Under the pieces are notes generated by a model, which was not told the DNA's origin, made no database searches, and saw nothing but the letters and a program-made list of their open reading frames with translations. Positions 1-64,000 of a DNA stretch of 64,000 nt are shown here, piece after piece; positions within the stretch are counted from its first letter, which is position 1; each line of letters opens with the position of its first letter. The stretch comes from Chitiniphilus shinanonensis DSM 23277 (GTDB lineage Bacteria; Pseudomonadota; Gammaproteobacteria; Burkholderiales; Chitinibacteraceae). The stretch is from the NCBI RefSeq assembly GCF_000374805.1, contig NZ_KB895340.1, positions 124,001 to 188,000 of the forward strand. Direction: 5' to 3'. Position numbers and translations under genes: made by a program.

Positions 1-393
1 CCGCGCAGCTGGTCGGTGCAAGTGGAGGACGACTCCACCTTCATCATGTTCAGCAAGCAGGATTTCCGCACGGCGCTGGAGACCTACCCCCAGCTCAAGG
101 ACAAACTGATCCTCAACCTGTCGCGCATCATCCGCCGCCTGTCGCTGACGATGAAGAACCTGGCCCTACTCGACGTCTACGGCCGGGTACGCGCCCTGTT
201 CGAAGAGATGGCGCAAGACTATGAGGATCACTGGATGATCCCCGAGCCGCTCACCCAGCAGGCCATTGCGGATCGGGTCGGCTCCTCGCGCGAAATGATC
301 GCGCGCATTCTCAAGGAGTTGGTGTTCGGCGGTTACGTCAAGCTGGAGAACAAACGGATCATCATCCTGCAAAAGCTGCCCGAGCGGTTCTGA
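1..393 (+). CDS. Crp/Fnr family transcriptional regulator, C-terminal part
   Basis: The reading frame is open from base 1, so the gene begins before the window and only about 130 codons are visible. They cover the end of the cyclic-nucleotide-like sensor domain, the long dimerisation helix (LILNLSRIIRRLSLTMKNLA) and a Crp-type winged helix-turn-helix with recognition helix SSREMIARILKEL. Proteins of this family bind DNA as dimers and switch genes in response to cAMP, oxygen, NO or redox signals. The sensor residues are outside the window, so the signal cannot be inferred. A strong terminator follows 16 bases after the stop, so the gene ends its own transcript. A start inside the window would cut the sensor domain and is not believed. 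Confidence 0.88.
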   Translation, partial: PRSWSVQVEDDSTFIMFSKQDFRTALETYPQLKDKLILNLSRIIRRLSLTMKNLALLDVYGRVRALFEEMAQDYEDHWMIPEPLTQQAIADRVGSSREMIARILKELVFGGYVKLENKRIIILQKLPERF

Positions 394-408
394 GCCGCAT
401 CGCCCCGC

Positions 409-435
409 AAAAGCCGGCCCCGCGCCGGCTTTTTT
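409..435 (+). terminator. Intrinsic terminator after the Crp/Fnr gene
   Basis: The arm AAGCCGGC pairs perfectly with GCCGGCTT across a five-base loop and is followed by a run of T. It lies directly downstream of the regulator stop codon. Confidence 0.85.
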
Positions 436-493
436 GTGGGCCGAACCCCGGGTCCGCCTACGATATACTTCGCCTTTTGCCGATGTGATCGAC

Positions 494-1459
494 ATGAACG
501 AGCTGGAACTTGCGCTCGCTCGCCTTCGGGCTGGCGAACTCGTCGCCATTCCGACCGAGACCGTCTATGGGCTGGCCGCCGACGCCGCCAATCTGGATGC
601 GGTCGCCAGGATCTTCGCCCTGAAAGGTCGCCCGGCCGATCACCCGGTCATCGTTCATATCGCAGGCAGCGCGCAATTACCGCAATGGGCCCGGGATATT
701 CCCGACTCTGCCTGGAAACTGGCCGAAGCCTTCTGGCCCGGCCCGCTGACCCTGATCCTGAAACGCCAGCCCCATGTGCTCGACGCCGTCACCGGCGGTC
801 AGGACACCGTGGGTCTGCGCGCCCCGGCGCATCCACTGACCCATGAATTGCTGGTCCGCTTCGACGGCGGCCTGGCCGCCCCATCCGCCAATCGCTTTGG
901 CCATGTCAGCCCGACCCGCGCCCACCATGTGCGCGACGAGTTCGGTGCCGAATGTCCATTGGTCCTGGACGGCGGCCCTTGCGATGTCGGCGTGGAATCC
1001 ACCATCGTCAGCCTGGCAGGCGAACACCCGGTACTGCTTCGCCCCGGCGGCGTCACACGCGAAGCCATCGAAGCCTTGCTGAACACGCCCCTGCTCCACC
1101 ATCAGGACAGTGCCAGCGCCAAGATGCGGGCCTCCGGTTTGCTGGATTCGCACTACTCCCCGCGCACGCCCTTGGTGACCGGCGAGTATGCGAACATCCT
1201 GCCGGCCATCGAGCAAGCCCTAGCCGCCGGCGAGCCCATCGCGATCATCAGCATCGGCACTTGGCCAGCCCACGGCCCTCAAGGTGACGTTTACCCGATG
1301 CCTGACAACCCCGAGCAATACGCTCGACTCATTTATGACAAACTTCGTCAGCTAGATAAGCAGACCTACTCGCGCATCTTCCTCCAGCTCCCACCGATAA
1401 CCCCAGGTTGGCTGGCTGTAAACGACCGCTTGCGCCGCGCGGCACATAGCAGAATCTAG
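494..1459 (+). CDS. L-threonylcarbamoyladenylate synthase, long Sua5 type
   Basis: This enzyme makes threonylcarbamoyl-AMP from threonine, bicarbonate and ATP for the t6A modification at position 37 of ANN-decoding tRNAs. The 321-residue protein has the YrdC/Sua5 core in its first two thirds: PTETVYGLAADA, KGRPADHPVIVHI, FWPGPLTLIL, SANRFGHVSPT and ESTIVSL. The linker HYSPRTP and the extra C-terminal domain of Sua5 follow. That extra domain separates it from short TsaC proteins of about 190 residues. The ATG at 494 (MNELELALARL) was chosen because an upstream start at 434 would add 20 residues unlike the family. It stands alone between a terminator and the pilin cluster. Confidence 0.93.
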   Translation: MNELELALARLRAGELVAIPTETVYGLAADAANLDAVARIFALKGRPADHPVIVHIAGSAQLPQWARDIPDSAWKLAEAFWPGPLTLILKRQPHVLDAVTGGQDTVGLRAPAHPLTHELLVRFDGGLAAPSANRFGHVSPTRAHHVRDEFGAECPLVLDGGPCDVGVESTIVSLAGEHPVLLRPGGVTREAIEALLNTPLLHHQDSASAKMRASGLLDSHYSPRTPLVTGEYANILPAIEQALAAGEPIAIISIGTWPAHGPQGDVYPMPDNPEQYARLIYDKLRQLDKQTYSRIFLQLPPITPGWLAVNDRLRRAAHSRI

Positions 1460-1533
1460 CCACCACTAGTCCAGCAAAACTCGGCCGATCGTCAGTTCTG
1501 ACATTTCTTCAGAGACTCAGCCCGCCCCATAGG

Positions 1534-1563
1534 TTGATGCTCGTAAAGGAAAACCCGTAAGAT
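1534..1563 (+). promoter_or_regulatory. Possible sigma-70 promoter of the minor pilin operon
   Basis: TTGATG and TAAGAT are separated by 18 bases, about 40 bases before the first pilin gene. The match is moderate and was found by eye. The interval 1460-1601 has no other obvious signal. Confidence 0.35.
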
Positions 1564-1601
1564 GAAAGGAAAAGGCTAACGGCGATCCTAAGGGGGCAAA
1601 G

Positions 1602-2069
1602 ATGCGACCACGCCTAGAAGTACGGTCTACCGGTTTCACGCTGATCGAACTGATGGTGGTCGTCGCCATCATCGGCGTACTGGCGGCCATTGCCCTCCCT
1701 AGCTATCAAGAATATGTTCGAAAGTCGCGCCGATCAGATGCCGTGGTGATGTTTGCAAAGATTCAGCAAGCACAACAGAAATGGCGCGCCAACAATACAA
1801 GTTATACCAATAATTTTGGTGGGGATGGTCTGCGACTAGCGTCATCCAATAGTGTAACTTCACTAACCAGTGAAGGCGGTTATTACACCTTGAGCATTAG
1901 CGTTGACGCCGCCACACCTGGGCAAAAATATACCGTGACAGCAACTGCGCAAAATGCACAATCGCAAGATAAAAGCTCCTGCCGCACCTTGAGACTTGAA
2001 GTTAACCAAGGAAACTCCAGAATATATGATGGGGCCTCTGGCACAAACCAGAATTGCGTGAGCAAATAG
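1602..2069 (+). CDS. pilE: Type IV pilin, PilE-like minor pilin
   Basis: This is a 155-residue prepilin with an 11-residue leader ending in Gly, then the class III signal [20 protein letters not shown] with the conserved Glu at +5. The hydrophobic helix is followed by a soluble head. Two Cys near the C-terminus ([10 protein letters not shown] and QNCVSK) can form the usual D-region disulfide. PilD should cleave after Gly11 and the protein would enter a pilus or its tip complex. The start is supported by AAGGGGG upstream. It leads a five-gene minor pilin cassette and base composition drops sharply here relative to flanking genes. It could be a major pilin, but its position with FimT/PilW/PilX/PilV favours a minor one. 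Confidence 0.85.
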
Positions 2070-2070
2070 C

Positions 2071-2589
2071 ATGACCAAGAAAAGCGTGCACGGCTTTACA
2101 TTGGTTGAAATGATGGCAGTGGTAACCATCCTTGGAATTGCGTTAGCTATTGCCATTCCTTCGGTGACCTCCTTTATTGCCAAGGAACGGCTGCGTTCCG
2201 CAGCTGGCGATTGGCGTTCCGCATTCTCACTGGCCAAAAGTGAAGCAACAAAGCGCAATATACCTCTTTATTTTGTGATATCTGCAAATCCCTCTACAGA
2301 GCCAGGGACTTGGTCATTAATCGTTAGCACCGCCTCCAGTTGCGCGCTTAATGCTGCCTGCGACATCAAATCCCTCAGAAGCACAGAATACAAGGGAATT
2401 CAGGTTACAGCCTTGGATGAAGATTTAAATGGTGCATCGATTGGAACATCACGTCCTCTGCCCAGCTTTTCAACCACTCAATCCATCACATTGACCAATA
2501 CTTGGGGTTCTATTCAATTGAGTATGTCTCCAACTGGCTTGGTAAGCCAGTGCAGCACCCCAGCAATGCGTGATTATCCAGAATGCTAA
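2071..2589 (+). CDS. fimT: GspH/FimT family minor pilin
   Basis: The 172-residue prepilin begins with a short leader and GFTLVEMMAVVTILGIALAI, followed by the GspH/FimT-like segment around SAFSLAKSEATKRN. The ATG is one base after the previous stop, so the two are probably translationally coupled. FimT/FimU-type pilins act in the initiating tip complex, and some FimT proteins bind DNA during natural transformation. Whether this one binds DNA cannot be told from sequence alone. Cys occurs in the region SCALNAACD and again near the end. Composition is AT-rich like the rest of the cassette. Confidence 0.85.
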   Translation: MTKKSVHGFTLVEMMAVVTILGIALAIAIPSVTSFIAKERLRSAAGDWRSAFSLAKSEATKRNIPLYFVISANPSTEPGTWSLIVSTASSCALNAACDIKSLRSTEYKGIQVTALDEDLNGASIGTSRPLPSFSTTQSITLTNTWGSIQLSMSPTGLVSQCSTPAMRDYPEC

Positions 2590-3341
2590 TGAGACAACGC
2601 GGCTTCTCTCTTATAGAAATACTTGTGGCGCTAGCGATAGCGATATTTCTACTTGGCGTGGTTGGCACATATCTGCTTACCAATTTACGCGCCCAAAGCG
2701 CCCACCTCCGCTCTGTCGCCTTAACGGACAATATGAATACGGCGCTTGATCTTATGACGAAAGAAATTCGTCGAGCTGGCTTCCACCAAGGCCCCAGTTA
2801 TATATCGGCAGCTCAAGTCGCAAACATAAATACGATAGGTTATGCTTTTCCCGCCTCAGCCAGCACTGACGACCTAAAACGCAGCATTAATAAGACACTT
2901 TTCAAAAGTGACCGGCCTTCCGATAGTTGTGTTTTGTACAGCTACAATCGGAATCGTAATTTTGCCGCAACCACCCCAGCCAACCTGATTGATGTTGTAG
3001 ATAATGATGAGCAGCAGGGATTTAAACTGGCCGATAACAGTATCCAAATGCGCACTTCTTGCTCTGGCTCCGCGTGCATGAGTTCATGTGATACTGGCAC
3101 TTGGACAGCATTGTCAGATATAAAAAAAATGAAAATAGAAAAATTGCTTTTCTGCTATTACCCCACAGATAGTGAACCACCAAATCTGTATTACACCTCA
3201 GAAGCAGATAAAAATGAGCCGGGCACGGCAACATGCAGTGGCGTTGGTTCAAATATGATTATTTATTTGCGCGCAAGCGACCCAACCGATACGAGCGTGA
3301 TGCGCACCGTCAAATCCAGTGTCAAAATTCGCAATGAATAA
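2583..3341 (+). CDS. pilW: PilW-like type IV pilus minor pilin
   Basis: This prepilin has GFSLIEILVALAIAIFLLGV at its N-terminus and the PilW-like segment TALDLMTKEIRRAGFHQ. It overlaps the end of fimT: both ATG 2583 and ATG 2589 are possible, the latter sharing the A of the TAA stop. The distinction changes only two residues. The globular part carries several Cys (TSCSGSACMSSCDTG) that could form disulfides in the periplasm. In Pseudomonas-type systems PilW joins FimU, PilV, PilX, PilE and PilY1 at the pilus tip. Confidence 0.83.
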   Translation: MLMRQRGFSLIEILVALAIAIFLLGVVGTYLLTNLRAQSAHLRSVALTDNMNTALDLMTKEIRRAGFHQGPSYISAAQVANINTIGYAFPASASTDDLKRSINKTLFKSDRPSDSCVLYSYNRNRNFAATTPANLIDVVDNDEQQGFKLADNSIQMRTSCSGSACMSSCDTGTWTALSDIKKMKIEKLLFCYYPTDSEPPNLYYTSEADKNEPGTATCSGVGSNMIIYLRASDPTDTSVMRTVKSSVKIRNE

Positions 3342-4635
3342 TATGACCCTTTCTCGCCAAAAAGGGGTAGCCACACTCTTGGTCACCCTGGTCTTTTTAT
3401 TGATAGCCACGATAGCGGTACTCGGCAGCAACAGAATAATTTACTCTCAACAACGGGACACCACAAACGTCTATCACAGTACTCAAGCCAACGAAATGGC
3501 AGAGGCCGCCATTGAATTTTTTATAGCGGAAGTCCAGCGCAATCGCAACAGCTATTTAAATGCGTCAAACGGATTAATTAGCAACAACACCATCAGCAAC
3601 GGGACTCCGGGCACAAACAATTTACATGCTCGCATTACGGGCACATTCATTGGTGATTCCAGTAAAGCCGCGATGCTTTATGCGGCCGAAGTTTCTCTAA
3701 TGAAACTCCGACTGCGGAGTATTGGGTTTTCCGATTGTAGCGGCCTAACCTCAAGTTCAAGCTTGGCAGATACCACCGCAAAATGTGGCGCCAAAATTGA
3801 ACTCATTCAGGATATCGATCTAACTCAAATTGGATTACGCAATGCACTGACTGTCCAGTGTCAGATGCAATCTACGGGTTCGACCAATGTTCTTCTTGGC
3901 TGGAAAGCAACCCCTCCCTACCCCCCGGCCCTTTCCGGTTATGCAATCGAGACCGGCGGCGCCGAAAATAACGCGGGTAGCGAATACTACGTCAATCAAG
4001 GGGATAGCTCGAAAAAGCAAAATCTGAACCCTGATTTGTGCAGCATGAATCGGGATGATTATTTCAAATCATTCTTCAACAAAACTCCTGCTCAATTGCT
4101 TGACAGTACAAAATCTCTACGCCCCACTGATACGGATTTTTTGATTGCTCCTGTTAAGCGAGTAAGTGCCTCTGAATTTGCTGCTGCATGCCAAGACCCA
4201 AGCAGTTTTTTGCGTGACCCAGCCAAAACTGCTACGGTAGGCGTAGTGTGGGTAGATGGCAAAATCGATGATCCGACCAATGGCAATATCATACTCGGAA
4301 GTAGCTCATCATCGATGAGCAATTGCCAAGCAGGCTATGATAACGGTGCTGGAACCATTAATACCGCAAAAGTTATTTTTGATGGTAACACAACCATCTA
4401 TGGCTCCATGAGCATTACAGGATTTATGTACGGGCGCAGTGACGGATCAGGATGGACGCATAGCCAGAAAGGGGCCTTATCCATATATGGAGCAGCAGCT
4501 TTCGAGGGTTCATACAATGGTACATCTCTCGTGCCCGGAATGACTTTGCATGTAGCAGCAGAAGAAAAATTCATCAATTCACTTGGCATGGCCAATGGCA
4601 TTTCGGCAGCCAAAGGTAATTGGCGAGATTTTTGA
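3334..4635 (+). CDS. pilX: PilX-like pilus assembly protein, unusually long
   Basis: The N-terminus QKGVATLLVTLVFLLIATIA is the PilX_N type, which lacks the GFxxxE prepilin signature. This is normal for PilX and for the related secretion pseudopilin GspK. The ATG at 3334 overlaps the pilW stop, and a second ATG at 3343 is an alternative. At 433 residues it is more than twice the usual PilX length of roughly 150-200. The C-terminal half is rich in Ser, Gly and Thr with a beta-like repetitive stretch near the end (TTIYGSMSITGFMYGRSDG). No PilY1 gene follows, so this extension could take over a tip function, which is only an inference. Confidence 0.75.
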   Translation: MNNMTLSRQKGVATLLVTLVFLLIATIAVLGSNRIIYSQQRDTTNVYHSTQANEMAEAAIEFFIAEVQRNRNSYLNASNGLISNNTISNGTPGTNNLHARITGTFIGDSSKAAMLYAAEVSLMKLRLRSIGFSDCSGLTSSSSLADTTAKCGAKIELIQDIDLTQIGLRNALTVQCQMQSTGSTNVLLGWKATPPYPPALSGYAIETGGAENNAGSEYYVNQGDSSKKQNLNPDLCSMNRDDYFKSFFNKTPAQLLDSTKSLRPTDTDFLIAPVKRVSASEFAAACQDPSSFLRDPAKTATVGVVWVDGKIDDPTNGNIILGSSSSSMSNCQAGYDNGAGTINTAKVIFDGNTTIYGSMSITGFMYGRSDGSGWTHSQKGALSIYGAAAFEGSYNGTSLVPGMTLHVAAEEKFINSLGMANGISAAKGNWRDF

Positions 4636-4637
4636 TC

Positions 4638-5045
4638 ATGAAGAAAAATGGATTCTCGTTGATTGAAGTTCTGATCTGCATTGTGATCATTGCGGTCGGA
4701 TTGTTGGCGCTATCTCGCCTCAATGCCTTGCTGTACAACGAGCAAGCATCAGCCAGACAACGCAGCGAAGCCCAACAGCTTTTACAGCAAACCACTGAAA
4801 ACTTAAGAAGCATTACTTCGTATGGCACCAGTTCTCAATTGACTGTTGGTAACCACACCTCGGCTCAAACATTCAATGGTGGCAGTGGCGCGGAATACTC
4901 AATTGGCTGGACAGTGGCGAATGCCTGCACCGCGCCTACTGGTGGTACATGCGGTGATGCAGTGTTAGTTGTGGCAACAGTTAGCTGGGTAGACATAACT
5001 GGAAACCAGAGTCTTTCAGCTCGGACTCTTTTCCATACCAACTAG
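4638..5045 (+). CDS. pilV: PilV-like type IV pilus modification protein
   Basis: The 135-residue prepilin starts MKKNGFSLIEVLICIVIIAV, with Glu at +5 of the mature protein, and keeps the PilV-type sequence GLLALSRLNALLYNEQASA. A TTG at 4620 would add six residues but overlaps pilX and lacks support, so the ATG two bases after the pilX stop was chosen. It closes the cassette. The order pilE-fimT-pilW-pilX-pilV differs from the common fimT-pilV-pilW-pilX-pilY1-pilE order. Only weak hairpin potential is seen downstream. Confidence 0.82.
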   Translation: MKKNGFSLIEVLICIVIIAVGLLALSRLNALLYNEQASARQRSEAQQLLQQTTENLRSITSYGTSSQLTVGNHTSAQTFNGGSGAEYSIGWTVANACTAPTGGTCGDAVLVVATVSWVDITGNQSLSARTLFHTN

Positions 5046-5163
5046 AGCGTGGCATTTACTGAGATTTCGATTCGGGCCAAGCGAGCGTCTAAGCAATATT
5101 GCAGACCTGAAAATTCCTTTCAAAAGAAAGCATCAAGCCCCGACCCGTGCAGCGGCTTTTAAC

Positions 5164-5191
5164 TTGCATAGCAAGAGTTTTGGTTTACACT
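5164..5191 (+). promoter_or_regulatory. Candidate sigma-70 promoter of the decarboxylase gene
   Basis: TTGCAT and TACACT are separated by 16 bases, giving a predicted 5' leader of about 100 bases before the ATG at 5298. Found by eye. Confidence 0.4.
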
Positions 5192-5221
5192 GCGCGCTTT
5201 CGGGACGTCCCAGGCCGGTAA

Positions 5222-5246
5222 CAGGGCTGCTGCAACGGCAGCCCTG
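5222..5246 (+). other. Leader hairpin upstream of the decarboxylase
   Basis: CAGGGCTGC pairs perfectly with GCAGCCCTG across a seven-base loop, inside the predicted 5' leader and 51 bases before the start codon. There is no T-run after it, so it is not an intrinsic terminator. Confidence 0.5.
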
Positions 5247-5297
5247 CCAGAGGTACCGCGCTCCCTTTCCTCCACTCTTTGGAAAGGTTCATTCCTC

Positions 5298-7568
5298 ATG
5301 CGTTTTCACTTCCCTCTCGTCATCATCGACGAAGACTTCCGCTCCGAAAACACCAGCGGCTCCGGCATCCGCGAGCTGGCGCAGGCCGTCCAGGCCGAGG
5401 GCATGGAAGTCGTGGGTTACACCAGCTACGGCGATCTGACCTCGTTCGCCCAGCAGCAAAGCCGCGCGGCCGGTTTCATCCTGTCGATCGACGACGAGGA
5501 ATTCGGCGCAGGCAGCCCCGAGGAAACGCAATTGGCGCTGGCGCAGCTGCGCGCCTTCGTCGCCGAAATCCGCCGCCGCAATGTGGACATCCCGCTGTAT
5601 ATCTATGGCGAGACGCGTACCGCGCGCCATATCCCGAACGACGTGCTGCGTGAACTGCATGGCTTCATCCACATGCATGAGGACACTCCGGAATTCGTGG
5701 CGCGCCACATCATCCGCGAGGCCCGCAGCTATCTGGACGGCCTTGCCCCGCCCTTCTTCCGTGCCCTCACCCACTATGCGCAGGACGGTTCGTATTCCTG
5801 GCACTGCCCCGGGCACTCCGGTGGCGTGGCCTTTCTCAAGAGCCCCGTCGGCCAGATGTTCCACCAGTTCTTCGGCGAAAACATGCTGCGCGCCGATGTC
5901 TGCAACGCGGTGGACGAACTGGGGCAATTGCTCGATCACACCGGGCCGGTCGCCGCGTCCGAGCGCAACGCCGCGCGCATCTTCAACGCGGACCATCTGT
6001 TCTTCGTCACCAACGGCACCTCGACTTCGAACAAGATCGTCTGGCACTCCACCGTGGCGCCGGGCGATATCGTGGTGGTCGATCGCAACTGCCATAAGTC
6101 GATCCTGCACGCCATCATGATGACCGGCGCAGTGCCGGTGTTCCTGATGCCCACGCGCAATCACTACGGCATCATCGGGCCGATCCCGCGGTCGGAATTC
6201 GAGCCGGAAACCATCCGCCAGAAGATGCTGGCCAATCCGTTCTGCCGGGAGAAGCTGGAAAAAGACCCGCACACCAAGCCGCGCGTGCTGACGATCACCC
6301 AATCCACCTACGACGGCATCATGTACAACGTCGAGGAGATCAAGGGTCTGCTCGATGGCCACATCGAAACCCTGCACTTCGACGAAGCCTGGCTGCCCCA
6401 CGCGGCGTTCCACGATTTCTACGGCGATTACCACGCCATCGGCGAGGGCCGCCCGCGCTGCCAGACCTCGATGGTGTTCTCCACCCAGTCCACCCACAAG
6501 CTGTTGGCCGGGATTTCGCAGGCGTCGCAGATCCTGGTCCAGGATGCCGAACACAACCGCCTGGATCGCGACGTCTTCAACGAAGCGTATCTGATGCACA
6601 CCTCCACCAGCCCGCAGTACGCCATCATCGCCTCGTGCGACGTGGCGGCGGCAATGATGGAGGCCCCGGCCGGCACGGCGCTGGTCGAGGAATCGCTGAC
6701 CGAGGCATTGGATTTCCGCCGCGCCATGCGCAAGGTGGATGAAGAATACGGCGACGACTGGTGGTTCAAGGTGTGGGGGCCGGACGACCTGACCGATGAG
6801 GGGCTGGATCATCGCGATGCCTGGATGCTGAAGTCCGGCGAAAACTGGCACGGCTTCGGCGACGTGGCCGAGGGCTTCAACCTGCTCGATCCGATCAAGG
6901 CCACCGTGCTCACCCCGGGGCTGAATGTGGACGGCGACTTCTCCGAGACCGGCATCCCCGCCGCCATCGTCAGCAAATACCTGGCCGAACACGGCGTGGT
7001 GATCGAAAAGACCGGCCTTTATTCCTTCTTCATCATGTTCACCATCGGCATCACCAAGGGCCGCTGGAACACCATGGTGACCGCGCTGCAGCAGTTCAAG
7101 GACGACTACGACAAGAACGCGCCGCTGTGGCGCATCCTGCCCGAGTTCGTGTCGCAGTTCCCGCAATACGAGCGTATCGGCCTGAAGGACTTGTGCCAGC
7201 AGATCCACGGCATCTACAAGTCGCGCGACGTGGCCCGACTGACCACCGAGATGTATCTGTCGGACATGACCCCGGCGATGAAGCCCGCCAAGGCCTTTGC
7301 CAAGATGGCACATCGCGAAATCGATCGCGTGCCCATCGACGAACTGGAGGGCCGCATCACCGCCGTGATGTTCACGCCTTACCCTCCAGGCATTCCGCTG
7401 TTGATCCCGGGGGAAGTGTTCAACGCCACCATCGTGGATTATTTGCGTTTCGTGCGTGAATTCAACGGCCGCTTCCCTGGCTTCGAAACCTATATCCATG
7501 GGCTGGTTGCGGAAAAGGTCAATGGCGAATTCCGCTATTACGTCGATTGCGTACGCCCCGAAGTCTGA
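5298..7568 (+). CDS. Orn/Lys/Arg decarboxylase (AdiA-like, PLP-dependent)
   Basis: This is a fold-type I PLP enzyme that removes the alpha-carboxyl group from a basic amino acid, yielding agmatine, cadaverine or putrescine. The 756-residue length and domain order match the biodegradative arginine/lysine/ornithine decarboxylases. There is an N-terminal receiver-like wing domain (about residues 1-130), then the PLP domain with VVDRNCHKSI, LHFDEAW and STQSTHKLLAGISQAS. Lys401 in that last motif is the expected Schiff-base lysine. A C-terminal domain follows. Length favours arginine (AdiA is about 755 residues), but substrate cannot be fixed by eye. No CadB/AdiC-type antiporter is adjacent, so a role in polyamine synthesis is as likely as acid resistance. 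GGAAAGG lies before the ATG and a strong terminator follows. Confidence 0.92.
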   Translation: MRFHFPLVIIDEDFRSENTSGSGIRELAQAVQAEGMEVVGYTSYGDLTSFAQQQSRAAGFILSIDDEEFGAGSPEETQLALAQLRAFVAEIRRRNVDIPLYIYGETRTARHIPNDVLRELHGFIHMHEDTPEFVARHIIREARSYLDGLAPPFFRALTHYAQDGSYSWHCPGHSGGVAFLKSPVGQMFHQFFGENMLRADVCNAVDELGQLLDHTGPVAASERNAARIFNADHLFFVTNGTSTSNKIVWHSTVAPGDIVVVDRNCHKSILHAIMMTGAVPVFLMPTRNHYGIIGPIPRSEFEPETIRQKMLANPFCREKLEKDPHTKPRVLTITQSTYDGIMYNVEEIKGLLDGHIETLHFDEAWLPHAAFHDFYGDYHAIGEGRPRCQTSMVFSTQSTHKLLAGISQASQILVQDAEHNRLDRDVFNEAYLMHTSTSPQYAIIASCDVAAAMMEAPAGTALVEESLTEALDFRRAMRKVDEEYGDDWWFKVWGPDDLTDEGLDHRDAWMLKSGENWHGFGDVAEGFNLLDPIKATVLTPGLNVDGDFSETGIPAAIVSKYLAEHGVVIEKTGLYSFFIMFTIGITKGRWNTMVTALQQFKDDYDKNAPLWRILPEFVSQFPQYERIGLKDLCQQIHGIYKSRDVARLTTEMYLSDMTPAMKPAKAFAKMAHREIDRVPIDELEGRITAVMFTPYPPGIPLLIPGEVFNATIVDYLRFVREFNGRFPGFETYIHGLVAEKVNGEFRYYVDCVRPEV

Positions 7569-7590
7569 TTCGCCTTAATTATTGTTTAAT

Positions 7591-7619
7591 AAAAAAGGCC
7601 AGCATTGCTGGCCTTTTTT
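7591..7619. terminator. Bidirectional intrinsic terminator between convergent genes
   Basis: GGCCAGC and GCTGGCC form a perfect stem with a three-base loop, flanked by six A on the left and six T on the right. It can stop both the decarboxylase transcript and the minus-strand lipoprotein transcript. Confidence 0.9.
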
Positions 7620-7635
7620 ATTGCGAAGCACCGCC

Positions 7636-8556
7636 TCAGCCGGCATTGCCCTGCTGCATTTTCTTGATCGAGGACGCATCGTAGGCCGAAGGATCGAAAG
7701 CCGGATAATCCTTGTTCTGCAATCTCTTCACTTCCGCCGTATCGAGATGCGGCACCACCAGTTTGTCCATCGCACGATCCAGGCGCCGCCAATCCTGCGG
7801 GCAGGATTCCGCCCGCCCCTTTGGCAGCAGCCCCTTTTCCACCAGGAAGCCGTAGCGCTTGGTATCGCTGCCGTAGGCATCGCATAACATATTGAAATAA
7901 CGCTGTTGATGCAGCGGGTGCGCGTCGGCGAACGAGCCGAACTCCAGGTCGGAAGTGCTGGTGAAGTCCGCGTGATTCTTCATGAAGAAGAACTTGGCGC
8001 CTTGCAGAATCCAGTGTACCTGCGGGTCCTTGGACTTCAACAACATATAGATGGCGAAGGCATCGGCCGCATCCTCGGCATTGCCGATGATGGGCACATC
8101 GAAGGCATCGTAGACCGCATGGCCCAATTCATGAAGAATCAGGAATTTGACACCGCCGATGGCCACATTGCGCCGATATTCCGGTGTCCGCTTGGTCATT
8201 TCGGTTTGTGCTTTGTCGTGGAAATCCTTGAACAGCTCGTAACACACCACGATCGTGGCCTTGCTTGGCCAGTAATAGGCATTGGAAACCCCGCATTCCT
8301 TGGTTTCCAGCTTCAGCCCGTTCGGCCAATTGACCAGCTTCAACACAGGCTCCATTTTCTTTCCTGCGTCTTCGTCTTTCAGCCACTCATAGTACTTTTG
8401 CAATTCAGGATTCTTGGGCGGGTCATAGAGATACTTGAAAGTCTTGTTCACCTTGGGAGCAGGTGAATCCGCCGGCTGCGCAACGGGCGCATTGTCTTTG
8501 CATCCCACCGACAGCGCCAGGGCGCCGGCCAGGATCAACGCAAGGTGAACACGCAT
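7636..8556 (-). CDS. DUF4344-type metallopeptidase lipoprotein
   Basis: This is a 306-residue exported protein with zinc-peptidase motif HELGH at residues 142-146 and a downstream acidic segment EDAADAFAIY that can supply the third ligand. This arrangement is characteristic of DUF4344 putative metallopeptidases, whose substrates are unknown. The N-terminus is a hydrophobic signal ending ALSVGC at Cys19. That is an acceptable but imperfect lipobox, so it may be a lipoprotein or simply secreted. The start is the ATG at 8556. A much longer open frame upstream is a shadow of the neighbouring repeat gene. Paired terminators on both sides make it a single-gene unit. Confidence 0.85.
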   Translation of the reverse strand: MRVHLALILAGALALSVGCKDNAPVAQPADSPAPKVNKTFKYLYDPPKNPELQKYYEWLKDEDAGKKMEPVLKLVNWPNGLKLETKECGVSNAYYWPSKATIVVCYELFKDFHDKAQTEMTKRTPEYRRNVAIGGVKFLILHELGHAVYDAFDVPIIGNAEDAADAFAIYMLLKSKDPQVHWILQGAKFFFMKNHADFTSTSDLEFGSFADAHPLHQQRYFNMLCDAYGSDTKRYGFLVEKGLLPKGRAESCPQDWRRLDRAMDKLVVPHLDTAEVKRLQNKDYPAFDPSAYDASSIKKMQQGNAG

Positions 8557-8574
8557 CTGATATCCCCCGAAACG

Positions 8575-8607
8575 AAAAAAAGGACAGAATAAAATTCTGT
8601 CCTTTTT
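8575..8607. terminator. Bidirectional intrinsic terminator
   Basis: AGGACAGAAT pairs perfectly with ATTCTGTCCT around an AAA loop, with A-runs and T-runs outside. On the minus strand it ends the repeat-lipoprotein gene just before the metallopeptidase start. Confidence 0.88.
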
Positions 8608-8650
8608 ATAAGTGGTGGCCTGCTCGACTGCAAGCCACGCCATCCGCGGC

Positions 8651-8986
8651 TTACTGGGCCGGCTTGGTGGCCTTTTCCGGTTCCGCGCCATCGCCGGCTT
8701 GCGGCTTGGTGGCGTTTTCGGCTTCGGCGCCGTCACCTGCTTGGGGCTTGGTGGCCTGTTCGCCTTCGGCACCGTCACCAGCTTGCGGCTTGGTGGCCTG
8801 TTCGCCTTCGGCACCGTCACCAGCTTGCGGCTTGGTGGCTTGTTCGCCTTCGGCACCGTCGCCGCCTTGCGGCTGCGTGGCGGTTTCCGACTGGGCGCCG
8901 TCACCGGCTTGCGGCTCTTGCTTGCTGCAAGCAGCAATCGACAGCGCGAAAACACCAGCGAGCAGGGCAGTGAGGATCTTGGACAT
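8651..8986 (-). CDS. Small lipoprotein made of 14-residue tandem repeats
   Basis: This 111-residue protein has a clear lipoprotein signal (LSIAAC, Cys20). The mature part consists almost entirely of six 14-residue repeats of the type PQAGDGAEGEQATK, ending KATKPAQ. The sequence is low in complexity, acidic and probably disordered. It should be anchored in a membrane by its lipidated Cys. I recognise no family and assign no function. The 42-bp repeat unit keeps the frame, so copy number can change by slippage or recombination without breaking the gene. Terminators on the 3' side and a 400-base promoter region on the 5' side make it monocistronic. Confidence 0.8.
   Translation of the reverse strand: MSKILTALLAGVFALSIAACSKQEPQAGDGAQSETATQPQGGDGAEGEQATKPQAGDGAEGEQATKPQAGDGAEGEQATKPQAGDGAEAENATKPQAGDGAEPEKATKPAQ
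8669..8920 (-). repeat. Six tandem 42-bp coding repeats
   Basis: Six imperfect 42-bp units lie inside the lipoprotein gene. The central units are nearly identical at DNA level and the outer ones more diverged, the usual pattern of an array that expands and contracts in the middle. Confidence 0.85.
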
Positions 8987-9392
8987 TTGCAGGTACCTCG
9001 TTATAAGGGTGACAAGAAATTGCACGGTCAAGCGTAGTGGTATTTCGGGCGCAATCCAAGAGCGGAAAACCCCCGTGTATAAAAAACCACACATTCATTA
9101 CAGTCGGTTACGGGTGTGGGGGCTGGTTTGTTGAATATCGCAGCGAAAGAAATTCCGGTTTATTACCGGTGGAAAACAAATGGTTACGTCTGGCGCTTCC
9201 ACCGCTCTTTTAGTCGAGCCCCGCCTAATAGAATAGTCGTCTCGTTGTAATTGTCATCCCCTCCTCGCGTCGTCCCCCTCATGCCGCAACGCACCGCCGG
9301 TGGCGTGCGGCACGGCGCACTTCATATAAATTACACACAACCTTGTTTCAATCCTGCCTCCACCAGACCAACTACCCCAGGGGAACAGGACA
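8987..9392. other. Divergent intergenic region
   Basis: These 406 bases separate the repeat lipoprotein and surE, which are transcribed away from each other, so both promoters should lie here. A short hairpin CCGGT/ACCGG sits at 9155-9169 and an A/T-rich TATAAA-like box at 9325-9330. No gene or known RNA was recognised. Confidence 0.5.
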
Positions 9393-10349
9393 ATGAGACT
9401 CCGCCACACGGCCGCCGCACTGCTGGCACTCGGCATGACCACGCCAGCGTTCGCGCTGAACATCCTGCTGTCGAACGACGACGGCTTCGCCGCCGCCAAC
9501 GTGCGCGCGCTCTATACCCAGCTGAAGGCGGCCGGCCACGATGTGATCGTGTCGGCGCCGTGCCAGGACCAGAGCGGCAAGGGCGCTGCGGCCAACTTCC
9601 TCACCCCGTTGACTCCGCTGACCAAGGATTGCCGTGGCGGCACGGTCAAGGCTGGCGCGCCCGGCGTGGGCAGCGACCCGAGCATCGCCGATATCCACTA
9701 TGTGGACGGCACGCCGGTGATGGCAACCATGTATGGGCTGGATGTCCTGGCGCCCGCGCGCTGGGGCAAGGCGCCCGACCTGGTGATCTCCGGCCCGAAC
9801 GAAGGTCAGAACCTCGGCAGCCTGGTCAATTCGTCCGGCACCGTCAGCAATGCCATTTTCGCCGCCGGCCGCGGCATCCCGTCGATCGCGATCAGCGCCG
9901 ACACCAATACCAAGGACAACGCCGCACTGGCCGACGAGGCCGCGGTGCTGACCGTGAAGTTTGTCGACGCGCTGCTGGCCAAGCGCGGCAACGGCCCGAT
10001 CATGCCCGCAGGCACCTCGATCAACGTCAACCTGCCCAAGTTCGAAGCCGGCGGCAGCAGCAAGGTGCAGTGGGTGTTCAGCCGCTTCGGCAGCTACACC
10101 GCGATGATGCCCAAGTTCGTCGCCAACCTGGCGCAGGACCCGATCGCATCCGCCTATGGCATCAGCTACCCGTACCCGGGCGTCACCTTCTCGCTGAACA
10201 ACAACCCTGGCGCCAACGATGCCGGCAGCGAATCGGCGCTGAACGCCAAGGGTTTTGCCACCGTGACCACCATGCAGGTGGGTTTCGAGGCGCGTCCGCA
10301 GGCGCAGCAATGGCTGCGGCTGCGGCTCAAAGACCTGTTGGCTCAGTGA
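9393..10349 (+). CDS. surE: Exported SurE-family 5'/3'-nucleotidase
   Basis: SurE proteins are metal-dependent phosphatases acting on nucleoside monophosphates and short polyphosphates. The 318-residue protein carries NILLSNDDGF (the NDDG metal site), SAPCQDQSGKGA, PDLVISGPNEGQNLG and SGTVSNAIFAA, all SurE hallmarks. Unlike cytoplasmic SurE of about 250 residues, it begins with a signal peptide (about residues 1-21, ending PAFA) and is longer, so it should act in the periplasm, perhaps scavenging nucleotides. It is not next to pcm/nlpD/rpoS as classic surE is, which also points to a separate secreted subfamily. A lipoprotein gene follows after 11 bases in the same direction. Confidence 0.88.
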   Translation: MRLRHTAAALLALGMTTPAFALNILLSNDDGFAAANVRALYTQLKAAGHDVIVSAPCQDQSGKGAAANFLTPLTPLTKDCRGGTVKAGAPGVGSDPSIADIHYVDGTPVMATMYGLDVLAPARWGKAPDLVISGPNEGQNLGSLVNSSGTVSNAIFAAGRGIPSIAISADTNTKDNAALADEAAVLTVKFVDALLAKRGNGPIMPAGTSINVNLPKFEAGGSSKVQWVFSRFGSYTAMMPKFVANLAQDPIASAYGISYPYPGVTFSLNNNPGANDAGSESALNAKGFATVTTMQVGFEARPQAQQWLRLRLKDLLAQ

Positions 10350-10360
10350 GGGGCAGGATC

Positions 10361-11008
10361 ATGAACGCACTTCGATATTCCGTGCCCTTGCTGGCGAGCC
10401 TGCTGCTTGCCGCGTGCGGCAGCGACGGCGATTCGCAACCGTCCCCGCCGACGTCCCCCAAGGTCAGCGTCGACGCGCTGCCCGCAGGCAGCTACACCGT
10501 CGCCATCGGGGCGGGCGATGCGTTGCAGGTGGGTCAGTACTACGCCGGCAGCGACGGCAGCCGGCTGCTGATCGTCAACGGCGACGACGAGACCGCACAG
10601 GCGCTCTACCAGCAAGGCAACGACGGTAAATGGCGCGCGGTGCCGGCGCCCAAGGCCGACGTGACGGTCAGCCTCGCCGGCGCCGAATCGCGCAACAGCA
10701 CCGCGCTCGACCTCGCGCAGCTGGCCGGCACTTATCAAGTGCCGCTGGCCGGAGGCGCAGTCGCGGTGTTCAGCCTGTCCGCCGATGGTGTGATCACGCC
10801 GCAGGGCGCCGGCTGCCGCCTCAGCGGTCAGGCCAGCGCCGGCAAGCTGCCCGGCAGCCTGGCGCTGACGCTCACCCTGGCCGATTGCGCCGGCCTGCCC
10901 GCCCAAGGCAGCGGCGCCCTGTTCGCCGACCCGGACTACGCCCCGGCGTTGCGCCTGATCGTCGACGATGGGGCCAAGCTGGCCGATCTGTGGGCCTATG
11001 CGGTCTGA
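10361..11008 (+). CDS. Lipoprotein of unknown function downstream of surE
   Basis: The 215-residue protein begins with a textbook lipoprotein signal (LLLAAC, Cys19) and a Ser/Pro-rich linker. The rest is beta-rich, with repeated Gly-Asp turns and two Cys (AGCRLSG and LADCAG) that could pair. I recognise no family. It is almost certainly cotranscribed with surE (11-base gap) and shares a strong terminator, so it may work with the secreted nucleotidase. That is an inference from position only. Confidence 0.75.
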   Translation: MNALRYSVPLLASLLLAACGSDGDSQPSPPTSPKVSVDALPAGSYTVAIGAGDALQVGQYYAGSDGSRLLIVNGDDETAQALYQQGNDGKWRAVPAPKADVTVSLAGAESRNSTALDLAQLAGTYQVPLAGGAVAVFSLSADGVITPQGAGCRLSGQASAGKLPGSLALTLTLADCAGLPAQGSGALFADPDYAPALRLIVDDGAKLADLWAYAV

Positions 11009-11014
11009 CTCAGC

Positions 11015-11046
11015 AAAAACGGCTTGCCATATGGCAAGCCGTTTTT
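11015..11046 (+). terminator. Intrinsic terminator of the surE operon
   Basis: A perfect palindrome with arms ACGGCTTGCC and GGCAAGCCGT around ATAT has an A-run before it and a T-run after it. Confidence 0.9.
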
Positions 11047-11106
11047 CTCATGGAACGCCCAGGACAAATAATTGCCCTTCAAACGCGGCGCGAAGGTCGA
11101 TTCGTC

Positions 11107-11244
11107 CTAACCCTGGCGTGGAGGAGGCGAATCGGAACTGGCGGTGCGGTTGCGCAGCAGGTCCGACACATCGTGCAGCCAGGGGCTGGTCGCGACGACG
11201 CCGACGATGACCACCAGCCAGAGCCCTACCAGTTTCCTAGCCAT
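11107..11244 (-). CDS. 45-residue membrane-anchored small protein
   Basis: A strong ribosome binding site (GGAGGAGGTG) lies five bases before ATG 11244. The product starts MARKLVGLWLVVIVGVVATS, one hydrophobic segment after a positive N-terminus, then a short polar tail ending SDSPPPRQG. This looks like a single-pass membrane protein or an uncleaved signal anchor. It begins 35 bases after the stop of the secreted 129-residue protein on the same strand, so the two probably form an operon. I know of no family for it. Evidence for translation is the near-perfect Shine-Dalgarno and the sensible topology. Confidence 0.6.
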   Translation of the reverse strand: MARKLVGLWLVVIVGVVATSPWLHDVSDLLRNRTASSDSPPPRQG

Positions 11245-11279
11245 CTTTCACCTCCTCCAGTGCGCCACGCGCCCTGTCG

Positions 11280-11669
11280 TCACCAGGCGAAGTGCACGTT
11301 CCTCGCCGCGTTGCCCTTCACGCTGACCGTGCGGGCCAAGGTCTTGCCTTCGTAGGTGGCCGAGATCCTGTAGTTGCCGTCGGGCAACTGCACGAAGAAG
11401 TACGGCCCCTTGCTTTCACTTTCCAGAATGGTGGTCCCCTTGCGATCGACCACCGTCACCGGCACGCCCGCCACATAGGCGCCGTCCTTCTGGGTCAACA
11501 GCAGGCGCACGTTGTATTGCGGCTTGACCGCGTTGAGCGATGCCAATTCCTCGTCACCCACCCCACCGGTCACGAAATTCGGCTGGGCGGTGGCATCCGC
11601 GGCGAACAGCGGGGCGGACAAGGCCAGACACAGCGCACCGTAGATACCCAGGTTGCGGATTTGCTTCAT
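11280..11669 (-). CDS. Small exported protein with a carboxypeptidase-regulatory-like fold
   Basis: This 129-residue protein has a signal peptide (MKQIRNLG, then a hydrophobic stretch ending LFAA). The mature body is about 105 residues with the pattern YNVRLLLTQKDGAYVAGVPV ... LPDGNYRISATYEGKT. That pattern resembles a small Ig-like carboxypeptidase-regulatory (PEGA/CarboxypepD_reg) domain. The start at 11669 is supported by GGAGG placed nine bases upstream. An ATG at 11684 overlaps the ribosome binding site and was rejected. The R1 repeat copy A begins only a few bases upstream of the ribosome binding site, so it lies in the 5' leader or contains the promoter. Function unknown, probably periplasmic. 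Confidence 0.7.
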   Translation of the reverse strand: MKQIRNLGIYGALCLALSAPLFAADATAQPNFVTGGVGDEELASLNAVKPQYNVRLLLTQKDGAYVAGVPVTVVDRKGTTILESESKGPYFFVQLPDGNYRISATYEGKTLARTVSVKGNAARNVHFAW

Positions 11670-11685
11670 TTGATTGTCCTCCATG

Positions 11686-11798
11686 GAGCCGCCAACAAAA
11701 CCCTCCTGGCTGCGTCGCGCGAACTTGCCGTACACCTTGTACTGTCTGCGTTTCGCGCTTCTTGCCAGGACCACTTCGCTGGGTTTTGTTAGCGGCTC
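11686..11798 (+). repeat. R1 element, copy A (113 bp)
   Basis: The ends are GAGCCGCCAACAAAACCC on the left and, read on the other strand, GAGCCGCTAACAAAACCC on the right (17 of 18 identical). Inside are nested inverted pairs CCTGGC/GCCAGG and GCGCGAA/TTCGCGC, with a centre GTAC-N5-GTAC, so the whole copy can fold as one long hairpin. It lies just upstream of the ribosome binding site of the gene at 11280-11669. There is no coding capacity. Confidence 0.88.
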
Positions 11799-12027
11799 GT
11801 CCATACGGAGCGCCCTGAGGCGCGCTCGGGAACATCCCGACACCGATGTTGGAGCCCAACCACACTGCCGTGTTCTGCCACTATTTACGATATCGTTAAA
11901 AAGTTATATGTAAGTTGCCAGTCGGCATAAATCAGGTGCCAGCAGGTTTCTTTTCCCGGCCAGACGGGCAGGCTCGTCAAAGCCGGTACGGCGCACTACA
12001 CTGCCGCACCTTTCCGGAGCCCGTGCC
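11799..12027. other. Divergent intergenic region with a palindrome
   Basis: Between R1 copy A and rlmM there is no gene. An AT-rich stretch around 11880-11915 contains the perfect palindrome ACGATATCGT (11887-11896) and probably the promoters of the two divergent genes. Confidence 0.4.
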
Positions 12028-13095
12028 ATGTCCTCGACCCTGCTGTTCTACTGCCGTCCCGGCTTCGAAAACGACGTGCGCCAGGAATGGAGCGGCCGGT
12101 ATTCGGAGGACGGCCGCTGGGAGAGCGGCGACGGCTATGCCCTGCTCCATCTGCAACAGACGCCCCCGCCCGAAGCGCTCGACGCGGCCAACTGGATCTT
12201 CGCCCGCCAGGTGCTGAGCGTGCTGGGCCAGGTCAAGCTGGGCGAACGCGACCGGCTTTCGCCGATCCTGGCGCTGCTCGACACGCTTCCGGCCGGCCAA
12301 CGCGGGCCGTGGTCGGCGGCCTGGCTGGAGCATCCCGACAGCGACGCCGGCAAGCCGCTCTCGGGCTTTTGCCGCCGCTTCACGCCGATTCTGGAGAAAG
12401 CGCTCGGCGAGCGTGGCCTGCTGCTGGACAACGCCAAGGCGCCGCGCCTGCACCTGTTCTTCACCGCGCTGGATCAGGCGTGGATCGCCACCACCGATCC
12501 GCGCCACGCCAGCCCTTGGCCGCTGGGCGTGCCGCGCGTGCGCATGCCCAGCGAAGCGCCCAGCCGCTCCACGCTGAAGCTGGCCGAAGCCTTCATGACG
12601 CTGGTGCCGGATGCCGACGACCGCCTCAAGCCCGGCATGGTCGGCGTGGACCTGGGCGCCGCGCCCGGTGGCTGGACCTATCAGCTGGTGGCGCGCGGCC
12701 TCAAGGTGTTCGCCATCGACAACGGCCCGATGAAGGGCAACATGGCCATCCACCCGCACGTCAAGCACCTGCGCGAGGATGGTTTCCGCTTCCGGCCGCA
12801 ACACCCGGTGGATTGGCTGGTGTGCGACATGGTCGAGCAGCCCGTACGCATCGCCAAGCTGATCGCCGACTGGTTCGTCCAGGGACAGACCCGCCATGCC
12901 GTGTTCAATTTGAAGCTGCCGATGAAGAAGCGCTGGCTGGAGATCGAGCGCTGCTTCGGCCTGATCGAAGGTGCGCTGGACGAGGCCGGGCTGCGCTATA
13001 CCCTGTGCGCCAAGCAGCTCTACCACGACCGCGAAGAAATCACCTGCTACCTGGCGCTGACGCGCAGCGAACAGGCACGCCGCCGTCGCCGCTGA
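12028..13095 (+). CDS. rlmM: 23S rRNA 2'-O-ribose methyltransferase RlmM (C2498)
   Basis: RlmM methylates the 2'-O of C2498 in 23S rRNA using S-adenosylmethionine. The 355-residue protein matches family length. It has an N-terminal THUMP-like region ([19 protein letters not shown]) and a C-terminal Rossmann-type methyltransferase domain with the SAM motif [15 protein letters not shown]. Family blocks DNGPMKGNM and [11 protein letters not shown] follow. It is preceded by a region without other genes and followed 76 bases later by mscL. Confidence 0.93.
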
Positions 13096-13171
13096 GGGCA
13101 CGTGGCGGTTTGACAGCGCAAACGGCCGCCGCCTACCCTTCGGCTGTCCAAAAACACAACGGAGCTGCTCG

Positions 13172-13600
13172 ATGCTGAAGGAATTCAAGGAATTCGCCAT
13201 GCGTGGCAACGTCGTCGACCTGGCGGTCGGCGTCATCATCGGTGCCGCGTTCGGCAAGATCGTCGATTCGCTGGTCAAGGACATCATCATGCCGCCGATC
13301 GGCCTGCTGCTGGGCAAGGTGGATTTCTCCAACCTCTACATCCTGCTCAAGGACGGCGACAAGCTGGCCGGCCCCTACCCGACCCTGAAGGCGGCCCAGG
13401 ATGCCGGCGCGGTCACCCTCAACTACGGCCTGTTCGTCAACGCAGCCTTCACCTTCGTGATCGTCGCCTTCGCCGTGTTCCTGCTGGTCAAGGGCATCAA
13501 CAACCTGCGCCGCAAGGAAGAAGCCGCGCCGGCAGAACCGGCCGCACCGCCCGAAGACATCCTGCTGCTGCGCGAGATCCGCGATTCGCTGAAGAAATAA
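13172..13600 (+). CDS. mscL: Large-conductance mechanosensitive channel MscL
   Basis: This 142-residue inner-membrane channel opens under membrane tension to release solutes after osmotic downshift. The N-terminal amphipathic helix [19 protein letters not shown] leads into TM1 ([16 protein letters not shown]). TM2 is [20 protein letters not shown], and the C-terminal helical bundle contains [10 protein letters not shown]. Length and motifs are standard. A terminator with stem ACGCCACG/CGTGGCGT lies about 50 bases downstream. Confidence 0.97.
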
Positions 13601-13652
13601 GCCCGATCTCCGCACCGCCGCGCGAACGTCCCACCTCGCGGCAGCAAGTCAG

Positions 13653-13677
13653 ACGCCACGCCACCGCGTGGCGTTTT
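13653..13677 (+). terminator. Intrinsic terminator after mscL
   Basis: ACGCCACG pairs with CGTGGCGT across a short loop, followed by TTTT. The rest of the interval up to 13928 holds no recognisable gene. Confidence 0.7.
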
Positions 13678-13928
13678 CGCATGCGCGTTCGGCCAGCCGG
13701 CGGCCGAACCTGCACAGGTTCTGCGCCAGAACACAATTTCCCCCGCCGCGCCGGTGTACAACAGCCGGGACCGTCGCATCCGCGCCACCCGCCGTGTTTC
13801 CCTAATTGTCGGGGCCTGCGGGAAATGCGATGTTCCGCCAGCCCGGAACCGGCACCGACTTTGTCATAGAATTGACCCGCTCGCTTCGCAGGCTCACCGC
13901 TACCGCATTCACTTTTCGGATACTGATC

Positions 13929-14906
13929 ATGACCCGTGTAACCCGTCGCATCGCCCTGAGCTGTCTGGCAGCCGGAATGCTGGCTGCCTTCACCCCCGCC
14001 GCCTTCGCCGCCGAACTGAAATCGGTGGGCGTCACCGCCATCGTCGATCACCCGGCGCTCGACTCGGTGCGCAAGGGCATCGAGGACCAGTTGAAGGACG
14101 AAGGCTTCGAACCGGGCAAGCAGATCAAGTACCAGTACCAGAGCGCCCAGGGCAACACCGCCACCGCCGCGCAGATCGCCCGCAAGTTCGTCGGCGACAA
14201 GACCGACGTGATCGTCGCCATCGCCACGCCCAGCGCGCAGGCGGCCGTCGCGGCCACCCGCAGCATTCCGGTGGTGTTCACCGCGGTGACCGACCCGGTG
14301 GCCGCCAAGCTGGTCAAGAGCTGGAAACCCAGCGGCACCAACGTCACCGGCGTGTCCGACCGCCTGCCGCTGGCCCCGCAGATCGACCTGATCCAGAAGG
14401 TGAAGCCGGGCGCCAAGCGCGTCGGCATGGTCTACAGCCCGGGCGAAGTGAACTCGGTGACGGTGGCCAAGGAGATGAAGGCCGAGCTGGCCAAGCGCGG
14501 CATGACGCTGGTGCAGGCCGCCGCCGCGCGCAGCGTGGACGTGGCCCCCGCCGCCAAGAGCCTGATCGGCAAGGTGGACGTGATCTACACCTCCACCGAC
14601 AACAACGTGATCTCCACCTACGAATCGATGGTGCGCGTGGCCAGCGACGCCAAGATCCCGCTGGTGGCCGCCGACACCGATTCGGTCGGCCGTGGCGCCA
14701 TCGCCGCGCTCGGCATGAACTACTACGACATGGGCCGCCAGACCGGCAAGGTCGTGGCGCGCATCCTCAAGGGCGAGAAGCCCGGCAAGATCGCCCCGGA
14801 AACCGGCATCAAGACCACGCTGGTGGTCAACCCCGCTTCCGCGCAGAAGCAAGGCGCGCCGCTGTCCGAGGCACTGCTCAAGGAAGCCAAGGAAGTCGTG
14901 AAGTAA
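13929..14906 (+). CDS. ABC transporter substrate-binding protein (PF04392 type)
   Basis: This is the periplasmic receptor of an importer. The 325-residue protein has a signal peptide ending PAAFA and the fold and motifs of the ABC_sub_bind family: KSVGVTAIVDHPALDSVRKG, IPVVFTAVTDPVAA and KPGAKRVGMVYSPGE. In Gram-positive bacteria related systems import tryptophan or tyrosine (TrpX type). The ligand here is not known. ATG 13929 was chosen because it begins the signal peptide; an in-frame start at 13806 adds 41 implausible residues. Permease and ATPase genes follow in the same direction. Confidence 0.87.
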   Translation: MTRVTRRIALSCLAAGMLAAFTPAAFAAELKSVGVTAIVDHPALDSVRKGIEDQLKDEGFEPGKQIKYQYQSAQGNTATAAQIARKFVGDKTDVIVAIATPSAQAAVAATRSIPVVFTAVTDPVAAKLVKSWKPSGTNVTGVSDRLPLAPQIDLIQKVKPGAKRVGMVYSPGEVNSVTVAKEMKAELAKRGMTLVQAAAARSVDVAPAAKSLIGKVDVIYTSTDNNVISTYESMVRVASDAKIPLVAADTDSVGRGAIAALGMNYYDMGRQTGKVVARILKGEKPGKIAPETGIKTTLVVNPASAQKQGAPLSEALLKEAKEVVK

Positions 14907-15128
14907 CGAGCCCGCAACGGCTGGCGGCACCGCCGCCGGCCGGGGTTCCACAAGAATGCCGCGTCGGGGAGGCGCGGCCTGGGAGACACCCGCCAAGCAC
15001 GACAGCCCGCCCCGCCCGACCCGGCCGCGTTCGACATGCGGCATTTGCTTTTCGGGCTGCGCGTTCACACAGTGGGCAATGAAGCTGTCGCTGGCAATCG
15101 GCCTCCCAAGCATAAGAAAGAGGTTTTC

Positions 15129-16031
15129 ATGTCGTTCATATCCCTGATGGGGGCACTGGAAATCGGCCTGATCTTCGCGCTGGTCGCGCTGGGCGTGCTG
15201 ATTTCCTTTCGTATCCTGAATTTTCCGGATCTCACCGCCGACGGCAGCTTCCCGCTGGGCGGCGCCGTGGCCGCCACGCTGATCGCCGGCGGCTACGATC
15301 CCTGGTTCGCCACCGCGCTGGCCATGGTGGCCGGCGCCGGCGCCGGCTTCGTCACCGGCTGGCTCAACGTGCGGCTCAACATCCTGCAACTGCTGGCCAG
15401 CATCCTGGTGATGATCGCGCTGTACTCGATCAACCTGCGCATCATGGGCGCGCCCAATGTGCCGCTGATCGGCGAGCCCACGGTGTTCTCGCCCTTCCTG
15501 CCCGGCGAGGGCGACGCCGGCTACTGGATCCAGCCGCTGGTGCTGGCGGTGATCGTGATCGTCGCCAAGCTCGCGCTCGACGCCTACTTCGCGTCGCAAT
15601 CCGGCCTGGCGATGCGCGCCACCGGCGCCAACCCGCGCATGGCGCGCTCGCAGGGCATCTCCACCGACCGCGCCGTGCTGACCGGCATGGCGATCTCCAA
15701 CGCGCTGATCGCCCTGGGCGGCGCGCTGTACGTGCAGACGCAGGGCGGCTCGGACATCTCGATGGGCATCGGCACCATCGTGGTCGGCCTGGCGGCCGTC
15801 ATCATCGGCGAAACGCTGATCCCCAGTCGCTCGCTGTGGATCGCCACCCTGGCCGCCGTGCTCGGCGCCATCCTGTACCGGCTGCTGATCGCGCTGGCGC
15901 TGACCGCCGACTTCATCGGCCTGCAGGCGCAGGACCTGAACCTGATCACCGCAGTGCTGGTGGGCTTCGCGCTGGTGCTGCCCACCATCAAGGCCAAGCT
16001 GCGCAAGACCCTGGGAGGACGCAACCCATGA
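15129..16031 (+). CDS. ABC transporter permease of the PF04392-associated importer
   Basis: This is a 300-residue multi-pass inner-membrane protein with the branched-chain/ribose-type permease fold. It contains GLIFALVALGVLISFRILNF, FPDLTADGSFPLGGA (a block shared by permeases of this operon type) and several further hydrophobic helices. The AGGTTTTC before ATG 15129 gives only a modest ribosome binding site. A 222-base gap separates it from the receptor gene, which may allow different expression levels of receptor and permease. Its stop overlaps the ATPase start. Confidence 0.87.
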   Translation: MSFISLMGALEIGLIFALVALGVLISFRILNFPDLTADGSFPLGGAVAATLIAGGYDPWFATALAMVAGAGAGFVTGWLNVRLNILQLLASILVMIALYSINLRIMGAPNVPLIGEPTVFSPFLPGEGDAGYWIQPLVLAVIVIVAKLALDAYFASQSGLAMRATGANPRMARSQGISTDRAVLTGMAISNALIALGGALYVQTQGGSDISMGIGTIVVGLAAVIIGETLIPSRSLWIATLAAVLGAILYRLLIALALTADFIGLQAQDLNLITAVLVGFALVLPTIKAKLRKTLGGRNP

Positions 16032-16822
16032 TGCGCGCACAAGGACTGACCAAGACCTTCAACCCCGGCACGCCGATCGAGAACCGCGCGCTGCGCGGAC
16101 TGGATCTCGACATCCCCACCGGCCAGTTCGTCACCGTGATCGGCAGCAACGGCGCCGGCAAATCCACCTTCCTCAACGCCATCAGCGGCGATCTGGCGGT
16201 GGACCAGGGCTCGATCCACATCGACGACAAGGACGTCACCCGCCTCAACGCCTGGCAACGCGCCGGGCTGGTGGCGCGCGTGTTCCAGGACCCGATGGCG
16301 GGCACCTGCGAAGGGCTGAGCATCGAGGAGAATCTGTCGCTGGCGTGGCAGCGCGGCGAGCGCCGCGGCCTGCGCCGCGCGGTGACCCCGGCGCTGCGCG
16401 AGGCATTCCGCGCCAAGTTGTCCACCTTGAAGCTGGGGCTGGAAAACCGCCTTTCCGACCGCATGGGCCTGCTCTCGGGCGGCCAGCGCCAGGCGGTCAG
16501 CCTGCTGATGGCGTCGCTCAAGCCATCGCGCATCCTGCTGCTGGACGAGCACACCGCCGCGCTCGACCCGCGCACCGCCGCCTTCGTGCTGGAGCTGACC
16601 GACCAGATCGTCGCCGACGGCAAGCTGACCACGCTGATGGTCACGCACTCGATGCGTCAGGCACTGGACCACGGCGACCGCACCGTGATGCTGCATCAGG
16701 GCCGCGTGGTGCTCGACGTGTCGGGCGAGGAACGCGCCAGACTGGATGTGCCGCACCTGCTGGCGATGTTCGAGAAGACGCGCGGCGAAACGCTGGACGA
16801 CGACGCGCTGCTGCTTGGGTGA
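16028..16822 (+). CDS. ABC transporter ATP-binding protein of the same importer
   Basis: The 264-residue ATPase has Walker A GSNGAGKST, signature LLSGGQRQAVSL, Walker B ILLLDEHTAALDP and the H-loop MVTHSM. The LSGGQ block and His in DEHTAALD are typical for the partner ATPase of PF04392 receptors. ATG 16028 overlaps the permease stop (ATGA-type coupling), so the two should be made in equal amounts. It ends the operon, and R2 copy 1 follows directly. Confidence 0.88.
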   Translation: MMRAQGLTKTFNPGTPIENRALRGLDLDIPTGQFVTVIGSNGAGKSTFLNAISGDLAVDQGSIHIDDKDVTRLNAWQRAGLVARVFQDPMAGTCEGLSIEENLSLAWQRGERRGLRRAVTPALREAFRAKLSTLKLGLENRLSDRMGLLSGGQRQAVSLLMASLKPSRILLLDEHTAALDPRTAAFVLELTDQIVADGKLTTLMVTHSMRQALDHGDRTVMLHQGRVVLDVSGEERARLDVPHLLAMFEKTRGETLDDDALLLG

Positions 16823-16850
16823 TTGGAGCAGGACGCCGCTAAAACCAACT

Positions 16851-16991
16851 TCAAATCTTGAAACACAGAGGACACGGAGAACACAGAGAAAACCAGAGGT
16901 AAACAGGACTGCCCATGAAGGTGTCCCTTCAAAGCAAGCCTTCCTCTGTGTGACTCCGTGTTCTCTGTGCTCTCTGTGTTTCAAGATGTGG
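16851..16991. repeat. R2 element, copy 1 (CACAGAG inverted repeat)
   Basis: The left arm contains CTTGAAACACAGAGGACACG and GAACACAGAG. The right arm carries the complementary CTCTGTGTTTCAAG after several CTCTGTG units. It lies between the 3' ends of two convergent genes (ABC ATPase and HAD hydrolase) and has no coding capacity. Confidence 0.85.
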
Positions 16992-17010
16992 GGTTGAGGG
17001 TTTGAAGTAA

Positions 17011-17032
17011 CTCTTCCCCCTTCCCTCTTCCC
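17011..17032 (+). repeat. Short 7-bp repeat array (CYCTTCC)
   Basis: Three consecutive units CTCTTCC, CCCTTCC, CTCTTCC end eight bases before the stop codon of the HAD gene. The same unit type forms the inverted array at 59028-59151. Confidence 0.6.
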
Positions 17033-17039
17033 AGCAAAG

Positions 17040-17807
17040 CTACAGCGCGGCCGGGTCGATCTGGCCCACGTGGTCGAACACGAAGCTGGGCTTGTAGGGG
17101 AAGTTGTCGATCATGTCGCGCGTGGTCACGCCCGACAGCACCAGCGCCGTGGTCATGCCCGCCTCCATGCCGCCGACGATGTCGGTATCCATCCGATCAC
17201 CCACCATCACCGCATCCTCCGGGTGCACGCCCAGCTTGCGGGTGGCCAGCGTCATCATCAGCGCGTTGGGCTTGCCGACGATGTAGGGCTTCTTGCCGGT
17301 CGCCGCCGAGATCGCCGCCAGCAGCGTGCCCGCCGCCGGTTCGTTGCCGCCTTCCACCGGGTCGATCATGTCGGGATTGGTGCCGATGAACTTGGCACCG
17401 GCATCGATCAGCCGCACCGCCTTCTTCAGCGTCTCGAACGAGAAATTGCCGGTCTTGGACACCACCACGTAGTCCGGGTGCGATTCCGAGATCGAAAAGC
17501 CGATGTTGTACAACTCGTTGATCAGGCCGCCGCCACCCACCACGAACACCGTGGCGCGTTCCTTCTGCTGGCGCAGGAACATCGCCGTCGCCATCGCGCT
17601 GGTGATGAAGTTCTCCTCGGTCACGCCGCGGATGCCGAGGTACTCCAGCTTGAGCTTCAGATCGAGCGGCGTCTGCTCGGCGTTGTTGGTCAGGAACAGG
17701 AACGGCACTTTCTCGGACAGCAGGCGCTGCACGAACTCGTTGGCACCGGGGATCAACTGCTTGCCGCGGTAGATCACGCCGTCCATGTCGGAGATGATGG
17801 CTTTCAT
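17040..17807 (-). CDS. nagD: HAD-IIA family phosphatase, NagD-like
   Basis: This is a 255-residue haloacid-dehalogenase phosphatase. Motif I is DMDGVIYRG, motif II FLTNN, then GKPN and motif IV GDRMDTDI, with a class IIA cap between motifs II and III. NagD-type enzymes dephosphorylate nucleoside monophosphates and other small phosphates in the cytoplasm. Length and motif spacing fit NagD very well, but there are no nag (N-acetylglucosamine) genes nearby, so the historic name implies no pathway here. It converges on the ABC operon. Confidence 0.85.
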   Translation of the reverse strand: MKAIISDMDGVIYRGKQLIPGANEFVQRLLSEKVPFLFLTNNAEQTPLDLKLKLEYLGIRGVTEENFITSAMATAMFLRQQKERATVFVVGGGGLINELYNIGFSISESHPDYVVVSKTGNFSFETLKKAVRLIDAGAKFIGTNPDMIDPVEGGNEPAAGTLLAAISAATGKKPYIVGKPNALMMTLATRKLGVHPEDAVMVGDRMDTDIVGGMEAGMTTALVLSGVTTRDMIDNFPYKPSFVFDHVGQIDPAAL

Positions 17808-17986
17808 CGAAGAACCTTGTGCGAAGTGGAAAGTCGGGGAAACACGATGCCGGGAGTCTACGCCGCACGCCGGAACGAGCCTATCCCGAGATCAAGTTTC
17901 CGTGCTTGCCCAACGGGGTTTCCCCCATGCCGCGCGCGCGGCAAACAGGCTAAAGTCGAACGCCCTGTTCCGCCCCCCGCCCCGCC

Positions 17987-18862
17987 ATGCAAACCGGCAT
18001 CGTCTACGCCCTCGCCGCCTACCTGATCTGGGGGCTGCTGCCCCTGTTCCTCAAGCAACTGCAAGGCATCCCGGCCGCCGAAGTGCTGCTGCATCGCATG
18101 GTGTGGTCGCTGGTGTTCCTCGGCATCGTACTGGCGCTGCGCCGCAACTGGCGCTGGCTGGGCGAGGCGCTGCGCCAGCCCCGGGTGCTGGGCGGCTTCG
18201 CCGTCAGCGCCGCGCTGCTGGCGATCAACTGGTTCGTCTACATCTGGTCGGTGCAGGCCAACCGGGTGGTGGACGCCAGCCTGGGCTACTTCATCAATCC
18301 GCTGATCAGCGTGCTGATCGGCGTGCTGGTGCTGCGCGAGCGGCTGCGCGTCGGGCAATGGCTGGCGATCGCGGTCGCCACCGCCGGCGTCGCCTGGCTG
18401 ACCTGGCAGGCGGGGCAACTGCCGTGGATCGCCATCGCGCTGGCGCTGTCGTTCGGCTTTTACGGCCTGATGCGCAAGACCGCCGCGCTCGGCGCGCTGG
18501 AAGGATTGTCGCTGGAAACGCTGGTGTTCTTCCCGGTGGCGGGCGGCGCGCTGGCCTGGCTGATGGCCAGCGGCCAGGCGGGGTTCGACCACGCCACGCC
18601 GTGGGTACAGTTCCTGTGCCTGATGGCCGGGCCGATCACCGCCGTGCCGCTGCTGCTGTTCGCCGCCGGCGCGCGCCGCATTCCGATGTCGCTGCTGGGC
18701 ATCCTGCAATACGCCGGCCCCACGGTGCAGCTGCTGCTGGGGGTGTTCCTGTGGCACGAGCCGTTCGGCCCCGCGCGCGCGGTGGGCTTCGCGCTGGTCT
18801 GGGCCGCCTTGCTGATCTACACCGCCGAGGGTTTCTGGGCCGCACGCCGCAAGGCGATGTGA
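17987..18862 (+). CDS. rarD: RarD-type EamA/DMT transporter
   Basis: This 291-residue inner-membrane protein has about ten hydrophobic helices and the RarD signatures IWGLLPLFLKQL, LLAINWFVYIWSV, ASLGYFINPL and GILQYAGPTVQ. RarD belongs to the drug/metabolite transporter superfamily and was named for chloramphenicol sensitivity. Its physiological substrate is not settled. The start ATG follows a region shared with the divergent nagD-like gene. The stop is only eight bases from the convergent DUF2007 gene. Confidence 0.9.
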   Translation: MQTGIVYALAAYLIWGLLPLFLKQLQGIPAAEVLLHRMVWSLVFLGIVLALRRNWRWLGEALRQPRVLGGFAVSAALLAINWFVYIWSVQANRVVDASLGYFINPLISVLIGVLVLRERLRVGQWLAIAVATAGVAWLTWQAGQLPWIAIALALSFGFYGLMRKTAALGALEGLSLETLVFFPVAGGALAWLMASGQAGFDHATPWVQFLCLMAGPITAVPLLLFAAGARRIPMSLLGILQYAGPTVQLLLGVFLWHEPFGPARAVGFALVWAALLIYTAEGFWAARRKAM

Positions 18863-18869
18863 TGGCCGA

Positions 18870-19100
18870 TCAGGCCGCGTCCTCGCCCGGCGCGGCGGCG
18901 AACCATTGCGCGATCACGTCGCGCGCCTGATCGGCCTGGTGATCTTCCACCCACAGCGCCACCAGCGATCCGACCGGCAGTTCGCCCAGCGCGCCTTGCA
19001 GGTATTCGCCGCGCACCTCGCAGGGAATGCGGCAGGCATCGAGCCAGTGCTTCACCAGGTGGGCCTCGATGCCGTTGCTGGCTTCGAACACGCGTTGCAT
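18870..19100 (-). CDS. DUF2007 family small protein
   Basis: This 76-residue protein (MQRVFEASNGIEAHLVKHWL, then a beta strand IPCEVRGEYLQG and a helix ADQARDVIAQW) matches the DUF2007 putative signal-transducing family in length and pattern. Members are small alpha/beta proteins, sometimes joined to zinc ribbons or transporters, and no defined function is known to me. AAGGGAAG precedes the ATG. It sits tail to tail with rarD. Confidence 0.82.
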   Translation of the reverse strand: MQRVFEASNGIEAHLVKHWLDACRIPCEVRGEYLQGALGELPVGSLVALWVEDHQADQARDVIAQWFAAAPGEDAA

Positions 19101-19239
19101 GGCACTTCCCTTTCGCGGATGACGATACGGTCAATGTAGGAAACGCCGCCCGATGCGCCACCCCGGGTGTGTCCGCCACCGACCGCGGCAGGCGAGGCAA
19201 ACCCGCGCGGAGCCAGCCTTCCACCCCAAGCAATGCGCC

Positions 19240-19554
19240 TCAGGGCGCCGGGTACTTGAGCGCGTTCTTGGCCATCTTGTCGCGGATCGCCGCTTCCACA
19301 TCCACTCCCAGCACATCGGCCAGGCGCAGCATGTAGATCAGCACGTCGGCCATTTCCTCCTCCACCGGGCCGCGCCGGGCCGGATCGTGCGCCACGGCCG
19401 CCGCCTGCTCAGGGGTCAGCCACTGGAAGTGTTCCAGCAACTCGGCCATTTCCACCGACATGGCCATGGCGAGGTTCTTGGGGGTGTGGTACGGCAGCCA
19501 GTCGCGCGCCTCGGCGAAGGCGCGGATCTCGGTGGTCAATTGGGACAGGTCCAC
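19240..19554 (-). CDS. MazG-like nucleotide pyrophosphohydrolase (RS21-C6/dCTPase type)
   Basis: This 104-residue all-alpha enzyme probably hydrolyses a nucleoside triphosphate such as dCTP or a modified dNTP to the monophosphate, cleaning the nucleotide pool. The metal-binding pattern is visible as MSVEMAELLEHFQW and VEEEMADVLIYMLRL (EExxD-type helices), with HTPKNLAMAM before it. I chose GTG 19554 because GGAG sits seven bases upstream and the protein then begins like its relatives. An ATG at 19593 would add 13 residues without a ribosome binding site. Confidence 0.85.
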   Translation of the reverse strand: MDLSQLTTEIRAFAEARDWLPYHTPKNLAMAMSVEMAELLEHFQWLTPEQAAAVAHDPARRGPVEEEMADVLIYMLRLADVLGVDVEAAIRDKMAKNALKYPAP

Positions 19555-19669
19555 GATGGGGCTCCAACGGCGGATCGCCGCAAAAGCCCGCATCGTACCC
19601 GACGTCCGGAGCCCTGCCGCATACCGGCGCAGCCTCGAACGCTTGCGCGAGAAGCTCGAAGACCGGCTC

Positions 19670-20305
19670 TCAGACGCTGTTGAGGTTGGTCAGCAACGTC
19701 TGCACATCCTTGGGGCGCGGCAGCGCGTCGCCGGGCGAGGCATACACGGTGAGCTTGCCCTGCTCGACCAGGCCCACTTCCAGTCGGCGCTTGGCGGTGT
19801 CGATCAGCAGGTAGGCCGCGTTCTCGCCGCCCTGGTGCGGCTTGTTGCCGGTGACGAACAACACCTGGTCGCGCGACAGCGGCCCCTGGGTGCCCATGTG
19901 GTCGCGGAAGGTGTCGAGCTTGTCGCCCAGCAGTTTCTTCAGCTCGGGCATGATCGGGCTCAGCTCGGTGAACAGCCCCATATCGCGCGGATACTGGCCC
20001 ACGTAATCGTCCAACGGCCGCCAGTCGGTGCCGGCCAGGCGGCGCGCGCTGTCCTTGAGCGCCTCGCCGTGCCGCTTCACTTCGGCCGCCACGCCGCTGG
20101 CGTCCACTCCGGCAAGCGCTTCGCCCGCCTGCTGCTTCACCTGGTCCAGCGCCTGGCGCGCCTCGCTCGCCACGGCCGACGCCGCGTCGCGGGTCACGTT
20201 CTCGATCACGGCGTTGCCGTGCTTTTCGACCGACTCCGCCGCCTTGTCGCAGGCGACCAGCCCGAATGCCAGCGGCAGCGCCGCCAGCAAACCGATCGGT
20301 TTCAT
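19670..20305 (-). CDS. Lipoprotein of unknown function with amphipathic helices
   Basis: This 211-residue protein has a clear lipobox (GLVAC, Cys19), a long charged helical region with Ala/Val/Lys/Glu heptads (about residues 20-90), and a C-terminal beta-containing part. That part includes LLIDTAKRRLEVGLVEQG and ends near LPRPKDVQTLL. AGGAGGA before ATG 20305 is a strong ribosome binding site. I recognise no family. It is probably periplasmic and membrane-anchored. Neighbours give no clue, since RlmJ is divergent and the pyrophosphohydrolase is separate. Confidence 0.75.
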   Translation of the reverse strand: MKPIGLLAALPLAFGLVACDKAAESVEKHGNAVIENVTRDAASAVASEARQALDQVKQQAGEALAGVDASGVAAEVKRHGEALKDSARRLAGTDWRPLDDYVGQYPRDMGLFTELSPIMPELKKLLGDKLDTFRDHMGTQGPLSRDQVLFVTGNKPHQGGENAAYLLIDTAKRRLEVGLVEQGKLTVYASPGDALPRPKDVQTLLTNLNSV

Positions 20306-20436
20306 GGATGTGTCCTCCTGTTGCGCTCTCATCGGGGTATCGGAGCTTTCCCACGTCGCGCAAGTTCCCGCACGGATTGGCAACACGGCCGCCAGGCGCT
20401 ACCCTCGCGGCCTGAATTCCTTTTCGCGCCGTCCCG

Positions 20437-21282
20437 ATGCTCAGCTACCGTCACGCCTTCCACGCCGGCAATCACGCCGACGTGCTCAAGCACTTCCTGC
20501 TGGTGGAATTGCTGACCTACCTGAACCAGAAGGACAAGCCCTACTGGTACCTGGACACCCATGCCGGCGCCGGCCTGTACGCGCTGACCGAAGGCTACGC
20601 CGCGCGCAACGCCGAGTTCGAGTCGGGTATCGCCCGGCTGTGGCAGGCAACCGACCTGCCCGAACCGCTGGCGCGCTATGTCGAGGTGATCCGTGGCTTC
20701 AACCCGGACGGCAGGCTGGCGTTCTACCCCGGATCGCCGCTGGTGGCGCAGCGCGTGATGCGGCGCGACGACAAGCTGCGCTTGTTCGAGCTGCATCCCA
20801 GCGATGCCAAGCTGCTGGCGGACAACGTCGCCACGCTGGGACGGCAGGCGCAATGGCAGCAGGCCGACGGCTTCACCGGCATCAAGGCGCTGTTGCCGCC
20901 GCCGCCACGCCGCGCGCTGACGCTGATCGACCCGCCCTACGAGGACAAGCGCGATTACCGCCACGTGACCGACGCGCTGGAAGAGGCGCTGCGCCGCTTC
21001 CCTGGCGGCGTCTACGCGGTGTGGTATCCGTGCCTGTCGCGCGAAGAATCGCGCGAGCTGCCGCAGCGCCTGAAGAAGCTCCCGGTCAAGAGCTGGCTGC
21101 GCGCCGAACTGCACGTGCAGCGCCCGGCGGCCGACGGTTTCGGCATGCACGGCAGCGGCATGTTCGTGCTGAACCCGCCGTATACGCTGGCCGCCACGCT
21201 GGGCGAAGTGCTGCCGCGGCTGGTCGCCCTGCTGGGCCAGGATTCCGGCGCGCGCCAGGTGCTGGAACACCACGCGGCCTGA
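20437..21282 (+). CDS. rlmJ: 23S rRNA (adenine-2030-N6)-methyltransferase RlmJ
   Basis: RlmJ makes m6A2030 in 23S rRNA. The 281-residue sequence shows the family start MLSYRHAFHAGNHADVLKH and the SAM-site region LDTHAGAGLY. The catalytic DPPY motif appears as LIDPPYEDKRDY, and GVYAVWYPCLSR follows. All are standard for the YhiR/RlmJ family and the length is normal. The DUF475 gene follows after 42 bases in the same direction. Confidence 0.95.
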   Translation: MLSYRHAFHAGNHADVLKHFLLVELLTYLNQKDKPYWYLDTHAGAGLYALTEGYAARNAEFESGIARLWQATDLPEPLARYVEVIRGFNPDGRLAFYPGSPLVAQRVMRRDDKLRLFELHPSDAKLLADNVATLGRQAQWQQADGFTGIKALLPPPPRRALTLIDPPYEDKRDYRHVTDALEEALRRFPGGVYAVWYPCLSREESRELPQRLKKLPVKSWLRAELHVQRPAADGFGMHGSGMFVLNPPYTLAATLGEVLPRLVALLGQDSGARQVLEHHAA

Positions 21283-21324
21283 GCCGCGACCGCCCTCTTT
21301 CAACCTCTTGCCCGGACCGCTCCC

Positions 21325-22329
21325 ATGTCCACCCTGTTGCGTTTCTTCAAAGGCTCGTTGCTGGTCGCCGTGGCCGGCCTGCTGGCCGCCTGGCTGCTCG
21401 GCGGTGCCAAGGCCGTGTTCATCGTCGCCATCCTCTGCGTGCTGGAGATCTCGCTGTCGTTCGACAACGCGGTGGTCAACGCCACCGTGCTGCGCGACAT
21501 GAACGCGGTGTGGCGCCGGCGCTTCCTCACCTGGGGCATGCTGATCGCCGTATTCGGCATGCGCGTGGTGTTCCCGGTGGCCATCGTCGCGGTGGTCGGC
21601 CACCTCACGCCGTGGGATGCCTTGCTGATGGCGGTCAGCCGCCCCGACGACTACGCGCGCACGCTGACCTCGGCGCACGTCGCCATCGCCGGTTTCGGCG
21701 GCGCCTTCCTGCTGATGGTGTTCCTGAAGTTCTTCTTCGACCAGGAAAAGGACGTGCACTGGATCGGCGTGATCGAGCGCCCGCTGGCGCGCACCGGCCG
21801 TATCGAGGCGGTGGAGATCGGCGTGAGCCTGATCGCGCTGTATGCGATCTCCACCTTCCTGGCCGGGCACGGGCAACTGGAATTCGTGCTGTCGGGCATC
21901 GCCGGCATCGTCACCTATATCGCGGTCGATGGCTTCGGCAGCCTGTTCGAAGGCGGCGGCCAGACCGCGGCGCGCACCGGGCTGTCGGGCTTTCTCTACC
22001 TGGAAGTCCTGGATGCCAGCTTCAGCTTCGACGGTGTGATCGGCGCCTTCGCGCTGTCGAACAATATCTTCATCATCGCCATCGGCCTGGGCGTGGGCGC
22101 GATGTTCGTGCGTTCGCTGACCATCCTCTTCGTCGAGCGCGAGACGCTGGACGCCTTCCGCTATCTGGAGCACGGCGCGTTCTACGCCATCGGCGCGCTG
22201 GCGACCATCATGTTCGTCGGCACCTTCCACGAGATCTCCGAGGTGATCACCGGCCTGATCGGCGCCGGCTTCATCGGGCTGTCGCTGTACTCGTCGATCC
22301 GCCACAACCGCCGCGCCCACGCCGCATGA
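21325..22329 (+). CDS. DUF475 (TerC-like) integral membrane protein
   Basis: The 334-residue protein has about eight or nine transmembrane helices. It carries the acidic membrane motifs of the family, ISLSFDNAVVNATVL and LDASFSFDGVIGAFALSN, which resemble the TerC/Alx metal-ion exporter motifs. DUF475 proteins are presumed metal-ion or tellurite-related transporters, but the substrate is unknown. The repeated FDNA/FDGV pattern in two halves suggests an internal duplication. It probably shares a transcript with rlmJ. Confidence 0.85.
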   Translation: MSTLLRFFKGSLLVAVAGLLAAWLLGGAKAVFIVAILCVLEISLSFDNAVVNATVLRDMNAVWRRRFLTWGMLIAVFGMRVVFPVAIVAVVGHLTPWDALLMAVSRPDDYARTLTSAHVAIAGFGGAFLLMVFLKFFFDQEKDVHWIGVIERPLARTGRIEAVEIGVSLIALYAISTFLAGHGQLEFVLSGIAGIVTYIAVDGFGSLFEGGGQTAARTGLSGFLYLEVLDASFSFDGVIGAFALSNNIFIIAIGLGVGAMFVRSLTILFVERETLDAFRYLEHGAFYAIGALATIMFVGTFHEISEVITGLIGAGFIGLSLYSSIRHNRRAHAA

Positions 22330-22406
22330 AGCACCGGCCGCGCAACGCGGCCCGGCGTTCACAAAAGCTTCAAGCGGACAACTGGCGGGACGAATGGTGA
22401 CAACCT

Positions 22407-23384
22407 ATGGTGAACGGCATGAAAAATAATCCCGTTCATCGCGCCGCGTTCCTTGCCTTGGCCGCCACCGGCGCGGCCCTGCTCGACCCCGCCCACGCCG
22501 CCCCCGGCGACCGGCTCGAAGCCCGCATCGACAACCGCCTGCAACAGCGCGCCAACGGCATCCTGTCGCTGATGGCGTATTCGGTGGTGCCGGACCTGAC
22601 CACCAGCTCGCTGTCGATCCAGGAAGCGGAGACCGGCAACCCCGGCATCACCATGAGCCAGCTGGGCGGCGGCTTCACCGTCAGCAAATCGTTCCCGCTC
22701 TACCTGGAAGGCGCCATCGCCTACAGCCGCTACGACCCGGAATTCGTGGTCACCCAAGGCGAGGAATCGCGCACCATCCCGGTGAAGTGGAACACCGTGT
22801 CCGCCACCGGCGGCATCGGCTGGGATTTCCCCATCACCGACGAGCTGGCGCTGCGCCCCATCGCCAACTTCGCCCTCGGCTACATGGCCAGCGACGCCAG
22901 CCTCGCCAACTGGTTCGTCGGCCATCGCACCGGCTACGAACTCGACTTCCTCGACGACGGCAACCTCTCCGCCGTCGGCTACGGCGGCTCGCTGATGCTC
23001 GACTACGAGCACTATCGGCCCGGTTACGAAATCGATGTGGAGTTGCGCTACACCTACATCCGCCTGGAAAGCATCGGCGGCAGCGAAGCGGTGCAGGGCC
23101 ACGCCGACGCCAAGACCGCCAACCTGTGGGCCCGCTGGCGCGCACCCACCGGCTTCACCGCGCTGGATCGCCCGTTGCGCTATGTGCTGGAAGTGTCGCA
23201 CTCGCAATTCCTCGGCAGCCAGGCCGGCATCCTGGGCTTCGATTCGCTGTCCACCCTCGGCGTGGGCCTGGAACTCGATTCCAGCAAGTACGACATCTTC
23301 GTCACCCGCTGGCGGCTGGTGGCGCGCCACGTGATGGGCGACAACGTGTCGGGGATGTCGCTGGGCTTCGCGGTCAGTTTTTAG
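22407..23384 (+). CDS. Exported beta-barrel-like outer membrane protein, unknown family
   Basis: The 325-residue protein has an N-terminal signal (ending AHAA). The body shows alternating aromatic/hydrophobic strands such as LYLEGAIAYSRYD, VSATGGIGWDF, ALRPIANFALGYM and YEIDVELRYTYIRLES, and ends in Phe (SLGFAVSF). A terminal Phe is what the BAM machinery recognises in outer-membrane barrels. I place it as an autotransporter-barrel-like or OmpA-like porin of unknown role. ATG 22407 and 22419 are both possible. The stop codon TAG is itself the first three bases of the R3 repeat, so the natural end may have been changed by insertion. Confidence 0.7.
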   Translation: MVNGMKNNPVHRAAFLALAATGAALLDPAHAAPGDRLEARIDNRLQQRANGILSLMAYSVVPDLTTSSLSIQEAETGNPGITMSQLGGGFTVSKSFPLYLEGAIAYSRYDPEFVVTQGEESRTIPVKWNTVSATGGIGWDFPITDELALRPIANFALGYMASDASLANWFVGHRTGYELDFLDDGNLSAVGYGGSLMLDYEHYRPGYEIDVELRYTYIRLESIGGSEAVQGHADAKTANLWARWRAPTGFTALDRPLRYVLEVSHSQFLGSQAGILGFDSLSTLGVGLELDSSKYDIFVTRWRLVARHVMGDNVSGMSLGFAVSF

Positions 23385-23603
23385 GGCGAATCGATATTCA
23401 AACGTAAGTGCGAAGGGCGAAGGCCGGGATGCAGGGTAAGGCGTGCCGAGTGCCGCGGGGTCACCCCCGCAAGCGAAGTACAACGCGGCCATGCGCCCGG
23501 CCTTCGTCCGTCCCTACGGGTTGGTCCGTGGGTCGGCGTCTGCTTTGTCGCACGGCTTGCAGACGGACCAACGCATCCCACGTTTGAATGTCGATTCGCC
23601 CTA
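23382..23603. repeat. R3 element, copy 1 (222 bp)
   Basis: The element begins TAGGGCGAATCGATATTCAA, and the right end read on the other strand is TAGGGCGAATCGACATTCAA, so the terminal inverted repeats are nearly perfect over about 24 bases. The interior has GAAGGCCGGGATGCAG near one end and CAACGCATCCCAC near the other. Its first three bases form the stop codon of the preceding gene. There is no coding capacity. Confidence 0.85.
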
Positions 23604-23604
23604 G

Positions 23605-23732
23605 GAGTGGCCGCCAAAACCCTTCTGGCGGCGTCGCGTGGGGGCGCCGAGCTGAAACTTGCCGTACCACACGTACTGTCTGCGTCTCGCGCTCCTTGCC
23701 AGCACCGCTACGCTGGGTTTTGTCAGCCGCTC
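23605..23732 (+). repeat. R1 element, copy C (128 bp)
   Basis: Left end GAGTGGCCGCCAAAACCC, right end complement GAGCGGCTGACAAAACCC. It shares the interior blocks TCTGGCGGCGTCGCG, ACTTGCCGTAC and GTACTGTCTGCG with copies A and B, plus a GGGGGCGCCGAGC block also seen in D and E. It abuts R3 copy 1 and ends nine bases from the stop codon of the next minus-strand gene. Confidence 0.85.
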
Positions 23733-23741
23733 CAAAGCCTA

Positions 23742-24512
23742 TCAGGCCGGACACACGAACGCGCTCATGTAGTTGGCGGTGCCCTGCCGCGAGCGGGTGG
23801 TCTGGATCGCCTGGCCGCCCACGCCCGCACCGCCCATCACCTCGCGCAGGTGCGCCGCCACCGCCTCCTCGCCCTCGTCGGCCCGGATCACGTAGCCGGT
23901 CACCCGGTAGCCCGCCTGGGCATTGATCGAATCGGGCAGCATGCGCACCCGCGCCTGGGCCACGCCACTATCGCGCAATGCCGCGCCGATCCGCGCCGCC
24001 TGCGCCTGCCCGGCGGCGCCCAGCCGCTCGCACCAGAACACGTCGAAGCGATAGCGCGAGAACTCGGCCGGATGCTGCGGTTGCGCGCGCGGCGCCGACG
24101 CCACGACCACCGGCGGCTGCTCCTGCTTGAACAACTGCTCCTGCTGCACGGTGCGCACGGCGGCCTGCTTGATCTCCTGCACCTGCGACTTGGTCAGCAC
24201 CAGCAGCAATTCATGTCGCAGCGGGTCGCTCAGCATGCTGGTCACCAGCGCCATCGCCACCTCCTGGCGGCGGCGGTCGTCGGATTCCAGCGAGCGCACC
24301 ACGGCCTCGTAGACACTCATCTGCCGCCGCTCCAGGCTTTCGCGCTCGGCGCGCCGCTCGGTCGATTCCTGCGTCTGCGCCTCCACCCGCTTGAGCACCA
24401 CGTCGGCCTGGTCCAGCTTGGCCTTGGTCCAGATCCCGACCGAGGCGGCGACGATGGTCACCACCAGGTTGATGCTCGTCAGGATCCCGCCTGTCCCCAA
24501 TCCCTCGCTCAT
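23742..24512 (-). CDS. Membrane-anchored coiled-coil protein with LytR_C/SPOR-like end
   Basis: This 256-residue protein has one transmembrane segment near the N-terminus (LTSINLVVTIVAASVGIW). A long charged coiled coil follows (KLDQADVVLKRVEAQTQEST to about residue 140), then a Pro-rich linker, and a small alpha/beta domain with FDVFWCERLGAAGQAQAARI and YRVTGYVIRADEGEEA. That last domain resembles LytR_C or SPOR-like domains that act near the cell wall, but the match is by pattern only. It follows the 543-residue repeat protein on the same strand, with a terminator between. Function unknown. Confidence 0.65.
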   Translation of the reverse strand: MSEGLGTGGILTSINLVVTIVAASVGIWTKAKLDQADVVLKRVEAQTQESTERRAERESLERRQMSVYEAVVRSLESDDRRRQEVAMALVTSMLSDPLRHELLLVLTKSQVQEIKQAAVRTVQQEQLFKQEQPPVVVASAPRAQPQHPAEFSRYRFDVFWCERLGAAGQAQAARIGAALRDSGVAQARVRMLPDSINAQAGYRVTGYVIRADEGEEAVAAHLREVMGGAGVGGQAIQTTRSRQGTANYMSAFVCPA

Positions 24513-24603
24513 CGGCTGCTCTCCGTCGTCACGCGATGCTATGGGGATAGACGGCGCGCGATGCGGCGACCGTCCCAGGCGATGCGCGGCGGGCGGACAA
24601 ACG

Positions 24604-24626
24604 AAAACCCCGGCGTCGTGCCGGGG
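24604..24626 (-). terminator. Intrinsic terminator after the Ala-rich repeat protein
   Basis: On the minus strand CCCCGGC pairs with GCCGGGG across five bases, followed by TTTT. Confidence 0.65.
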
Positions 24627-24648
24627 CTTCGTCGGTTGGCGTGGCAGG

Positions 24649-26280
24649 TCAGCGGCGCGGCGCCACCGCGCGGACCAGACCAGCCGTGTCGAGCGGGCCG
24701 GTCATCACCTCGTCGGTCGCGGCCGAGGCCGCCACCGGGTTCACCACGTTGTCCGGCGGCACATAGGTATCGCGCACCGGGTTCATGGCGGGGTTGGTGG
24801 GCGCGCCATAGACCATGTACGGCTGGGTATTGCCCAGGCCCGGCGTGAGTGTGTCGTGGATCAGCCGTTGTTCCAGCGCCTGGCGCGGATCGGGCTGAGC
24901 GGCGGCGGCGACCGTGGTGGTGGTCGGCGTGGTGGCCTGCGGCTGGGGTTGAGCCGGCTCGGGCAACGCGGCGGTCAGCAATTCGTCGGCCAGCATCTGT
25001 TCGCCGTCCGGCAATGCCGTGCTGCGCGCGGCGAGTTCGGACAGCGCCGACAGCGGCGCGTCCGGCGCGGCGCGGCTGACGTCCTCCGCCTGGGCGTTGG
25101 CGGCCAGCCCGCTCAGGCCGCCCAGCGCGCTCTCGATCTCGCGCCGGGCGAGCAGGCCATCCAGCTGTTGCGCCTGGAATGCGTTGCGCAGGGTCTGGCT
25201 GGTGAACGCGGCGTCCAGCAGCAGTTCGTCTTCCAGTTGCTGCTCGGCATCCGCGGCGGCCTGGGCCTGCGCCTGCGCCAGTTGTTCGGCGGCGGTCCGG
25301 TCTTCCACCCGTGCGGTCGCGGCCTGGTCGGCCAGATTGTCCAGCACCGCGGCCGGCGTGGCGCCGAGCGTGGCGGTGCCGGTGGCCGTGGTGGCGCCGG
25401 CCGCCGGCAAGCCGGCCTCGGCCAGCGCGGCGGCGGCGATCTGCGCGGCCGTGCCGCCGCTGGCCGCCACTTCCTGCGGCGTCAGGCCGGAACGGCCGGC
25501 GATGGCGGTGTCCTCGTCCACACTGTCGGCCTGCGCCTGGGCCTGGGCCCGCGCCGCGGCGGCGATCTGCTCGCCGGTGCCGCCGGCCTCCGCCACCTCC
25601 TGCGGCGTGGGCGTGGCCGCGCCGACGCCGAACAACAGTGGGTCGACCGTGGCATCGAACACGAAGGGCTCGCCCCCTTCGCTGAGCGGCAGGCCGCTCT
25701 GCGCCCTGGCCGCCAGCGCCACCTGCGCGCCGCTGCCGCCTTGCGCGGCCACTACCGCGGGATCGAGCGCGCCGGTGCGCAACGCCGCGGCGGTTACGCC
25801 GGCGCGGATCAGCGCTTCGGTGGAGTCGGCAACCTGCGTGGGGCCGACGGCGGCAGTTGCCGCGGCCCCGGCCGCCTGCTGCGCCGCCACTGCCGCTGCC
25901 GCCGGTGCGGCCGCAGCCGCCTGCTCGGCGGCGGACGGTGCGCTGGTGGTCGCCCGCCCGGCAGCCGCGGGCTGCGCCGCCGCGCCGATCTCGTCGGCGG
26001 CACGGCTTGCGGCAAAGCCCAGGCTGGAAAGATTGAACACATCGTCGAACGGCCCCGGCACGCGCAGCCGGGTGGGATCGGCCTCCACCCGGGCGGCCGA
26101 GGTGGCGTCGATCTCTTCCACCAGTCGCGACACCGCCCCGCCCTGTCCGTCCTCGTTCACCGGCGTGACCAGCAACGGCAACGGCTCGGTGGTGCGCACC
26201 ACGCCGGGCTGGGTGGCGGCCGGCAGGATCACCGGCGCCACCTGGTTCGGGGAAACCGCAGCAATCGGGTCGATGGCCAT
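24649..26280 (-). CDS. 543-residue Ala/Gln-rich protein with three internal repeats
   Basis: I do not recognise this family. The protein begins MAIDPIAAVSPNQVAPVILP with no signal peptide and is dominated by Ala, Gln, Thr and Pro. Three copies of an approximately 20-residue motif stand out: DPAVVAAQGGSGAQVALAAR, TPQEVAEAGGTGEQIAAAAR and TPQEVAASGGTAAQIAAAAL. They are spaced by 30-50 residues. The C-terminal part has helical stretches with many Gln/Glu (QAAADAEQQLEDELLLD) and a Pro/Asn-rich tail. AGGAG lies before ATG 26280. The composition suggests an extended or fibrous protein, perhaps cell-surface or structural. It is divergent from the FtsH-like protease gene, which might share its control region. 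Confidence 0.65.
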   Translation of the reverse strand: MAIDPIAAVSPNQVAPVILPAATQPGVVRTTEPLPLLVTPVNEDGQGGAVSRLVEEIDATSAARVEADPTRLRVPGPFDDVFNLSSLGFAASRAADEIGAAAQPAAAGRATTSAPSAAEQAAAAAPAAAAVAAQQAAGAAATAAVGPTQVADSTEALIRAGVTAAALRTGALDPAVVAAQGGSGAQVALAARAQSGLPLSEGGEPFVFDATVDPLLFGVGAATPTPQEVAEAGGTGEQIAAAARAQAQAQADSVDEDTAIAGRSGLTPQEVAASGGTAAQIAAAALAEAGLPAAGATTATGTATLGATPAAVLDNLADQAATARVEDRTAAEQLAQAQAQAAADAEQQLEDELLLDAAFTSQTLRNAFQAQQLDGLLARREIESALGGLSGLAANAQAEDVSRAAPDAPLSALSELAARSTALPDGEQMLADELLTAALPEPAQPQPQATTPTTTTVAAAAQPDPRQALEQRLIHDTLTPGLGNTQPYMVYGAPTNPAMNPVRDTYVPPDNVVNPVAASAATDEVMTGPLDTAGLVRAVAPRR

Positions 26281-26743
26281 GACGTTCTCCTGTTGGGATG
26301 CCGGATCAGCGATCCGAGTACGCGGGAGCCAATCGTTAGAGTGGGCCGCCGTCGGCAAAGTGCCGTACCGTCGCTCCCCAACCGACCAGCGTGCCGTGTG
26401 CGATGCGCAACATTGCCGCCGCAACCTGACAACCGGTGCATTGCAGCAGCGAGACCGAGTGATAAGCTGACAACTCAAATCCAGCAGCACCTCCATACAA
26501 AGGCAGGCGACGCCATCCGAGCAGTTGCCGCCCCTCCCCGCCAGGCCATGAAAATGGCTTCAAACAAGGATCCGCGTGATCGCTCACGCCGGCATCCCTT
26601 GCCGACCATCGCTGCGGCAAACCCAATCAGACATTTTGGCGCAAGCAAAAATATTTCTTGCAAAGAAAGAATTTGAATCGACCGAGTCCATGACGACATG
26701 ACGTTGTCTGTTGGCGAGGTGCTTCATCCCCAGAGGTTTTTTC
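26281..26743. other. Divergent intergenic region between repeat protein and FtsH-like gene
   Basis: These 463 bases contain no convincing gene. The last 120 bases are AT-rich (AAAAATATTTCTTGC near 26645) and probably carry the promoter of the protease gene. Short frames on the minus strand lack ribosome binding sites. Confidence 0.4.
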
Positions 26744-28624
26744 ATGCTGTCGAAACTGCTTCGCAACAAAGCCGCGCTGGCGGCGCTGGCCCTCGCGCTG
26801 CTCGGTGGCGCCGGCTGGTACGGCTGGCAACGTCATCAGGCCGACGACCAGCGCCAGGCGCTGGCGGCCGGTTCGCTGCCGGAAACAGCGCGCGCCATGC
26901 GCGACGATCCCGATGCCTGGTTCGCCGCCGAGCGCGACCTGTCCACCCTCGGGCACGACCTGGACGGCGGGCGCGTCGCCACGCTGGGGCTGGCGCGCAA
27001 CAGCGTGCTGGTCAGCACCCGCGACGGCGCGCGCTACTTCGTGCAGGACGGCGATGCCACGCCGGTGGCGCAATGGGTGCTGAACCGCTATCGCGACCGC
27101 GCCGCGCCGTTCCAGGTGGTGATGCTCAACAACGTGAGCTACAAGGGCGCCGGCGGCGATGCCGGCAACGTGCTGGAAGTGGTCGGTCGCTCGCTCAATA
27201 TCCTGCTGATGCTGGGCCTGCTCGGCGTCACGGTGTGGATGGTGCGCGGCGGCAACGTCGGCGGCCGGCAGTACGACCTCAACCTGAAGGTGGAGACCAC
27301 CTTCGACGACGTGATCGGCGCCAAGGAGGCCAAGCATGCGTTGCAGGATATCGCCGCCTTCCTCAAGACCCCGGAATCGTTCGCCGCGCTCGGGGCGCGC
27401 CCGTCGGCGGGCGTGCTGATGTCCGGCCCGCCCGGCACCGGCAAGACCTTGCTGGCGCGCGCGCTGGCCGGCGAATGCGGGGTGTCGTTCATCTCCGCCT
27501 CGGGCAGCGATTTCACCTCCAAGTTCTACGGCGTCGGCCCAATGAAGGTGAAGGCGCTGTTCAAGGCCGCGCGCAAGCACGCGCCGTGCATCCTGTTCAT
27601 CGACGAGATCGACGGCATCGGCAAGCGCACCAGCAGCGGCAACGGCCCGGCCGAAAGCGAGGGCAACCGCATCATCAACCAGGTGCTGGTGGAAATGGAC
27701 GGCTTCGCCCCCGGCGACGGCGTGATCGTGGTCGGCGCCACCAATCTGGTGGACAACGTGGACGAGGCGCTGCTGCGCGAGGGCCGGTTCGACCGCCGGG
27801 TGCACGTCAAGCTGCCGGACGTGATCGACCGCGAGGGCATCTTCCGGCTGTACAGCGGCAAGGTGAAGACCGAGCCGGGCATCGACTACGAACAACTGGC
27901 GCGCCTGACCACCGGGCTGTCGCCGGCGGCGGTGGCATCCATCGTCAACCAGGCCACGCTGCTGGCGGCCAAGGCCGGCAAGGCGTCGGTCGGCCAGCAC
28001 GAATTCCAGGAAGCCATCGAGATCTCGCGCATGGGCGAGATCAATGGCGCGGTGCGCGCGCTGACCGAAGCGGAACGCGAGCGCGTGGCGGTGCACGAGG
28101 CCGGCCATGCCGTGATCGCGCAACTGCTGGGCGTGGGCCGGGTGGAGAAGGTCACCATCCTGCCGCGCGGCGGCGCGCTGGGCGTCACCCTGGTATCGCC
28201 GCCGGAGGATCGCCACCTGCACCGCAAGTCCGAACTGGAACATCGCATCGTGATGCTGCTGGGCGGCCGCTGCGCCGAACTGCTCACCTACGGCGAGGCC
28301 TCGACCGGCGCCGCGCACGACCTGCAGGAAGCGTCGCGCATCGCGCTGGCGATGGTGGCGCAGTACGGCTTCGGCGGCAGCGGTTCGCTGTTCAACCTGG
28401 CGGCCATCGACAACCCCGCGCTGGTGCAGCCCGAGATGGGCAACGCCATCGAGGAGGCCAAGCAACTGCTGTCGCGGCTGGAGGAACAATGCAGCGCGCA
28501 CCTGACCAGCCACGCCGGCGCGCTGCGCCATATCGTCGCCGAGTTGCTCGACAAGGAGACGGTGCCCGGCGAAACCGTGGCCCGGGCCGTGGCGGAGGTA
28601 TCGCCCGAACTGCGCGCGGCGTGA
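26744..28624 (+). CDS. FtsH-like membrane AAA+ metalloprotease, divergent paralogue
   Basis: This is a 626-residue ATP-dependent zinc protease anchored in the inner membrane. It has a TM near residues 9-26, a periplasmic segment, and a second TM (NILLMLGLLGVTVWMV). The AAA+ domain has Walker A GPPGTGKT at 228-235, Walker B ILFIDEID and an SRH with FDRRVHVKLPD. The peptidase zinc site is HEAGH at 451-455, with Asp526 in GAAHDLQEA as third ligand. The pore loop is FTSKFYGVG where housekeeping FtsH usually has FVEMFVGVG. It is not next to rlmE/folP as canonical ftsH is, so a specialised second copy is likely. ATG 26744 follows CAGAGG; an in-frame TTG upstream is less likely. Confidence 0.88.
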   Translation: MLSKLLRNKAALAALALALLGGAGWYGWQRHQADDQRQALAAGSLPETARAMRDDPDAWFAAERDLSTLGHDLDGGRVATLGLARNSVLVSTRDGARYFVQDGDATPVAQWVLNRYRDRAAPFQVVMLNNVSYKGAGGDAGNVLEVVGRSLNILLMLGLLGVTVWMVRGGNVGGRQYDLNLKVETTFDDVIGAKEAKHALQDIAAFLKTPESFAALGARPSAGVLMSGPPGTGKTLLARALAGECGVSFISASGSDFTSKFYGVGPMKVKALFKAARKHAPCILFIDEIDGIGKRTSSGNGPAESEGNRIINQVLVEMDGFAPGDGVIVVGATNLVDNVDEALLREGRFDRRVHVKLPDVIDREGIFRLYSGKVKTEPGIDYEQLARLTTGLSPAAVASIVNQATLLAAKAGKASVGQHEFQEAIEISRMGEINGAVRALTEAERERVAVHEAGHAVIAQLLGVGRVEKVTILPRGGALGVTLVSPPEDRHLHRKSELEHRIVMLLGGRCAELLTYGEASTGAAHDLQEASRIALAMVAQYGFGGSGSLFNLAAIDNPALVQPEMGNAIEEAKQLLSRLEEQCSAHLTSHAGALRHIVAELLDKETVPGETVARAVAEVSPELRAA

Positions 28625-28852
28625 CCCAGGGATGAAATATGCAAGCGGCAGTGGCATGCTGCGCAGGAATGATCGATCCGGGGCGACAGACCTCGGGCGG
28701 ATACTCACCGGGTAGCCGGGGGGACAGCCATGATCGCCGTGTCGGGGGGCGCGGCATCATCGCAGCAGACTTGGAGCGGCCGGAATAGGCCACGGCGGGA
28801 AGGGGAGCGACCGCCAGCATGCTCCGAGCCGACGCGGGCACCGCGTCACTGA
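28625..28852. other. GC-rich 3' region with several hairpins
   Basis: After the protease stop there is no gene. GACGCGG/CCGCGTC forms a clean hairpin at 28831-28847 and other short GC stems are present. A long 3' UTR leading to the terminator at 28853 is the simplest view. Confidence 0.4.
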
Positions 28853-28880
28853 GAGCCGGCCTTGCGCCGGTTCTTTTTTC
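28853..28880 (+). terminator. Intrinsic terminator of the FtsH-like gene
   Basis: AGCCGGC pairs with GCCGGTT (one G-U pair) across CTTGC and is followed by CTTTTTTC. It lies about 230 bases after the stop codon. Confidence 0.7.
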
Positions 28881-28951
28881 GCGGCGCGGCCGGGGCCGGA
28901 AACACCGTCTGGCGCGCACGCGACAGGGCCGGACACCGCGCCGCCACGCGC

Positions 28952-29284
28952 CTACTTCCGGTCGAGAATCCAGCGTGCCAGTTGCGCCGCCTCGGCCTCG
29001 GTCACGCGCGGATTGGCGGGCATCGGCAACTGGCCCCAATGGCCCTTGCCGCCCTGGCGGATGGTCCGCGCCAGCGCCGCCGGCGCCTTGGCGTCGCCGC
29101 GATAGCGGTCGGCGATCTCCTTGAACGACGGCCCGACGATGCGCGCCGCCGGCGCGTGGCAGGACAGGCAGGCACGGCTGGCGGCCAGCCTGGCCGGATC
29201 GACCGGATCGGCCGCCAGCGCGCAGCCGCCGGCAAAGCTCAGCATCACGGCGACCGTGCCGTACCAGGGTGAAAACCGGGGCAT
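28952..29284 (-). CDS. Periplasmic class I cytochrome c (c-551/552 type)
   Basis: A 110-residue exported haem protein. It has a signal peptide to about residue 25 (ending CALAA), haem-binding CLSCH at 39-43 and distal axial Met88 in LPMPANP, which is the classic c-551/c-552 layout. It would carry single electrons in the periplasm, for example to a peroxidase or oxidase. GGAG sits seven bases before ATG 29284. It is divergent from cysG, whose sirohaem pathway is not otherwise linked to this protein. Confidence 0.88.
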   Translation of the reverse strand: MPRFSPWYGTVAVMLSFAGGCALAADPVDPARLAASRACLSCHAPAARIVGPSFKEIADRYRGDAKAPAALARTIRQGGKGHWGQLPMPANPRVTEAEAAQLARWILDRK

Positions 29285-29452
29285 TGCAATACTCCACGCG
29301 ATTGAAGAACATCCCGCCTCCGCCTCCGCCACCGCGCCGATGGCGCAACAGCGCTGCCTGAAGCCGGAGGAAAGCGGCGGTTACAATAGAGCCCATCGCC
29401 GCGCCGCGGTCGTGCACCTTGTTGCCCATTGATAACGATCAAGAATCACCAC

Positions 29453-30841
29453 ATGGACTACTTTCCGCTCTTCCTCGACCTGCGTGACCAACCCTGCCTG
29501 CTGGTGGGCGGCGGCGAGGTGGCGCTGCGCAAGGCGCATCTGCTGCTGGCCGCCGGCGCCCGCCTGACGGTGGTCGCCCCGGCGCTGTGCGACGCACTGG
29601 CGGCCCAGCGCGACCAGGGCGCGCTGATCCACCTGCCGCGTGCCTGGCAGGCCGGCGACATTCACGGCATGCGACTGGTGATCGCCGCCACCGACGACGC
29701 GGCGGTCAATGCCGAGGTGCATGCACGCTGCGAGGCCGCCGGCATCCTGGTCAACGTGGTGGACGACCCGGCGCGCTGCCGTTTCGTCACACCGGCCATC
29801 GTCGATCGTTCGCCGCTGATGATCGCCATTTCCAGCGGCGGCAATGCGCCGGTGCTGGCCCGCCTGATCCGCGCGCGGATCGAGGCGTGGCTGCCGCACG
29901 GCTACGGCACGCTGGCGCGGCTGGCCGGCCGTCTGCGTCAGCGGGTGCAGGCACGCTTCGGCGGCGACGACCGCGCGCGCCGCCGCTTCTGGGAACAAGC
30001 GCTGGACGGCCCGGCAGCCGAGCGCGCGCTGGCCGGCGACGAAGCCGGCGCCGAGGCCGAACTGGAAGCCACGCTGGCCAGCGGCGACGCGGACGCGCTG
30101 GCGCGCGGCGCGGTGTATCTGGTCGGCGCCGGCCCCGGCAATCCCGACCTGCTCACCTTCCGCGCGCTGCGGCTGATGCAGCGCGCCGACGTGGTGCTCT
30201 ACGACAACCTGGTGTCGCCCGCCATCGTCGATCTGGTGCGGCGCGACGCGGAGCGGCTGTACGTGGGCAAGAAGGCCAGCAACCACGCGCTGCCGCAGGA
30301 GGACATCAACAAGCTGCTGGTGCGGCTGGCGCGCGAAGGCAAGACGGTGCTGCGGCTCAAGGGCGGCGACCCGTTCATCTTCGGCCGCGGCGGCGAAGAG
30401 ATCGAAGAGCTGGCGGCGGCCGGCATCGAATTCCAGGTGGTGCCGGGCATCACCTCGGCCGCCGGCGCCTCGTGCTACGCCGGCATTCCGCTCACCCACC
30501 GCGACCATGCGCAATCGGTCACCTTCGTCACCGGCCATCGCCGCGGCGAAGAGATCGAGCTCGACTGGCCGCGCCTGACCTCGCCCAGCGAGACCATCGT
30601 GGTCTATATGGGTGTGGCACAGGCACCACGCATCTGTGCCCAGCTGATCGCCCATGGCCGCGCGCCCGACACCCCGGCGGCCATCGTCGAGAAAGCCACC
30701 CTGCCCGACCAGCGCACGCTGGTCGGCACGCTGGAGACGCTGCCCGGCCTGCTGGCCACTTCACAGGTCAAACCTCCGGCGCTCATCATCATCGGCAACG
30801 TGGTGCGACTGGCCGAAAAACTGGGCTGGCGGCCAAGCTGA
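29453..30841 (+). CDS. cysG: Multifunctional sirohaem synthase CysG
   Basis: CysG converts uroporphyrinogen III to sirohaem for sulfite and nitrite reductases. The 462-residue protein has an N-terminal dehydrogenase/ferrochelatase half ([43 protein letters not shown]). The C-terminal half is a uroporphyrinogen methyltransferase ([41 protein letters not shown]). Length and domain order are standard. ATG 29453 starts the conserved MDYFP; the frame is open further upstream without an ATG. A TACAAT box lies at 29382, a possible -10 element. No sulfur or nitrite reductase genes are adjacent. Confidence 0.95.
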
Positions 30842-30975
30842 CAAATCCGTTGGAATTTGCGACGTCATTGTCAGGATAATTCTTTCAATCAATAAAAATA
30901 ATCTTTTGCTTATATACCGAGTGTAAGAAACCGCCGTATACTCTCTTCGCGGCCATACCTCTGGATCAGCCCCAG

Positions 30976-32268
30976 ATGCGAATCGTCAAATACCCTCGTT
31001 TCAGCGTACTCGTCATGCTGCTGCTCTCCGGCGTGCTGCTGCTCTGGCAGCACTTCGGCATGAACCGGGTGATTCGCATCGATGCCGCCACCACCCTGCC
31101 GATGGCCTTGCAGGACGACCGCAGTTCGGGCGGCGCGTCGGTGGCGCGCCTGATCCGCGACAACGACGCCTTCGCCCTGCACTGCCTGCTGTCCTCCACC
31201 TACGAATGGCCGTACTGCGAGATGTCGATCAGGCTGACCGACAAGCCCGAGGGCATCGACCTGTCGCGTTTCGACTCGGTGAAGCTGAATGTCGAATACC
31301 GCAGCCCGGGCGCGCGCGCCTTGCGTTTCTTCGCCCGCAGCTACGATCCCGCCTATGGCAAGGCCAACGACGACACCACCTGGAAGGCCAACGAACTGGC
31401 CTTCACCCCGGCCGTCGGCGGCGAGGTCAAGACCATTCCGCTGCACAGCTTCAATGTCGCCAGCTGGTGGCTGAGCGAGCACAACATCCCGGTGGAGTAC
31501 GCCGGCCCCGACCTGCAACGCGTGCGCATGATCCAGTTGTCCACCTCGGGTCTGAAAGAGCCGGGCGAGCACGTGATCCGCGTGCGTTACATCGAATTCC
31601 ACGGCAAATGGGTCAGCCGCGAGCAGATGGCGCTGCTGGTGGTGGCGCTATGGGTGGCGCTGGCCGCCAGCGTGCTGGTGAACGATCTGCGGCAGATGCA
31701 ACGGCGTCTGCGCCACAGCCGTCGCCGCGAGGAAGACCTGCGTTCCCTGACCAAGGCATTACAACTGGAAAACAAAGTGATTGGGGAATTGGCGCGGCGC
31801 GACCCGCTGACCGGCGTGCGCAACCGCGCCGGCATCCGCGACGAACTGCTGCGCGAGGCCGAGCTGTCGCAGCCCGAGCGGCCGCTGGCGGTGATCTTCA
31901 TCGACCTGGACCACTTCAAACGCATCAACGACGAATACGGCCACGACACCGGCGACCTGGTGCTCAAGCAGTTCACCGCCGAGGTCGGCACGCTGATCCG
32001 CCGCGAGGATTACCTGGTGCGCTGGGGCGGCGAGGAATTCGTGCTGTTCTGCCCCAACACGCCGCTGGCGTCGGCGATCCAGCTGGCGGAAAAGATCCGC
32101 CTGCACCTGCGCGACCTGGAGTGGGTCTCCGACCTGCACGTCACCGCCAGCTTCGGCGTCACCGTGCTGGCGCAGGAGCCGGTGGCCGACAGCCTGAAGC
32201 GCGCCGACGAGGCGCTGTACCAGGCCAAGCACGAGGGCCGCGACCGCGTGATCGCGCATCGGCCGTGA
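30976..32268 (+). CDS. Membrane-bound diguanylate cyclase (GGDEF protein)
   Basis: Makes cyclic di-GMP from two GTP. The 430-residue protein has TM1 near residues 9-25, then a periplasmic region of about 190 residues. This region looks like a carbohydrate-binding-type beta sandwich (FDSVKLNVEYRSPGARALRF, WWLSEHNIPVEYAGPDL). TM2 is near 218-236, followed by a short coiled coil and a C-terminal GGDEF domain. The active site is intact as GGEEF (351-355), with the RxxD inhibitory site RRED at 342-345, so it should be active and feedback-inhibited. No EAL domain is fused. The periplasmic part probably senses an external ligand. Confidence 0.92.
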   Translation: MRIVKYPRFSVLVMLLLSGVLLLWQHFGMNRVIRIDAATTLPMALQDDRSSGGASVARLIRDNDAFALHCLLSSTYEWPYCEMSIRLTDKPEGIDLSRFDSVKLNVEYRSPGARALRFFARSYDPAYGKANDDTTWKANELAFTPAVGGEVKTIPLHSFNVASWWLSEHNIPVEYAGPDLQRVRMIQLSTSGLKEPGEHVIRVRYIEFHGKWVSREQMALLVVALWVALAASVLVNDLRQMQRRLRHSRRREEDLRSLTKALQLENKVIGELARRDPLTGVRNRAGIRDELLREAELSQPERPLAVIFIDLDHFKRINDEYGHDTGDLVLKQFTAEVGTLIRREDYLVRWGGEEFVLFCPNTPLASAIQLAEKIRLHLRDLEWVSDLHVTASFGVTVLAQEPVADSLKRADEALYQAKHEGRDRVIAHRP

Positions 32269-32271
32269 AAT

Positions 32272-32403
32272 GTGAGGGGTGAAGTGTGAGGGGTGAGGAG
32301 TGAGGTGTGAGGGGTGACTTCAAAGGCAACGGCGCGGCAGTGGCAGCGCTTGCGTCCTCACTCCTCACTCCTCACTCCTCACTCCTCACTCCTCACTCCT
32401 CAC
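32272..32403. repeat. Inverted arrays of 7-bp units (GTGAGGN / TCCTCAC)
   Basis: Six heptamers of the form GTGAGGN (one GTGAAGT) run from 32272 to 32313. Seven perfect TCCTCAC units run from 32355 to 32403 in the complementary sense, so the two arrays form a large inverted repeat. It starts four bases after the diguanylate cyclase stop. Confidence 0.9.
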
Positions 32404-32436
32404 CCGCTTTCCCCCTCATCCCCGTCCGGCGACCGC

Positions 32437-32464
32437 CTTGAAAACCCCCGGGCCCTCCCCAAAT
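32437..32464 (+). promoter_or_regulatory. Heat-shock (sigma-32-like) promoter of clpB
   Basis: CTTGAA, 14 bases, then CCCCAAAT closely matches the E. coli sigma-32 consensus (CTTGAA, 13-15 bases, CCCCATNT). It lies 155 bases before the clpB ATG, which is a known heat-shock gene. The predicted start near 32472 places the R1 copy B entirely in the 5' UTR. Confidence 0.7.
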
Positions 32465-32483
32465 ATCAGTGCAAAGACACTGA

Positions 32484-32596
32484 GAGCCGCCAACAAAACC
32501 CTCCTGGCTGTGTCGCGCGAACTTGCCGTACTACATGTACTGTCTGCGTTTCGCGCTTCGTGCCAGGACCGCTGCGCTGGGTTTTGTTGACCGCTC
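32484..32596 (+). repeat. R1 element, copy B (113 bp) in the clpB leader
   Basis: It has exactly the same length as copy A. The left end is GAGCCGCCAACAAAACCC and the right end complement GAGCGGTCAACAAAACCC. The interior shares CTCCTGGCTG, GTCGCGCGAACTTGCCGTAC, GTACTGTCTGCG and TTTCGCGCTT with copy A. It ends eight bases before the GGAGGG ribosome binding site of clpB. Confidence 0.9.
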
Positions 32597-32618
32597 CATT
32601 TCCCGGAGGGTTTCCCCA

Positions 32619-35195
<2,577 letters not shown>

Positions 35196-35212
35196 GGCCG
35201 CGCCCATCGCGC

Positions 35213-35241
35213 CAAGGCCCGCCATCCGGCGGGCCTTTTTG
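35213..35241 (+). terminator. Intrinsic terminator of clpB
   Basis: AAGGCCCGCC pairs perfectly with GGCGGGCCTT around ATCC, followed by T residues. Confidence 0.9.
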
Positions 35242-35260
35242 CCGAGTCGCCATTACGGCG

Positions 35261-35417
35261 GAGCGACTGGGAAAACCCAGCGTAGCGGTCATGGCAAGAA
35301 GCGCGAGACGTCCTGAAAGGCGGCAAACCGGACTTCCTTCGGCCGCACACCGTACGAGGCGGCAAGTGAGGCTCGGCGCCCCGCGCGACGCCGCCAGGAG
35401 GGTTTTGCCAGCCGCTC
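35261..35417 (-). repeat. R1 element, copy D (157 bp, long form)
   Basis: Read on the minus strand it begins GAGCGGCTGGCAAAACCC and contains GGCGCCGAGCCTCACTTGCC and CGAAGGAAGTCCGGTTTGCC, which are also in copy E but missing from A and B. The first two bases of the element are the last two bases of the TGA stop of the chemoreceptor gene. The far end complement is GAGCGACTGGGAAAACCC. Confidence 0.88.
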
Positions 35418-36999
35418 ACAGCGATTTTTCGAATTGCGCCACCAGTAACCGCAACTCGCGCGCCACGTCGGCCAGGCGATGCGCCGCCGCATCCACGCCC
35501 GCCAGCGTCTCGTCGTTGTGCCCGGCCAGCGCGCTGATGCGCTCCATGCTGGTCGCCACGTCCTGCGCGGCCTGGGTCTGCTGCGACAGCATCTGGTCGA
35601 TCTCGCGCGCCGAGCGGTCCACGCCCTGGCTGGCCGTCTCGATCTGCAACAGCGTGGCGGTCGAGGCGTCGATCAGTCCGCTGCCGTGGCGCACCCCGTC
35701 CAGCGCCTGGCGCATGGTATCGGTGGCGACGCCGGTGCGCGCGGCGATGGCTTCGATGGTGCTGGTGATGGTGCCGGTGGAGACGCTGGTGCGCTCGGCC
35801 AGCTTGCGCACTTCGTCCGCCACCACGGCGAAGCCGCGTCCCGCCTCGCCGGCCCGCGCCGCCTCGATGGCGGCGTTCAGTGCCAGCAGATTGGTCTGGT
35901 CGGCGATCTCGCGGATGGTCTGGGCCAGGCTGTGGATGCCGCGCACCGCCTCGGCGAGTTCGTCCAGCGTGGCACAGGCGCCGTCCACCACCGTCGCCAC
36001 CTGGTGCGTGGCCGCCTGGGCCGCGCGCATCTCCTCACCGCCGGTCCGCGTCAGCGCCGACGCGCGCGCCGCGTGCTCGGCGCTGTGGCGCGTCGAATCC
36101 TGGATCTCCGCCACCGAGGCGGTCAGTTGCTCCAGCGCCGCCGCCACCCCGCTCACCCCTTCCGACTGCACCCGCGAACGCTGCGCCAGCTCGCCGGACT
36201 GGCCGGACAACTCGCCGGCGCGGCGCCCCACTTCCTCAGCGGCCGACACCACGTCGGCGATCACCGCGCGCAGATTGATGCGCATGCTCTCCAGTTGCAG
36301 CAGCAACTGCGAGAATTCGGCCGGCACCCGGGTATCCACCTGGACCCGGAAATTGCCCTCGGCCAGTTGCGCGAACACCTGCGCCGCGTGCGCCAGCGGC
36401 TGGCGATGGCTGGCATTCAACCAGGCCCAGCCGGCCACGCCCGCCGCCACGCCCAGCCCCGCCAGCGGCCAGCGCGCCGTCTCCAGCAGCAACGCTCCCA
36501 GCCACGGCAGCGTGGTCGCGCCCAGCACCAGCGCGGTACGCCAGCGCAACGCCAGCCGCTGCGGCCAGCGGGTGGCCGGCACCGCGGCGCGGCCGGCGTT
36601 CACCTGGCGGTACAGCGCGTCCGCCGCCTCAATCTGCGCGCGGGTGGGCGCGTTGCGCACCGACATGTAGCCCACATGACGACCGTCCTCGTACAGCGGC
36701 GTGACGAAGGCCTCGACCCAGTAGTGGTCGCCGTTCTTGCAGCGGTTCTTGACGATGCCGCGCCAGGGCTGGCCGGCCTTGATGGTGCGCCACAGGTCGT
36801 CGAAGGCGGCCGCCGGCATGTCGGGGTGGCGCACCAGGTTGTGCGGTGCGCCGATCAGTTCGTCGTGGCTGAAGCCACAGATGGCGACGAAGACGGGGTT
36901 GGCGTAGGTGATGCGGCCCTTGAGATCGGTCTTGCTGACGATGGGGTGACGAGGATCGACCAGCACCTCGTGTTGCGTGACGGGTTCGTTACGACGCAT
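35416..36999 (-). CDS. Aer-like methyl-accepting chemotaxis protein with N-terminal PAS
   Basis: This receptor feeds CheA/CheW. The 527-residue protein has an Aer-type PAS domain (about 20-115) with [28 protein letters not shown] and [18 protein letters not shown]. In Aer that PAS domain binds FAD and reports redox or oxygen. A hydrophobic hairpin (about 152-194), a HAMP-like region and the signalling domain follow, with the conserved tip [27 protein letters not shown] precedes ATG 36999 by ten bases. Flavin binding is inferred from family similarity. No che genes are nearby. R1 copies lie immediately on both sides in opposite orientations. Confidence 0.9.
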
Positions 37000-37044
37000 G
37001 ACGGTGAATACCTCCTGGCAAACCAAAATTGTTGTTGTTGTGTT

Positions 37045-37203
37045 GAGCGCGGCTGACAAAACCTTTCTGGCGGGGTCACGCGGAGGCGCCGAGCCTCACT
37101 TGCCGCCTCGTACGGTGGGCGACCGAAGGAAGTCCGGTTTACCGCCGTGCAGGGCATTTCGCGCTCTTGCCGGAACCGCTTCGCCGGGTTTTGTCAGCCG
37201 CTA
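37045..37203 (+). repeat. R1 element, copy E (159 bp, long form)
   Basis: It starts GAGCGCGGCTGACAAAACC and ends GGGTTTTGTCAGCCGCTA, with the long interior shared with copy D in the opposite orientation. It sits 46 bases upstream of the chemoreceptor start codon. A GTTGTTGTTGTG run precedes it. The remaining bases to 37302 hold only AT-rich sequence before the next gene's stop. Confidence 0.88.
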
Positions 37204-37302
37204 TAAATCAGCAAATTCTAATGAATAAATGTAAGAAAAATCTCCGGATGGGGCATCGCGGAAAACCGCAATCCCGTACAAAAGAGTTGGTAAGGAGGGG
37301 GA

Positions 37303-38937
37303 TCAGGCCGCGGGCAGGTATTGCGCCGCGGCAAGCAACTGCCGGGTGTAGGGGTGTTCCGGCGTGGTGAACAACGTTTCGACGGTGCCGCGCTCCACTA
37401 CCTCGCCGGATTGCAGCACGATGACGCGGTGCGCCAGGGCGCGCACCACCGACAGGTCATGGGTAATCAGCACGTAAGACAGCCCGTGCCGGCGTTGCAG
37501 CTCCGCCAGCAATTTGAGCACCTGCAAGCCGATGTGGGCATCCAGCGCCGACGTCGGCTCGTCCAGCACCAGCACTTCGGGCGCCAGGATCAACGCGCGG
37601 GCGATGGCGATACGCTGGCGTTGCCCGCCGGAGAACGCGTGCGGATAGCGTTCCAGCACATCCGTCTGCAAGCCGACCTCGCCCAGCACGTCGATCACGG
37701 CCTGACGCCGTTGCGCCGGGGTCAGCTCGGGGCGGTGGATCAGCAACCCTTCCTCGACGATCTCGCCCACCGTCATGCGCGGCGACAACGACGAAAACGG
37801 GTCTTGCAGCACCACCTGCATGCGGCTGCGCGCGGCACGCAACGCGGGGCCGCTCAGGCGATCGAAGCGCAACTGGCCGTGCTCGCCGCCGCCCAGCACG
37901 ATCTCGCCCCGCCCTTCGCGGGCCAGCCGCAGCACCGACAGCGCCAGCGTGGTCTTGCCCGAGCCGGATTCGCCGACGATGCCCAGCGTTTCGCCGCGCG
38001 CCAGCTCGAAATCGGCCGGCGCCAGCGCACGCACGGTCTGCGGGCGCTTGAAGATGCCGGGCTGGTGCAGGTAGTCGCAGCACACGCCCTTGACCGACAA
38101 GGCGGCGGGCGCGCCCGAGGCCACCGGCGGCGCCAGCCTGGCCTGGCGCACCGCCAACAGCGCGCGGGTGGCGGGATGCGACGGCGCGTCGAACACCTCG
38201 CACGCCGCCCCGGTTTCGACGATGCGGCCTTCGCACATCACCGCCACGCGGTCGGCGAAGCCGCGCACCATCACCAGGTCGTGCGAGATCAGCAGCAGAC
38301 CCATGCCGTCGGCGGTGGCGATGCCCTTGAGCAGTTGCAGGATCTGTACCCGCAGGTGGGCATCGAGCGCGGTGGTCGGCTCGTCGGCGATCAGCAATCG
38401 CGGCCGACAGGCCAGCGCCATGGCGATCAGCACCCGCTGGCGTTGCCCGCCGGACAACTGGTGCGGATAGGCGCCGAGCACGCGGGGGTCCGCCAGATGC
38501 ACCCGCTCCAGCAGTTCGAGCACCGCGGCGCGCAACGCCTTGCCGGCGATGCCGCGATGCAGGCCGAGCGCCTCGCCGATCTGGCGGCCGATGCTGTGCA
38601 GGGGGTTGAGCGCGGACAGCGGCTCCTGGAACACCATGCCGACGCCCTCGCCGCGCAGGCGGCGCAAGGTGGCCGGGCTGGCGCCGATCAGTTCCTCGCC
38701 GGCGAAGCGCACGCTGCCGACGTAGCGCGCATTGGGATCGAGCTGGGCGATGGCGCGCGCGGTGACGCTCTTGCCGGAACCGGACGCCCCGACCAGCGCC
38801 AGCGTCTCGCCGGCCGCCAGCGTGAAGGCGACCTCCTCGACCGCCGCACGCTCATGCCCCGGATATTCGACATGCAGCCCCGCCACGTCGAGCAACGGCT
38901 CGGCGGTCTGGGCGGGGGTGGCGATCGGGGCGGACAT
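37303..38937 (-). CDS. Fused double ABC ATPase of peptide-transport type (YejF/DppDF-like)
   Basis: The 544-residue protein contains two complete ABC ATPase domains. The first has Walker A GASGSGKS, signature QLSGGQRQRV and LLIADEPTTALD. The second has GESGSGKT, AFSGGQRQRI and LVLDEPTSALD. The fusion and the oligopeptide-type C-terminal extension (TTPEHPYTRQLL) match YejF and GsiA-like ATPases, which power import of peptides, microcin C-like compounds or glutathione. No permease or binding-protein gene is adjacent, so its partners must be encoded elsewhere. It is read toward the R1 copy E, with about 100 bases between. Confidence 0.85.
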   Translation of the reverse strand: MSAPIATPAQTAEPLLDVAGLHVEYPGHERAAVEEVAFTLAAGETLALVGASGSGKSVTARAIAQLDPNARYVGSVRFAGEELIGASPATLRRLRGEGVGMVFQEPLSALNPLHSIGRQIGEALGLHRGIAGKALRAAVLELLERVHLADPRVLGAYPHQLSGGQRQRVLIAMALACRPRLLIADEPTTALDAHLRVQILQLLKGIATADGMGLLLISHDLVMVRGFADRVAVMCEGRIVETGAACEVFDAPSHPATRALLAVRQARLAPPVASGAPAALSVKGVCCDYLHQPGIFKRPQTVRALAPADFELARGETLGIVGESGSGKTTLALSVLRLAREGRGEIVLGGGEHGQLRFDRLSGPALRAARSRMQVVLQDPFSSLSPRMTVGEIVEEGLLIHRPELTPAQRRQAVIDVLGEVGLQTDVLERYPHAFSGGQRQRIAIARALILAPEVLVLDEPTSALDAHIGLQVLKLLAELQRRHGLSYVLITHDLSVVRALAHRVIVLQSGEVVERGTVETLFTTPEHPYTRQLLAAAQYLPAA

Positions 38938-38965
38938 GCCCGCGATGATAACCCGAATGGGAAGA

Positions 38966-39137
38966 GTTCAAATCTTGAACCGCCGAAATTCAAACCTTGA
39001 ACCACAGAGAGCACGGAGAACACAGAGTTGCACAGAGAAAACCCAAACCATCCCGATCCGACCTGTCGAGGTTCTTTCCGGTTTTCTCAGTGAAACCTCT
39101 GTGCTCTCTGTGTCCTCAGTGGTTCAAGATTTAGGGT
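38966..39137. repeat. R2 element, copy 2 (CACAGAG inverted repeat)
   Basis: The left part has CTTGAACCACAGAGAGCACG and GAACACAGAG. The right part has CTCTGTGCTCTCTGTGTCC and GTGGTTCAAGATTTAGGGTT. A second partial CTTGAACCGCCGAA copy lies at the left edge. It fills the gap between two minus-strand genes. Confidence 0.85.
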
Positions 39138-39142
39138 TCCCC

Positions 39143-40132
39143 CTATAGCGGCAACAAATCCAGCTTGGCGAACAGTCGGCGGTCGCCTTCGACGTCGGGG
39201 TTGCCGGTGGTCAGCAGTTTGTCGCCGTAGAAGATCGAGTTGGCGCCGGCCATGAAGCACAGCGCCTGCATCGCCTCGGGCATTTCGCGGCGGCCGGCCG
39301 ACAGCCGCACGAACGAGCGCGGCAGGACGATGCGCGCCACGGCGATGGTGCGGACGAATTCGGTCCAGTCCAGCGGCTCGGCATCGGCCAGCGGCGTGCC
39401 CGGCACCGGCACCAGGTTGTTGATAGGCACCGACTCGGGCTGCGGGTCGAGGTTGGCCAGTTGCGCCAGCAGCCCGGCGCGCTGCTCGCGCGTCTCGCCC
39501 ATGCCGACGATGCCGCCGCTACAGACCGACAGGCCGGCGCGGCGCACCTTGCCCAGCGTGTCCAGCCGGTCTTCGTAGTCGCGGGTGGAGACGATGTCGG
39601 CGTACTTGTCCGGCGCGGTGTCGAGGTTGTGGTTGTAGTAGTCGAGCCCGGCGCCTTTCAATTGCTCGGCCATGCCGTCCTTGAGCAGGCCGAAGGTGCC
39701 GCAGGTTTCCAGGCCCAGCGCCTTCACTCCGGCGATCATCTTCTTCAGTTCGTCCAGGTCGCGCTGCTTGGGGCCGCGCCAGGCGCCGCCCATGCAGAAG
39801 CGGCTGGCGCCATTCTCCTTGGCCAGCCGCGCGGTCTCGATCACTTCGTCGGCCTGCATCAGGCCCTGGTTCTCCACGCCGGTGTGGTAGCGCGCGGACT
39901 GGGGGCAATAGCCGCAATCCTCGCTACAGCCGCCGGTCTTGACCGACAGCAGCGTGGAAAGCTGCACGCGATTGGCGTCGAAATGCTCGCGGTGGGCCTG
40001 CTGGGCACGGAACAGCAGGTCGTTGAACGGCAGCGCGAACAGCGCCGCCACCGAGGCGTCGTCCCAGCGCGCCTGCTCGGGGTGCGGCGTGCTGCGGGTC
40101 ATCTGGATGGTCTGGGTCTGCGGCGCGTTCAT
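39143..40132 (-). CDS. bioB: Biotin synthase BioB
   Basis: BioB is a radical-SAM enzyme that inserts sulfur into dethiobiotin. The 329-residue protein has the radical-SAM cluster motif [11 protein letters not shown], then CMGGAWRGP, the [2Fe-2S] ligands in the [10 protein letters not shown] region, and [11 protein letters not shown]. Length is standard for proteobacterial BioB. ATG 40132 ([10 protein letters not shown]) was chosen; the frame is open to 40222 but that would overlap the comF start. Other bio genes are not in this window. Its end lies six bases from R2 copy 2. Confidence 0.96.
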
Positions 40133-40205
40133 CGGCGGCCCTGCTGGTCTAGAAAGGGATGGGCCGGATTGTCCGCACCCGGCCGCGCCATTGTCAATTT
40201 TCGAT

Positions 40206-40907
40206 ATGAATTTTCTGAACAACTACCGCATCCGCGCCACACTGCGCAGCCTGGCCGACTGGCGCCCGCCCGCGGCCTGTCTGGGGTGCGGCGCCGCCTG
40301 CCGCGACGGCCTGTGCATCGGCTGCCTGGACGACCTGCCGGCCCTGCCCTGCCCGTGTTGCGCGATCTGCGCCATGCCGGTGCCCGCCGGCAGCGTGTGC
40401 GGCCGTTGTCTGGCCGCGCCACCGGCCTTTGCCGCCACCCACGCGCGCTTTGCCTACGCCGGCTGGCTGGCGCAGGCGATCCAGGCCGCCAAGTTCGGCG
40501 GGCGCTGGCACGCCTTCGCCCTGCTCGGCCGGCACCTGGCGCGCGCCCTGCCCGCGCCGTGCGTCGATTGGGTGATCCCGGTGCCGCTGGCCGCGCCCCG
40601 GTTGCGCGAACGCGGCTTCAACCAGGCGCAGGAACTGGCCGCCACACTGGCGCGCGCCTGGCGGCTGCCGCTGCGCCACGATGCGCTGCTGCGCCTGCGC
40701 GACGGTGCGCATCAGGCCCGCTCCAGCCGCGCCGCCCGCGCCCGCAACGTACGCGGCGCCTTCGCCGCGCCCCGGCCGCTGGATGGCACGGTGCTGCTGG
40801 TGGATGACGTGATGACCAGCGGCGCCAGCCTGCACGCCTGCGCCCGCGCGCTACGCGAAGCCGGCGCGCGCCGGGTGGAGTGCTGCGTGCTGGCGCGGAC
40901 GTTGTAG
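40206..40907 (+). CDS. comF: ComF family phosphoribosyltransferase-like protein
   Basis: ComF proteins are linked to natural transformation, where they are thought to help handle incoming single-stranded DNA. The 233-residue protein has an N-terminal zinc-finger-like Cys array ([33 protein letters not shown]). A type I phosphoribosyltransferase-like domain follows with the PRPP motif [13 protein letters not shown] and the family block [10 protein letters not shown]. It is divergent from bioB with a 73-base gap, the usual arrangement of bioB next to comF/bioC loci in proteobacteria. With the FimT-type pilin, it hints at natural competence, but neither proves it. Confidence 0.9.
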
Positions 40908-40923
40908 CGCGGGAGAATGTACA

Positions 40924-41183
40924 AACCCCACACCTTGAACCACAGAGGACAGTGAGAACACGAAGGAAAAACGGAGCAAGGAAAAACGAAGATCCGTAGA
41001 CACCGAGTTCACAGAGAGCACAGAGAGCACGGAGCAAACCACCCGATTCTTACCGGGTTTCTCCGTGTTCTCTGTGCTCTCCCCGTTCTCTGTGTCCCCA
41101 GATTTGGTTTTTACATTTGAGGTTTGGTTTTCTCCCCACCCCTCCGTGTTCTCACCGTTCTCTGTGGTTCAAGGTGTGGGGTT
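40924..41183. repeat. R2 element, copy 3 (260 bp, perfect terminal inverted repeat)
   Basis: The two ends are exact reverse complements over 24 bases, with core CCTTGAACCACAGAG on the left and CTCTGTGGTTCAAGG on the right. Inside are many CACAGAG/CACGGAG units on the left and CTCTGTG/CTCCGTG units on the right, with a second, inner pair. It lies between the 3' ends of convergent comF and lipase genes. Confidence 0.9.
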
Positions 41184-41197
41184 AAAAACAGCGTCGC

Positions 41198-42304
41198 TCA
41201 ATGCGCGGCGACCTGATCGGCCAGCAGCGTCGCGGTCACCTGGTCGGCCCAGATGGCGTGGGCGCGCGCGGTGGGGTGGATGCCGTCGGCGAACAGGTAG
41301 GTCAGGTCGGCCTTGGGCGCCACCAGCGTGCTCGGCGAGCAGATCAGCGCCGACAGCGTGGCCGGGTTGCCCGGCGTGGTGTAGCTGTTGCAGGCCGGGG
41401 TCTGGACATTGGTGAAGCCGTAGTTGGCCGGCGCGGCCACCACGTCGCGGATCAGCTTGGCGGTGTCGAACACCGTCACGCCCATCGCACCCAGTTGCTG
41501 CGCCACCGCGTTGTTGTAGGACTGCGACAGCGCCGTGGCCTGGCCGGCGACGGTGGGGCCGAGCGCGAGGAACTGCGGCGTGTAGCCCAGCTCCGGCAGG
41601 TTGGCGTAGATGATGTGGCTGGCGCCGGCGGCCTTCAGGCGGCCGATCTGGGTCACCAGCGAAGTCACCGTGGCCTGGATGAAGGCCGGCGCGGCGGTTT
41701 GCAGGTTGGCCGGCGGCGTGGTGCTGAAGAAGTTGAAGAAGTCGTTGGCGCCGCCCTGGATCAGCACCAGCTGGCCGTCGTTGAAGGCACTGCCGTGCTC
41801 GGCGAGGTAGTCGTCGATCTGGGTCTTGATCGAGCGGCTGGTGGCGCCCTGCACCGGCACGGTGCCGATACCCGGAATGGTCTGGGTGGTGACGCCGCCG
41901 TTGGCCGCGTCCACTTCCAGGCGGGCACCGCCCTCGGCGTAGTCGGTGCCGCCCAGCTCGATCACCTTGCCGCCGTTGCCGACGATGCCGAAGTTGACCT
42001 GCTGGTTGGGCGTCAGCGACAGACCCAGGTTGGCGGCGATGTAGCCGGCCCAGGTGCCGCCCGGCTTGGTGGTGAACATCAGGCCGGTGGCGCTGTCGTT
42101 GCTGGGGTCGGCGTCGGCGGTGGTGGGGTTGAAGGTGCCGGCATCGGTCAGGCTGTCGCCGAACGCCACGATCTGGGTGTAGCCCGCGGAATGGCTGGGC
42201 GGGGTTTCGTTGACCGACTCGACGCCGTCGCCGCCACACGCGGCGAGGAACAGGGCGGTGAGTGCCGCGGCAAGCGGACGGGTACGCAAAGGCATGCGGA
42301 TCAC
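41198..42304 (-). CDS. GDSL/SGNH lipase-esterase lipoprotein
   Basis: The 368-residue exported hydrolase begins with a lipobox (LFLAAC, Cys23 from the GTG start). The catalytic block I is FGDSLTDAG with Ser51, the block III-like motif is GGANDFF, and the Asp-His pair occurs in DGIHPTARAH near the C-terminus. This fits the plant-type GDSL lipase/esterase family found in many proteobacteria. GTG 42304 was chosen because AAGGAG lies six bases before it. ATG 42310 touches the ribosome binding site and is less likely. The upstream 180 bases contain no gene. Confidence 0.85.
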   Translation of the reverse strand: MIRMPLRTRPLAAALTALFLAACGGDGVESVNETPPSHSAGYTQIVAFGDSLTDAGTFNPTTADADPSNDSATGLMFTTKPGGTWAGYIAANLGLSLTPNQQVNFGIVGNGGKVIELGGTDYAEGGARLEVDAANGGVTTQTIPGIGTVPVQGATSRSIKTQIDDYLAEHGSAFNDGQLVLIQGGANDFFNFFSTTPPANLQTAAPAFIQATVTSLVTQIGRLKAAGASHIIYANLPELGYTPQFLALGPTVAGQATALSQSYNNAVAQQLGAMGVTVFDTAKLIRDVVAAPANYGFTNVQTPACNSYTTPGNPATLSALICSPSTLVAPKADLTYLFADGIHPTARAHAIWADQVTATLLADQVAAH

Positions 42305-42484
42305 GAACATCTCCTTGATTGTGGTTTTTGTGGTGCCGCCGGCGGGGCGGACTTGGTCAGGCACCGGCACGGTGCGGGCGCAGGTGACACTGCACTGTCG
42401 TGAAACAGAACACGCCGTCATTGTCGGTAACAATAAGCGCTTTCGCCAAGACGCTCGTTTGAAACGCTGGGGTGGGGTTGGGGA

Positions 42485-42655
42485 ACCCTAAATCTTGAAC
42501 CACAGAGAACAACGAGGACACACAGAGGGACACAGAGAAAACCAGGATCAATGTCAATGTCGAGGTCATCGAACTGCCTGATCCCACTGCTTTATTGGTT
42601 TCTACTGTGAAACCTCCGTGCTCTCACCGTTCTCTGTGGTTCAAGGTTTGAATTT
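42485..42655. repeat. R2 element, copy 4 (CACAGAG inverted repeat)
   Basis: The left end AACCCTAAATCTTGAACCAC is the reverse complement of the right end of copy 2. The right end has CTCTGTGGTTCAAGG as in copy 3. It lies between the lipase gene and the tamB stop. Confidence 0.85.
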
Positions 42656-42670
42656 CCCCAACCACACCGC

Positions 42671-45600
42671 TCAATCGAAGCTGATCGTATACAGCGCATC
42701 CAGCGTGCTTTCGTCGGTGCCGAACTTGGTCACCACCGACCAGCGCCGCGACAGCAGCACGGTCAGCGAGATGGCGTCGGACAGGCCGTCGAAGCTCTTT
42801 TCCAGGCCGACGCGCAGGCGGTTGCCGATGCGCTTGCTCACCGTGACCACCTGCGAGGTGGTGCCGCCGGCGCGCTCCTCGGAGCCGAAGCCCACTTCGT
42901 CGATGCCCAGCGTCTCCAGGAACTGGTCGGTCATGCCCTCGCCGGGATTGCCCTCGGTGAGGATGGCGTTGAGCGCCTGCACCATCACGGCGGCGTCGCC
43001 CTTGTCCATGTTCTCGGCGCCGTGGCCGAACAGCAGCCAGGACAGCTTTTCGTTGTCCGACACGTTGGGGTCGGAATACAGCGACACCTGCGGCGATTGC
43101 GCCCAGCCCTTCACCTGCACCCCTGCCTCGACCGCGCCGCCGCGCCGCACCGCCAGGATGTCCAGGCTGGGGTTGTCCAGCGGGCCGGTGAACGACAGCA
43201 CGCCGCGCTCGATGTCCAGCTTCTGGCCGTAGGCGCGGTAGGTGCCTTCGTCCACCTTCACCGCGCCGCTGGCCGACAGCGCCTGGTCGGGCGAGGCGCG
43301 GAAGCGCAGTGCGCCGGACAGGTCGGCCTCCAGGCCGTAGCCGCGGAACTTGAAGTTGTCGCCCAGATCCACGTCGAACAGCAGATCGGCCAGCTTCATG
43401 CCGCCGCCGCCGGGCTGGCGCGGCTCGCGCCCCACCACCACCACGTCGTCCGACAGCGCCGGCACGTCGTTGCCGTGGTATTCGATGTTGCCGCGGTCGG
43501 CGCGCAGGTTGCCGTTGATCGACAGCCCGGCCAGGCCGTACTTGATCTCGCCGCGCCCGGTGACCACCAGTTGCAGGTCGGGGCGGTTCACCAGCAGCAG
43601 GCGCTCGGCCTGCAACACGGCCTGGGCGTCGGCGCCGTCGCGGCGCAGATCGACGCTGCCGGTGGCGGACAGCGTGCCGCGCCCGCCCTTGAAGCGGAAG
43701 GTGTCGAGCTGTACCCGGCGCTCGGTCAGGGTGAGCTTGACGTCGCCTTCGCGCAGCCGGATGCCGGTGGCCTTGTCGTGGATGTCGAGCGCGCTGCCGG
43801 CCAGTGTGCCGTTGAACACCGGATCCGACAGCGGGCCGCTGCGGCGCACGTCCAGCTTGAGGCCGCCGGCCAGCGCCACGCTGTCGCTCAGTAGCGGCGC
43901 GATGCGCGACAGGTCGGCCAGTTCGCCCTTGACCCGCACGTTGACGTCGGCACCCGGCACCACGGTCCACTGGTGCGGATCGATGCGGGTATCGCCATCC
44001 ACCGTCAGCTCGCCGAAGCGGCGGCTGGCCGCCAGCGCGGCCACGCGGGTGTGCGAGGCGGCGGCGTCCAGCCGCAGGTCCAGCCGCTCCAGGTCCAGCG
44101 CCTGCACCTGGCGGCCGACACGGCGGCGCAGGTCGCCCGACAGCCGCTTGAGCGCGACGTGGCCATCGAGCGCGGCATCGCTGCGCACATCCCAGTCGGC
44201 GGCCAGCACCAGATCGGTCTCCAGTTCGGGATGCCCGCCGGCCAGCGCCAGCCATTCGGCGGTCACCAGCCGGGGCGCGCTGCCGCGCGTCTGCAGGCGG
44301 CCGTCGTGCCAGCCCAGCTGGACGATCTCCAGCCGGCTGCCGCCGGCTTCCAGATGGGCGCCGGTCAGATCGACGCCGGCCGGGCCGAGCCGGATGTCGG
44401 CCGGGCCGAGCAGGCGCACCGCCAGCGGGCCGTCGCCGGTGAAGCGGGTCCAGCGGCCCTTCCAGTTCCAGTGTTCGTCCAGCCCGCCGTCGGCGGTCAG
44501 GCCGGCCGCCAGCTTGCGTCCGGCATAGGCGCCGTCGGCGTCGAGCACCAGGTGGTGACGGGCGCGCGTGCCTTTGAGGTCCAGCTTGAGCCGGCCCACC
44601 TGGACGTCGAAGCCGGCGATGTCGTGTGCTTCGGCGTCCAGAGTGAACGGGCTGTCCAGGTCGGGGTACAGCTCGGCCTTGAGCCGCGCCATGCCGGCGG
44701 CAACGCCGAACGGCGTCTGCACGCCGCTGGCAGTCAGGTCGCCGCGCAGGAACGGCCGCAGCCAGTCGCCGCGTGCCGAGACATTGCCTTCCAGCCGCCC
44801 GCCGAAGCCCTGCCCCAACTGCCCCAGGTTGTGCAGCGCCAGCGTGGCCTGCAATTGGTCCTGCGGCCGGCCGAGCGCGCCGGTGGCGCTGACGCGGTTG
44901 TCGCCCAGCGCCAGCCACAGGTTGGCTTCGCGCACCTGCTGCGCGGTCACGGTGAGCCTGCCCTCGCCCGCCAGCGGCTGGCCGTTGAAGCGACCGGGCT
45001 TGAGGGCGTATTTCAGCGCGACTTCCAGTTGCGGCAACAGCGCGCCCTGCGCCTCGACGTTGCCGCTGATGTCGCCGGCCGGCAGCCGGGCGAAGTCGGC
45101 CGGGTTCCAGTGGTCGGCCACTGCCTTGAGCTTGAAATCCTGCCGCGCCAGGCCGAATTCGCCTTCGGCGGCGAGCCGGCTGCTGCCGCGCGCCAGCGTC
45201 AGCGAACGCAGCGCGATGCGCCGGTCGCGCTCGGGGTCGATCCAGCCCGCGTCGGCGGTGACGCTGGCCTTGAGCCGGGCGTCCTCGATCCGCGCCTTCA
45301 CGTCGGGTGCGCGGTACGGCCCGTTGAGGCCGATGGTGCCCGACAGCGCGGTTTGCAGCTGCGAGGCATGGAGCGCGGCCAGATCGACGTCCTGCAAGGC
45401 GATCTCGGCCTGGAGCTTGTCCTTGGTGAACTGGCCGCGCGCCTTGAGCGCGGCCTTGCCCGGCAGGGCGACGCTGGCGCGGGTGAGGTCGAACCAGTCC
45501 TGGCCCATGGCGAACTCGGCGTCGACGCGGGCGAACGGCAGGCGCTGGGCGTCGATGCGGCCGGGCGCGTGGTTGAGCACGCCGAGCTTGCCGGTGGCGC

Positions 45601-46522
45601 CCTTGCCGGTGGGCGTCAGTTCCAGATCGAGATCGAGGTCGCCGCGCGGCAGGCCGGCCTGCAACGCGGCCGGGTCGATGTGCTCGGCCGTGACGCGCGC
45701 CTGCAACAGCATGGCGTAGGCGTAGGGGGCGAAGGCGTCGACACGCAGCGCCACCTTGGCGCGCATGCGCTCGCCGTCGACGTGGCCGGCAACGGCGAGA
45801 TTGCGCAGGTTGCCGGACAGGTCGAAGGCGCTGGCGACGGTGTATTGCTCGATGCGGCCGCCGAACTTGAGCGTGCCGCGGGTGGCGAACGGCGGATGGC
45901 CTTCCAGTTGCAGCGTGGCGGTGGCGTTGCCGCGCGGGGTCTTCAGCTGCTGGAGATCCAGGCTGTGCCGCGCGCCGTCGCTGTGCAACGCGGCGCGCAA
46001 CGCCTTGAGATCGACTGGCGTGCCGTCGATGAGCAGGCGCGCCAGGCGCAATTCGTCCAGCGTCACCGCCAGCGGCAGAGTCAGGTCGCCCGGCGGCGGG
46101 GTCGGCGGCTTGTTCGGTGGCTGCGGCTTGAGCGCCACGCGCACTTCGCCCACGTCCAGCCGCTCGATCAGCAGGCGTCGCAGCATCAGTCGGCGCGGGC
46201 GCCAGTCCAGGCGGACTCGGTCGATGCTGACCTTGGCCGCCTCGGTATCGACCACCAGGCCGCGCACGGTGAGGTGACGCCACAGGCTGCCCTCGATGCC
46301 GGCCAGTTTGACCACGCCGCTCTGGTTCACCTGCTGCACCAGCCAGGCGTGGCCGCCGGGGCGGTCGAGCCAGCGCAACGCGGCATAGCTGGCGGCGACC
46401 AGCAACAACAATGTCAGCACGACGCCGAGCAGCAGCCAGCGGCCCCAGCGGCGGCGGCGACGTGGCGCGGCGGCTTCGGGCGGGGTGTCGGGTTGCGGCG
46501 GCAGTTGGGCTTCGTCCTGCAT
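42671..46522 (-). CDS. tamB: TamB translocation and assembly module, inner-membrane component
   Basis: TamB spans the periplasm with TamA and helps assemble some outer-membrane proteins and move phospholipids. The 1283-residue protein has one N-terminal transmembrane helix (WLLLGVVLTLLLLVAASYAA), then a very long beta-helical AsmA/TamB-like body. The C-terminal DUF490 domain follows, with VQVKGWAQSPQVSLYSDP and LSWLLFGHG, ending TISFD. ATG 46522 shares its A with the tamA stop (TGATG), so the pair is translationally coupled. Frames further upstream belong to the antisense or tamA region. The usual length is about 1250-1400. Confidence 0.93.
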   Translation of the reverse strand: MQDEAQLPPQPDTPPEAAAPRRRRRWGRWLLLGVVLTLLLLVAASYAALRWLDRPGGHAWLVQQVNQSGVVKLAGIEGSLWRHLTVRGLVVDTEAAKVSIDRVRLDWRPRRLMLRRLLIERLDVGEVRVALKPQPPNKPPTPPPGDLTLPLAVTLDELRLARLLIDGTPVDLKALRAALHSDGARHSLDLQQLKTPRGNATATLQLEGHPPFATRGTLKFGGRIEQYTVASAFDLSGNLRNLAVAGHVDGERMRAKVALRVDAFAPYAYAMLLQARVTAEHIDPAALQAGLPRGDLDLDLELTPTGKGATGKLGVLNHAPGRIDAQRLPFARVDAEFAMGQDWFDLTRASVALPGKAALKARGQFTKDKLQAEIALQDVDLAALHASQLQTALSGTIGLNGPYRAPDVKARIEDARLKASVTADAGWIDPERDRRIALRSLTLARGSSRLAAEGEFGLARQDFKLKAVADHWNPADFARLPAGDISGNVEAQGALLPQLEVALKYALKPGRFNGQPLAGEGRLTVTAQQVREANLWLALGDNRVSATGALGRPQDQLQATLALHNLGQLGQGFGGRLEGNVSARGDWLRPFLRGDLTASGVQTPFGVAAGMARLKAELYPDLDSPFTLDAEAHDIAGFDVQVGRLKLDLKGTRARHHLVLDADGAYAGRKLAAGLTADGGLDEHWNWKGRWTRFTGDGPLAVRLLGPADIRLGPAGVDLTGAHLEAGGSRLEIVQLGWHDGRLQTRGSAPRLVTAEWLALAGGHPELETDLVLAADWDVRSDAALDGHVALKRLSGDLRRRVGRQVQALDLERLDLRLDAAASHTRVAALAASRRFGELTVDGDTRIDPHQWTVVPGADVNVRVKGELADLSRIAPLLSDSVALAGGLKLDVRRSGPLSDPVFNGTLAGSALDIHDKATGIRLREGDVKLTLTERRVQLDTFRFKGGRGTLSATGSVDLRRDGADAQAVLQAERLLLVNRPDLQLVVTGRGEIKYGLAGLSINGNLRADRGNIEYHGNDVPALSDDVVVVGREPRQPGGGGMKLADLLFDVDLGDNFKFRGYGLEADLSGALRFRASPDQALSASGAVKVDEGTYRAYGQKLDIERGVLSFTGPLDNPSLDILAVRRGGAVEAGVQVKGWAQSPQVSLYSDPNVSDNEKLSWLLFGHGAENMDKGDAAVMVQALNAILTEGNPGEGMTDQFLETLGIDEVGFGSEERAGGTTSQVVTVSKRIGNRLRVGLEKSFDGLSDAISLTVLLSRRWSVVTKFGTDESTLDALYTISFD

Positions 46523-48273
46523 CAGAACGCCACTCCCAGCGCGAAGTACAGCTTGATCTGCTCGTCGTCGATGCCGTAGGCGACGTCGGCGCCCAGCACG
46601 CCCACCGGGCTGACCCAGCGCGCGCCGACACCGACGCCGGTCTTGCCGGAATAGTCGCCCCAGTTGTTGGCGGCATCGCCATGATCGACGAACACCGCGG
46701 CGCGCCAGTCCTTGTAGACCGCGTGCTGGTATTCCAGCGTGGCGGTGGCCAGCACCCGGCCGCCCTTCACGGTGTCGCCATCGCGCACGCCCAGGCTTTC
46801 GTAGTCGTAGCCGCGCACGCTGTTGCTGCCGCCGGCGCGGAACAGGAAGTCGGTCGGCACCCGGGAGGGGTCCTTGGTGCTGGTGTTGCCGATCTCCAGC
46901 CGGCCGATCAGCACGTCGGCGTCGGCCACCGGCCAGTAATAGGTGGTGCGGCCGTACAGGCGCAGGAAGGTTTCGTCGGACAGCACGCCGCGCACGCCGC
47001 CGCCGGCCTCCAGTTGCAGCACCGAGCCCTTGCGCGGGTTGCGCAGGCTGTCGAGGTCGCGGCGGATCCACTGGTAGCTCAGCGCCAGCGTCTGCGGGTT
47101 CTCGACGGTGCCGTCGTCCAGTTCGCGGCGCTCGGCCAGGTATTCGAGGGTGATGGTGCGGTCGATCCGGTCGCCCTTGGCGGCGCGCGAGATGCCCGCC
47201 TTGTAGGTGTCGGAATCGAGATTGTTCGAGGTGGAGCGCTCGCCGGAGGCGTAGATGCGGTGGCTATAACCGCTGGCGTGCTTGGGGAAGGTCAGCCCGA
47301 CCTCGATCGCCTGCTCCAGCTGCTCCAGGCGGATGTCGCTGTCGAGAATCCAGCCGCGCCCGGCGACGTTGTTGTAGCGGTGGGTGACTTCGCCGCGAAA
47401 GCCGGTGTTGGTGCTGTAACCGGCGCCCAGCGTCATCTTCTGCAACGGCGCCTCCTGCACCGTCACGTGGATCGGCGCTTCGTAGGGCGGATCGGCGCTC
47501 AGCGCCGGCTCGACAATGACGGTGGAGAAATTGGGCATGTCCTGCAGATCGGCCTGGAGCTTTTGCAGGTCGCGCCGGTTGAATTCGGCGCCGGGTTCCA
47601 GGTGCACCTGGTCGCGCACGATGCGCTCGGGGTAACGCGACAGCCCGTCGATGCGGACTTCGCCGTAGCGGTAGAACGGGCCGCTGTCGAGCACCAGGGT
47701 CAGGTCGGCGCTGGCGGTGGCCGGGTCGATGCGCGCCTCGCTCCTGGTGATGCGCGCGGCCGGATAGCGCTGGAATTGCAGGGCCGTCAGCGCGCGGCGC
47801 TTGTAGGCGCTCCACGCCGATTGCGAGAACGGCACATCCTTGGACAGCGGCGGGTTGCGCTCCAGGAAGGCCAGCATCCGGTCGCGGTATTCGGTGTCTT
47901 CGTTGATCGGGCCTTCCAGGCTCAGCGCGACGTTGCGCACCAGCGCGAGCTTGCCCGGATCGACCGTCACCCGCACACGGTAGTGGCCGGCCTCGCCTTC
48001 CAGACGCGCTTCCACCTTGGGCTTGAAGTAACCGGCGGTATTGAGCAATGCCTCGGCATCGGCCGGGGTGCGTTCGATCACCGCGCGCAGTTCATCGGCC
48101 TCGATGCCCCGGCTGCGCCACTTGTAGAGGTCGAGATGGCGTTCGAGCAGGTTCACCGCATCGCTCGGCCCGTCGATGTCCACGGCGTAATCCTCTTCCT
48201 GCGCCTGGGCACCGAGGACGCAGCCGCCGAACACCAGGGACAGCAGCAGGTTGCGGGGGCGGAAACGGGGCAT
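46522..48273 (-). CDS. tamA: TamA outer-membrane assembly protein (Omp85 family)
   Basis: TamA is the BamA-like barrel partner of TamB. The 583-residue protein has a signal peptide (ending GAQA), three POTRA domains (about residues 30-270), and a 16-strand barrel ending in Phe (LYFALGVAF). POTRA patterns are visible as YGEVRIDGLSRYPERIV. The family RGY motif appears as SVRGYDYESLG. Length fits TamA. It is the first gene of the pair, and the 247 bases upstream to the next small gene contain no coding sequence I trust. Confidence 0.93.
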   Translation of the reverse strand: MPRFRPRNLLLSLVFGGCVLGAQAQEEDYAVDIDGPSDAVNLLERHLDLYKWRSRGIEADELRAVIERTPADAEALLNTAGYFKPKVEARLEGEAGHYRVRVTVDPGKLALVRNVALSLEGPINEDTEYRDRMLAFLERNPPLSKDVPFSQSAWSAYKRRALTALQFQRYPAARITRSEARIDPATASADLTLVLDSGPFYRYGEVRIDGLSRYPERIVRDQVHLEPGAEFNRRDLQKLQADLQDMPNFSTVIVEPALSADPPYEAPIHVTVQEAPLQKMTLGAGYSTNTGFRGEVTHRYNNVAGRGWILDSDIRLEQLEQAIEVGLTFPKHASGYSHRIYASGERSTSNNLDSDTYKAGISRAAKGDRIDRTITLEYLAERRELDDGTVENPQTLALSYQWIRRDLDSLRNPRKGSVLQLEAGGGVRGVLSDETFLRLYGRTTYYWPVADADVLIGRLEIGNTSTKDPSRVPTDFLFRAGGSNSVRGYDYESLGVRDGDTVKGGRVLATATLEYQHAVYKDWRAAVFVDHGDAANNWGDYSGKTGVGVGARWVSPVGVLGADVAYGIDDEQIKLYFALGVAF

Positions 48274-48520
48274 GGGCGGGCGGGAAACGGAAAGTCGCTA
48301 CTCTACCGAACAAAGGGACGACGCGGGTATGGGGGGCATCCCCGAACACCGATGCGGCATCGACGGATGAAATCGACGGAAAAAAAGACGCCCAGCTTGT
48401 CATTCGGGGGGAACGACAGGACTGGGCCAGGATGGAGGAGTCGATAAGCGGTCAAGAGACCGCGAGAAGCCTAGAAAAGCTCAACAACAGTGCACGGGTT
48501 AACCCACCCCGCGCCGGGGA

Positions 48521-48613
48521 TCAACGAGCCAGCGTCAGACGCCAGCCGTAGGATTTGATAAGCAGACGCTGACTGTCTTCAACGTTGCGGATGATCTTGA
48601 ACAGAGTACGCAT
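48521..48613 (-). CDS. 30-residue conserved-looking small protein
   Basis: A strong ribosome binding site (AAAGGAGAAGG) lies six bases before ATG 48613. The peptide starts MRTLFKIIRNVEDSQRLLIK and ends YGWRLTLAR. It is very basic and would form one amphipathic helix. I know of no named family. A good sigma-70-like promoter (48679-48707) and two GTAG-N5-CTAC palindromes lie upstream on the same strand, which suggests a deliberately regulated gene. It could be a small regulator, a membrane-active peptide or a leader peptide. A spurious frame is the main alternative. Confidence 0.6.
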   Translation of the reverse strand: MRTLFKIIRNVEDSQRLLIKSYGWRLTLAR

Positions 48614-48678
48614 TTTATTCCTTCTCCTTTTGGGTCCGGATTGACCTTCAGTGGTGCGTCCGGTTTGGACACAGACGA

Positions 48679-48707
48679 ATCCTATCAAAACTACATTTCC
48701 CGCGCAA
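48679..48707 (-). promoter_or_regulatory. Sigma-70-like promoter of the 30-residue gene
   Basis: On the minus strand TTGCGC, 17 bases, TAGGAT. The expected start near 48672 gives a leader of about 60 bases. A half-site TGTAGTTTT lies in the spacer. Confidence 0.5.
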
Positions 48708-48715
48708 CACTTTTT

Positions 48716-48728
48716 GTAGAAAAACTAC
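48716..48728. promoter_or_regulatory. Operator-like palindrome GTAG-N5-CTAC, site 1
   Basis: GTAGAAAAACTAC lies nine bases upstream of the -35 box of the 30-residue gene, centred near -50. Confidence 0.6.
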
Positions 48729-48836
48729 GTATATATCGATGTTTCACGATGTAACTTACTACCTAAATATCCGCTCAAGCCTTACAAATCAACGATTTTG
48801 TCCGTAGCAACAACAAAACAAGCCCTACATCAAAAC

Positions 48837-48849
48837 GTAGCAAAACTAC
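48837..48849. promoter_or_regulatory. Operator-like palindrome GTAG-N5-CTAC, site 2
   Basis: GTAGCAAAACTAC, the same arrangement and nearly the same spacer as site 1, 121 bases away. A related degenerate site CTATCAAAACTAC lies at 48682-48694. Confidence 0.55.
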
Positions 48850-49168
48850 TGCCACATCTTGGCGCACTACATGGGGCACCACGCGCCAAAGCGGCGCAGG
48901 GCCTGGGTTTGCGGGCAATCGGGTGCTGCGACGCAACATGGGGACGCGCCGAATGAAGGGCGTCAGCGCGGCATGACGGCGGGGTGGAAATTGAAAGCTG
49001 GGCAATGCCAGTCGCGGCGCGGCCTGGAAGCCGTGGCGCCGCACAGGGCGGCCAGCCGGTTGGCTGGGATGGATGAGCGGCGGGTTGTCAGGTGGCGGCG
49101 GCGCCGCATGTAACAATGCCGCATCTGCACGCGCCGGCGGGGCTGCCGGCGCGCTGAAACAAAACTAC

Positions 49169-49181
49169 GTAGGACGACTAC
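49169..49181. promoter_or_regulatory. Operator-like palindrome GTAG-N5-CTAC, site 3
   Basis: GTAGGACGACTAC, preceded directly by AAAACTAC so that CTACGTAG also forms an eight-base palindrome. It lies in the region downstream of the chalcone-isomerase-like gene. The rest of 48850-49243 shows no gene. Confidence 0.5.
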
Positions 49182-49243
49182 AACGGCGCCGGCACGCGCC
49201 GTCGCCCAGGGCGGCGGCCGGCGCGTGGGCGATGCGCAGGTGC

Positions 49244-49816
49244 TCAGCCGCCGAGCAGCTTGCTTTTCAGGCTGTCCTGCACCGGATCGTTGCCCAGCCA
49301 GATCGACAGCATGGCGCTGGCGAAGTCATCGCCGGCAATCACCGGGTAGCTCTTGCCACGCACGGTGACGCGGGTGCCCTGCCCCGGAACGAAGTCGAGC
49401 TGGATCACGTCGCCCTTGGCCACGGTCTTCACTTCCTTGAACACGCGGTCGAGCGCGTCGAGCTGGGCGGCGTACTGCTTCAGCCCCGCCTTGCCGACGT
49501 TGTCCTCCAGGCCGTCGACGAACGACTCGTGCATGGTGGCCGCCGACACTTCGCGCAGCATGCGCAGCTCCATCCGGCGCGGCGCGGCGGCGCGGATCAC
49601 CGCGTTGGCCTCGTTGCCGCGCTTGGCGGTATACAACGCCGCCACGTAGACATCGACCACGATCTTGGTACGCACGCCGGCGCCGTTCAGCACCAGCGCC
49701 TGGCCGGCGACATCGGCCTTGTCGGGCACGTTCTGCCCGGAGATATCCAGCGCTTGGGCGGCGGCGACGCTCAGCAGCAGGCTGGCGGCGAGCAGAGTCT
49801 TCTTGAACGGATGCAT
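49244..49816 (-). CDS. Chalcone isomerase-like exported protein
   Basis: The 190-residue protein has a signal peptide (ending AQAL), then the bacterial chalcone-isomerase-like domain: LVLNGAGVRTKIVVDVYVAALYT, MELRMLREVSAATMHESFVDG and KGDVIQLDFVPGQGTRV. The C-terminus has LSIWLGNDPVQDSLKSKLLG. Bacterial members are periplasmic, lack proven flavonoid activity and may bind fatty acids or lipids. That would suit the fatty-acid oxidation genes next door, but this link is an inference. Start ATG 49816 gives a normal signal peptide. Confidence 0.88.
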   Translation of the reverse strand: MHPFKKTLLAASLLLSVAAAQALDISGQNVPDKADVAGQALVLNGAGVRTKIVVDVYVAALYTAKRGNEANAVIRAAAPRRMELRMLREVSAATMHESFVDGLEDNVGKAGLKQYAAQLDALDRVFKEVKTVAKGDVIQLDFVPGQGTRVTVRGKSYPVIAGDDFASAMLSIWLGNDPVQDSLKSKLLGG

Positions 49817-49936
49817 GGTGTTTCTCCTGGTCTGGCAGGGCCGCGCTCAGGCGGCGCGCCCCACGGGGGTGTGACGACGCCGCCCCACGCGTCGGCGACG
49901 GGTCGATGCGGCGGACGCAATGCGGAATGCCTGGCC

Positions 49937-49964
49937 AAAAAAAGGCCCGCGACGCACGCGGGCC
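49937..49964 (-). terminator. Intrinsic terminator of the fatty-acid oxidation genes
   Basis: On the minus strand GGCCCGCG pairs with CGCGGGCC across five bases, followed by seven T. It lies about 125 bases beyond the thiolase stop. Confidence 0.88.
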
Positions 49965-50088
49965 AAAGACAGGCAGAGCAAAACCGGGGCAAAGCGCGCC
50001 CCGCGCGCGCCGTGGCGTGCGCGGGGAACGGGCTTGGCGAAAAGGATCATCGGGTGGCCGCTGCGGCCGGCAAGCCGGCCGCGATGCA

Positions 50089-51294
50089 TCACAGCACTTG
50101 CAGGATGCCGGCGGCGCCCATGCCGGTGCCGATGCACATCGTCACCATGCCGTACTGGCCGGTCATGTCCTTGCGGCGCATGCCGTGCAGCAGCGTAGCG
50201 GTGCGGATGGCGCCGGTGGCGCCCAGCGGGTGACCCAGGGCGATGGCGCCGCCGTTGGGATTGACCTTGGCCGGGTCCAGGCCCAGGTCGCGGCAGACCG
50301 CCAGCGCCTGCGCGGCAAAGGCTTCGTTCAGCTCGATCCAGCCCAGGTCGGCCAGCGACAGCCCGGCCAGCTTGAGCGCGGCGGGGATCGCCTCCTTGGG
50401 GCCGATGCCCATGATCTCGGGCGGCACGCCCTTGACCGCGAAGGTGACATAGCGCGCGAGCGGGGTCAGGTTGAATTCCTTGAGGATCTTCTCCGACACC
50501 AGGATCACCGCGCCGGCACCATCGGACATCTGCGAGCTGTTGCCGGCGGTGACGCTGCCCTTGGCGGCGAACACGGTCTTCAGCTTGGCCAGCCCTTCCA
50601 GGCTGGTATCGGGGCGCGGGCCCTCGTCGGTGGTCAGGGTCTTGTGGCTGACGCGCACTTCGCCGCTGCCGAGGTCCGGCGTGCGGTAGGTGACCTCCAG
50701 CGGGGTGATCTCGTCGGCGAAGGCGCCGGATTCGATGGCGGCCAGTGCGCGGCGGTGCGATTCCAGCGCGAAGGCATCCTGGTCCTCGCGGCTGACCTGC
50801 CATTGCTGCGCCACCTTCTCGGCGGTCAGGCCCATGCCGTAGGCGATGGCGACGTTCTCGTCCTTGGCGAAGATCTCCGGGTTGAGCGCCACTTTGTTGC
50901 CCATCATCGGCACCAGCGACATGCTCTCGGTGCCGGCGGCGATCATCACGTCGGCCTCGCCGAGGCGGATGCGGTCGGCGGCCATCGCCACGGCGTTGAT
51001 GCCGGACGAGCAGAAGCGATTGATGGTGACGCCGCCGACGGTGTGCGGCAGGCCGGCCAGCAGCGCGCCGATGCGCGCCACGTTCATGCCCTGTTCGGCT
51101 TCGGGCATGGCGCAACCGACGATCACGTCCTCGACGCGCGCCGGATCCAGCCCCGGCACCTGGGCCAGCGCGCCCTTGAGCACGTGGGCAAGCATGTCGT
51201 CCGGGCGCACGTGGCGCATCATGCCGCGCGGCGCCTTGCCCACCGGCGTGCGGGTGGCGGCGACGACGTAGGCTTCCTGTATCTGTTTGGTCAT
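50089..51294 (-). CDS. Acetyl-CoA C-acyltransferase (3-ketoacyl-CoA thiolase)
   Basis: Last step of beta-oxidation: cleaves 3-ketoacyl-CoA with CoA to release acetyl-CoA. The 401-residue protein has the nucleophile in NRFCSSG (Cys95), NEAFA, the His block GGAIALGHPLGATGA and the second Cys in CIGTGMG, all intact. GGAG lies seven bases before ATG 51294. It follows the FadB-like gene after 77 bases, so the two halves of the cycle are coupled in one operon. Called FadA-type; a FadI-type or dedicated thiolase cannot be excluded by eye. Confidence 0.93.
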   Translation of the reverse strand: MTKQIQEAYVVAATRTPVGKAPRGMMRHVRPDDMLAHVLKGALAQVPGLDPARVEDVIVGCAMPEAEQGMNVARIGALLAGLPHTVGGVTINRFCSSGINAVAMAADRIRLGEADVMIAAGTESMSLVPMMGNKVALNPEIFAKDENVAIAYGMGLTAEKVAQQWQVSREDQDAFALESHRRALAAIESGAFADEITPLEVTYRTPDLGSGEVRVSHKTLTTDEGPRPDTSLEGLAKLKTVFAAKGSVTAGNSSQMSDGAGAVILVSEKILKEFNLTPLARYVTFAVKGVPPEIMGIGPKEAIPAALKLAGLSLADLGWIELNEAFAAQALAVCRDLGLDPAKVNPNGGAIALGHPLGATGAIRTATLLHGMRRKDMTGQYGMVTMCIGTGMGAAGILQVL

Positions 51295-51336
51295 TGGATA
51301 TCTCCGGTGAGGAGCAAGGGGCGGATTGGAAGGGCA

Positions 51337-51364
51337 CCTCACCCCTCACGCCTCACCCCTCACT
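51337..51364 (+). repeat. Four 7-bp units (CCTCACN) between fad genes
   Basis: CCTCACC, CCTCACG, CCTCACC and CCTCACT stand in a row in the 77-base gap between the FadB-like and thiolase genes. They match the heptamer of the array at 32355. Confidence 0.75.
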
Positions 51365-51371
51365 CGTCGTA

Positions 51372-53756
51372 TCAGTTCCGCAGGGGCTTGTTGTTCTCGA
51401 GCATGTACATGATGCGTTCCTGGGTCTTGCCGCGTTTGAGCAGGCCCATGAAGCGCTCGCGTTCCAGCTTGAGGATCCATTCCTCGTTCACCAGGGTGCC
51501 GGCCTCGACATCGCCGCCGGTGACCACCTCGGCGATCTGCACGCCGATGTGGTAGTCGTACTTGGAGATGAAGCCGCCTTCGAGCATGTTCACCAGCTGG
51601 CCCTTGATGGTGGCGGCGCCGCTGCGGCCGGCCACCGGGAACGCCCTGGGCTTGACCGGCGGACGGTAGCCGGTGGCGGCCAGTGCGCGCACCTGGGCCT
51701 GCGCCACGTAGAGCAGTTCGTTGGCGTTGAACAGCACCACGTCGGAATCCTTGAGGTAGCCGATCTGCTGGCCTTCCTCGGCGCTGGTGCCCACCTTGGC
51801 GGTGGCCATCGCCATGTAGTAGTCCTTGAGCACGGCCAGGATGTCGCCGCCGCGCGCCTCGCGGGCGGCGCGCAGCGCGAACTCCTTGCAGCCGCCGCCG
51901 GCGGGCAGCAGGCCGACGCCCACTTCCACCAGGCCGATGTAGGTTTCCACCGCGGCCACCACGCGGGCGCAGTGCATCAGGAATTCGCAGCCGCCGCCGA
52001 AGGCGTAGCCCTGGGCCGCGCCGACCACCGGCACCTTGGCGTACTTGATCGCCATCGAGGTGTTCTGGAACTCCGCCACCATGTTCTCGATCGCGCCGAA
52101 ATCGCCGGTCATGAAGGCCGGGCCCATGCTGGCGAGGTCGGCGCCCACCGAGAACGGCGCCTCGGGGTGCCAGATCACCAGGCCGGGCCAGCCTTCCTCG
52201 GCGATGCGGATCGCCTGCTGCACGCCGGCCAGCACGTTGGCGCCGACGGCATGCGCCTTGGTGGTGAACGACAGCACCGGCACGTCGTTGCCGCCGCCGG
52301 ACTTGGGCGGCAGCCACATGCGCACGCTGTCGTTCTCGAACAGCGTCTCGCCGTAGTCGGGCTCGGCTTCGCCCACCAGTTGCGGCGGGTAGAGCTGGCG
52401 CTGGTATACCGGCAGCGCGGAACGGCCGACCAATTGGTCGCGGCTGGCGCTGTAACTGCCTTCGGGCGTGTGCACGCCGTCGCGGCCCTTCACCCAACCC
52501 GGCAACGGCGTGGCCGACATGGTGCGGCCGGCGGCGATGTCCTCGGCGATGGCGTCGGCCACGGCCTGCCAGCCGGCGGCCTGCCACAATTCGAACGGGC
52601 CCTGCTTCCAGCCGAAGCCCCAGCGGATGGCGAAATCCACGTCGCGCGCGGAATCGGCGATCTCGGCCAGCATCACCGCCACGTAGTGCCACACGTCGCG
52701 CATGCAGGCCCACAGGAACCGCGCCTCGGGATGGGGGCTGGCACGCAGCGCGCGCACGCGCTCGGCCGGATCGGCGATCTTGAGGATGGCCTTGACCTCG
52801 TCGCTGCCCTTCTGCCCGGCCTCGACGTATTCGCCGGTGGCGGCATCCAGCACCAGCAGCGTCTTGCCGTCCTTCTTGTAGATGCCGGCCTTGGTCTTCT
52901 GGCCCAGCGCGCCCTGCTCGATCAGCCGGGCCAGCCAGCCTGGCACCCGGTAGTGCGGGTGCCATGGGTCGCCGGCCAGCTTGCCCGTCATGGTGTCGAC
53001 CACGTGGGCGAAGGTATCGAGACCCACCACGTCGGCGGTGCGGAAGGTGGCGGATTTGGGGCGGCCCATGCGCGGGCCGGTCAGGTCGTCCACCACGTCG
53101 AAACGGATGCCGAACTGCTCGGCATGGTGGATGGTGGCCAGCATCGAGAACACGCCGATGCGGTTGGCCAGGAAGTTCGGGGTGTCCTTGGCCCGCACCA
53201 CGCCCTTGCCCAGGCGGGTGACCAGGAAGGTTTCCAGGTTGTCCAGCAACGCGCCGTCGGTCTTGAGCAGCGGAATCAGCTCGACCAGGTACATGTAGCG
53301 CGGCGGATTGAAGAAATGGATGCCGCAGAAGCGGCGTTGCAGCTCGGCCGGCACGCCGTCGGCCAGCGACTGGATCGACAGGCCCGAGGTGTTGGTGGCG
53401 AGGATGGCATGCTCGGCCAGGTGCGGCGCGATCTTGTGGTACAGATCCAGCTTCCAGTCCAGGCGCTCGGCGATGGCTTCGATCACCAGGTCGCACGAAC
53501 CCAGCAGTTCCAGGTCGCTGCCGTAGTTGGCGGGCTGGATCAGTTCGGCGCGCGACGCGGACATCAGCGGCGCCGGCTTGAGCTTTTTCAGATTGTCCAG
53601 CGCCTTCAGCACGATGCCGTTGGCCGGGCCATCCTTGGCGGGCAGATCGAAAAGAAGAGTCTCGATCCCGGCGTTGACGAGATGGGCGGCAATCTGCGCG
53701 CCCATCACGCCCGCGCCCAGGACCGCGACGCGGCGGATATGCACGGTATTGGCCAT
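51372..53756 (-). CDS. Bifunctional 3-hydroxyacyl-CoA dehydrogenase/enoyl-CoA hydratase
   Basis: Carries out the middle two steps of beta-oxidation. The 794-residue protein has an N-terminal NAD-binding dehydrogenase (VAVLGAGVMGAQIAAHLV, IEAIAERLDWK, HFFNPPRYMYLVE) and a second dehydrogenase domain (RPKSATFRTADVVGLDTF). The enoyl-CoA hydratase/crotonase domain is C-terminal (GADLASMG, AAQGYAFGGGCEF, EVGVGLLPAGGG). This dehydrogenase-first order is as in FadN-type proteins and opposite to E. coli FadB. ATG 53756 starts MANTVHIRR. The frame is open further upstream but without family similarity. Confidence 0.93.
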   Translation of the reverse strand: MANTVHIRRVAVLGAGVMGAQIAAHLVNAGIETLLFDLPAKDGPANGIVLKALDNLKKLKPAPLMSASRAELIQPANYGSDLELLGSCDLVIEAIAERLDWKLDLYHKIAPHLAEHAILATNTSGLSIQSLADGVPAELQRRFCGIHFFNPPRYMYLVELIPLLKTDGALLDNLETFLVTRLGKGVVRAKDTPNFLANRIGVFSMLATIHHAEQFGIRFDVVDDLTGPRMGRPKSATFRTADVVGLDTFAHVVDTMTGKLAGDPWHPHYRVPGWLARLIEQGALGQKTKAGIYKKDGKTLLVLDAATGEYVEAGQKGSDEVKAILKIADPAERVRALRASPHPEARFLWACMRDVWHYVAVMLAEIADSARDVDFAIRWGFGWKQGPFELWQAAGWQAVADAIAEDIAAGRTMSATPLPGWVKGRDGVHTPEGSYSASRDQLVGRSALPVYQRQLYPPQLVGEAEPDYGETLFENDSVRMWLPPKSGGGNDVPVLSFTTKAHAVGANVLAGVQQAIRIAEEGWPGLVIWHPEAPFSVGADLASMGPAFMTGDFGAIENMVAEFQNTSMAIKYAKVPVVGAAQGYAFGGGCEFLMHCARVVAAVETYIGLVEVGVGLLPAGGGCKEFALRAAREARGGDILAVLKDYYMAMATAKVGTSAEEGQQIGYLKDSDVVLFNANELLYVAQAQVRALAATGYRPPVKPRAFPVAGRSGAATIKGQLVNMLEGGFISKYDYHIGVQIAEVVTGGDVEAGTLVNEEWILKLERERFMGLLKRGKTQERIMYMLENNKPLRN

Positions 53757-54090
53757 GTGGTAAGGACCTCGTGTTGACGTAGGTGGCAAACAGCCAGGGC
53801 GCTCGGGTACGCGCCTGGGCGATGCTGGCTTTTTCAGCCAGTCGAATCTGCGGCGAAACGCTCCAGCGGATACACCCATGGCGATCGCTGGCAACGACGA
53901 AACCGCTGCGGAAAAACACTTCCGCCGACCGGCGCAGCGCACCGGCTCCCTCGCGGCGGCGAGGGCGGGGGGAGTGGAATCAATCAAGGAGCGCCGTTGC
54001 CGGCATTCCCCCGGTGAGGAGCGCCCGGCTTTGCCGGGCGCCTGATACGGCTTGCGCCGCCACCGGAGTCATGTCAGGCAAATAGGCGCG
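53757..54090. other. Intergenic region with a GC-rich hairpin
   Basis: 334 bases without a gene lie between fadL and the FadB-like gene. GCGCCCGG pairs with CCGGGCGC at 54021-54041 across CTTTG, without a T-run. It may act as an RNA-stabilising hairpin at the fadL 3' end or a weak terminator. Confidence 0.45.
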
Positions 54091-55563
54091 TCAGAAGCGG
54101 TAGTTCAACTGCACCCCGAAGATGTTGGCGTAGCTCTCGAAATCCGCCTTGGTATTGGTACCGCTGCCGGTACAGCTCGGCAGCACGCATTCGGTGTTGT
54201 TCATGCTGCTGTCGGCGATGTGCACGTAGGTGTACGCCACGTCCAGCGAGATGTCCTTGTTGAACGCGTAGTTGGCGCCGATCGAATACCAGATGCGGTC
54301 GCTGTCCGGCAGGTTGGCGATGCGCTCGTCGTCGCTGGGTACCGGCGATTCGTCGAAGGCGATACCGGCACGCAGCTTGAGCGGGCCGCTGTACTGGTAG
54401 GTGGTGCCCACCGAGTAGCGGTTGGTGCTCTTCCAGCTCTGGTCGATCACCGCGTCGGGCAGGCCGGTGTCGAAGTCCAGCCGCAGTTCCTTGAACTTGT
54501 TGTGCCAGGTGTGCGTCCAGTCGCCCATCACGGCGAACTTGTCGTTGATCTGCTTGAAGAAGTTCATCGAGAACGAATCGGGGGTATCGACATCCACCGT
54601 GCCGTTGCCGTCGGTAAAGCCCTGCGCGTTCAAGCCAGCCTGCACCGCGCCGTTCCACGCGGCATTGACGGTGGAACCGACCATGGGCAGCCCGGCGAAC
54701 ACCGAGTTGCCGAAGCTGGACGGACGGCTCCAGTCGGCATCGCCTTCCAGGCTGTGGCTGATGCTGGAACGGTAGGCCGCGCCGAAGCGCAGGGTTTCGT
54801 CCACTTCCCACAGCACACCGAGGTTGAAGCCGAAAGCCCAGTCGTCGCCCTCGTAGCTCAGTTCACCGTCGTAGTTGCCGTTGCTCATCATGGCTTCGGC
54901 GGCCTGGTGCAACTGGGTGGGGGTCAGCACCACGCCCTGCGCGGCCAGCGCCTGGGCGAACGCCGGCAGGCTGGTCGAGGCCAGGGTGCCGAAGTCGGCC
55001 TTCTTCTTGAACTTGGCCTTCATGTACTGCACGGTGGCGCCGACGCCGACCGAGAACTGCTCGTTCACCTTGTAGGCGAACTGCGGGTTGATGGCGAAGG
55101 TCATCATGTCCAGGTCGATGCCGTTGTAGCGGCCGGCCCAGTTGTCGTCGTACTTGGTCTTGTCGCCGAACGGCACGAACAGACCCAGGCCGCCGTACAT
55201 GCGGTCGTTGAACTGGTGCGCCCAGTACATCTGCGGCACCAGCACCGGGCTGGTGGGGCTGTCGCCGCCGGGGCCGTAGATGGTGGCACCCTCGGCATTG
55301 GTGGCGCGCAGGTTGGACACGTCGATGTGCGGATCGACCACGATCAACGCGCCGGAGATGTTGTCGCCCTTGAGGCGGGTGAGGCCCGCCGGGTTGTAGA
55401 AGATCACCGTCGCATCGGCGGCTTCCGCGCCGTTGGAATTGGCGACGCCCTGCGAGCTGACGCTCTGCGTGCCGAAGTGATATCCGGAAGCCATCGCCTG
55501 CCCGGCCAGAACGGCCAGGCTTCCCGCCCCCATCAGACGTAATGCCACTGCGATCTTGTTCAT
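54091..55563 (-). CDS. fadL: Long-chain fatty acid outer-membrane transporter FadL
   Basis: FadL is a 14-strand barrel that lets long-chain fatty acids cross the outer membrane. The 490-residue protein has a signal peptide (ending QAMA) and the conserved mature start SGYHFGTQSVSSQGVANSNG. ATVIFYNPAGLTRL (the NPAGL hatch motif) and SYEGDDWAFGFNLGVLWEV follow, and the end is Phe (LNYRF). GGAG lies nine bases before ATG 55563. It sits between fadE and the FadB-like gene, all on the minus strand, completing uptake and oxidation in one locus. Confidence 0.94.
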   Translation of the reverse strand: MNKIAVALRLMGAGSLAVLAGQAMASGYHFGTQSVSSQGVANSNGAEAADATVIFYNPAGLTRLKGDNISGALIVVDPHIDVSNLRATNAEGATIYGPGGDSPTSPVLVPQMYWAHQFNDRMYGGLGLFVPFGDKTKYDDNWAGRYNGIDLDMMTFAINPQFAYKVNEQFSVGVGATVQYMKAKFKKKADFGTLASTSLPAFAQALAAQGVVLTPTQLHQAAEAMMSNGNYDGELSYEGDDWAFGFNLGVLWEVDETLRFGAAYRSSISHSLEGDADWSRPSSFGNSVFAGLPMVGSTVNAAWNGAVQAGLNAQGFTDGNGTVDVDTPDSFSMNFFKQINDKFAVMGDWTHTWHNKFKELRLDFDTGLPDAVIDQSWKSTNRYSVGTTYQYSGPLKLRAGIAFDESPVPSDDERIANLPDSDRIWYSIGANYAFNKDISLDVAYTYVHIADSSMNNTECVLPSCTGSGTNTKADFESYANIFGVQLNYRF

Positions 55564-55710
55564 AGGTAGTGCTCTCCGTGTTTGGCAGCCGACGGCTGCG
55601 TCGTCCCACACTCTTGCGGTGGTGGTATCGATGGTGTGCCCTGCCCCGGACGCCCCCGGCCCGAGGCCCTGCCGCCTTCCCTTTCGCCGGGGCGGCGGCT
55701 ATGCACCTTG

Positions 55711-58167
55711 TTAGATCACGACCCGGCGCATTGCCTCCGGATCGGCGTGCTGCAACCCGGCGTCGAAGTCGTCGACCATGATCACTTCGCGCTTCAGGCG
55801 TCGGGCGCGTTCGACGGCGGCGAACTCCTGGTCGTTGATCAGGCCCTTGCCGCGCGCCTCCTGCAGGCGCTCGCGGGCGGTGATGGCCTTGAGCTGACCC
55901 TCGCGCTGGGCGCGGCGCAGCTTGCTCTCCAGGCCCTCGGTCTCGATCACGGCCTTGAGCGCGTATTCCAGCACGCCGACCGAATCGTTCTCGTCCTGCG
56001 AGCGGTACATGAACTCGACCAGGCGGTCACGCGACTGCGACGGCTCCATCAGCGAGCGGGCGATGCGGGTGCCGACGCGGTCGGCCGGGCCCTTCAGGCT
56101 CATGCCCAGCGGGAACACCACGCGGCGCATGCACCAGGCGAGGAAGCGGTTCGGGTGATTGTTGAGGAAGCCGTTCATGGCCTCCTGGCAGTCGTACAGC
56201 GCCGACTCGACGGCCCAACGCACCAGCGGGCGGTCTTCCTTGGGCTCGCCGTCGTCGTGGAACTTCTTCAGCGCGGCGGTAGCGATGTAGAGATTGGACA
56301 GCATGTCGCCCAGGCGCGCCGACAGCTTTTCGCGGAACTTCAGGCTGCCGCCCAGCGTGGCCATGCCCATGTCGGCCAGGAAGGCGAAGGCGGCGGACAG
56401 GCGCACCACGTCGCGGTAGTTCTGCGCGGTGGGGCCGGATTTGGGCACGCGCACCAGGCGGGCGCCGGTCAGCCCCATGACGAAGGCGCGGGCCTTGTTG
56501 GAGATCACGAAGCCGATGTGGCCGATCACCGCGTCGTCGAACTCGACCGCATCGTTGGCCATGGCGGCGCGCAGTTCGCGCAGCACGAACGGATGGCAGC
56601 GGATGGCGCCCTGGCCGAAGATGATCATCGAGCGCGTCAGGATGTTGGCGCCCTCCACCGTGATTGCCACCGGCACCGCCTGGTAGCCCTGCGCCAGGTA
56701 GTTGCGCGGGCCGATGCAGACGGCCTTGCCGGCATGCACGTCCATCGCGTCGTTGATGGTCTTACGCATGCGCTCGGTGTTGTGGTACTTGAGGATGCCC
56801 GACAGCACCGACGGCTTTTCGCCCATGTCGAGGCCGGTCAGCGCCAGGCGCTGCGAGGCGTCCATCTGGTAGGCGTAGCCGCCGATGCGCGCCAGCGCCT
56901 CGTCCACGCCCTCGAAGCGGCCGATCGACAGGCCGAACTGGTTGCGGATGCGGGCATAGGCGCCGGTGGTGTAGGCGGCCAGTTTGCCCGACGCCACCGA
57001 CATCGCCGGCAGCGAGATGCAGCGGCCGACCGACAGGCACTCCACCAGCATGCGCCAGCCCTGGCCGACATAACTGGCGCCGCCGATCACCCACTCCATC
57101 GGGATGAACACGTCCTTGCCCCAGTTCGGGCCGTTCTGGAACACCGAGGTGCCCGGATAGTGGCGGCGACCGATTTCGACGCCCTGGTGCTCGGTGGGGA
57201 TCAGCGCGCAGGTGATGCCGATCTCGTCCTTGTCGCCCAGCAGGTGGTCCGGGTCGTACAGCTTGAAGGCCATGCCCAGGATGGTGGCCACCGGGCCGAG
57301 CGTGATGTAGCGCTTTTCCCACGACAACTTGATGCCCAGCACGTTCTCGTGGCGCTGGCCGGTGCGCGGGTCGGTGTAGCTGCCGCGGGTGACCACGCCG
57401 AAGTCGGGGATGCCGCCGGCGTCGGAACCGGCCTCGGGGCTGGTCAGCGCAAAGCACGGGATCTCGACGCCCTTGGCCAGGCGCGGCAGGTAGTAGTTCT
57501 TCTGCTCCTCGGTGCCGTAGTGCTGCAACAACTCGCCCGGGCCGAGCGAGTTCGGCACCATCACCGTCACCGCCGCCGAGCCGGAGCGCGTGGCGATCTT
57601 GGTCACGACGCGGGCGTGGGCGTAGTTGGAGAACTCCTTCCCGCCGTACTGCTTCTTGATGATCATCCCCAGGAAACCCTGGTCCTTGATGAACTGCCAG
57701 ACCTCGGGCGGCAGATCCTTCTGTTCGTGGGTGATCCGCCAGTCGTCCAGCATCGCGCACAGTTGCTCGGTGGGGCCGTCGATGAACGCTTGCTCCTCGG
57801 CGGTCAGCTTGGGCGCGGGGAACTGGTGCAGACGGTCGAAATCAGGCTTGCCGGAGAACAGGTCGCGATCCCACCACACGGTGCCGGCGTCCACCGCTTC
57901 CTGCTCGGTCTGCGACATCGGCGGGGTGATCTTCTTGAACACCTGGAACATCGGCCCGGTGAGCACGACACGGCGCAGCGGCTTGAGGTTGAGCACCGCC
58001 AGCACCACCAGCACCGCGACGCCCCATCCCCAGTGCGCGCCGCGACCGAACACGGCATAGCCGATGCCGGCCAGCGCCACCAGCGAAGACAGCCACAGCG
58101 GGGCGCGCCAGTAGGCGAGCGCCAGGATAGCGACGAGGATGACGGCCACACAGATCAGCACGGTCAT
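55711..58167 (-). CDS. fadE: Acyl-CoA dehydrogenase FadE
   Basis: First step of beta-oxidation, FAD-dependent. The 818-residue length and the N-terminal membrane segments (VAVILVAILALAYW, WGWGVAVLVVLAVLNL) are typical of the long FadE of proteobacteria. The acyl-CoA dehydrogenase core has EVWQFIKDQGFLGMIIKKQYGG, SAAVTVMVPNSLGPGELL and CFALTSPEAGSDAG, and a C-terminal DUF1974 region follows. It starts 16 bases after the TetR-type gene's stop, so both are cotranscribed and the operator at 58907 should control them. Confidence 0.95.
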   Translation of the reverse strand: MTVLICVAVILVAILALAYWRAPLWLSSLVALAGIGYAVFGRGAHWGWGVAVLVVLAVLNLKPLRRVVLTGPMFQVFKKITPPMSQTEQEAVDAGTVWWDRDLFSGKPDFDRLHQFPAPKLTAEEQAFIDGPTEQLCAMLDDWRITHEQKDLPPEVWQFIKDQGFLGMIIKKQYGGKEFSNYAHARVVTKIATRSGSAAVTVMVPNSLGPGELLQHYGTEEQKNYYLPRLAKGVEIPCFALTSPEAGSDAGGIPDFGVVTRGSYTDPRTGQRHENVLGIKLSWEKRYITLGPVATILGMAFKLYDPDHLLGDKDEIGITCALIPTEHQGVEIGRRHYPGTSVFQNGPNWGKDVFIPMEWVIGGASYVGQGWRMLVECLSVGRCISLPAMSVASGKLAAYTTGAYARIRNQFGLSIGRFEGVDEALARIGGYAYQMDASQRLALTGLDMGEKPSVLSGILKYHNTERMRKTINDAMDVHAGKAVCIGPRNYLAQGYQAVPVAITVEGANILTRSMIIFGQGAIRCHPFVLRELRAAMANDAVEFDDAVIGHIGFVISNKARAFVMGLTGARLVRVPKSGPTAQNYRDVVRLSAAFAFLADMGMATLGGSLKFREKLSARLGDMLSNLYIATAALKKFHDDGEPKEDRPLVRWAVESALYDCQEAMNGFLNNHPNRFLAWCMRRVVFPLGMSLKGPADRVGTRIARSLMEPSQSRDRLVEFMYRSQDENDSVGVLEYALKAVIETEGLESKLRRAQREGQLKAITARERLQEARGKGLINDQEFAAVERARRLKREVIMVDDFDAGLQHADPEAMRRVVI

Positions 58168-58183
58168 TTTGTACGACTCCTCT

Positions 58184-58834
58184 TTATGGATTGGCGGCCG
58201 GTGCGTTCAGCCCGGCTTCGATGAAGGGCAACAGCATGCGGGCGACCAGGATGGGATCGCGCGCGTTGACCAGGGGTTGATCCATGAACAGCCGCAGCAC
58301 GTTGTTACCGGCGAAGGCGTTGAACATGGCGCTGGTCAGGAAATGGAAGCGCCAGTGCACTTCCTGATCGGATAAATGAGGCAGGGCCCGGCGGTAGGCC
58401 GCCAGGTAGCGACGCGTCACCTCGCCGTAGCGGCGGGGCATGCTTTCCTTGAGGATGGGATGCGGCTCGACGAAGGTGCGTCCCATCAGGCGCACGAACA
58501 ACAGGCCGCCCAGCGAGGCGTCGCGACCCAGTTCGGCCGAGCCGGCGACGAAGGCTTCGGTGATCTCGCGCGCATTGGGCGCCACATCGCGCGATTCCAG
58601 CTCGCCCAGCCGTTCCAGCGTCAAACGGGCGAAGGGCTCGGCACGGCGTTCGAACACCGCCTTGAACAGCCCGTCCTTGGAACCGAAGTAGTAGTTGACT
58701 GCGGCGATGTTCACGCCGGCGGACTGGGTGATCATGCGCATGGAGGTGGCGTCGAAGCCATGCTCGACGAACAGCACCTCGGCAGCATCGAGGATGCGCG
58801 TGGACGTTTCCAACGCCTTGGCTGTTTCGGCCAT
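58184..58834 (-). CDS. TetR/AcrR family regulator, PsrA/FadR-like, of the fad cluster
   Basis: The 216-residue repressor has an N-terminal TetR helix-turn-helix (AAEVLFVEHGFDATSMRMI, AAVNYYFGSKDGLFKAVFER). Its C-terminal ligand domain (FVRLMGRTFVEPHPILKESM) looks like PsrA-type fatty-acid-responsive repressors. PsrA of Pseudomonas binds CAAAC/GTTTG palindromes and lets go on long-chain fatty acids. Exactly such a palindrome stands 73 bases upstream of this gene. It is first in an operon with fadE, so it probably autoregulates and derepresses fadE when fatty acids are present. Confidence 0.88.
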   Translation of the reverse strand: MAETAKALETSTRILDAAEVLFVEHGFDATSMRMITQSAGVNIAAVNYYFGSKDGLFKAVFERRAEPFARLTLERLGELESRDVAPNAREITEAFVAGSAELGRDASLGGLLFVRLMGRTFVEPHPILKESMPRRYGEVTRRYLAAYRRALPHLSDQEVHWRFHFLTSAMFNAFAGNNVLRLFMDQPLVNARDPILVARMLLPFIEAGLNAPAANP

Positions 58835-58906
58835 ATCGGTTCTCCGGCGGCTCTTCCGGGTGGAGTTCGATACCCCCGGAATTATTCACGTAGTAACACG
58901 CATTTG

Positions 58907-58928
58907 TTTTCAAACATCTGTTTGAAAA
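58907..58928. promoter_or_regulatory. PsrA-like operator
   Basis: TTTTCAAAC, four bases (ATCT), GTTTGAAAA: a perfect 9+9 palindrome carrying the CAAAC-N4-GTTTG core described for PsrA. It lies upstream of the TetR-fadE operon. Confidence 0.8.
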
Positions 58929-59027
58929 ATTAGCGTTCGCACCCTACCGCTGTCAAGCGTGGTGCACAAAAACATCACCTAGGGATTTCCCGCACCGAAG
59001 CGGGGCAAGCGGGGCGCGTTGCGCCTT

Positions 59028-59151
59028 GGGAAGGGGGAAGGGAGAAGGGGCACGTCAACAGCAACACCCACAGCTTGGTTCTTGGCCGTTGTTGTTGTTG
59101 TTGTTGTTGCTTTTACCCTTCCCCCTTCCCTCTTCTCCCTTCCCCCTTCCC
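59028..59151. repeat. Inverted arrays of 7-bp units (GGGAAGG / CCCTTCC) around a GTT run
   Basis: GGGAAGG, GGGAAGG, GAGAAGG lie at 59028-59048. The complementary CCCTTCC, CCCTTCC, CTCTTCT, CCCTTCC, CCCTTCC lie at 59116-59150. Between them seven GTT units run from 59088 to 59108. It fills the gap between the regulator's promoter region and the ychJ stop. Confidence 0.85.
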
Positions 59152-59164
59152 AGCGCGCAGCGCA

Positions 59165-59557
59165 TCAGGCCACCAGATCGCCATCCACGTAGTACCAGCG
59201 CCCATCCTCCAGTACGAAGCGGCTGGTCTCGCTCAGGCGGTGGGCGCGGCCGCCCACCTTGTAGCGCGCCACGAAGGCCACCACCGCGCGCGCGCCGTCG
59301 GTTTCCGCACGGCGGATCTCCAGCCCCAGCCACTTGGCCGGCGCGTCGTCGGCCAGGCCCAGCGCCTCGGGGCGGGTGCTGGCGTGCCAGGTGGCGAGCA
59401 GGTAGTCCTCCAGCCCCAACACATAAGCGGTATAGCGCGAGCGCATCAGCGCCTCGGCGCTCGGCGCCGCCTCGCCGGCGTGGTAACGCCCGCAGCACGC
59501 CGCGTAGGGATGCGGCAGGCCGCAGGCGCAGGAAGGGGATTTGGGCGATTTGTGCAT
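59165..59557 (-). CDS. ychJ: YchJ family SEC-C/NTF2-like protein
   Basis: The 130-residue protein has an N-terminal Cys cluster (SCACGLPHPYAACCGRYH, a SEC-C-like zinc site). The YchJ core with MRSRYTAYVLGLEDYLLATWH and a beta-rich NTF2-like end (VAFVARYKVGGRAHRL) follows. YchJ proteins are widespread in proteobacteria and of unknown function. Length and all motifs fit. It is flanked by the heptamer array and the divergent HAD gene. Confidence 0.9.
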   Translation of the reverse strand: MHKSPKSPSCACGLPHPYAACCGRYHAGEAAPSAEALMRSRYTAYVLGLEDYLLATWHASTRPEALGLADDAPAKWLGLEIRRAETDGARAVVAFVARYKVGGRAHRLSETSRFVLEDGRWYYVDGDLVA

Positions 59558-59763
59558 GGCGGGTGGCGAAAGCGGTCAGGTAGACTGCGATTTTACCCAC
59601 GCAGTCCAGACGCCTGTTCGCGATCTTGGCGCGCCACCGCCGCGCCGGAGCGGCCAGAAAGGGAACCGACCGGCGTCGCCCGGATCGATCTCATGCCGTG
59701 GCGCCCGCATCCGCCACCCAACCGCCCCGCCCTCGTCGCGACAGCGCGCAACCGAAGCCGACC

Positions 59764-60477
59764 ATGAATCTCAATCCGCCGCACCACGCCACTGTCTCCG
59801 CTTCCTCCACCATCGCCAGTGCGCCACGCGCCGCCATCTTCGACATGGATGGCCTGATGCTCGACACCGAGCGCATCGCGCTGGGCTGCTGGCACGCCGC
59901 CGCCCGCGAACTGGGCCTGCCGCTCAGCGAGGAGGACGCGCTCGGCATGGTGGGCATGCATTCGAGCAAGGCGCCCGCCTACCTCGCCGGACTGTACGGC
60001 CCCGATTTCCCGGTGCGCGCGCTGATCGACGCCACCCACCAGCGCTACCTGGCGGCGATGGAGGAGCCGATCCCGCTCAAAGCCGGCCTGCTGGAGCTGC
60101 TCGACTGGCTGGCGGCCGAAGGGCTGCCGTGCGGCGTCGCCACCTCCACCCGCCGCCGCATCGCCGAGCACCACCTGGCGCAGACCGGCATCCTGCAACG
60201 CTTCGCCCAGACCGTCTGCGGCGACGAGATCGAACACCCCAAGCCCGCACCCGACATCTATCTCAAGGCCGCCGGCCTGCTGGGCGTGGCGCCCGGCGAA
60301 TGCGTGGTGTTCGAGGATTCCAACTTCGGCGTGCAGGCCGCGCACACCGCGGGCTGCCGCGTCATCATGGTGCCCGACGTGCGCCCGCCGCAGCCCGAGA
60401 CGCTGGCGCTGGGCATGCCTGTGGTGGCATCGCTGGTCGAAGCCCAGGCGCTGACCCGCCAATGGTGCGGCCGCTGA
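59764..60477 (+). CDS. HAD family phosphatase/beta-phosphoglucomutase-like
   Basis: The 237-residue HAD hydrolase has motif I FDMDGLMLDTE (Asp27, Asp29), motif II VATST and motif III GDEIEHPKPAPDIYLKA. Motif IV is FEDSNFGVQAA. The helical cap lies between motifs I and II. Such proteins dephosphorylate sugar phosphates or act as phosphomutases; the substrate cannot be read from sequence. ATG 59764 (MNLNPPHH) gives a short N-terminal tail. A CHAD gene follows after 16 bases. Confidence 0.86.
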   Translation: MNLNPPHHATVSASSTIASAPRAAIFDMDGLMLDTERIALGCWHAAARELGLPLSEEDALGMVGMHSSKAPAYLAGLYGPDFPVRALIDATHQRYLAAMEEPIPLKAGLLELLDWLAAEGLPCGVATSTRRRIAEHHLAQTGILQRFAQTVCGDEIEHPKPAPDIYLKAAGLLGVAPGECVVFEDSNFGVQAAHTAGCRVIMVPDVRPPQPETLALGMPVVASLVEAQALTRQWCGR

Positions 60478-60493
60478 CCGACAGGATCGAACC

Positions 60494-61234
60494 ATGCCCA
60501 ACAAGAAACAGCTCACCCGCACCCTGTTCGACGCGCTGGCCCACATCGAAAGCCAGCGCCTGGACGTACTGAGCGGCCGCGACGACGCGCTGCACCAGCT
60601 GCGGATCGCCTTGCGCGGCTGGCGCACGCTGCTGCCGCTGGTGTTGCGCCGCCAGCCCGAGGACCGCGCCATCGTCGCCGCGTGGCGCGAATTCGCCACG
60701 CTGACCGGCCCCGCGCGCGACGCCGAAGTGCTGCTGTCGCTGCTGCCGGCCGACCATCCCCGCCGCGCCGAAGTGCAGGCCCGACGCGACGACGGCTACA
60801 CCGCGGTGACCGCCGCCCTGGAAAGCGTGGACTGGCCGGTGCGCGTGGCCGCCAGCCGCGCCTGGCTGATGCTGCGGCTGGACCTGCGCAAACGCGCCAC
60901 GCTCCAGGCCCGCATCCGCCGTCGGGCCGAGCGCCTGGGCCAGCGGCTGCGCCAGGACCTGGCCGCCGACCCCAGCCCCGAGCACTGGCACCAGGTGCGC
61001 ATCGACGTGAAGAAGCTGCGCTACCTGATCGACTACGCCGGCAAGTGGCTGCCGCGCCGCAGCCGCAAACTGCGGCCGCTGCTCAAGGCCGCGCAATCGA
61101 CATTGGGCGAGCTGCACGACCTGGACGTGCGCGGCGCCGACGGCATGGCCTTGCCGGGCGACGACGCTGCACGCGAACGGTTGACCGCAGACTCGGCCAA
61201 GCTGGTTGCGCAATTGCGCCAGCGGCTCGGCTAG
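60494..61234 (+). CDS. CHAD domain protein
   Basis: CHAD domains are helical bundles with conserved His and basic residues that bind polyphosphate. The 246-residue protein is essentially one CHAD domain: HQLRIALRGWRTLLPLV, WREFATLTGPARDAEVLLSL, HQVRIDVKKLRYLIDYAGKW and LGELHDLDV. Basic residues are dense, as expected for polyanion binding. No CYTH or polyphosphate kinase domain is fused or adjacent. It is cotranscribed with the HAD phosphatase, so a phosphate/polyphosphate theme is possible but unproven. Confidence 0.88.
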   Translation: MPNKKQLTRTLFDALAHIESQRLDVLSGRDDALHQLRIALRGWRTLLPLVLRRQPEDRAIVAAWREFATLTGPARDAEVLLSLLPADHPRRAEVQARRDDGYTAVTAALESVDWPVRVAASRAWLMLRLDLRKRATLQARIRRRAERLGQRLRQDLAADPSPEHWHQVRIDVKKLRYLIDYAGKWLPRRSRKLRPLLKAAQSTLGELHDLDVRGADGMALPGDDAARERLTADSAKLVAQLRQRLG

Positions 61235-61255
61235 CGTCTCATCCGATCCAAACGC

Positions 61256-61286
61256 AGACAGGGGCGAATCGCCCCTGTCTTTTTTG
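61256..61286 (+). terminator. Intrinsic terminator after the CHAD gene
   Basis: AGACAGGGGCG pairs perfectly with CGCCCCTGTCT around AAT, followed by T residues. It separates the convergent CHAD and dut genes. Confidence 0.9.
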
Positions 61287-61298
61287 GCTGCGCCGCGC

Positions 61299-61748
61299 TC
61301 AGTGGCGGCCGGTGCTGCCAAAACCGCCGTCGCCGCGCTCGCTCAGGTCGAACTCGTCGACCACGTTCAGCTGCATCTGCACCACCGGCACCACCACCAA
61401 CTGGGCGATCCGCTCCAGCGGCTGGATGGTGAACGAGGTATGCCCCCGGTTCCACACCGAGACGAACACCTGTCCCTGGTAATCCGAATCGATCAACCCC
61501 ACCAGATTGCCCAGCACGATGCCGTGCTTGTGGCCCAGACCCGAGCGGGGCAACACCATCGCCGCCAGGCCGGGGTCGGCCAGGTGGATCGCCATGCCGG
61601 ACGGCACCAACGTGGTCGCACCGGGCGCCAACACCACCGGCGCATCGATGCAGGCGCGCAGATCCAGCCCGGCGGCGCCGGTGGTGGCGTAGGACGGCAG
61701 GTTGGCGCGCAGGCGGTCGTCGAGGATCTTGATGTCGAGAATGGGCAT
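61299..61748 (-). CDS. dut: Deoxyuridine 5'-triphosphate nucleotidohydrolase (dUTPase)
   Basis: Cleaves dUTP to dUMP and pyrophosphate, keeping uracil out of DNA. The 149-residue trimeric-type protein has all five motifs: [41 protein letters not shown] and the C-terminal [16 protein letters not shown] lies before ATG 61748. The frame extends upstream into the R3 repeat, which is not coding. Length is standard. Confidence 0.96.
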
Positions 61749-61778
61749 GGCTCGGTCCTGATGAAAGTTGCCGGATTG

Positions 61779-61939
61779 TAGGGCGAATCGGTACTCGAAT
61801 GTGGGATGCGTTGACCTCTGGGTCAGGCACATTGCTTTGTTGGGCTTCATTGGCGGGATTACCCCACATCGCCCGGCACGCCCTGCGCTGCATCCCGGCC
61901 TTCGCCCTCCATACCCCCATTGAAGTTCGATACAGCCAA
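61779..61939. repeat. R3 element, copy 2 (161 bp, one degenerate end)
   Basis: It begins TAGGGCGAATCGGTACTCGA. Read from the other strand it contains GAGGGCGAAGGCCGGGATGC and later CAACGCATCCCAC, both shared with copy 1. The end at 61939 is decayed (TTGGCTGTATCGAACTTCAA against TAGGGCGAATCGATATTCAA). It lies between dut and the PRC-barrel pseudogene. Confidence 0.75.
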
Positions 61940-61982
61940 ATCCACCAATGCTGTGAACGGATCAGCCCTGCCCGGCCCTTCG

Positions 61983-62352
61983 ATGTCGCACGGCAAGCAC
62001 GCATGGGCAATTGACCTTTGCAAAGGCAACGACGTGCTCAACACTGCCGGCGACGACCTGGGCGAGATCAAGGGCATCATGCTCGACGTGCAACGCAGCG
62101 GCCTCGCCTGCCCCGTGCGGTCGTTTGGCAGCCTCCTCGGCATCGGCAACAAGCTGGCTCGCCATCCCCTGGCAGGCGCTGGTGCTGGACACCGACCGCA
62201 AACGCTTCGTGCTAGACGTCAGCGAGGAACACCTGAAAGTCGCGCCGGGCTTCGACAAGGACCACTGGCCGAGCATGGCCGACCTGCAATGGGCGTCCAG
62301 TGTGCTTAACTACTATCGGTACTATCGGATGGTTCCTTATTGGCAGCGTTGA
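61983..62352 (+). pseudogene. PRC-barrel domain protein broken by a frameshift
   Basis: Two overlapping frames together read like one PRC-barrel protein of about 120 residues. Frame 1 gives LNTAGDDLGEIKGIMLDVQ and SFGSLLGIGNKLA up to about 62158. Frame 2 continues AIPWQALVLDTDRKRFVLDV, APGFDKDHWPSMADLQWA and YRMVPYWQR to a stop at 62352. Removing one C at about 62158-62161 would join GNKLA to AIPWQAL as in intact relatives. PRC-barrel proteins of this type are small stress-linked proteins. The gene is next to R3 copy 2 and a low-GC RHS locus. Sequencing error is the alternative explanation. Confidence 0.75.
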
Positions 62353-62373
62353 TGGTTCAGTGCTGATGCAAAG

Positions 62374-62400
62374 ACAAAACCCTGCGGGGTTTTATTTCTT
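62374..62400. terminator. Bidirectional terminator after the PRC-barrel remnant
   Basis: AAAACCC pairs with GGGTTTT across TGCG, with T-rich sequence on the plus side. It also ends the immunity-gene transcript coming from the other strand. Confidence 0.65.
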
Positions 62401-62418
62401 TTAACCAGGGCAGCTCAA

Positions 62419-62889
62419 TTAGCGCAAAGGCCTAGATGAGCCAAAATCAGATAAAACTTTAGAAAAGAAAGCAGCAGGAATAATTGAACATTGAAGCCCC
62501 TCAGGATAATTCTTATACTCAAAGAAAGGCTTATCCAACAACTTCCACAGGAAAACCACTTCCTCCCCTTTAAGAAAAACAACAATTGAAAAATCGTCAA
62601 AAGAATCACCAAGCGACAAAAAATATTGCCCAGCCCCCTCAATTTTTTCCGATTTTATCAAATCATACATCTGACATACAGCCTCACCCCTTAAATAGTC
62701 ACCATCTAGTCTTTTTGAAAAAACACTCTTCAATTGCGCCAAAACAAGCGAATGAATACTCGTATCATCAAAAGTTCCGACATACTCACCTCCGAGCCAA
62801 AGTAGAACTCGTCCGACTCCACCAATCAAATCTTCATCAGAAGCAAGTTCTATCGCAAATATTTGTTTGTCGCCAAAAAGCAAGCTCAT
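62419..62889 (-). CDS. Probable immunity protein of the RHS toxin
   Basis: This 156-residue, AT-rich cytoplasmic protein starts at an ATG that shares one base with the RHS stop codon (TGATG), the tight coupling typical of toxin-immunity pairs. A TTG two codons further upstream is unlikely. It is acidic and mixed alpha/beta (LFGDKQIFAIELASDEDLIG, VLLWLGGEYVGTFDDTSIH, VVFLKGEEVVFLWKLL). I cannot name its immunity family. The role rests on position, composition shift and size. Expected function: bind and neutralise the toxin domain made just before it. Confidence 0.75.
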   Translation of the reverse strand: MSLLFGDKQIFAIELASDEDLIGGVGRVLLWLGGEYVGTFDDTSIHSLVLAQLKSVFSKRLDGDYLRGEAVCQMYDLIKSEKIEGAGQYFLSLGDSFDDFSIVVFLKGEEVVFLWKLLDKPFFEYKNYPEGLQCSIIPAAFFSKVLSDFGSSRPLR

Positions 62890-64000
62890 CACCAAGCCTT
62901 CACATCTTTAGGAATATTATTTGGATTAATATTGCGAGAAACTCCACTGGCTGTTCTTCCATTTGTCGACCCATTCCAATGCCAATTTCCATTTCCATCA
63001 TTCTGGAAGCGATGATATTCGGCCTTTTTACCACTACCAATTTTTGTCCACCTGTTTCCATCAGACCCCCGTTTACTATTTTTCCAAAGCTCTTCATGAT
63101 TTTGGGGGAGCGTACTTTTTGAATTGTTATATGGATTTGGCCCCCTGTTTGACGCATCATGATGACCTGGATTCTCATAGCTATCCGTGGGACATAGTCC
63201 ATCGCAGGCACATACGGTCTGTTCAACCCATGGCAGAATAGTATAAGTCTCGCATGACTCTACCATCATGCCATCAGCGCTACATTTTCGTTGACATTTT
63301 GCAAAATCAACAGGATTGCAAGACGTCAATCCCAATGGATCAGAATAGGTTATTGAATTCCCATTGGAATAGGAATATGTATTAACCCCCCCCACCAGCC
63401 CAATCGGATCGCTCTGGATATACCGCCCGATCCGCGGATCATAGTCCCGGAAGTAGTTGTAGTACCGCCCCGTCTCCGCGTCGAAGTATTGCCCCGGGAA
63501 GCGCAGGTTGTAGACCAGTTGTTGCCCGTCGTTGTCCGGGTCGGCGTTGGCGCTGCTCTGGCCGAACGGTTCGGCGATCGCCCATTCCCACACCACCTTG
63601 GTGTCGGCCGGGTTGCTCAGCTGGCGCGGGGTGCCCAGGTGGTCGGCCCAGGCGTAGTACACCTTGGGCGCGGGGGTGGCGGCCTGGACCACGGCGACCG
63701 GGAGGTTCTCCAGCCAGATGGTGTCCAGCCGGGGTTGGCCGCTGCCGTCGTATTCGCCCAGCAGTTGCCCTTGTTCGTCGTAGACGAACAGGGTGGTGTT
63801 GCTGGCGTTGTCGGTCTTCTTCACCCGCTGGCCGAGGGCGTTGTAGCGGTAGTCCCACCAGACGGCGCCGCTCTTGCTGCGCAGGATGCGTCCGGCGTTG
63901 TTGTAGACGTTGGCGCCAGCGTTGACCACGTTGCCGGCGGCGTCGTAGCTGTAGGTGCCGTTGAGGTTGCCGGCCACGCTGAGCAGGCGGTTGCTGTTGG
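62889..64000 (-). CDS. RHS repeat protein, C-terminal part with variable toxin domain
   Basis: The frame stays open to the window edge, so the gene begins beyond 64000. Visible are YD-type repeats (YSYDAAGNVV, YRYNALGQRVKK) and the RHS core end (YYAWADHLGTPRQLSNP, FPGQYFDAETGRYYNYFRDY, GRYIQSDPIGLVGG, SITYSDPLGL). After the conserved DPLGL, from about 63330, GC content falls and a unique C-terminal domain of about 145 residues begins. It has a Cys-rich stretch (CNPVDFAKCQRKC, TVCACDGLC) and ends HRFQNDGNGNWHWNGST and NNIPKDVKAW. Such RHS tips are polymorphic toxins used against rival cells. This tip may be a nuclease, but I cannot name its family. Confidence 0.88.
   Translation of the reverse strand, partial: NSNRLLSVAGNLNGTYSYDAAGNVVNAGANVYNNAGRILRSKSGAVWWDYRYNALGQRVKKTDNASNTTLFVYDEQGQLLGEYDGSGQPRLDTIWLENLPVAVVQAATPAPKVYYAWADHLGTPRQLSNPADTKVVWEWAIAEPFGQSSANADPDNDGQQLVYNLRFPGQYFDAETGRYYNYFRDYDPRIGRYIQSDPIGLVGGVNTYSYSNGNSITYSDPLGLTSCNPVDFAKCQRKCSADGMMVESCETYTILPWVEQTVCACDGLCPTDSYENPGHHDASNRGPNPYNNSKSTLPQNHEELWKNSKRGSDGNRWTKIGSGKKAEYHRFQNDGNGNWHWNGSTNGRTASGVSRNINPNNIPKDVKAW

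Follow-up and report, generated by a model that had tools for sequence, protein, structure and literature searches.

An AT-rich RHS tip of Chitiniphilus shinanonensis with an overlapping immunity gene: an uncatalogued toxin domain that probably acts as an RNase

What does the AT-rich tip of an RHS gene in Chitiniphilus shinanonensis do, and how did it come to sit on its core? The gene lies at the end of a stretch of 64,000 nucleotides from strain DSM 23277 (the window), in a genome of 4.15 Mb distributed over 42 contigs. It runs on the minus strand (62889..63998 and beyond) and is open at the window edge; the contig ends at window coordinate 64076, 76 bases beyond the window and inside the RHS core. 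Membership of the RHS class is clear from two profiles (79.1 bits against a cut-off of 32.5 for TIGR03696 and 38.5 against 22 for PF05593). The tip (TSCNP..KAW, 62892-63326, 145 aa) is composed of a Cys-rich linker of 48 residues and a domain of ∼97 residues (YENPGHHD...HRF...HWNGSTNG). The following gene starts on the last base of the toxin stop, base 62889 being common to the TGA (62891-62889) and the ATG (62889-62887). The GC content is 0.659 in the RHS core (63412-63998), 0.426 in the tip (62889-63346) and 0.387 in the immunity gene, for 0.653 in the entire window. These features bear out the original prediction of an RHS tip joined to an immunity gene by a one-base overlap, with low GC continuing through the second gene, a Cys-rich first half of the toxin (seven Cys) and a terminal block, HRFQNDGNGNWHWNGST, found at tip residues 105-121. 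Promoter- and terminator-like sites at the locus are about as many as expected. The favoured reading is an antibacterial toxin–immunity pair borne by an RHS protein, whose toxin probably cuts RNA as a metal-independent RNase of the BECR type; the identity of the two genes as toxin and immunity is much firmer than the RNase action. The features of the locus are given in Table 1.

Table 1. Features of the RHS tip locus, in window coordinates
Feature	Position	Strand	Basis
RHS core, C-terminal part to DPLGL	63327..63998, extends beyond the window as far as the contig end	-	TIGR03696 Rhs_assc_core E 2.6e-22, YD repeat, RHS_repeat PF05593 E 1.4e-9
Tip-exchange junction	63377..63396	-	Identity with the genome's other RHS core stops here
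Cys-rich linker, tip residues 1-48, 7 Cys	63183..63326	-	Orphan cassettes of two congeners (G177 and G208) have a 7-Cys region too
Toxin domain, tip residues 49-145	62892..63182	-	18 relatives, alignments, AF2 model
Toxin stop TGA	62889..62891	-	Shares its final base with the start of the immunity ATG
Immunity gene, 156 aa, acidic (pI 4.6)	62419..62889	-	Weak Imm42 match, family of 14, CdiI fold

The origin of the tip can be read from a second contig of the same genome (C16), which begins inside the same RHS core and bears a different, unrelated tip. The two cores are identical at 644 of 660 bases up to the junction. In blocks of 20 bases, 18-20 are identical down to 63,397 and 17 at 63,396-63,377, followed by 10, 13 and 9 and afterwards by 2-9; GC is down to 0.35 at 63,376. 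Because identity collapses there, the exchange point is near 63,385, ∼50 bases before the DPLGL codons (63341-63327) and inside the Rhs-associated core match. The composition break had been placed just after DPLGL (about 63330): the break itself stands, but its position has to be shifted upstream. Tip exchange, originally deduced from composition, is now backed by the unrelated C16 tip on a near-identical core, by the orphaning of the congeners' cassette at another RHS locus and by the occurrence of the same pair on CdiA and HINT carriers elsewhere. An intact RHS C-terminus of unchanged composition was not found in close relatives, the 9-kb stretches around a dut-like gene in G177 and G208 giving no match to the window RHS. 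This dut-like gene adjoins the window RHS gene, and in both congeners its neighbour is a coaBC-like gene; the names dut and coaBC are our own reading of the sequence. Given this different neighbour and the lack of an RHS match in the 9-kb stretches, the window RHS locus is not common to G177 and G208. The C16 tip (L002:697-1164, NKCNLFADTQYESAGYN..GDLVASGGHVGIAT) resembles by eye a peptidoglycan amidase of the CHAP/NlpC type, and has no Pfam match at E 0.1. Another contig, C38 (L003/L005, 3018 bases), carries two tandem RHS C-terminal cassettes of another core type.

The domain at the end of the tip has relatives far outside the genus. A genome-wide contig scan with a five-row profile and the patterns [FY][QF][ND]DGNG[NK] and [WF]HW[NS]GST[NS]G yielded 371 pattern matches, among which 18 encode a relative; therefore, the tip domain is not a chance product. 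With phyla taken from the record titles, several of which denote MAGs, these 18 loci belong to Pseudomonadota (nine), Bacteroidota (five), Streptomyces of the Actinomycetota (three) and a Richelia MAG of the Cyanobacteria (one). The Pseudomonadota records comprise Acinetobacter, Moraxella, Psychrobacter, Chelonobacter, Chitiniphilus and MAGs. A 19th locus is on a viral contig, and in PLSDB the domain is present on one A. baumannii and one Streptomyces plasmid. A toxin profile run on 398 genomes of the phylum returned the tip's own genome and one marginal match of 21 residues. Two records labelled Acinetobacter phage MD-2021a (CAKLQH020000004.1 and CAKLQF020000002.1; 232 and 306 kb) contain a large gene of the haemagglutinin/CdiA type with this tip, and look like bacterial contigs filed as phage.

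Conservation within the family is marked. In the 15 full-domain rows of alignment A3 (which excludes L019, L028, L029, L031 and L033 as broken, partial or near-duplicate), 17 positions are invariant, i.e. E51, N52, G54, H55, H56, D57, P74, S84, R92, R106, H116, W117, G119, S120, G123, G128 and P139; the scan patterns account for part of the constancy of the HWNGST block, but not for that of the other positions. Leave-one-out models recovered all 17 toxin sequences of the wider alignment A4 (L019, L028 and L033 excluded). The toxin carries a positive net charge in 15 of 17 members and the immunity protein a negative one in 14 of 14. In a Bacteroidota relative (L016:4004-4285), the toxin domain is acidic (net charge -5) and has no immunity-like ORF beside it. 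Aligned relatives from other genera show no such Cys-rich part ahead of the domain, and this part, used as a query, returned only itself in its own genome and nothing in plasmids. As it was seen only in Chitiniphilus, we read it as a genus-level linker lying outside the shared domain. In the Streptomyces plasmid protein, the domain comes almost directly after the HINT end (HNSTCPEYENPGHH), and this marks the true domain start.

The original prediction held that the domain could not be named, which proves right for Pfam and NCBIfam in profile scans of the tip. Pfam gave no match on the window tip. The MoxG cytochrome profile of NCBIfam reached E 0.03-0.08 (13-15 bits against a cut-off of 147.8) and was taken as chance. 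Among the 17 relatives, Ntox50, PCNP and MoaF each appeared in one member (E 0.033-0.073) and were set aside. Neither the tip nor the immunity protein alone matched PDB sequences up to E 10; the toxin profile met as best PDB chain 9ouf_A (E 0.52 over 52 positions), followed by sulfurtransferases from 0.62, none of them significant. The 9ouf_A chain is named Ribonuclease and reads ...FFWSGRTDG where the tip has ..WHWNGSTNG. In the open-licence PMC literature, no paper was found that gives the domain a name or an activity, and the available parts of PMC11630599 and PMC9990079 do not mention it.

The claim that the neighbour is an immunity gene gains support from both family and fold. An immunity-like ORF of >70 residues starts between -60 and +150 of the toxin stop at 15 of the 19 loci; it is lacking at L016, L025, L029 and L033, and L025 and L029 show by eye broken or cut remnants. 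From alignment A5, in which L028 and L034 were left out as near-duplicates of L026, leave-one-out models recovered 14 of 14 sequences (the window and 13 loci; weakest L020, E 0.0052), near-duplicates such as L023/L027 supporting each other. The AF2 model of the immunity protein has a pLDDT of 90 and matches 5ffp, the CdiI of Burkholderia dolosa, with a Foldseek E of 1.6e-5 and a TM of 0.61, and with a VIA Z of 11.6 over 137 residues. Lower matches are to Whirly-, PUR- and SsgB-type proteins (Z 5.0-6.3) and to 4ntq, the CdiI of E. cloacae (Z 4.9). The window protein thus shares a fold with 5FFP, as judged from the model, but no sequence match; the immunity profile against PDB sequences had as its best result SNF5 at E 0.43, which is not significant. 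Imm42 (PF15593) matches seven of the 14 immunity sequences weakly (best E 1.7e-5), all scores shown lying below the gathering cut-off of 27.2 bits (17.3 for the window, 25.8 for the best). In 369 genomes of the class, the Imm42 profile gave one match, below the cut-off, and did not recover the window's own gene. This match (L035:300-857, in G701) stands behind two other ORFs in a stretch without a toxin of this kind, and is possibly an orphan immunity gene. Imm4225, the subject of PMC9765294, is unrelated to Imm42.

One member of the family sits in a system studied by experiment. In the A. baylyi type strain (L022), the carrier frame has 3713 codons and the immunity gene follows 1 base downstream; compared with the window, the toxin domain is 57% and the immunity protein 25% identical, with leave-one-out E values of 1.1e-37 and 1e-20, respectively. 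Between the A. baylyi domain and its counterpart on the A. baumannii plasmid, identity is 97.9%. In A. baylyi ADP1, De Gregorio et al. (PMC6182759, available part) describe CdiA940, which is 3711 residues long and in which no toxin domain was recognised, and cdiI941 at 1 bp; prey without cdiI941 is inhibited in growth, and further A. baylyi genomes are stated, with data not shown, to conserve both CdiA proteins. A survey, in its accessible part, lists the protein as bay-D15, with an unknown toxin domain and a toxin module in common with bau-D15 (PMC6336857). Judging from carrier length, 1-bp spacing and stated conservation, L022 is very probably the counterpart of CdiA940, the strain compared being the type strain and not ADP1. 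Like the window, CdiA940/CdiI941 would have an immunity gene of the same family right after a homologous toxin domain; unlike it, the carrier is a CdiA of 3711 aa and not an RHS protein, the Cys-rich linker is missing and the immunity protein is only 25% identical.

Carriers elsewhere are diverse. Pfam was run on eight of them, each as far as the locus reached, and identified PT-HINT in L016 and L032, RHS repeats in L017 (27.0 bits, weak), L024 and L032, and haemagglutinin repeats in L022; it found nothing in L018, L020 and L021. By annotation, the PLSDB carriers are a HINT polymorphic toxin in Streptomyces and an ESPR-type extended-signal-peptide protein in A. baumannii. Hence the domain is common to RHS, CdiA and HINT carriers.

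What the domain does has to be approached through its fold. In the AF2 tip model, pLDDT per ten residues is 84-93 within the domain and 62-74 within the linker, and the five models differ (mean pLDDT 82.5 to 61.4). The best one shows three strands of at least three residues in the domain, whereas BECR has four. Foldseek returned nothing with E <= 0.001, viral models included. With VIA, 27 chains reach Z 2; among the 23 listed, nine cover the linker and 14 the toxin domain. The latter comprise 12 RelE, HigB, BrnT, CDI or MafB2 entries, with HigB2 and RelE entries repeated, as well as LolA and a Salmonella cap-filament protein. The best are 5t87_G (Z 4.2, 58 aligned) and 8hhj_B (Z 4.0, rmsd 4.0, 77 aligned), values to be read with the caution that Z < 8 can reflect a common arrangement and that the chain was verified as the toxin for 7m5f_C only. 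The 5t87 toxin, from C. taiwanensis, is presumably of the BECR type. In the VIA alignment, model residues 44-137 face 323-420 of 8hhj, and by eye H56 falls on His335 if the start is gapless; also by eye, GNWH at 113-116 resembles GTIH around His402. MafB2-CT is an RNase whose toxicity requires His335, His402 and His409 (PMC9970974, available part), and is structurally close to YxiD-CTD, an RNase of the Ntox50/BECR group (PMC12700104, available part).

RNase action of the window tip, as suggested by these models, is thus held with a little more than even confidence. The most serious alternative, which we consider unlikely, keeps the toxin–immunity pair but gives the domain a fold of its own and another activity, e.g. 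on DNA, NAD or protein. It agrees with the lack of any library family above a shown cut-off and of a significant fold match, with an Ntox50 profile test at chance level and with the many residues besides His that are equally invariant. It fits less well with the 12 of 14 listed toxin-domain matches to RelE, HigB, BrnT, CDI or MafB2 entries, and two separated invariant His sites together with a basic charge suit metal-independent RNases.

Ntox50 (PF15542; MafB2-CT 8HHJ and YxiD-CTD 9V8I) resembles the tip domain by eye in the order of an N-terminal His, a Y...K stretch and a GxxH near the end. One relative of the window tip scores 15.4 bits over profile positions 2-32, against a cut-off of 22.2; the window tip has no Ntox50 match in Pfam, and this relative is the one match among 17 members. 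In the 17 rows, the [IVL]P of the Ntox50 HxVP motif is conserved, but no row has a His three residues ahead. The hhalign probability was 0.3% against seven Ntox50 sequences, with 51 of 200 column shuffles as good, and 3.2% against a single one. Ntox50 as parent family was rejected as shown homology and kept as a lead. Searches for Ntox50 gave no match in 185 genomes of the class (where controls likewise gave none) and one in 240 of the order; a viral scan with an Ntox50 sequence gave nothing. A further comparison is offered by 7M5F, the BECR-type CdiA-CT of Serratia marcescens BWH57, which appears low among the structural matches to the tip (7m5f_C, Z 2.1; the 119-residue chain is the toxin). 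Neither the tip nor its profile has a sequence match to it among PDB chains. According to the available part of PMC8616854, it was likewise the structure of 7M5F that revealed the BECR fold, sequence similarity being undetectable, and the toxin there presents a basic surface to an acidic patch on the immunity protein. Most BECR CDI toxins with a characterised structure could be assigned to the fold by that structure alone (PMC9086364, available part). Finally, the partner of Imm42 is Ntox18, a predicted two-histidine RNase with conserved H, S and H in an alpha/beta domain (PMC3482391, available part). An H, S, H set also occurs in the tip domain (H55/H56, S84 or S120, H116), and is not diagnostic of Ntox18.

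Another doubt, independent of mechanism, concerns the state of the cassette. In an order-wide sample of 399 genomes, the tip is present in three, all of Chitiniphilus, and the immunity gene in the same three. In G177 and G208, the toxin–immunity cassette lies at another RHS locus, orphaned downstream of an RHS gene that ends in a different tip. The one-base overlap is retained in both (TGATG or TAATG), the toxin frame is broken at places that differ between the species, and the immunity genes are intact (63% and 54% identity). L019, a Chitiniphilus eburneus scaffold (NZ_SUMF01000002.1), has the same orphan cassette sequence as G177. By analogy, the window cassette could be a silent orphan, its tip detached from a full RHS gene and serving as a reserve or as orphan immunity only. 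Broken toxin frames beside intact immunity genes in both congeners speak for this, as does a window contig that stops inside the core. We consider it improbable: the window toxin has an uninterrupted frame, fused to the 250 residues of RHS core that precede it on the contig (395 residues in total), whereas the congeners' orphans bear just a short core piece.

A metal-dependent DNase of the HNH/EndoVII, GHH type, with GHHD as its metal-binding motif, is very improbable: G54-H55-H56-D57 is invariant in 15/15 rows and three HNH endonucleases figure among 50 listed viral-library matches, but their probability is just 0.04-0.08, no Tox-GHH or Tox-GHH2 Pfam match occurs among 17 members, and of the Tox-GHH2 signature, s[AGP]HH then HxxxH (PMC3482391, available part), the tip family has an invariant GHH but HxxxH in only two of 15 rows.

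For the favoured pair with a BECR-type RNase, a scheme can be proposed. The RHS shell would carry the tip into a neighbouring cell, where the ∼97-residue domain would be released and would cleave RNA in the cytoplasm. Candidates for base and acid are H55 or H56 of GHHD on the N-terminal side and H116 of HWNGS on the C-terminal side, with R92, R106 or K70 as candidate phosphate contacts. In kin, the acidic immunity protein encoded by the overlapping gene would bind the basic toxin and shield its active site. In favour of this scheme, H55, H56, H116, R92, R106 and S120 are present in 15/15 rows; against it stands L016, acidic and without an adjacent immunity gene. Delivery may rely on a type VI secretion system, as TssK-type genes are present in the genome; the RHS N-terminus lies beyond the contig end. 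Matches to T6SS_VasE, which we take to be the TssK family, number two in the window genome and two in each congener.

On a broader scale, it is tempting to propose, at about even odds, that the domain founds an unnamed family of nuclease toxins with an active site of its own (GHHD, R92, R106 and HWxGST), recognisable as BECR only from its three-dimensional structure, paired with a Whirly/PUR-like CdiI partner and carried by RHS, CdiA and HINT proteins across four phyla. If true, this would supply the missing mechanism for A. baylyi CdiA940 and the Acinetobacter D15 tips. The comparison already connects CdiA940, a contact-dependent toxin whose action the literature leaves unexplained, with an unnamed domain family that has its own conserved immunity partner and a short list of candidate catalytic residues. 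The locus and its relatives also form a clean case of one toxin–immunity cassette common to RHS, CDI and HINT carriers in distant phyla. The type of system is ordinary; the toxin domain is uncatalogued, and one relative is very probably active in experiment. Next to the locus, at 61920-62352 on the plus strand of the window, two overlapping frames seem to form one gene, as if frame-shifted, the first with a weak PRC-barrel match (E 0.079, below the cut-off).
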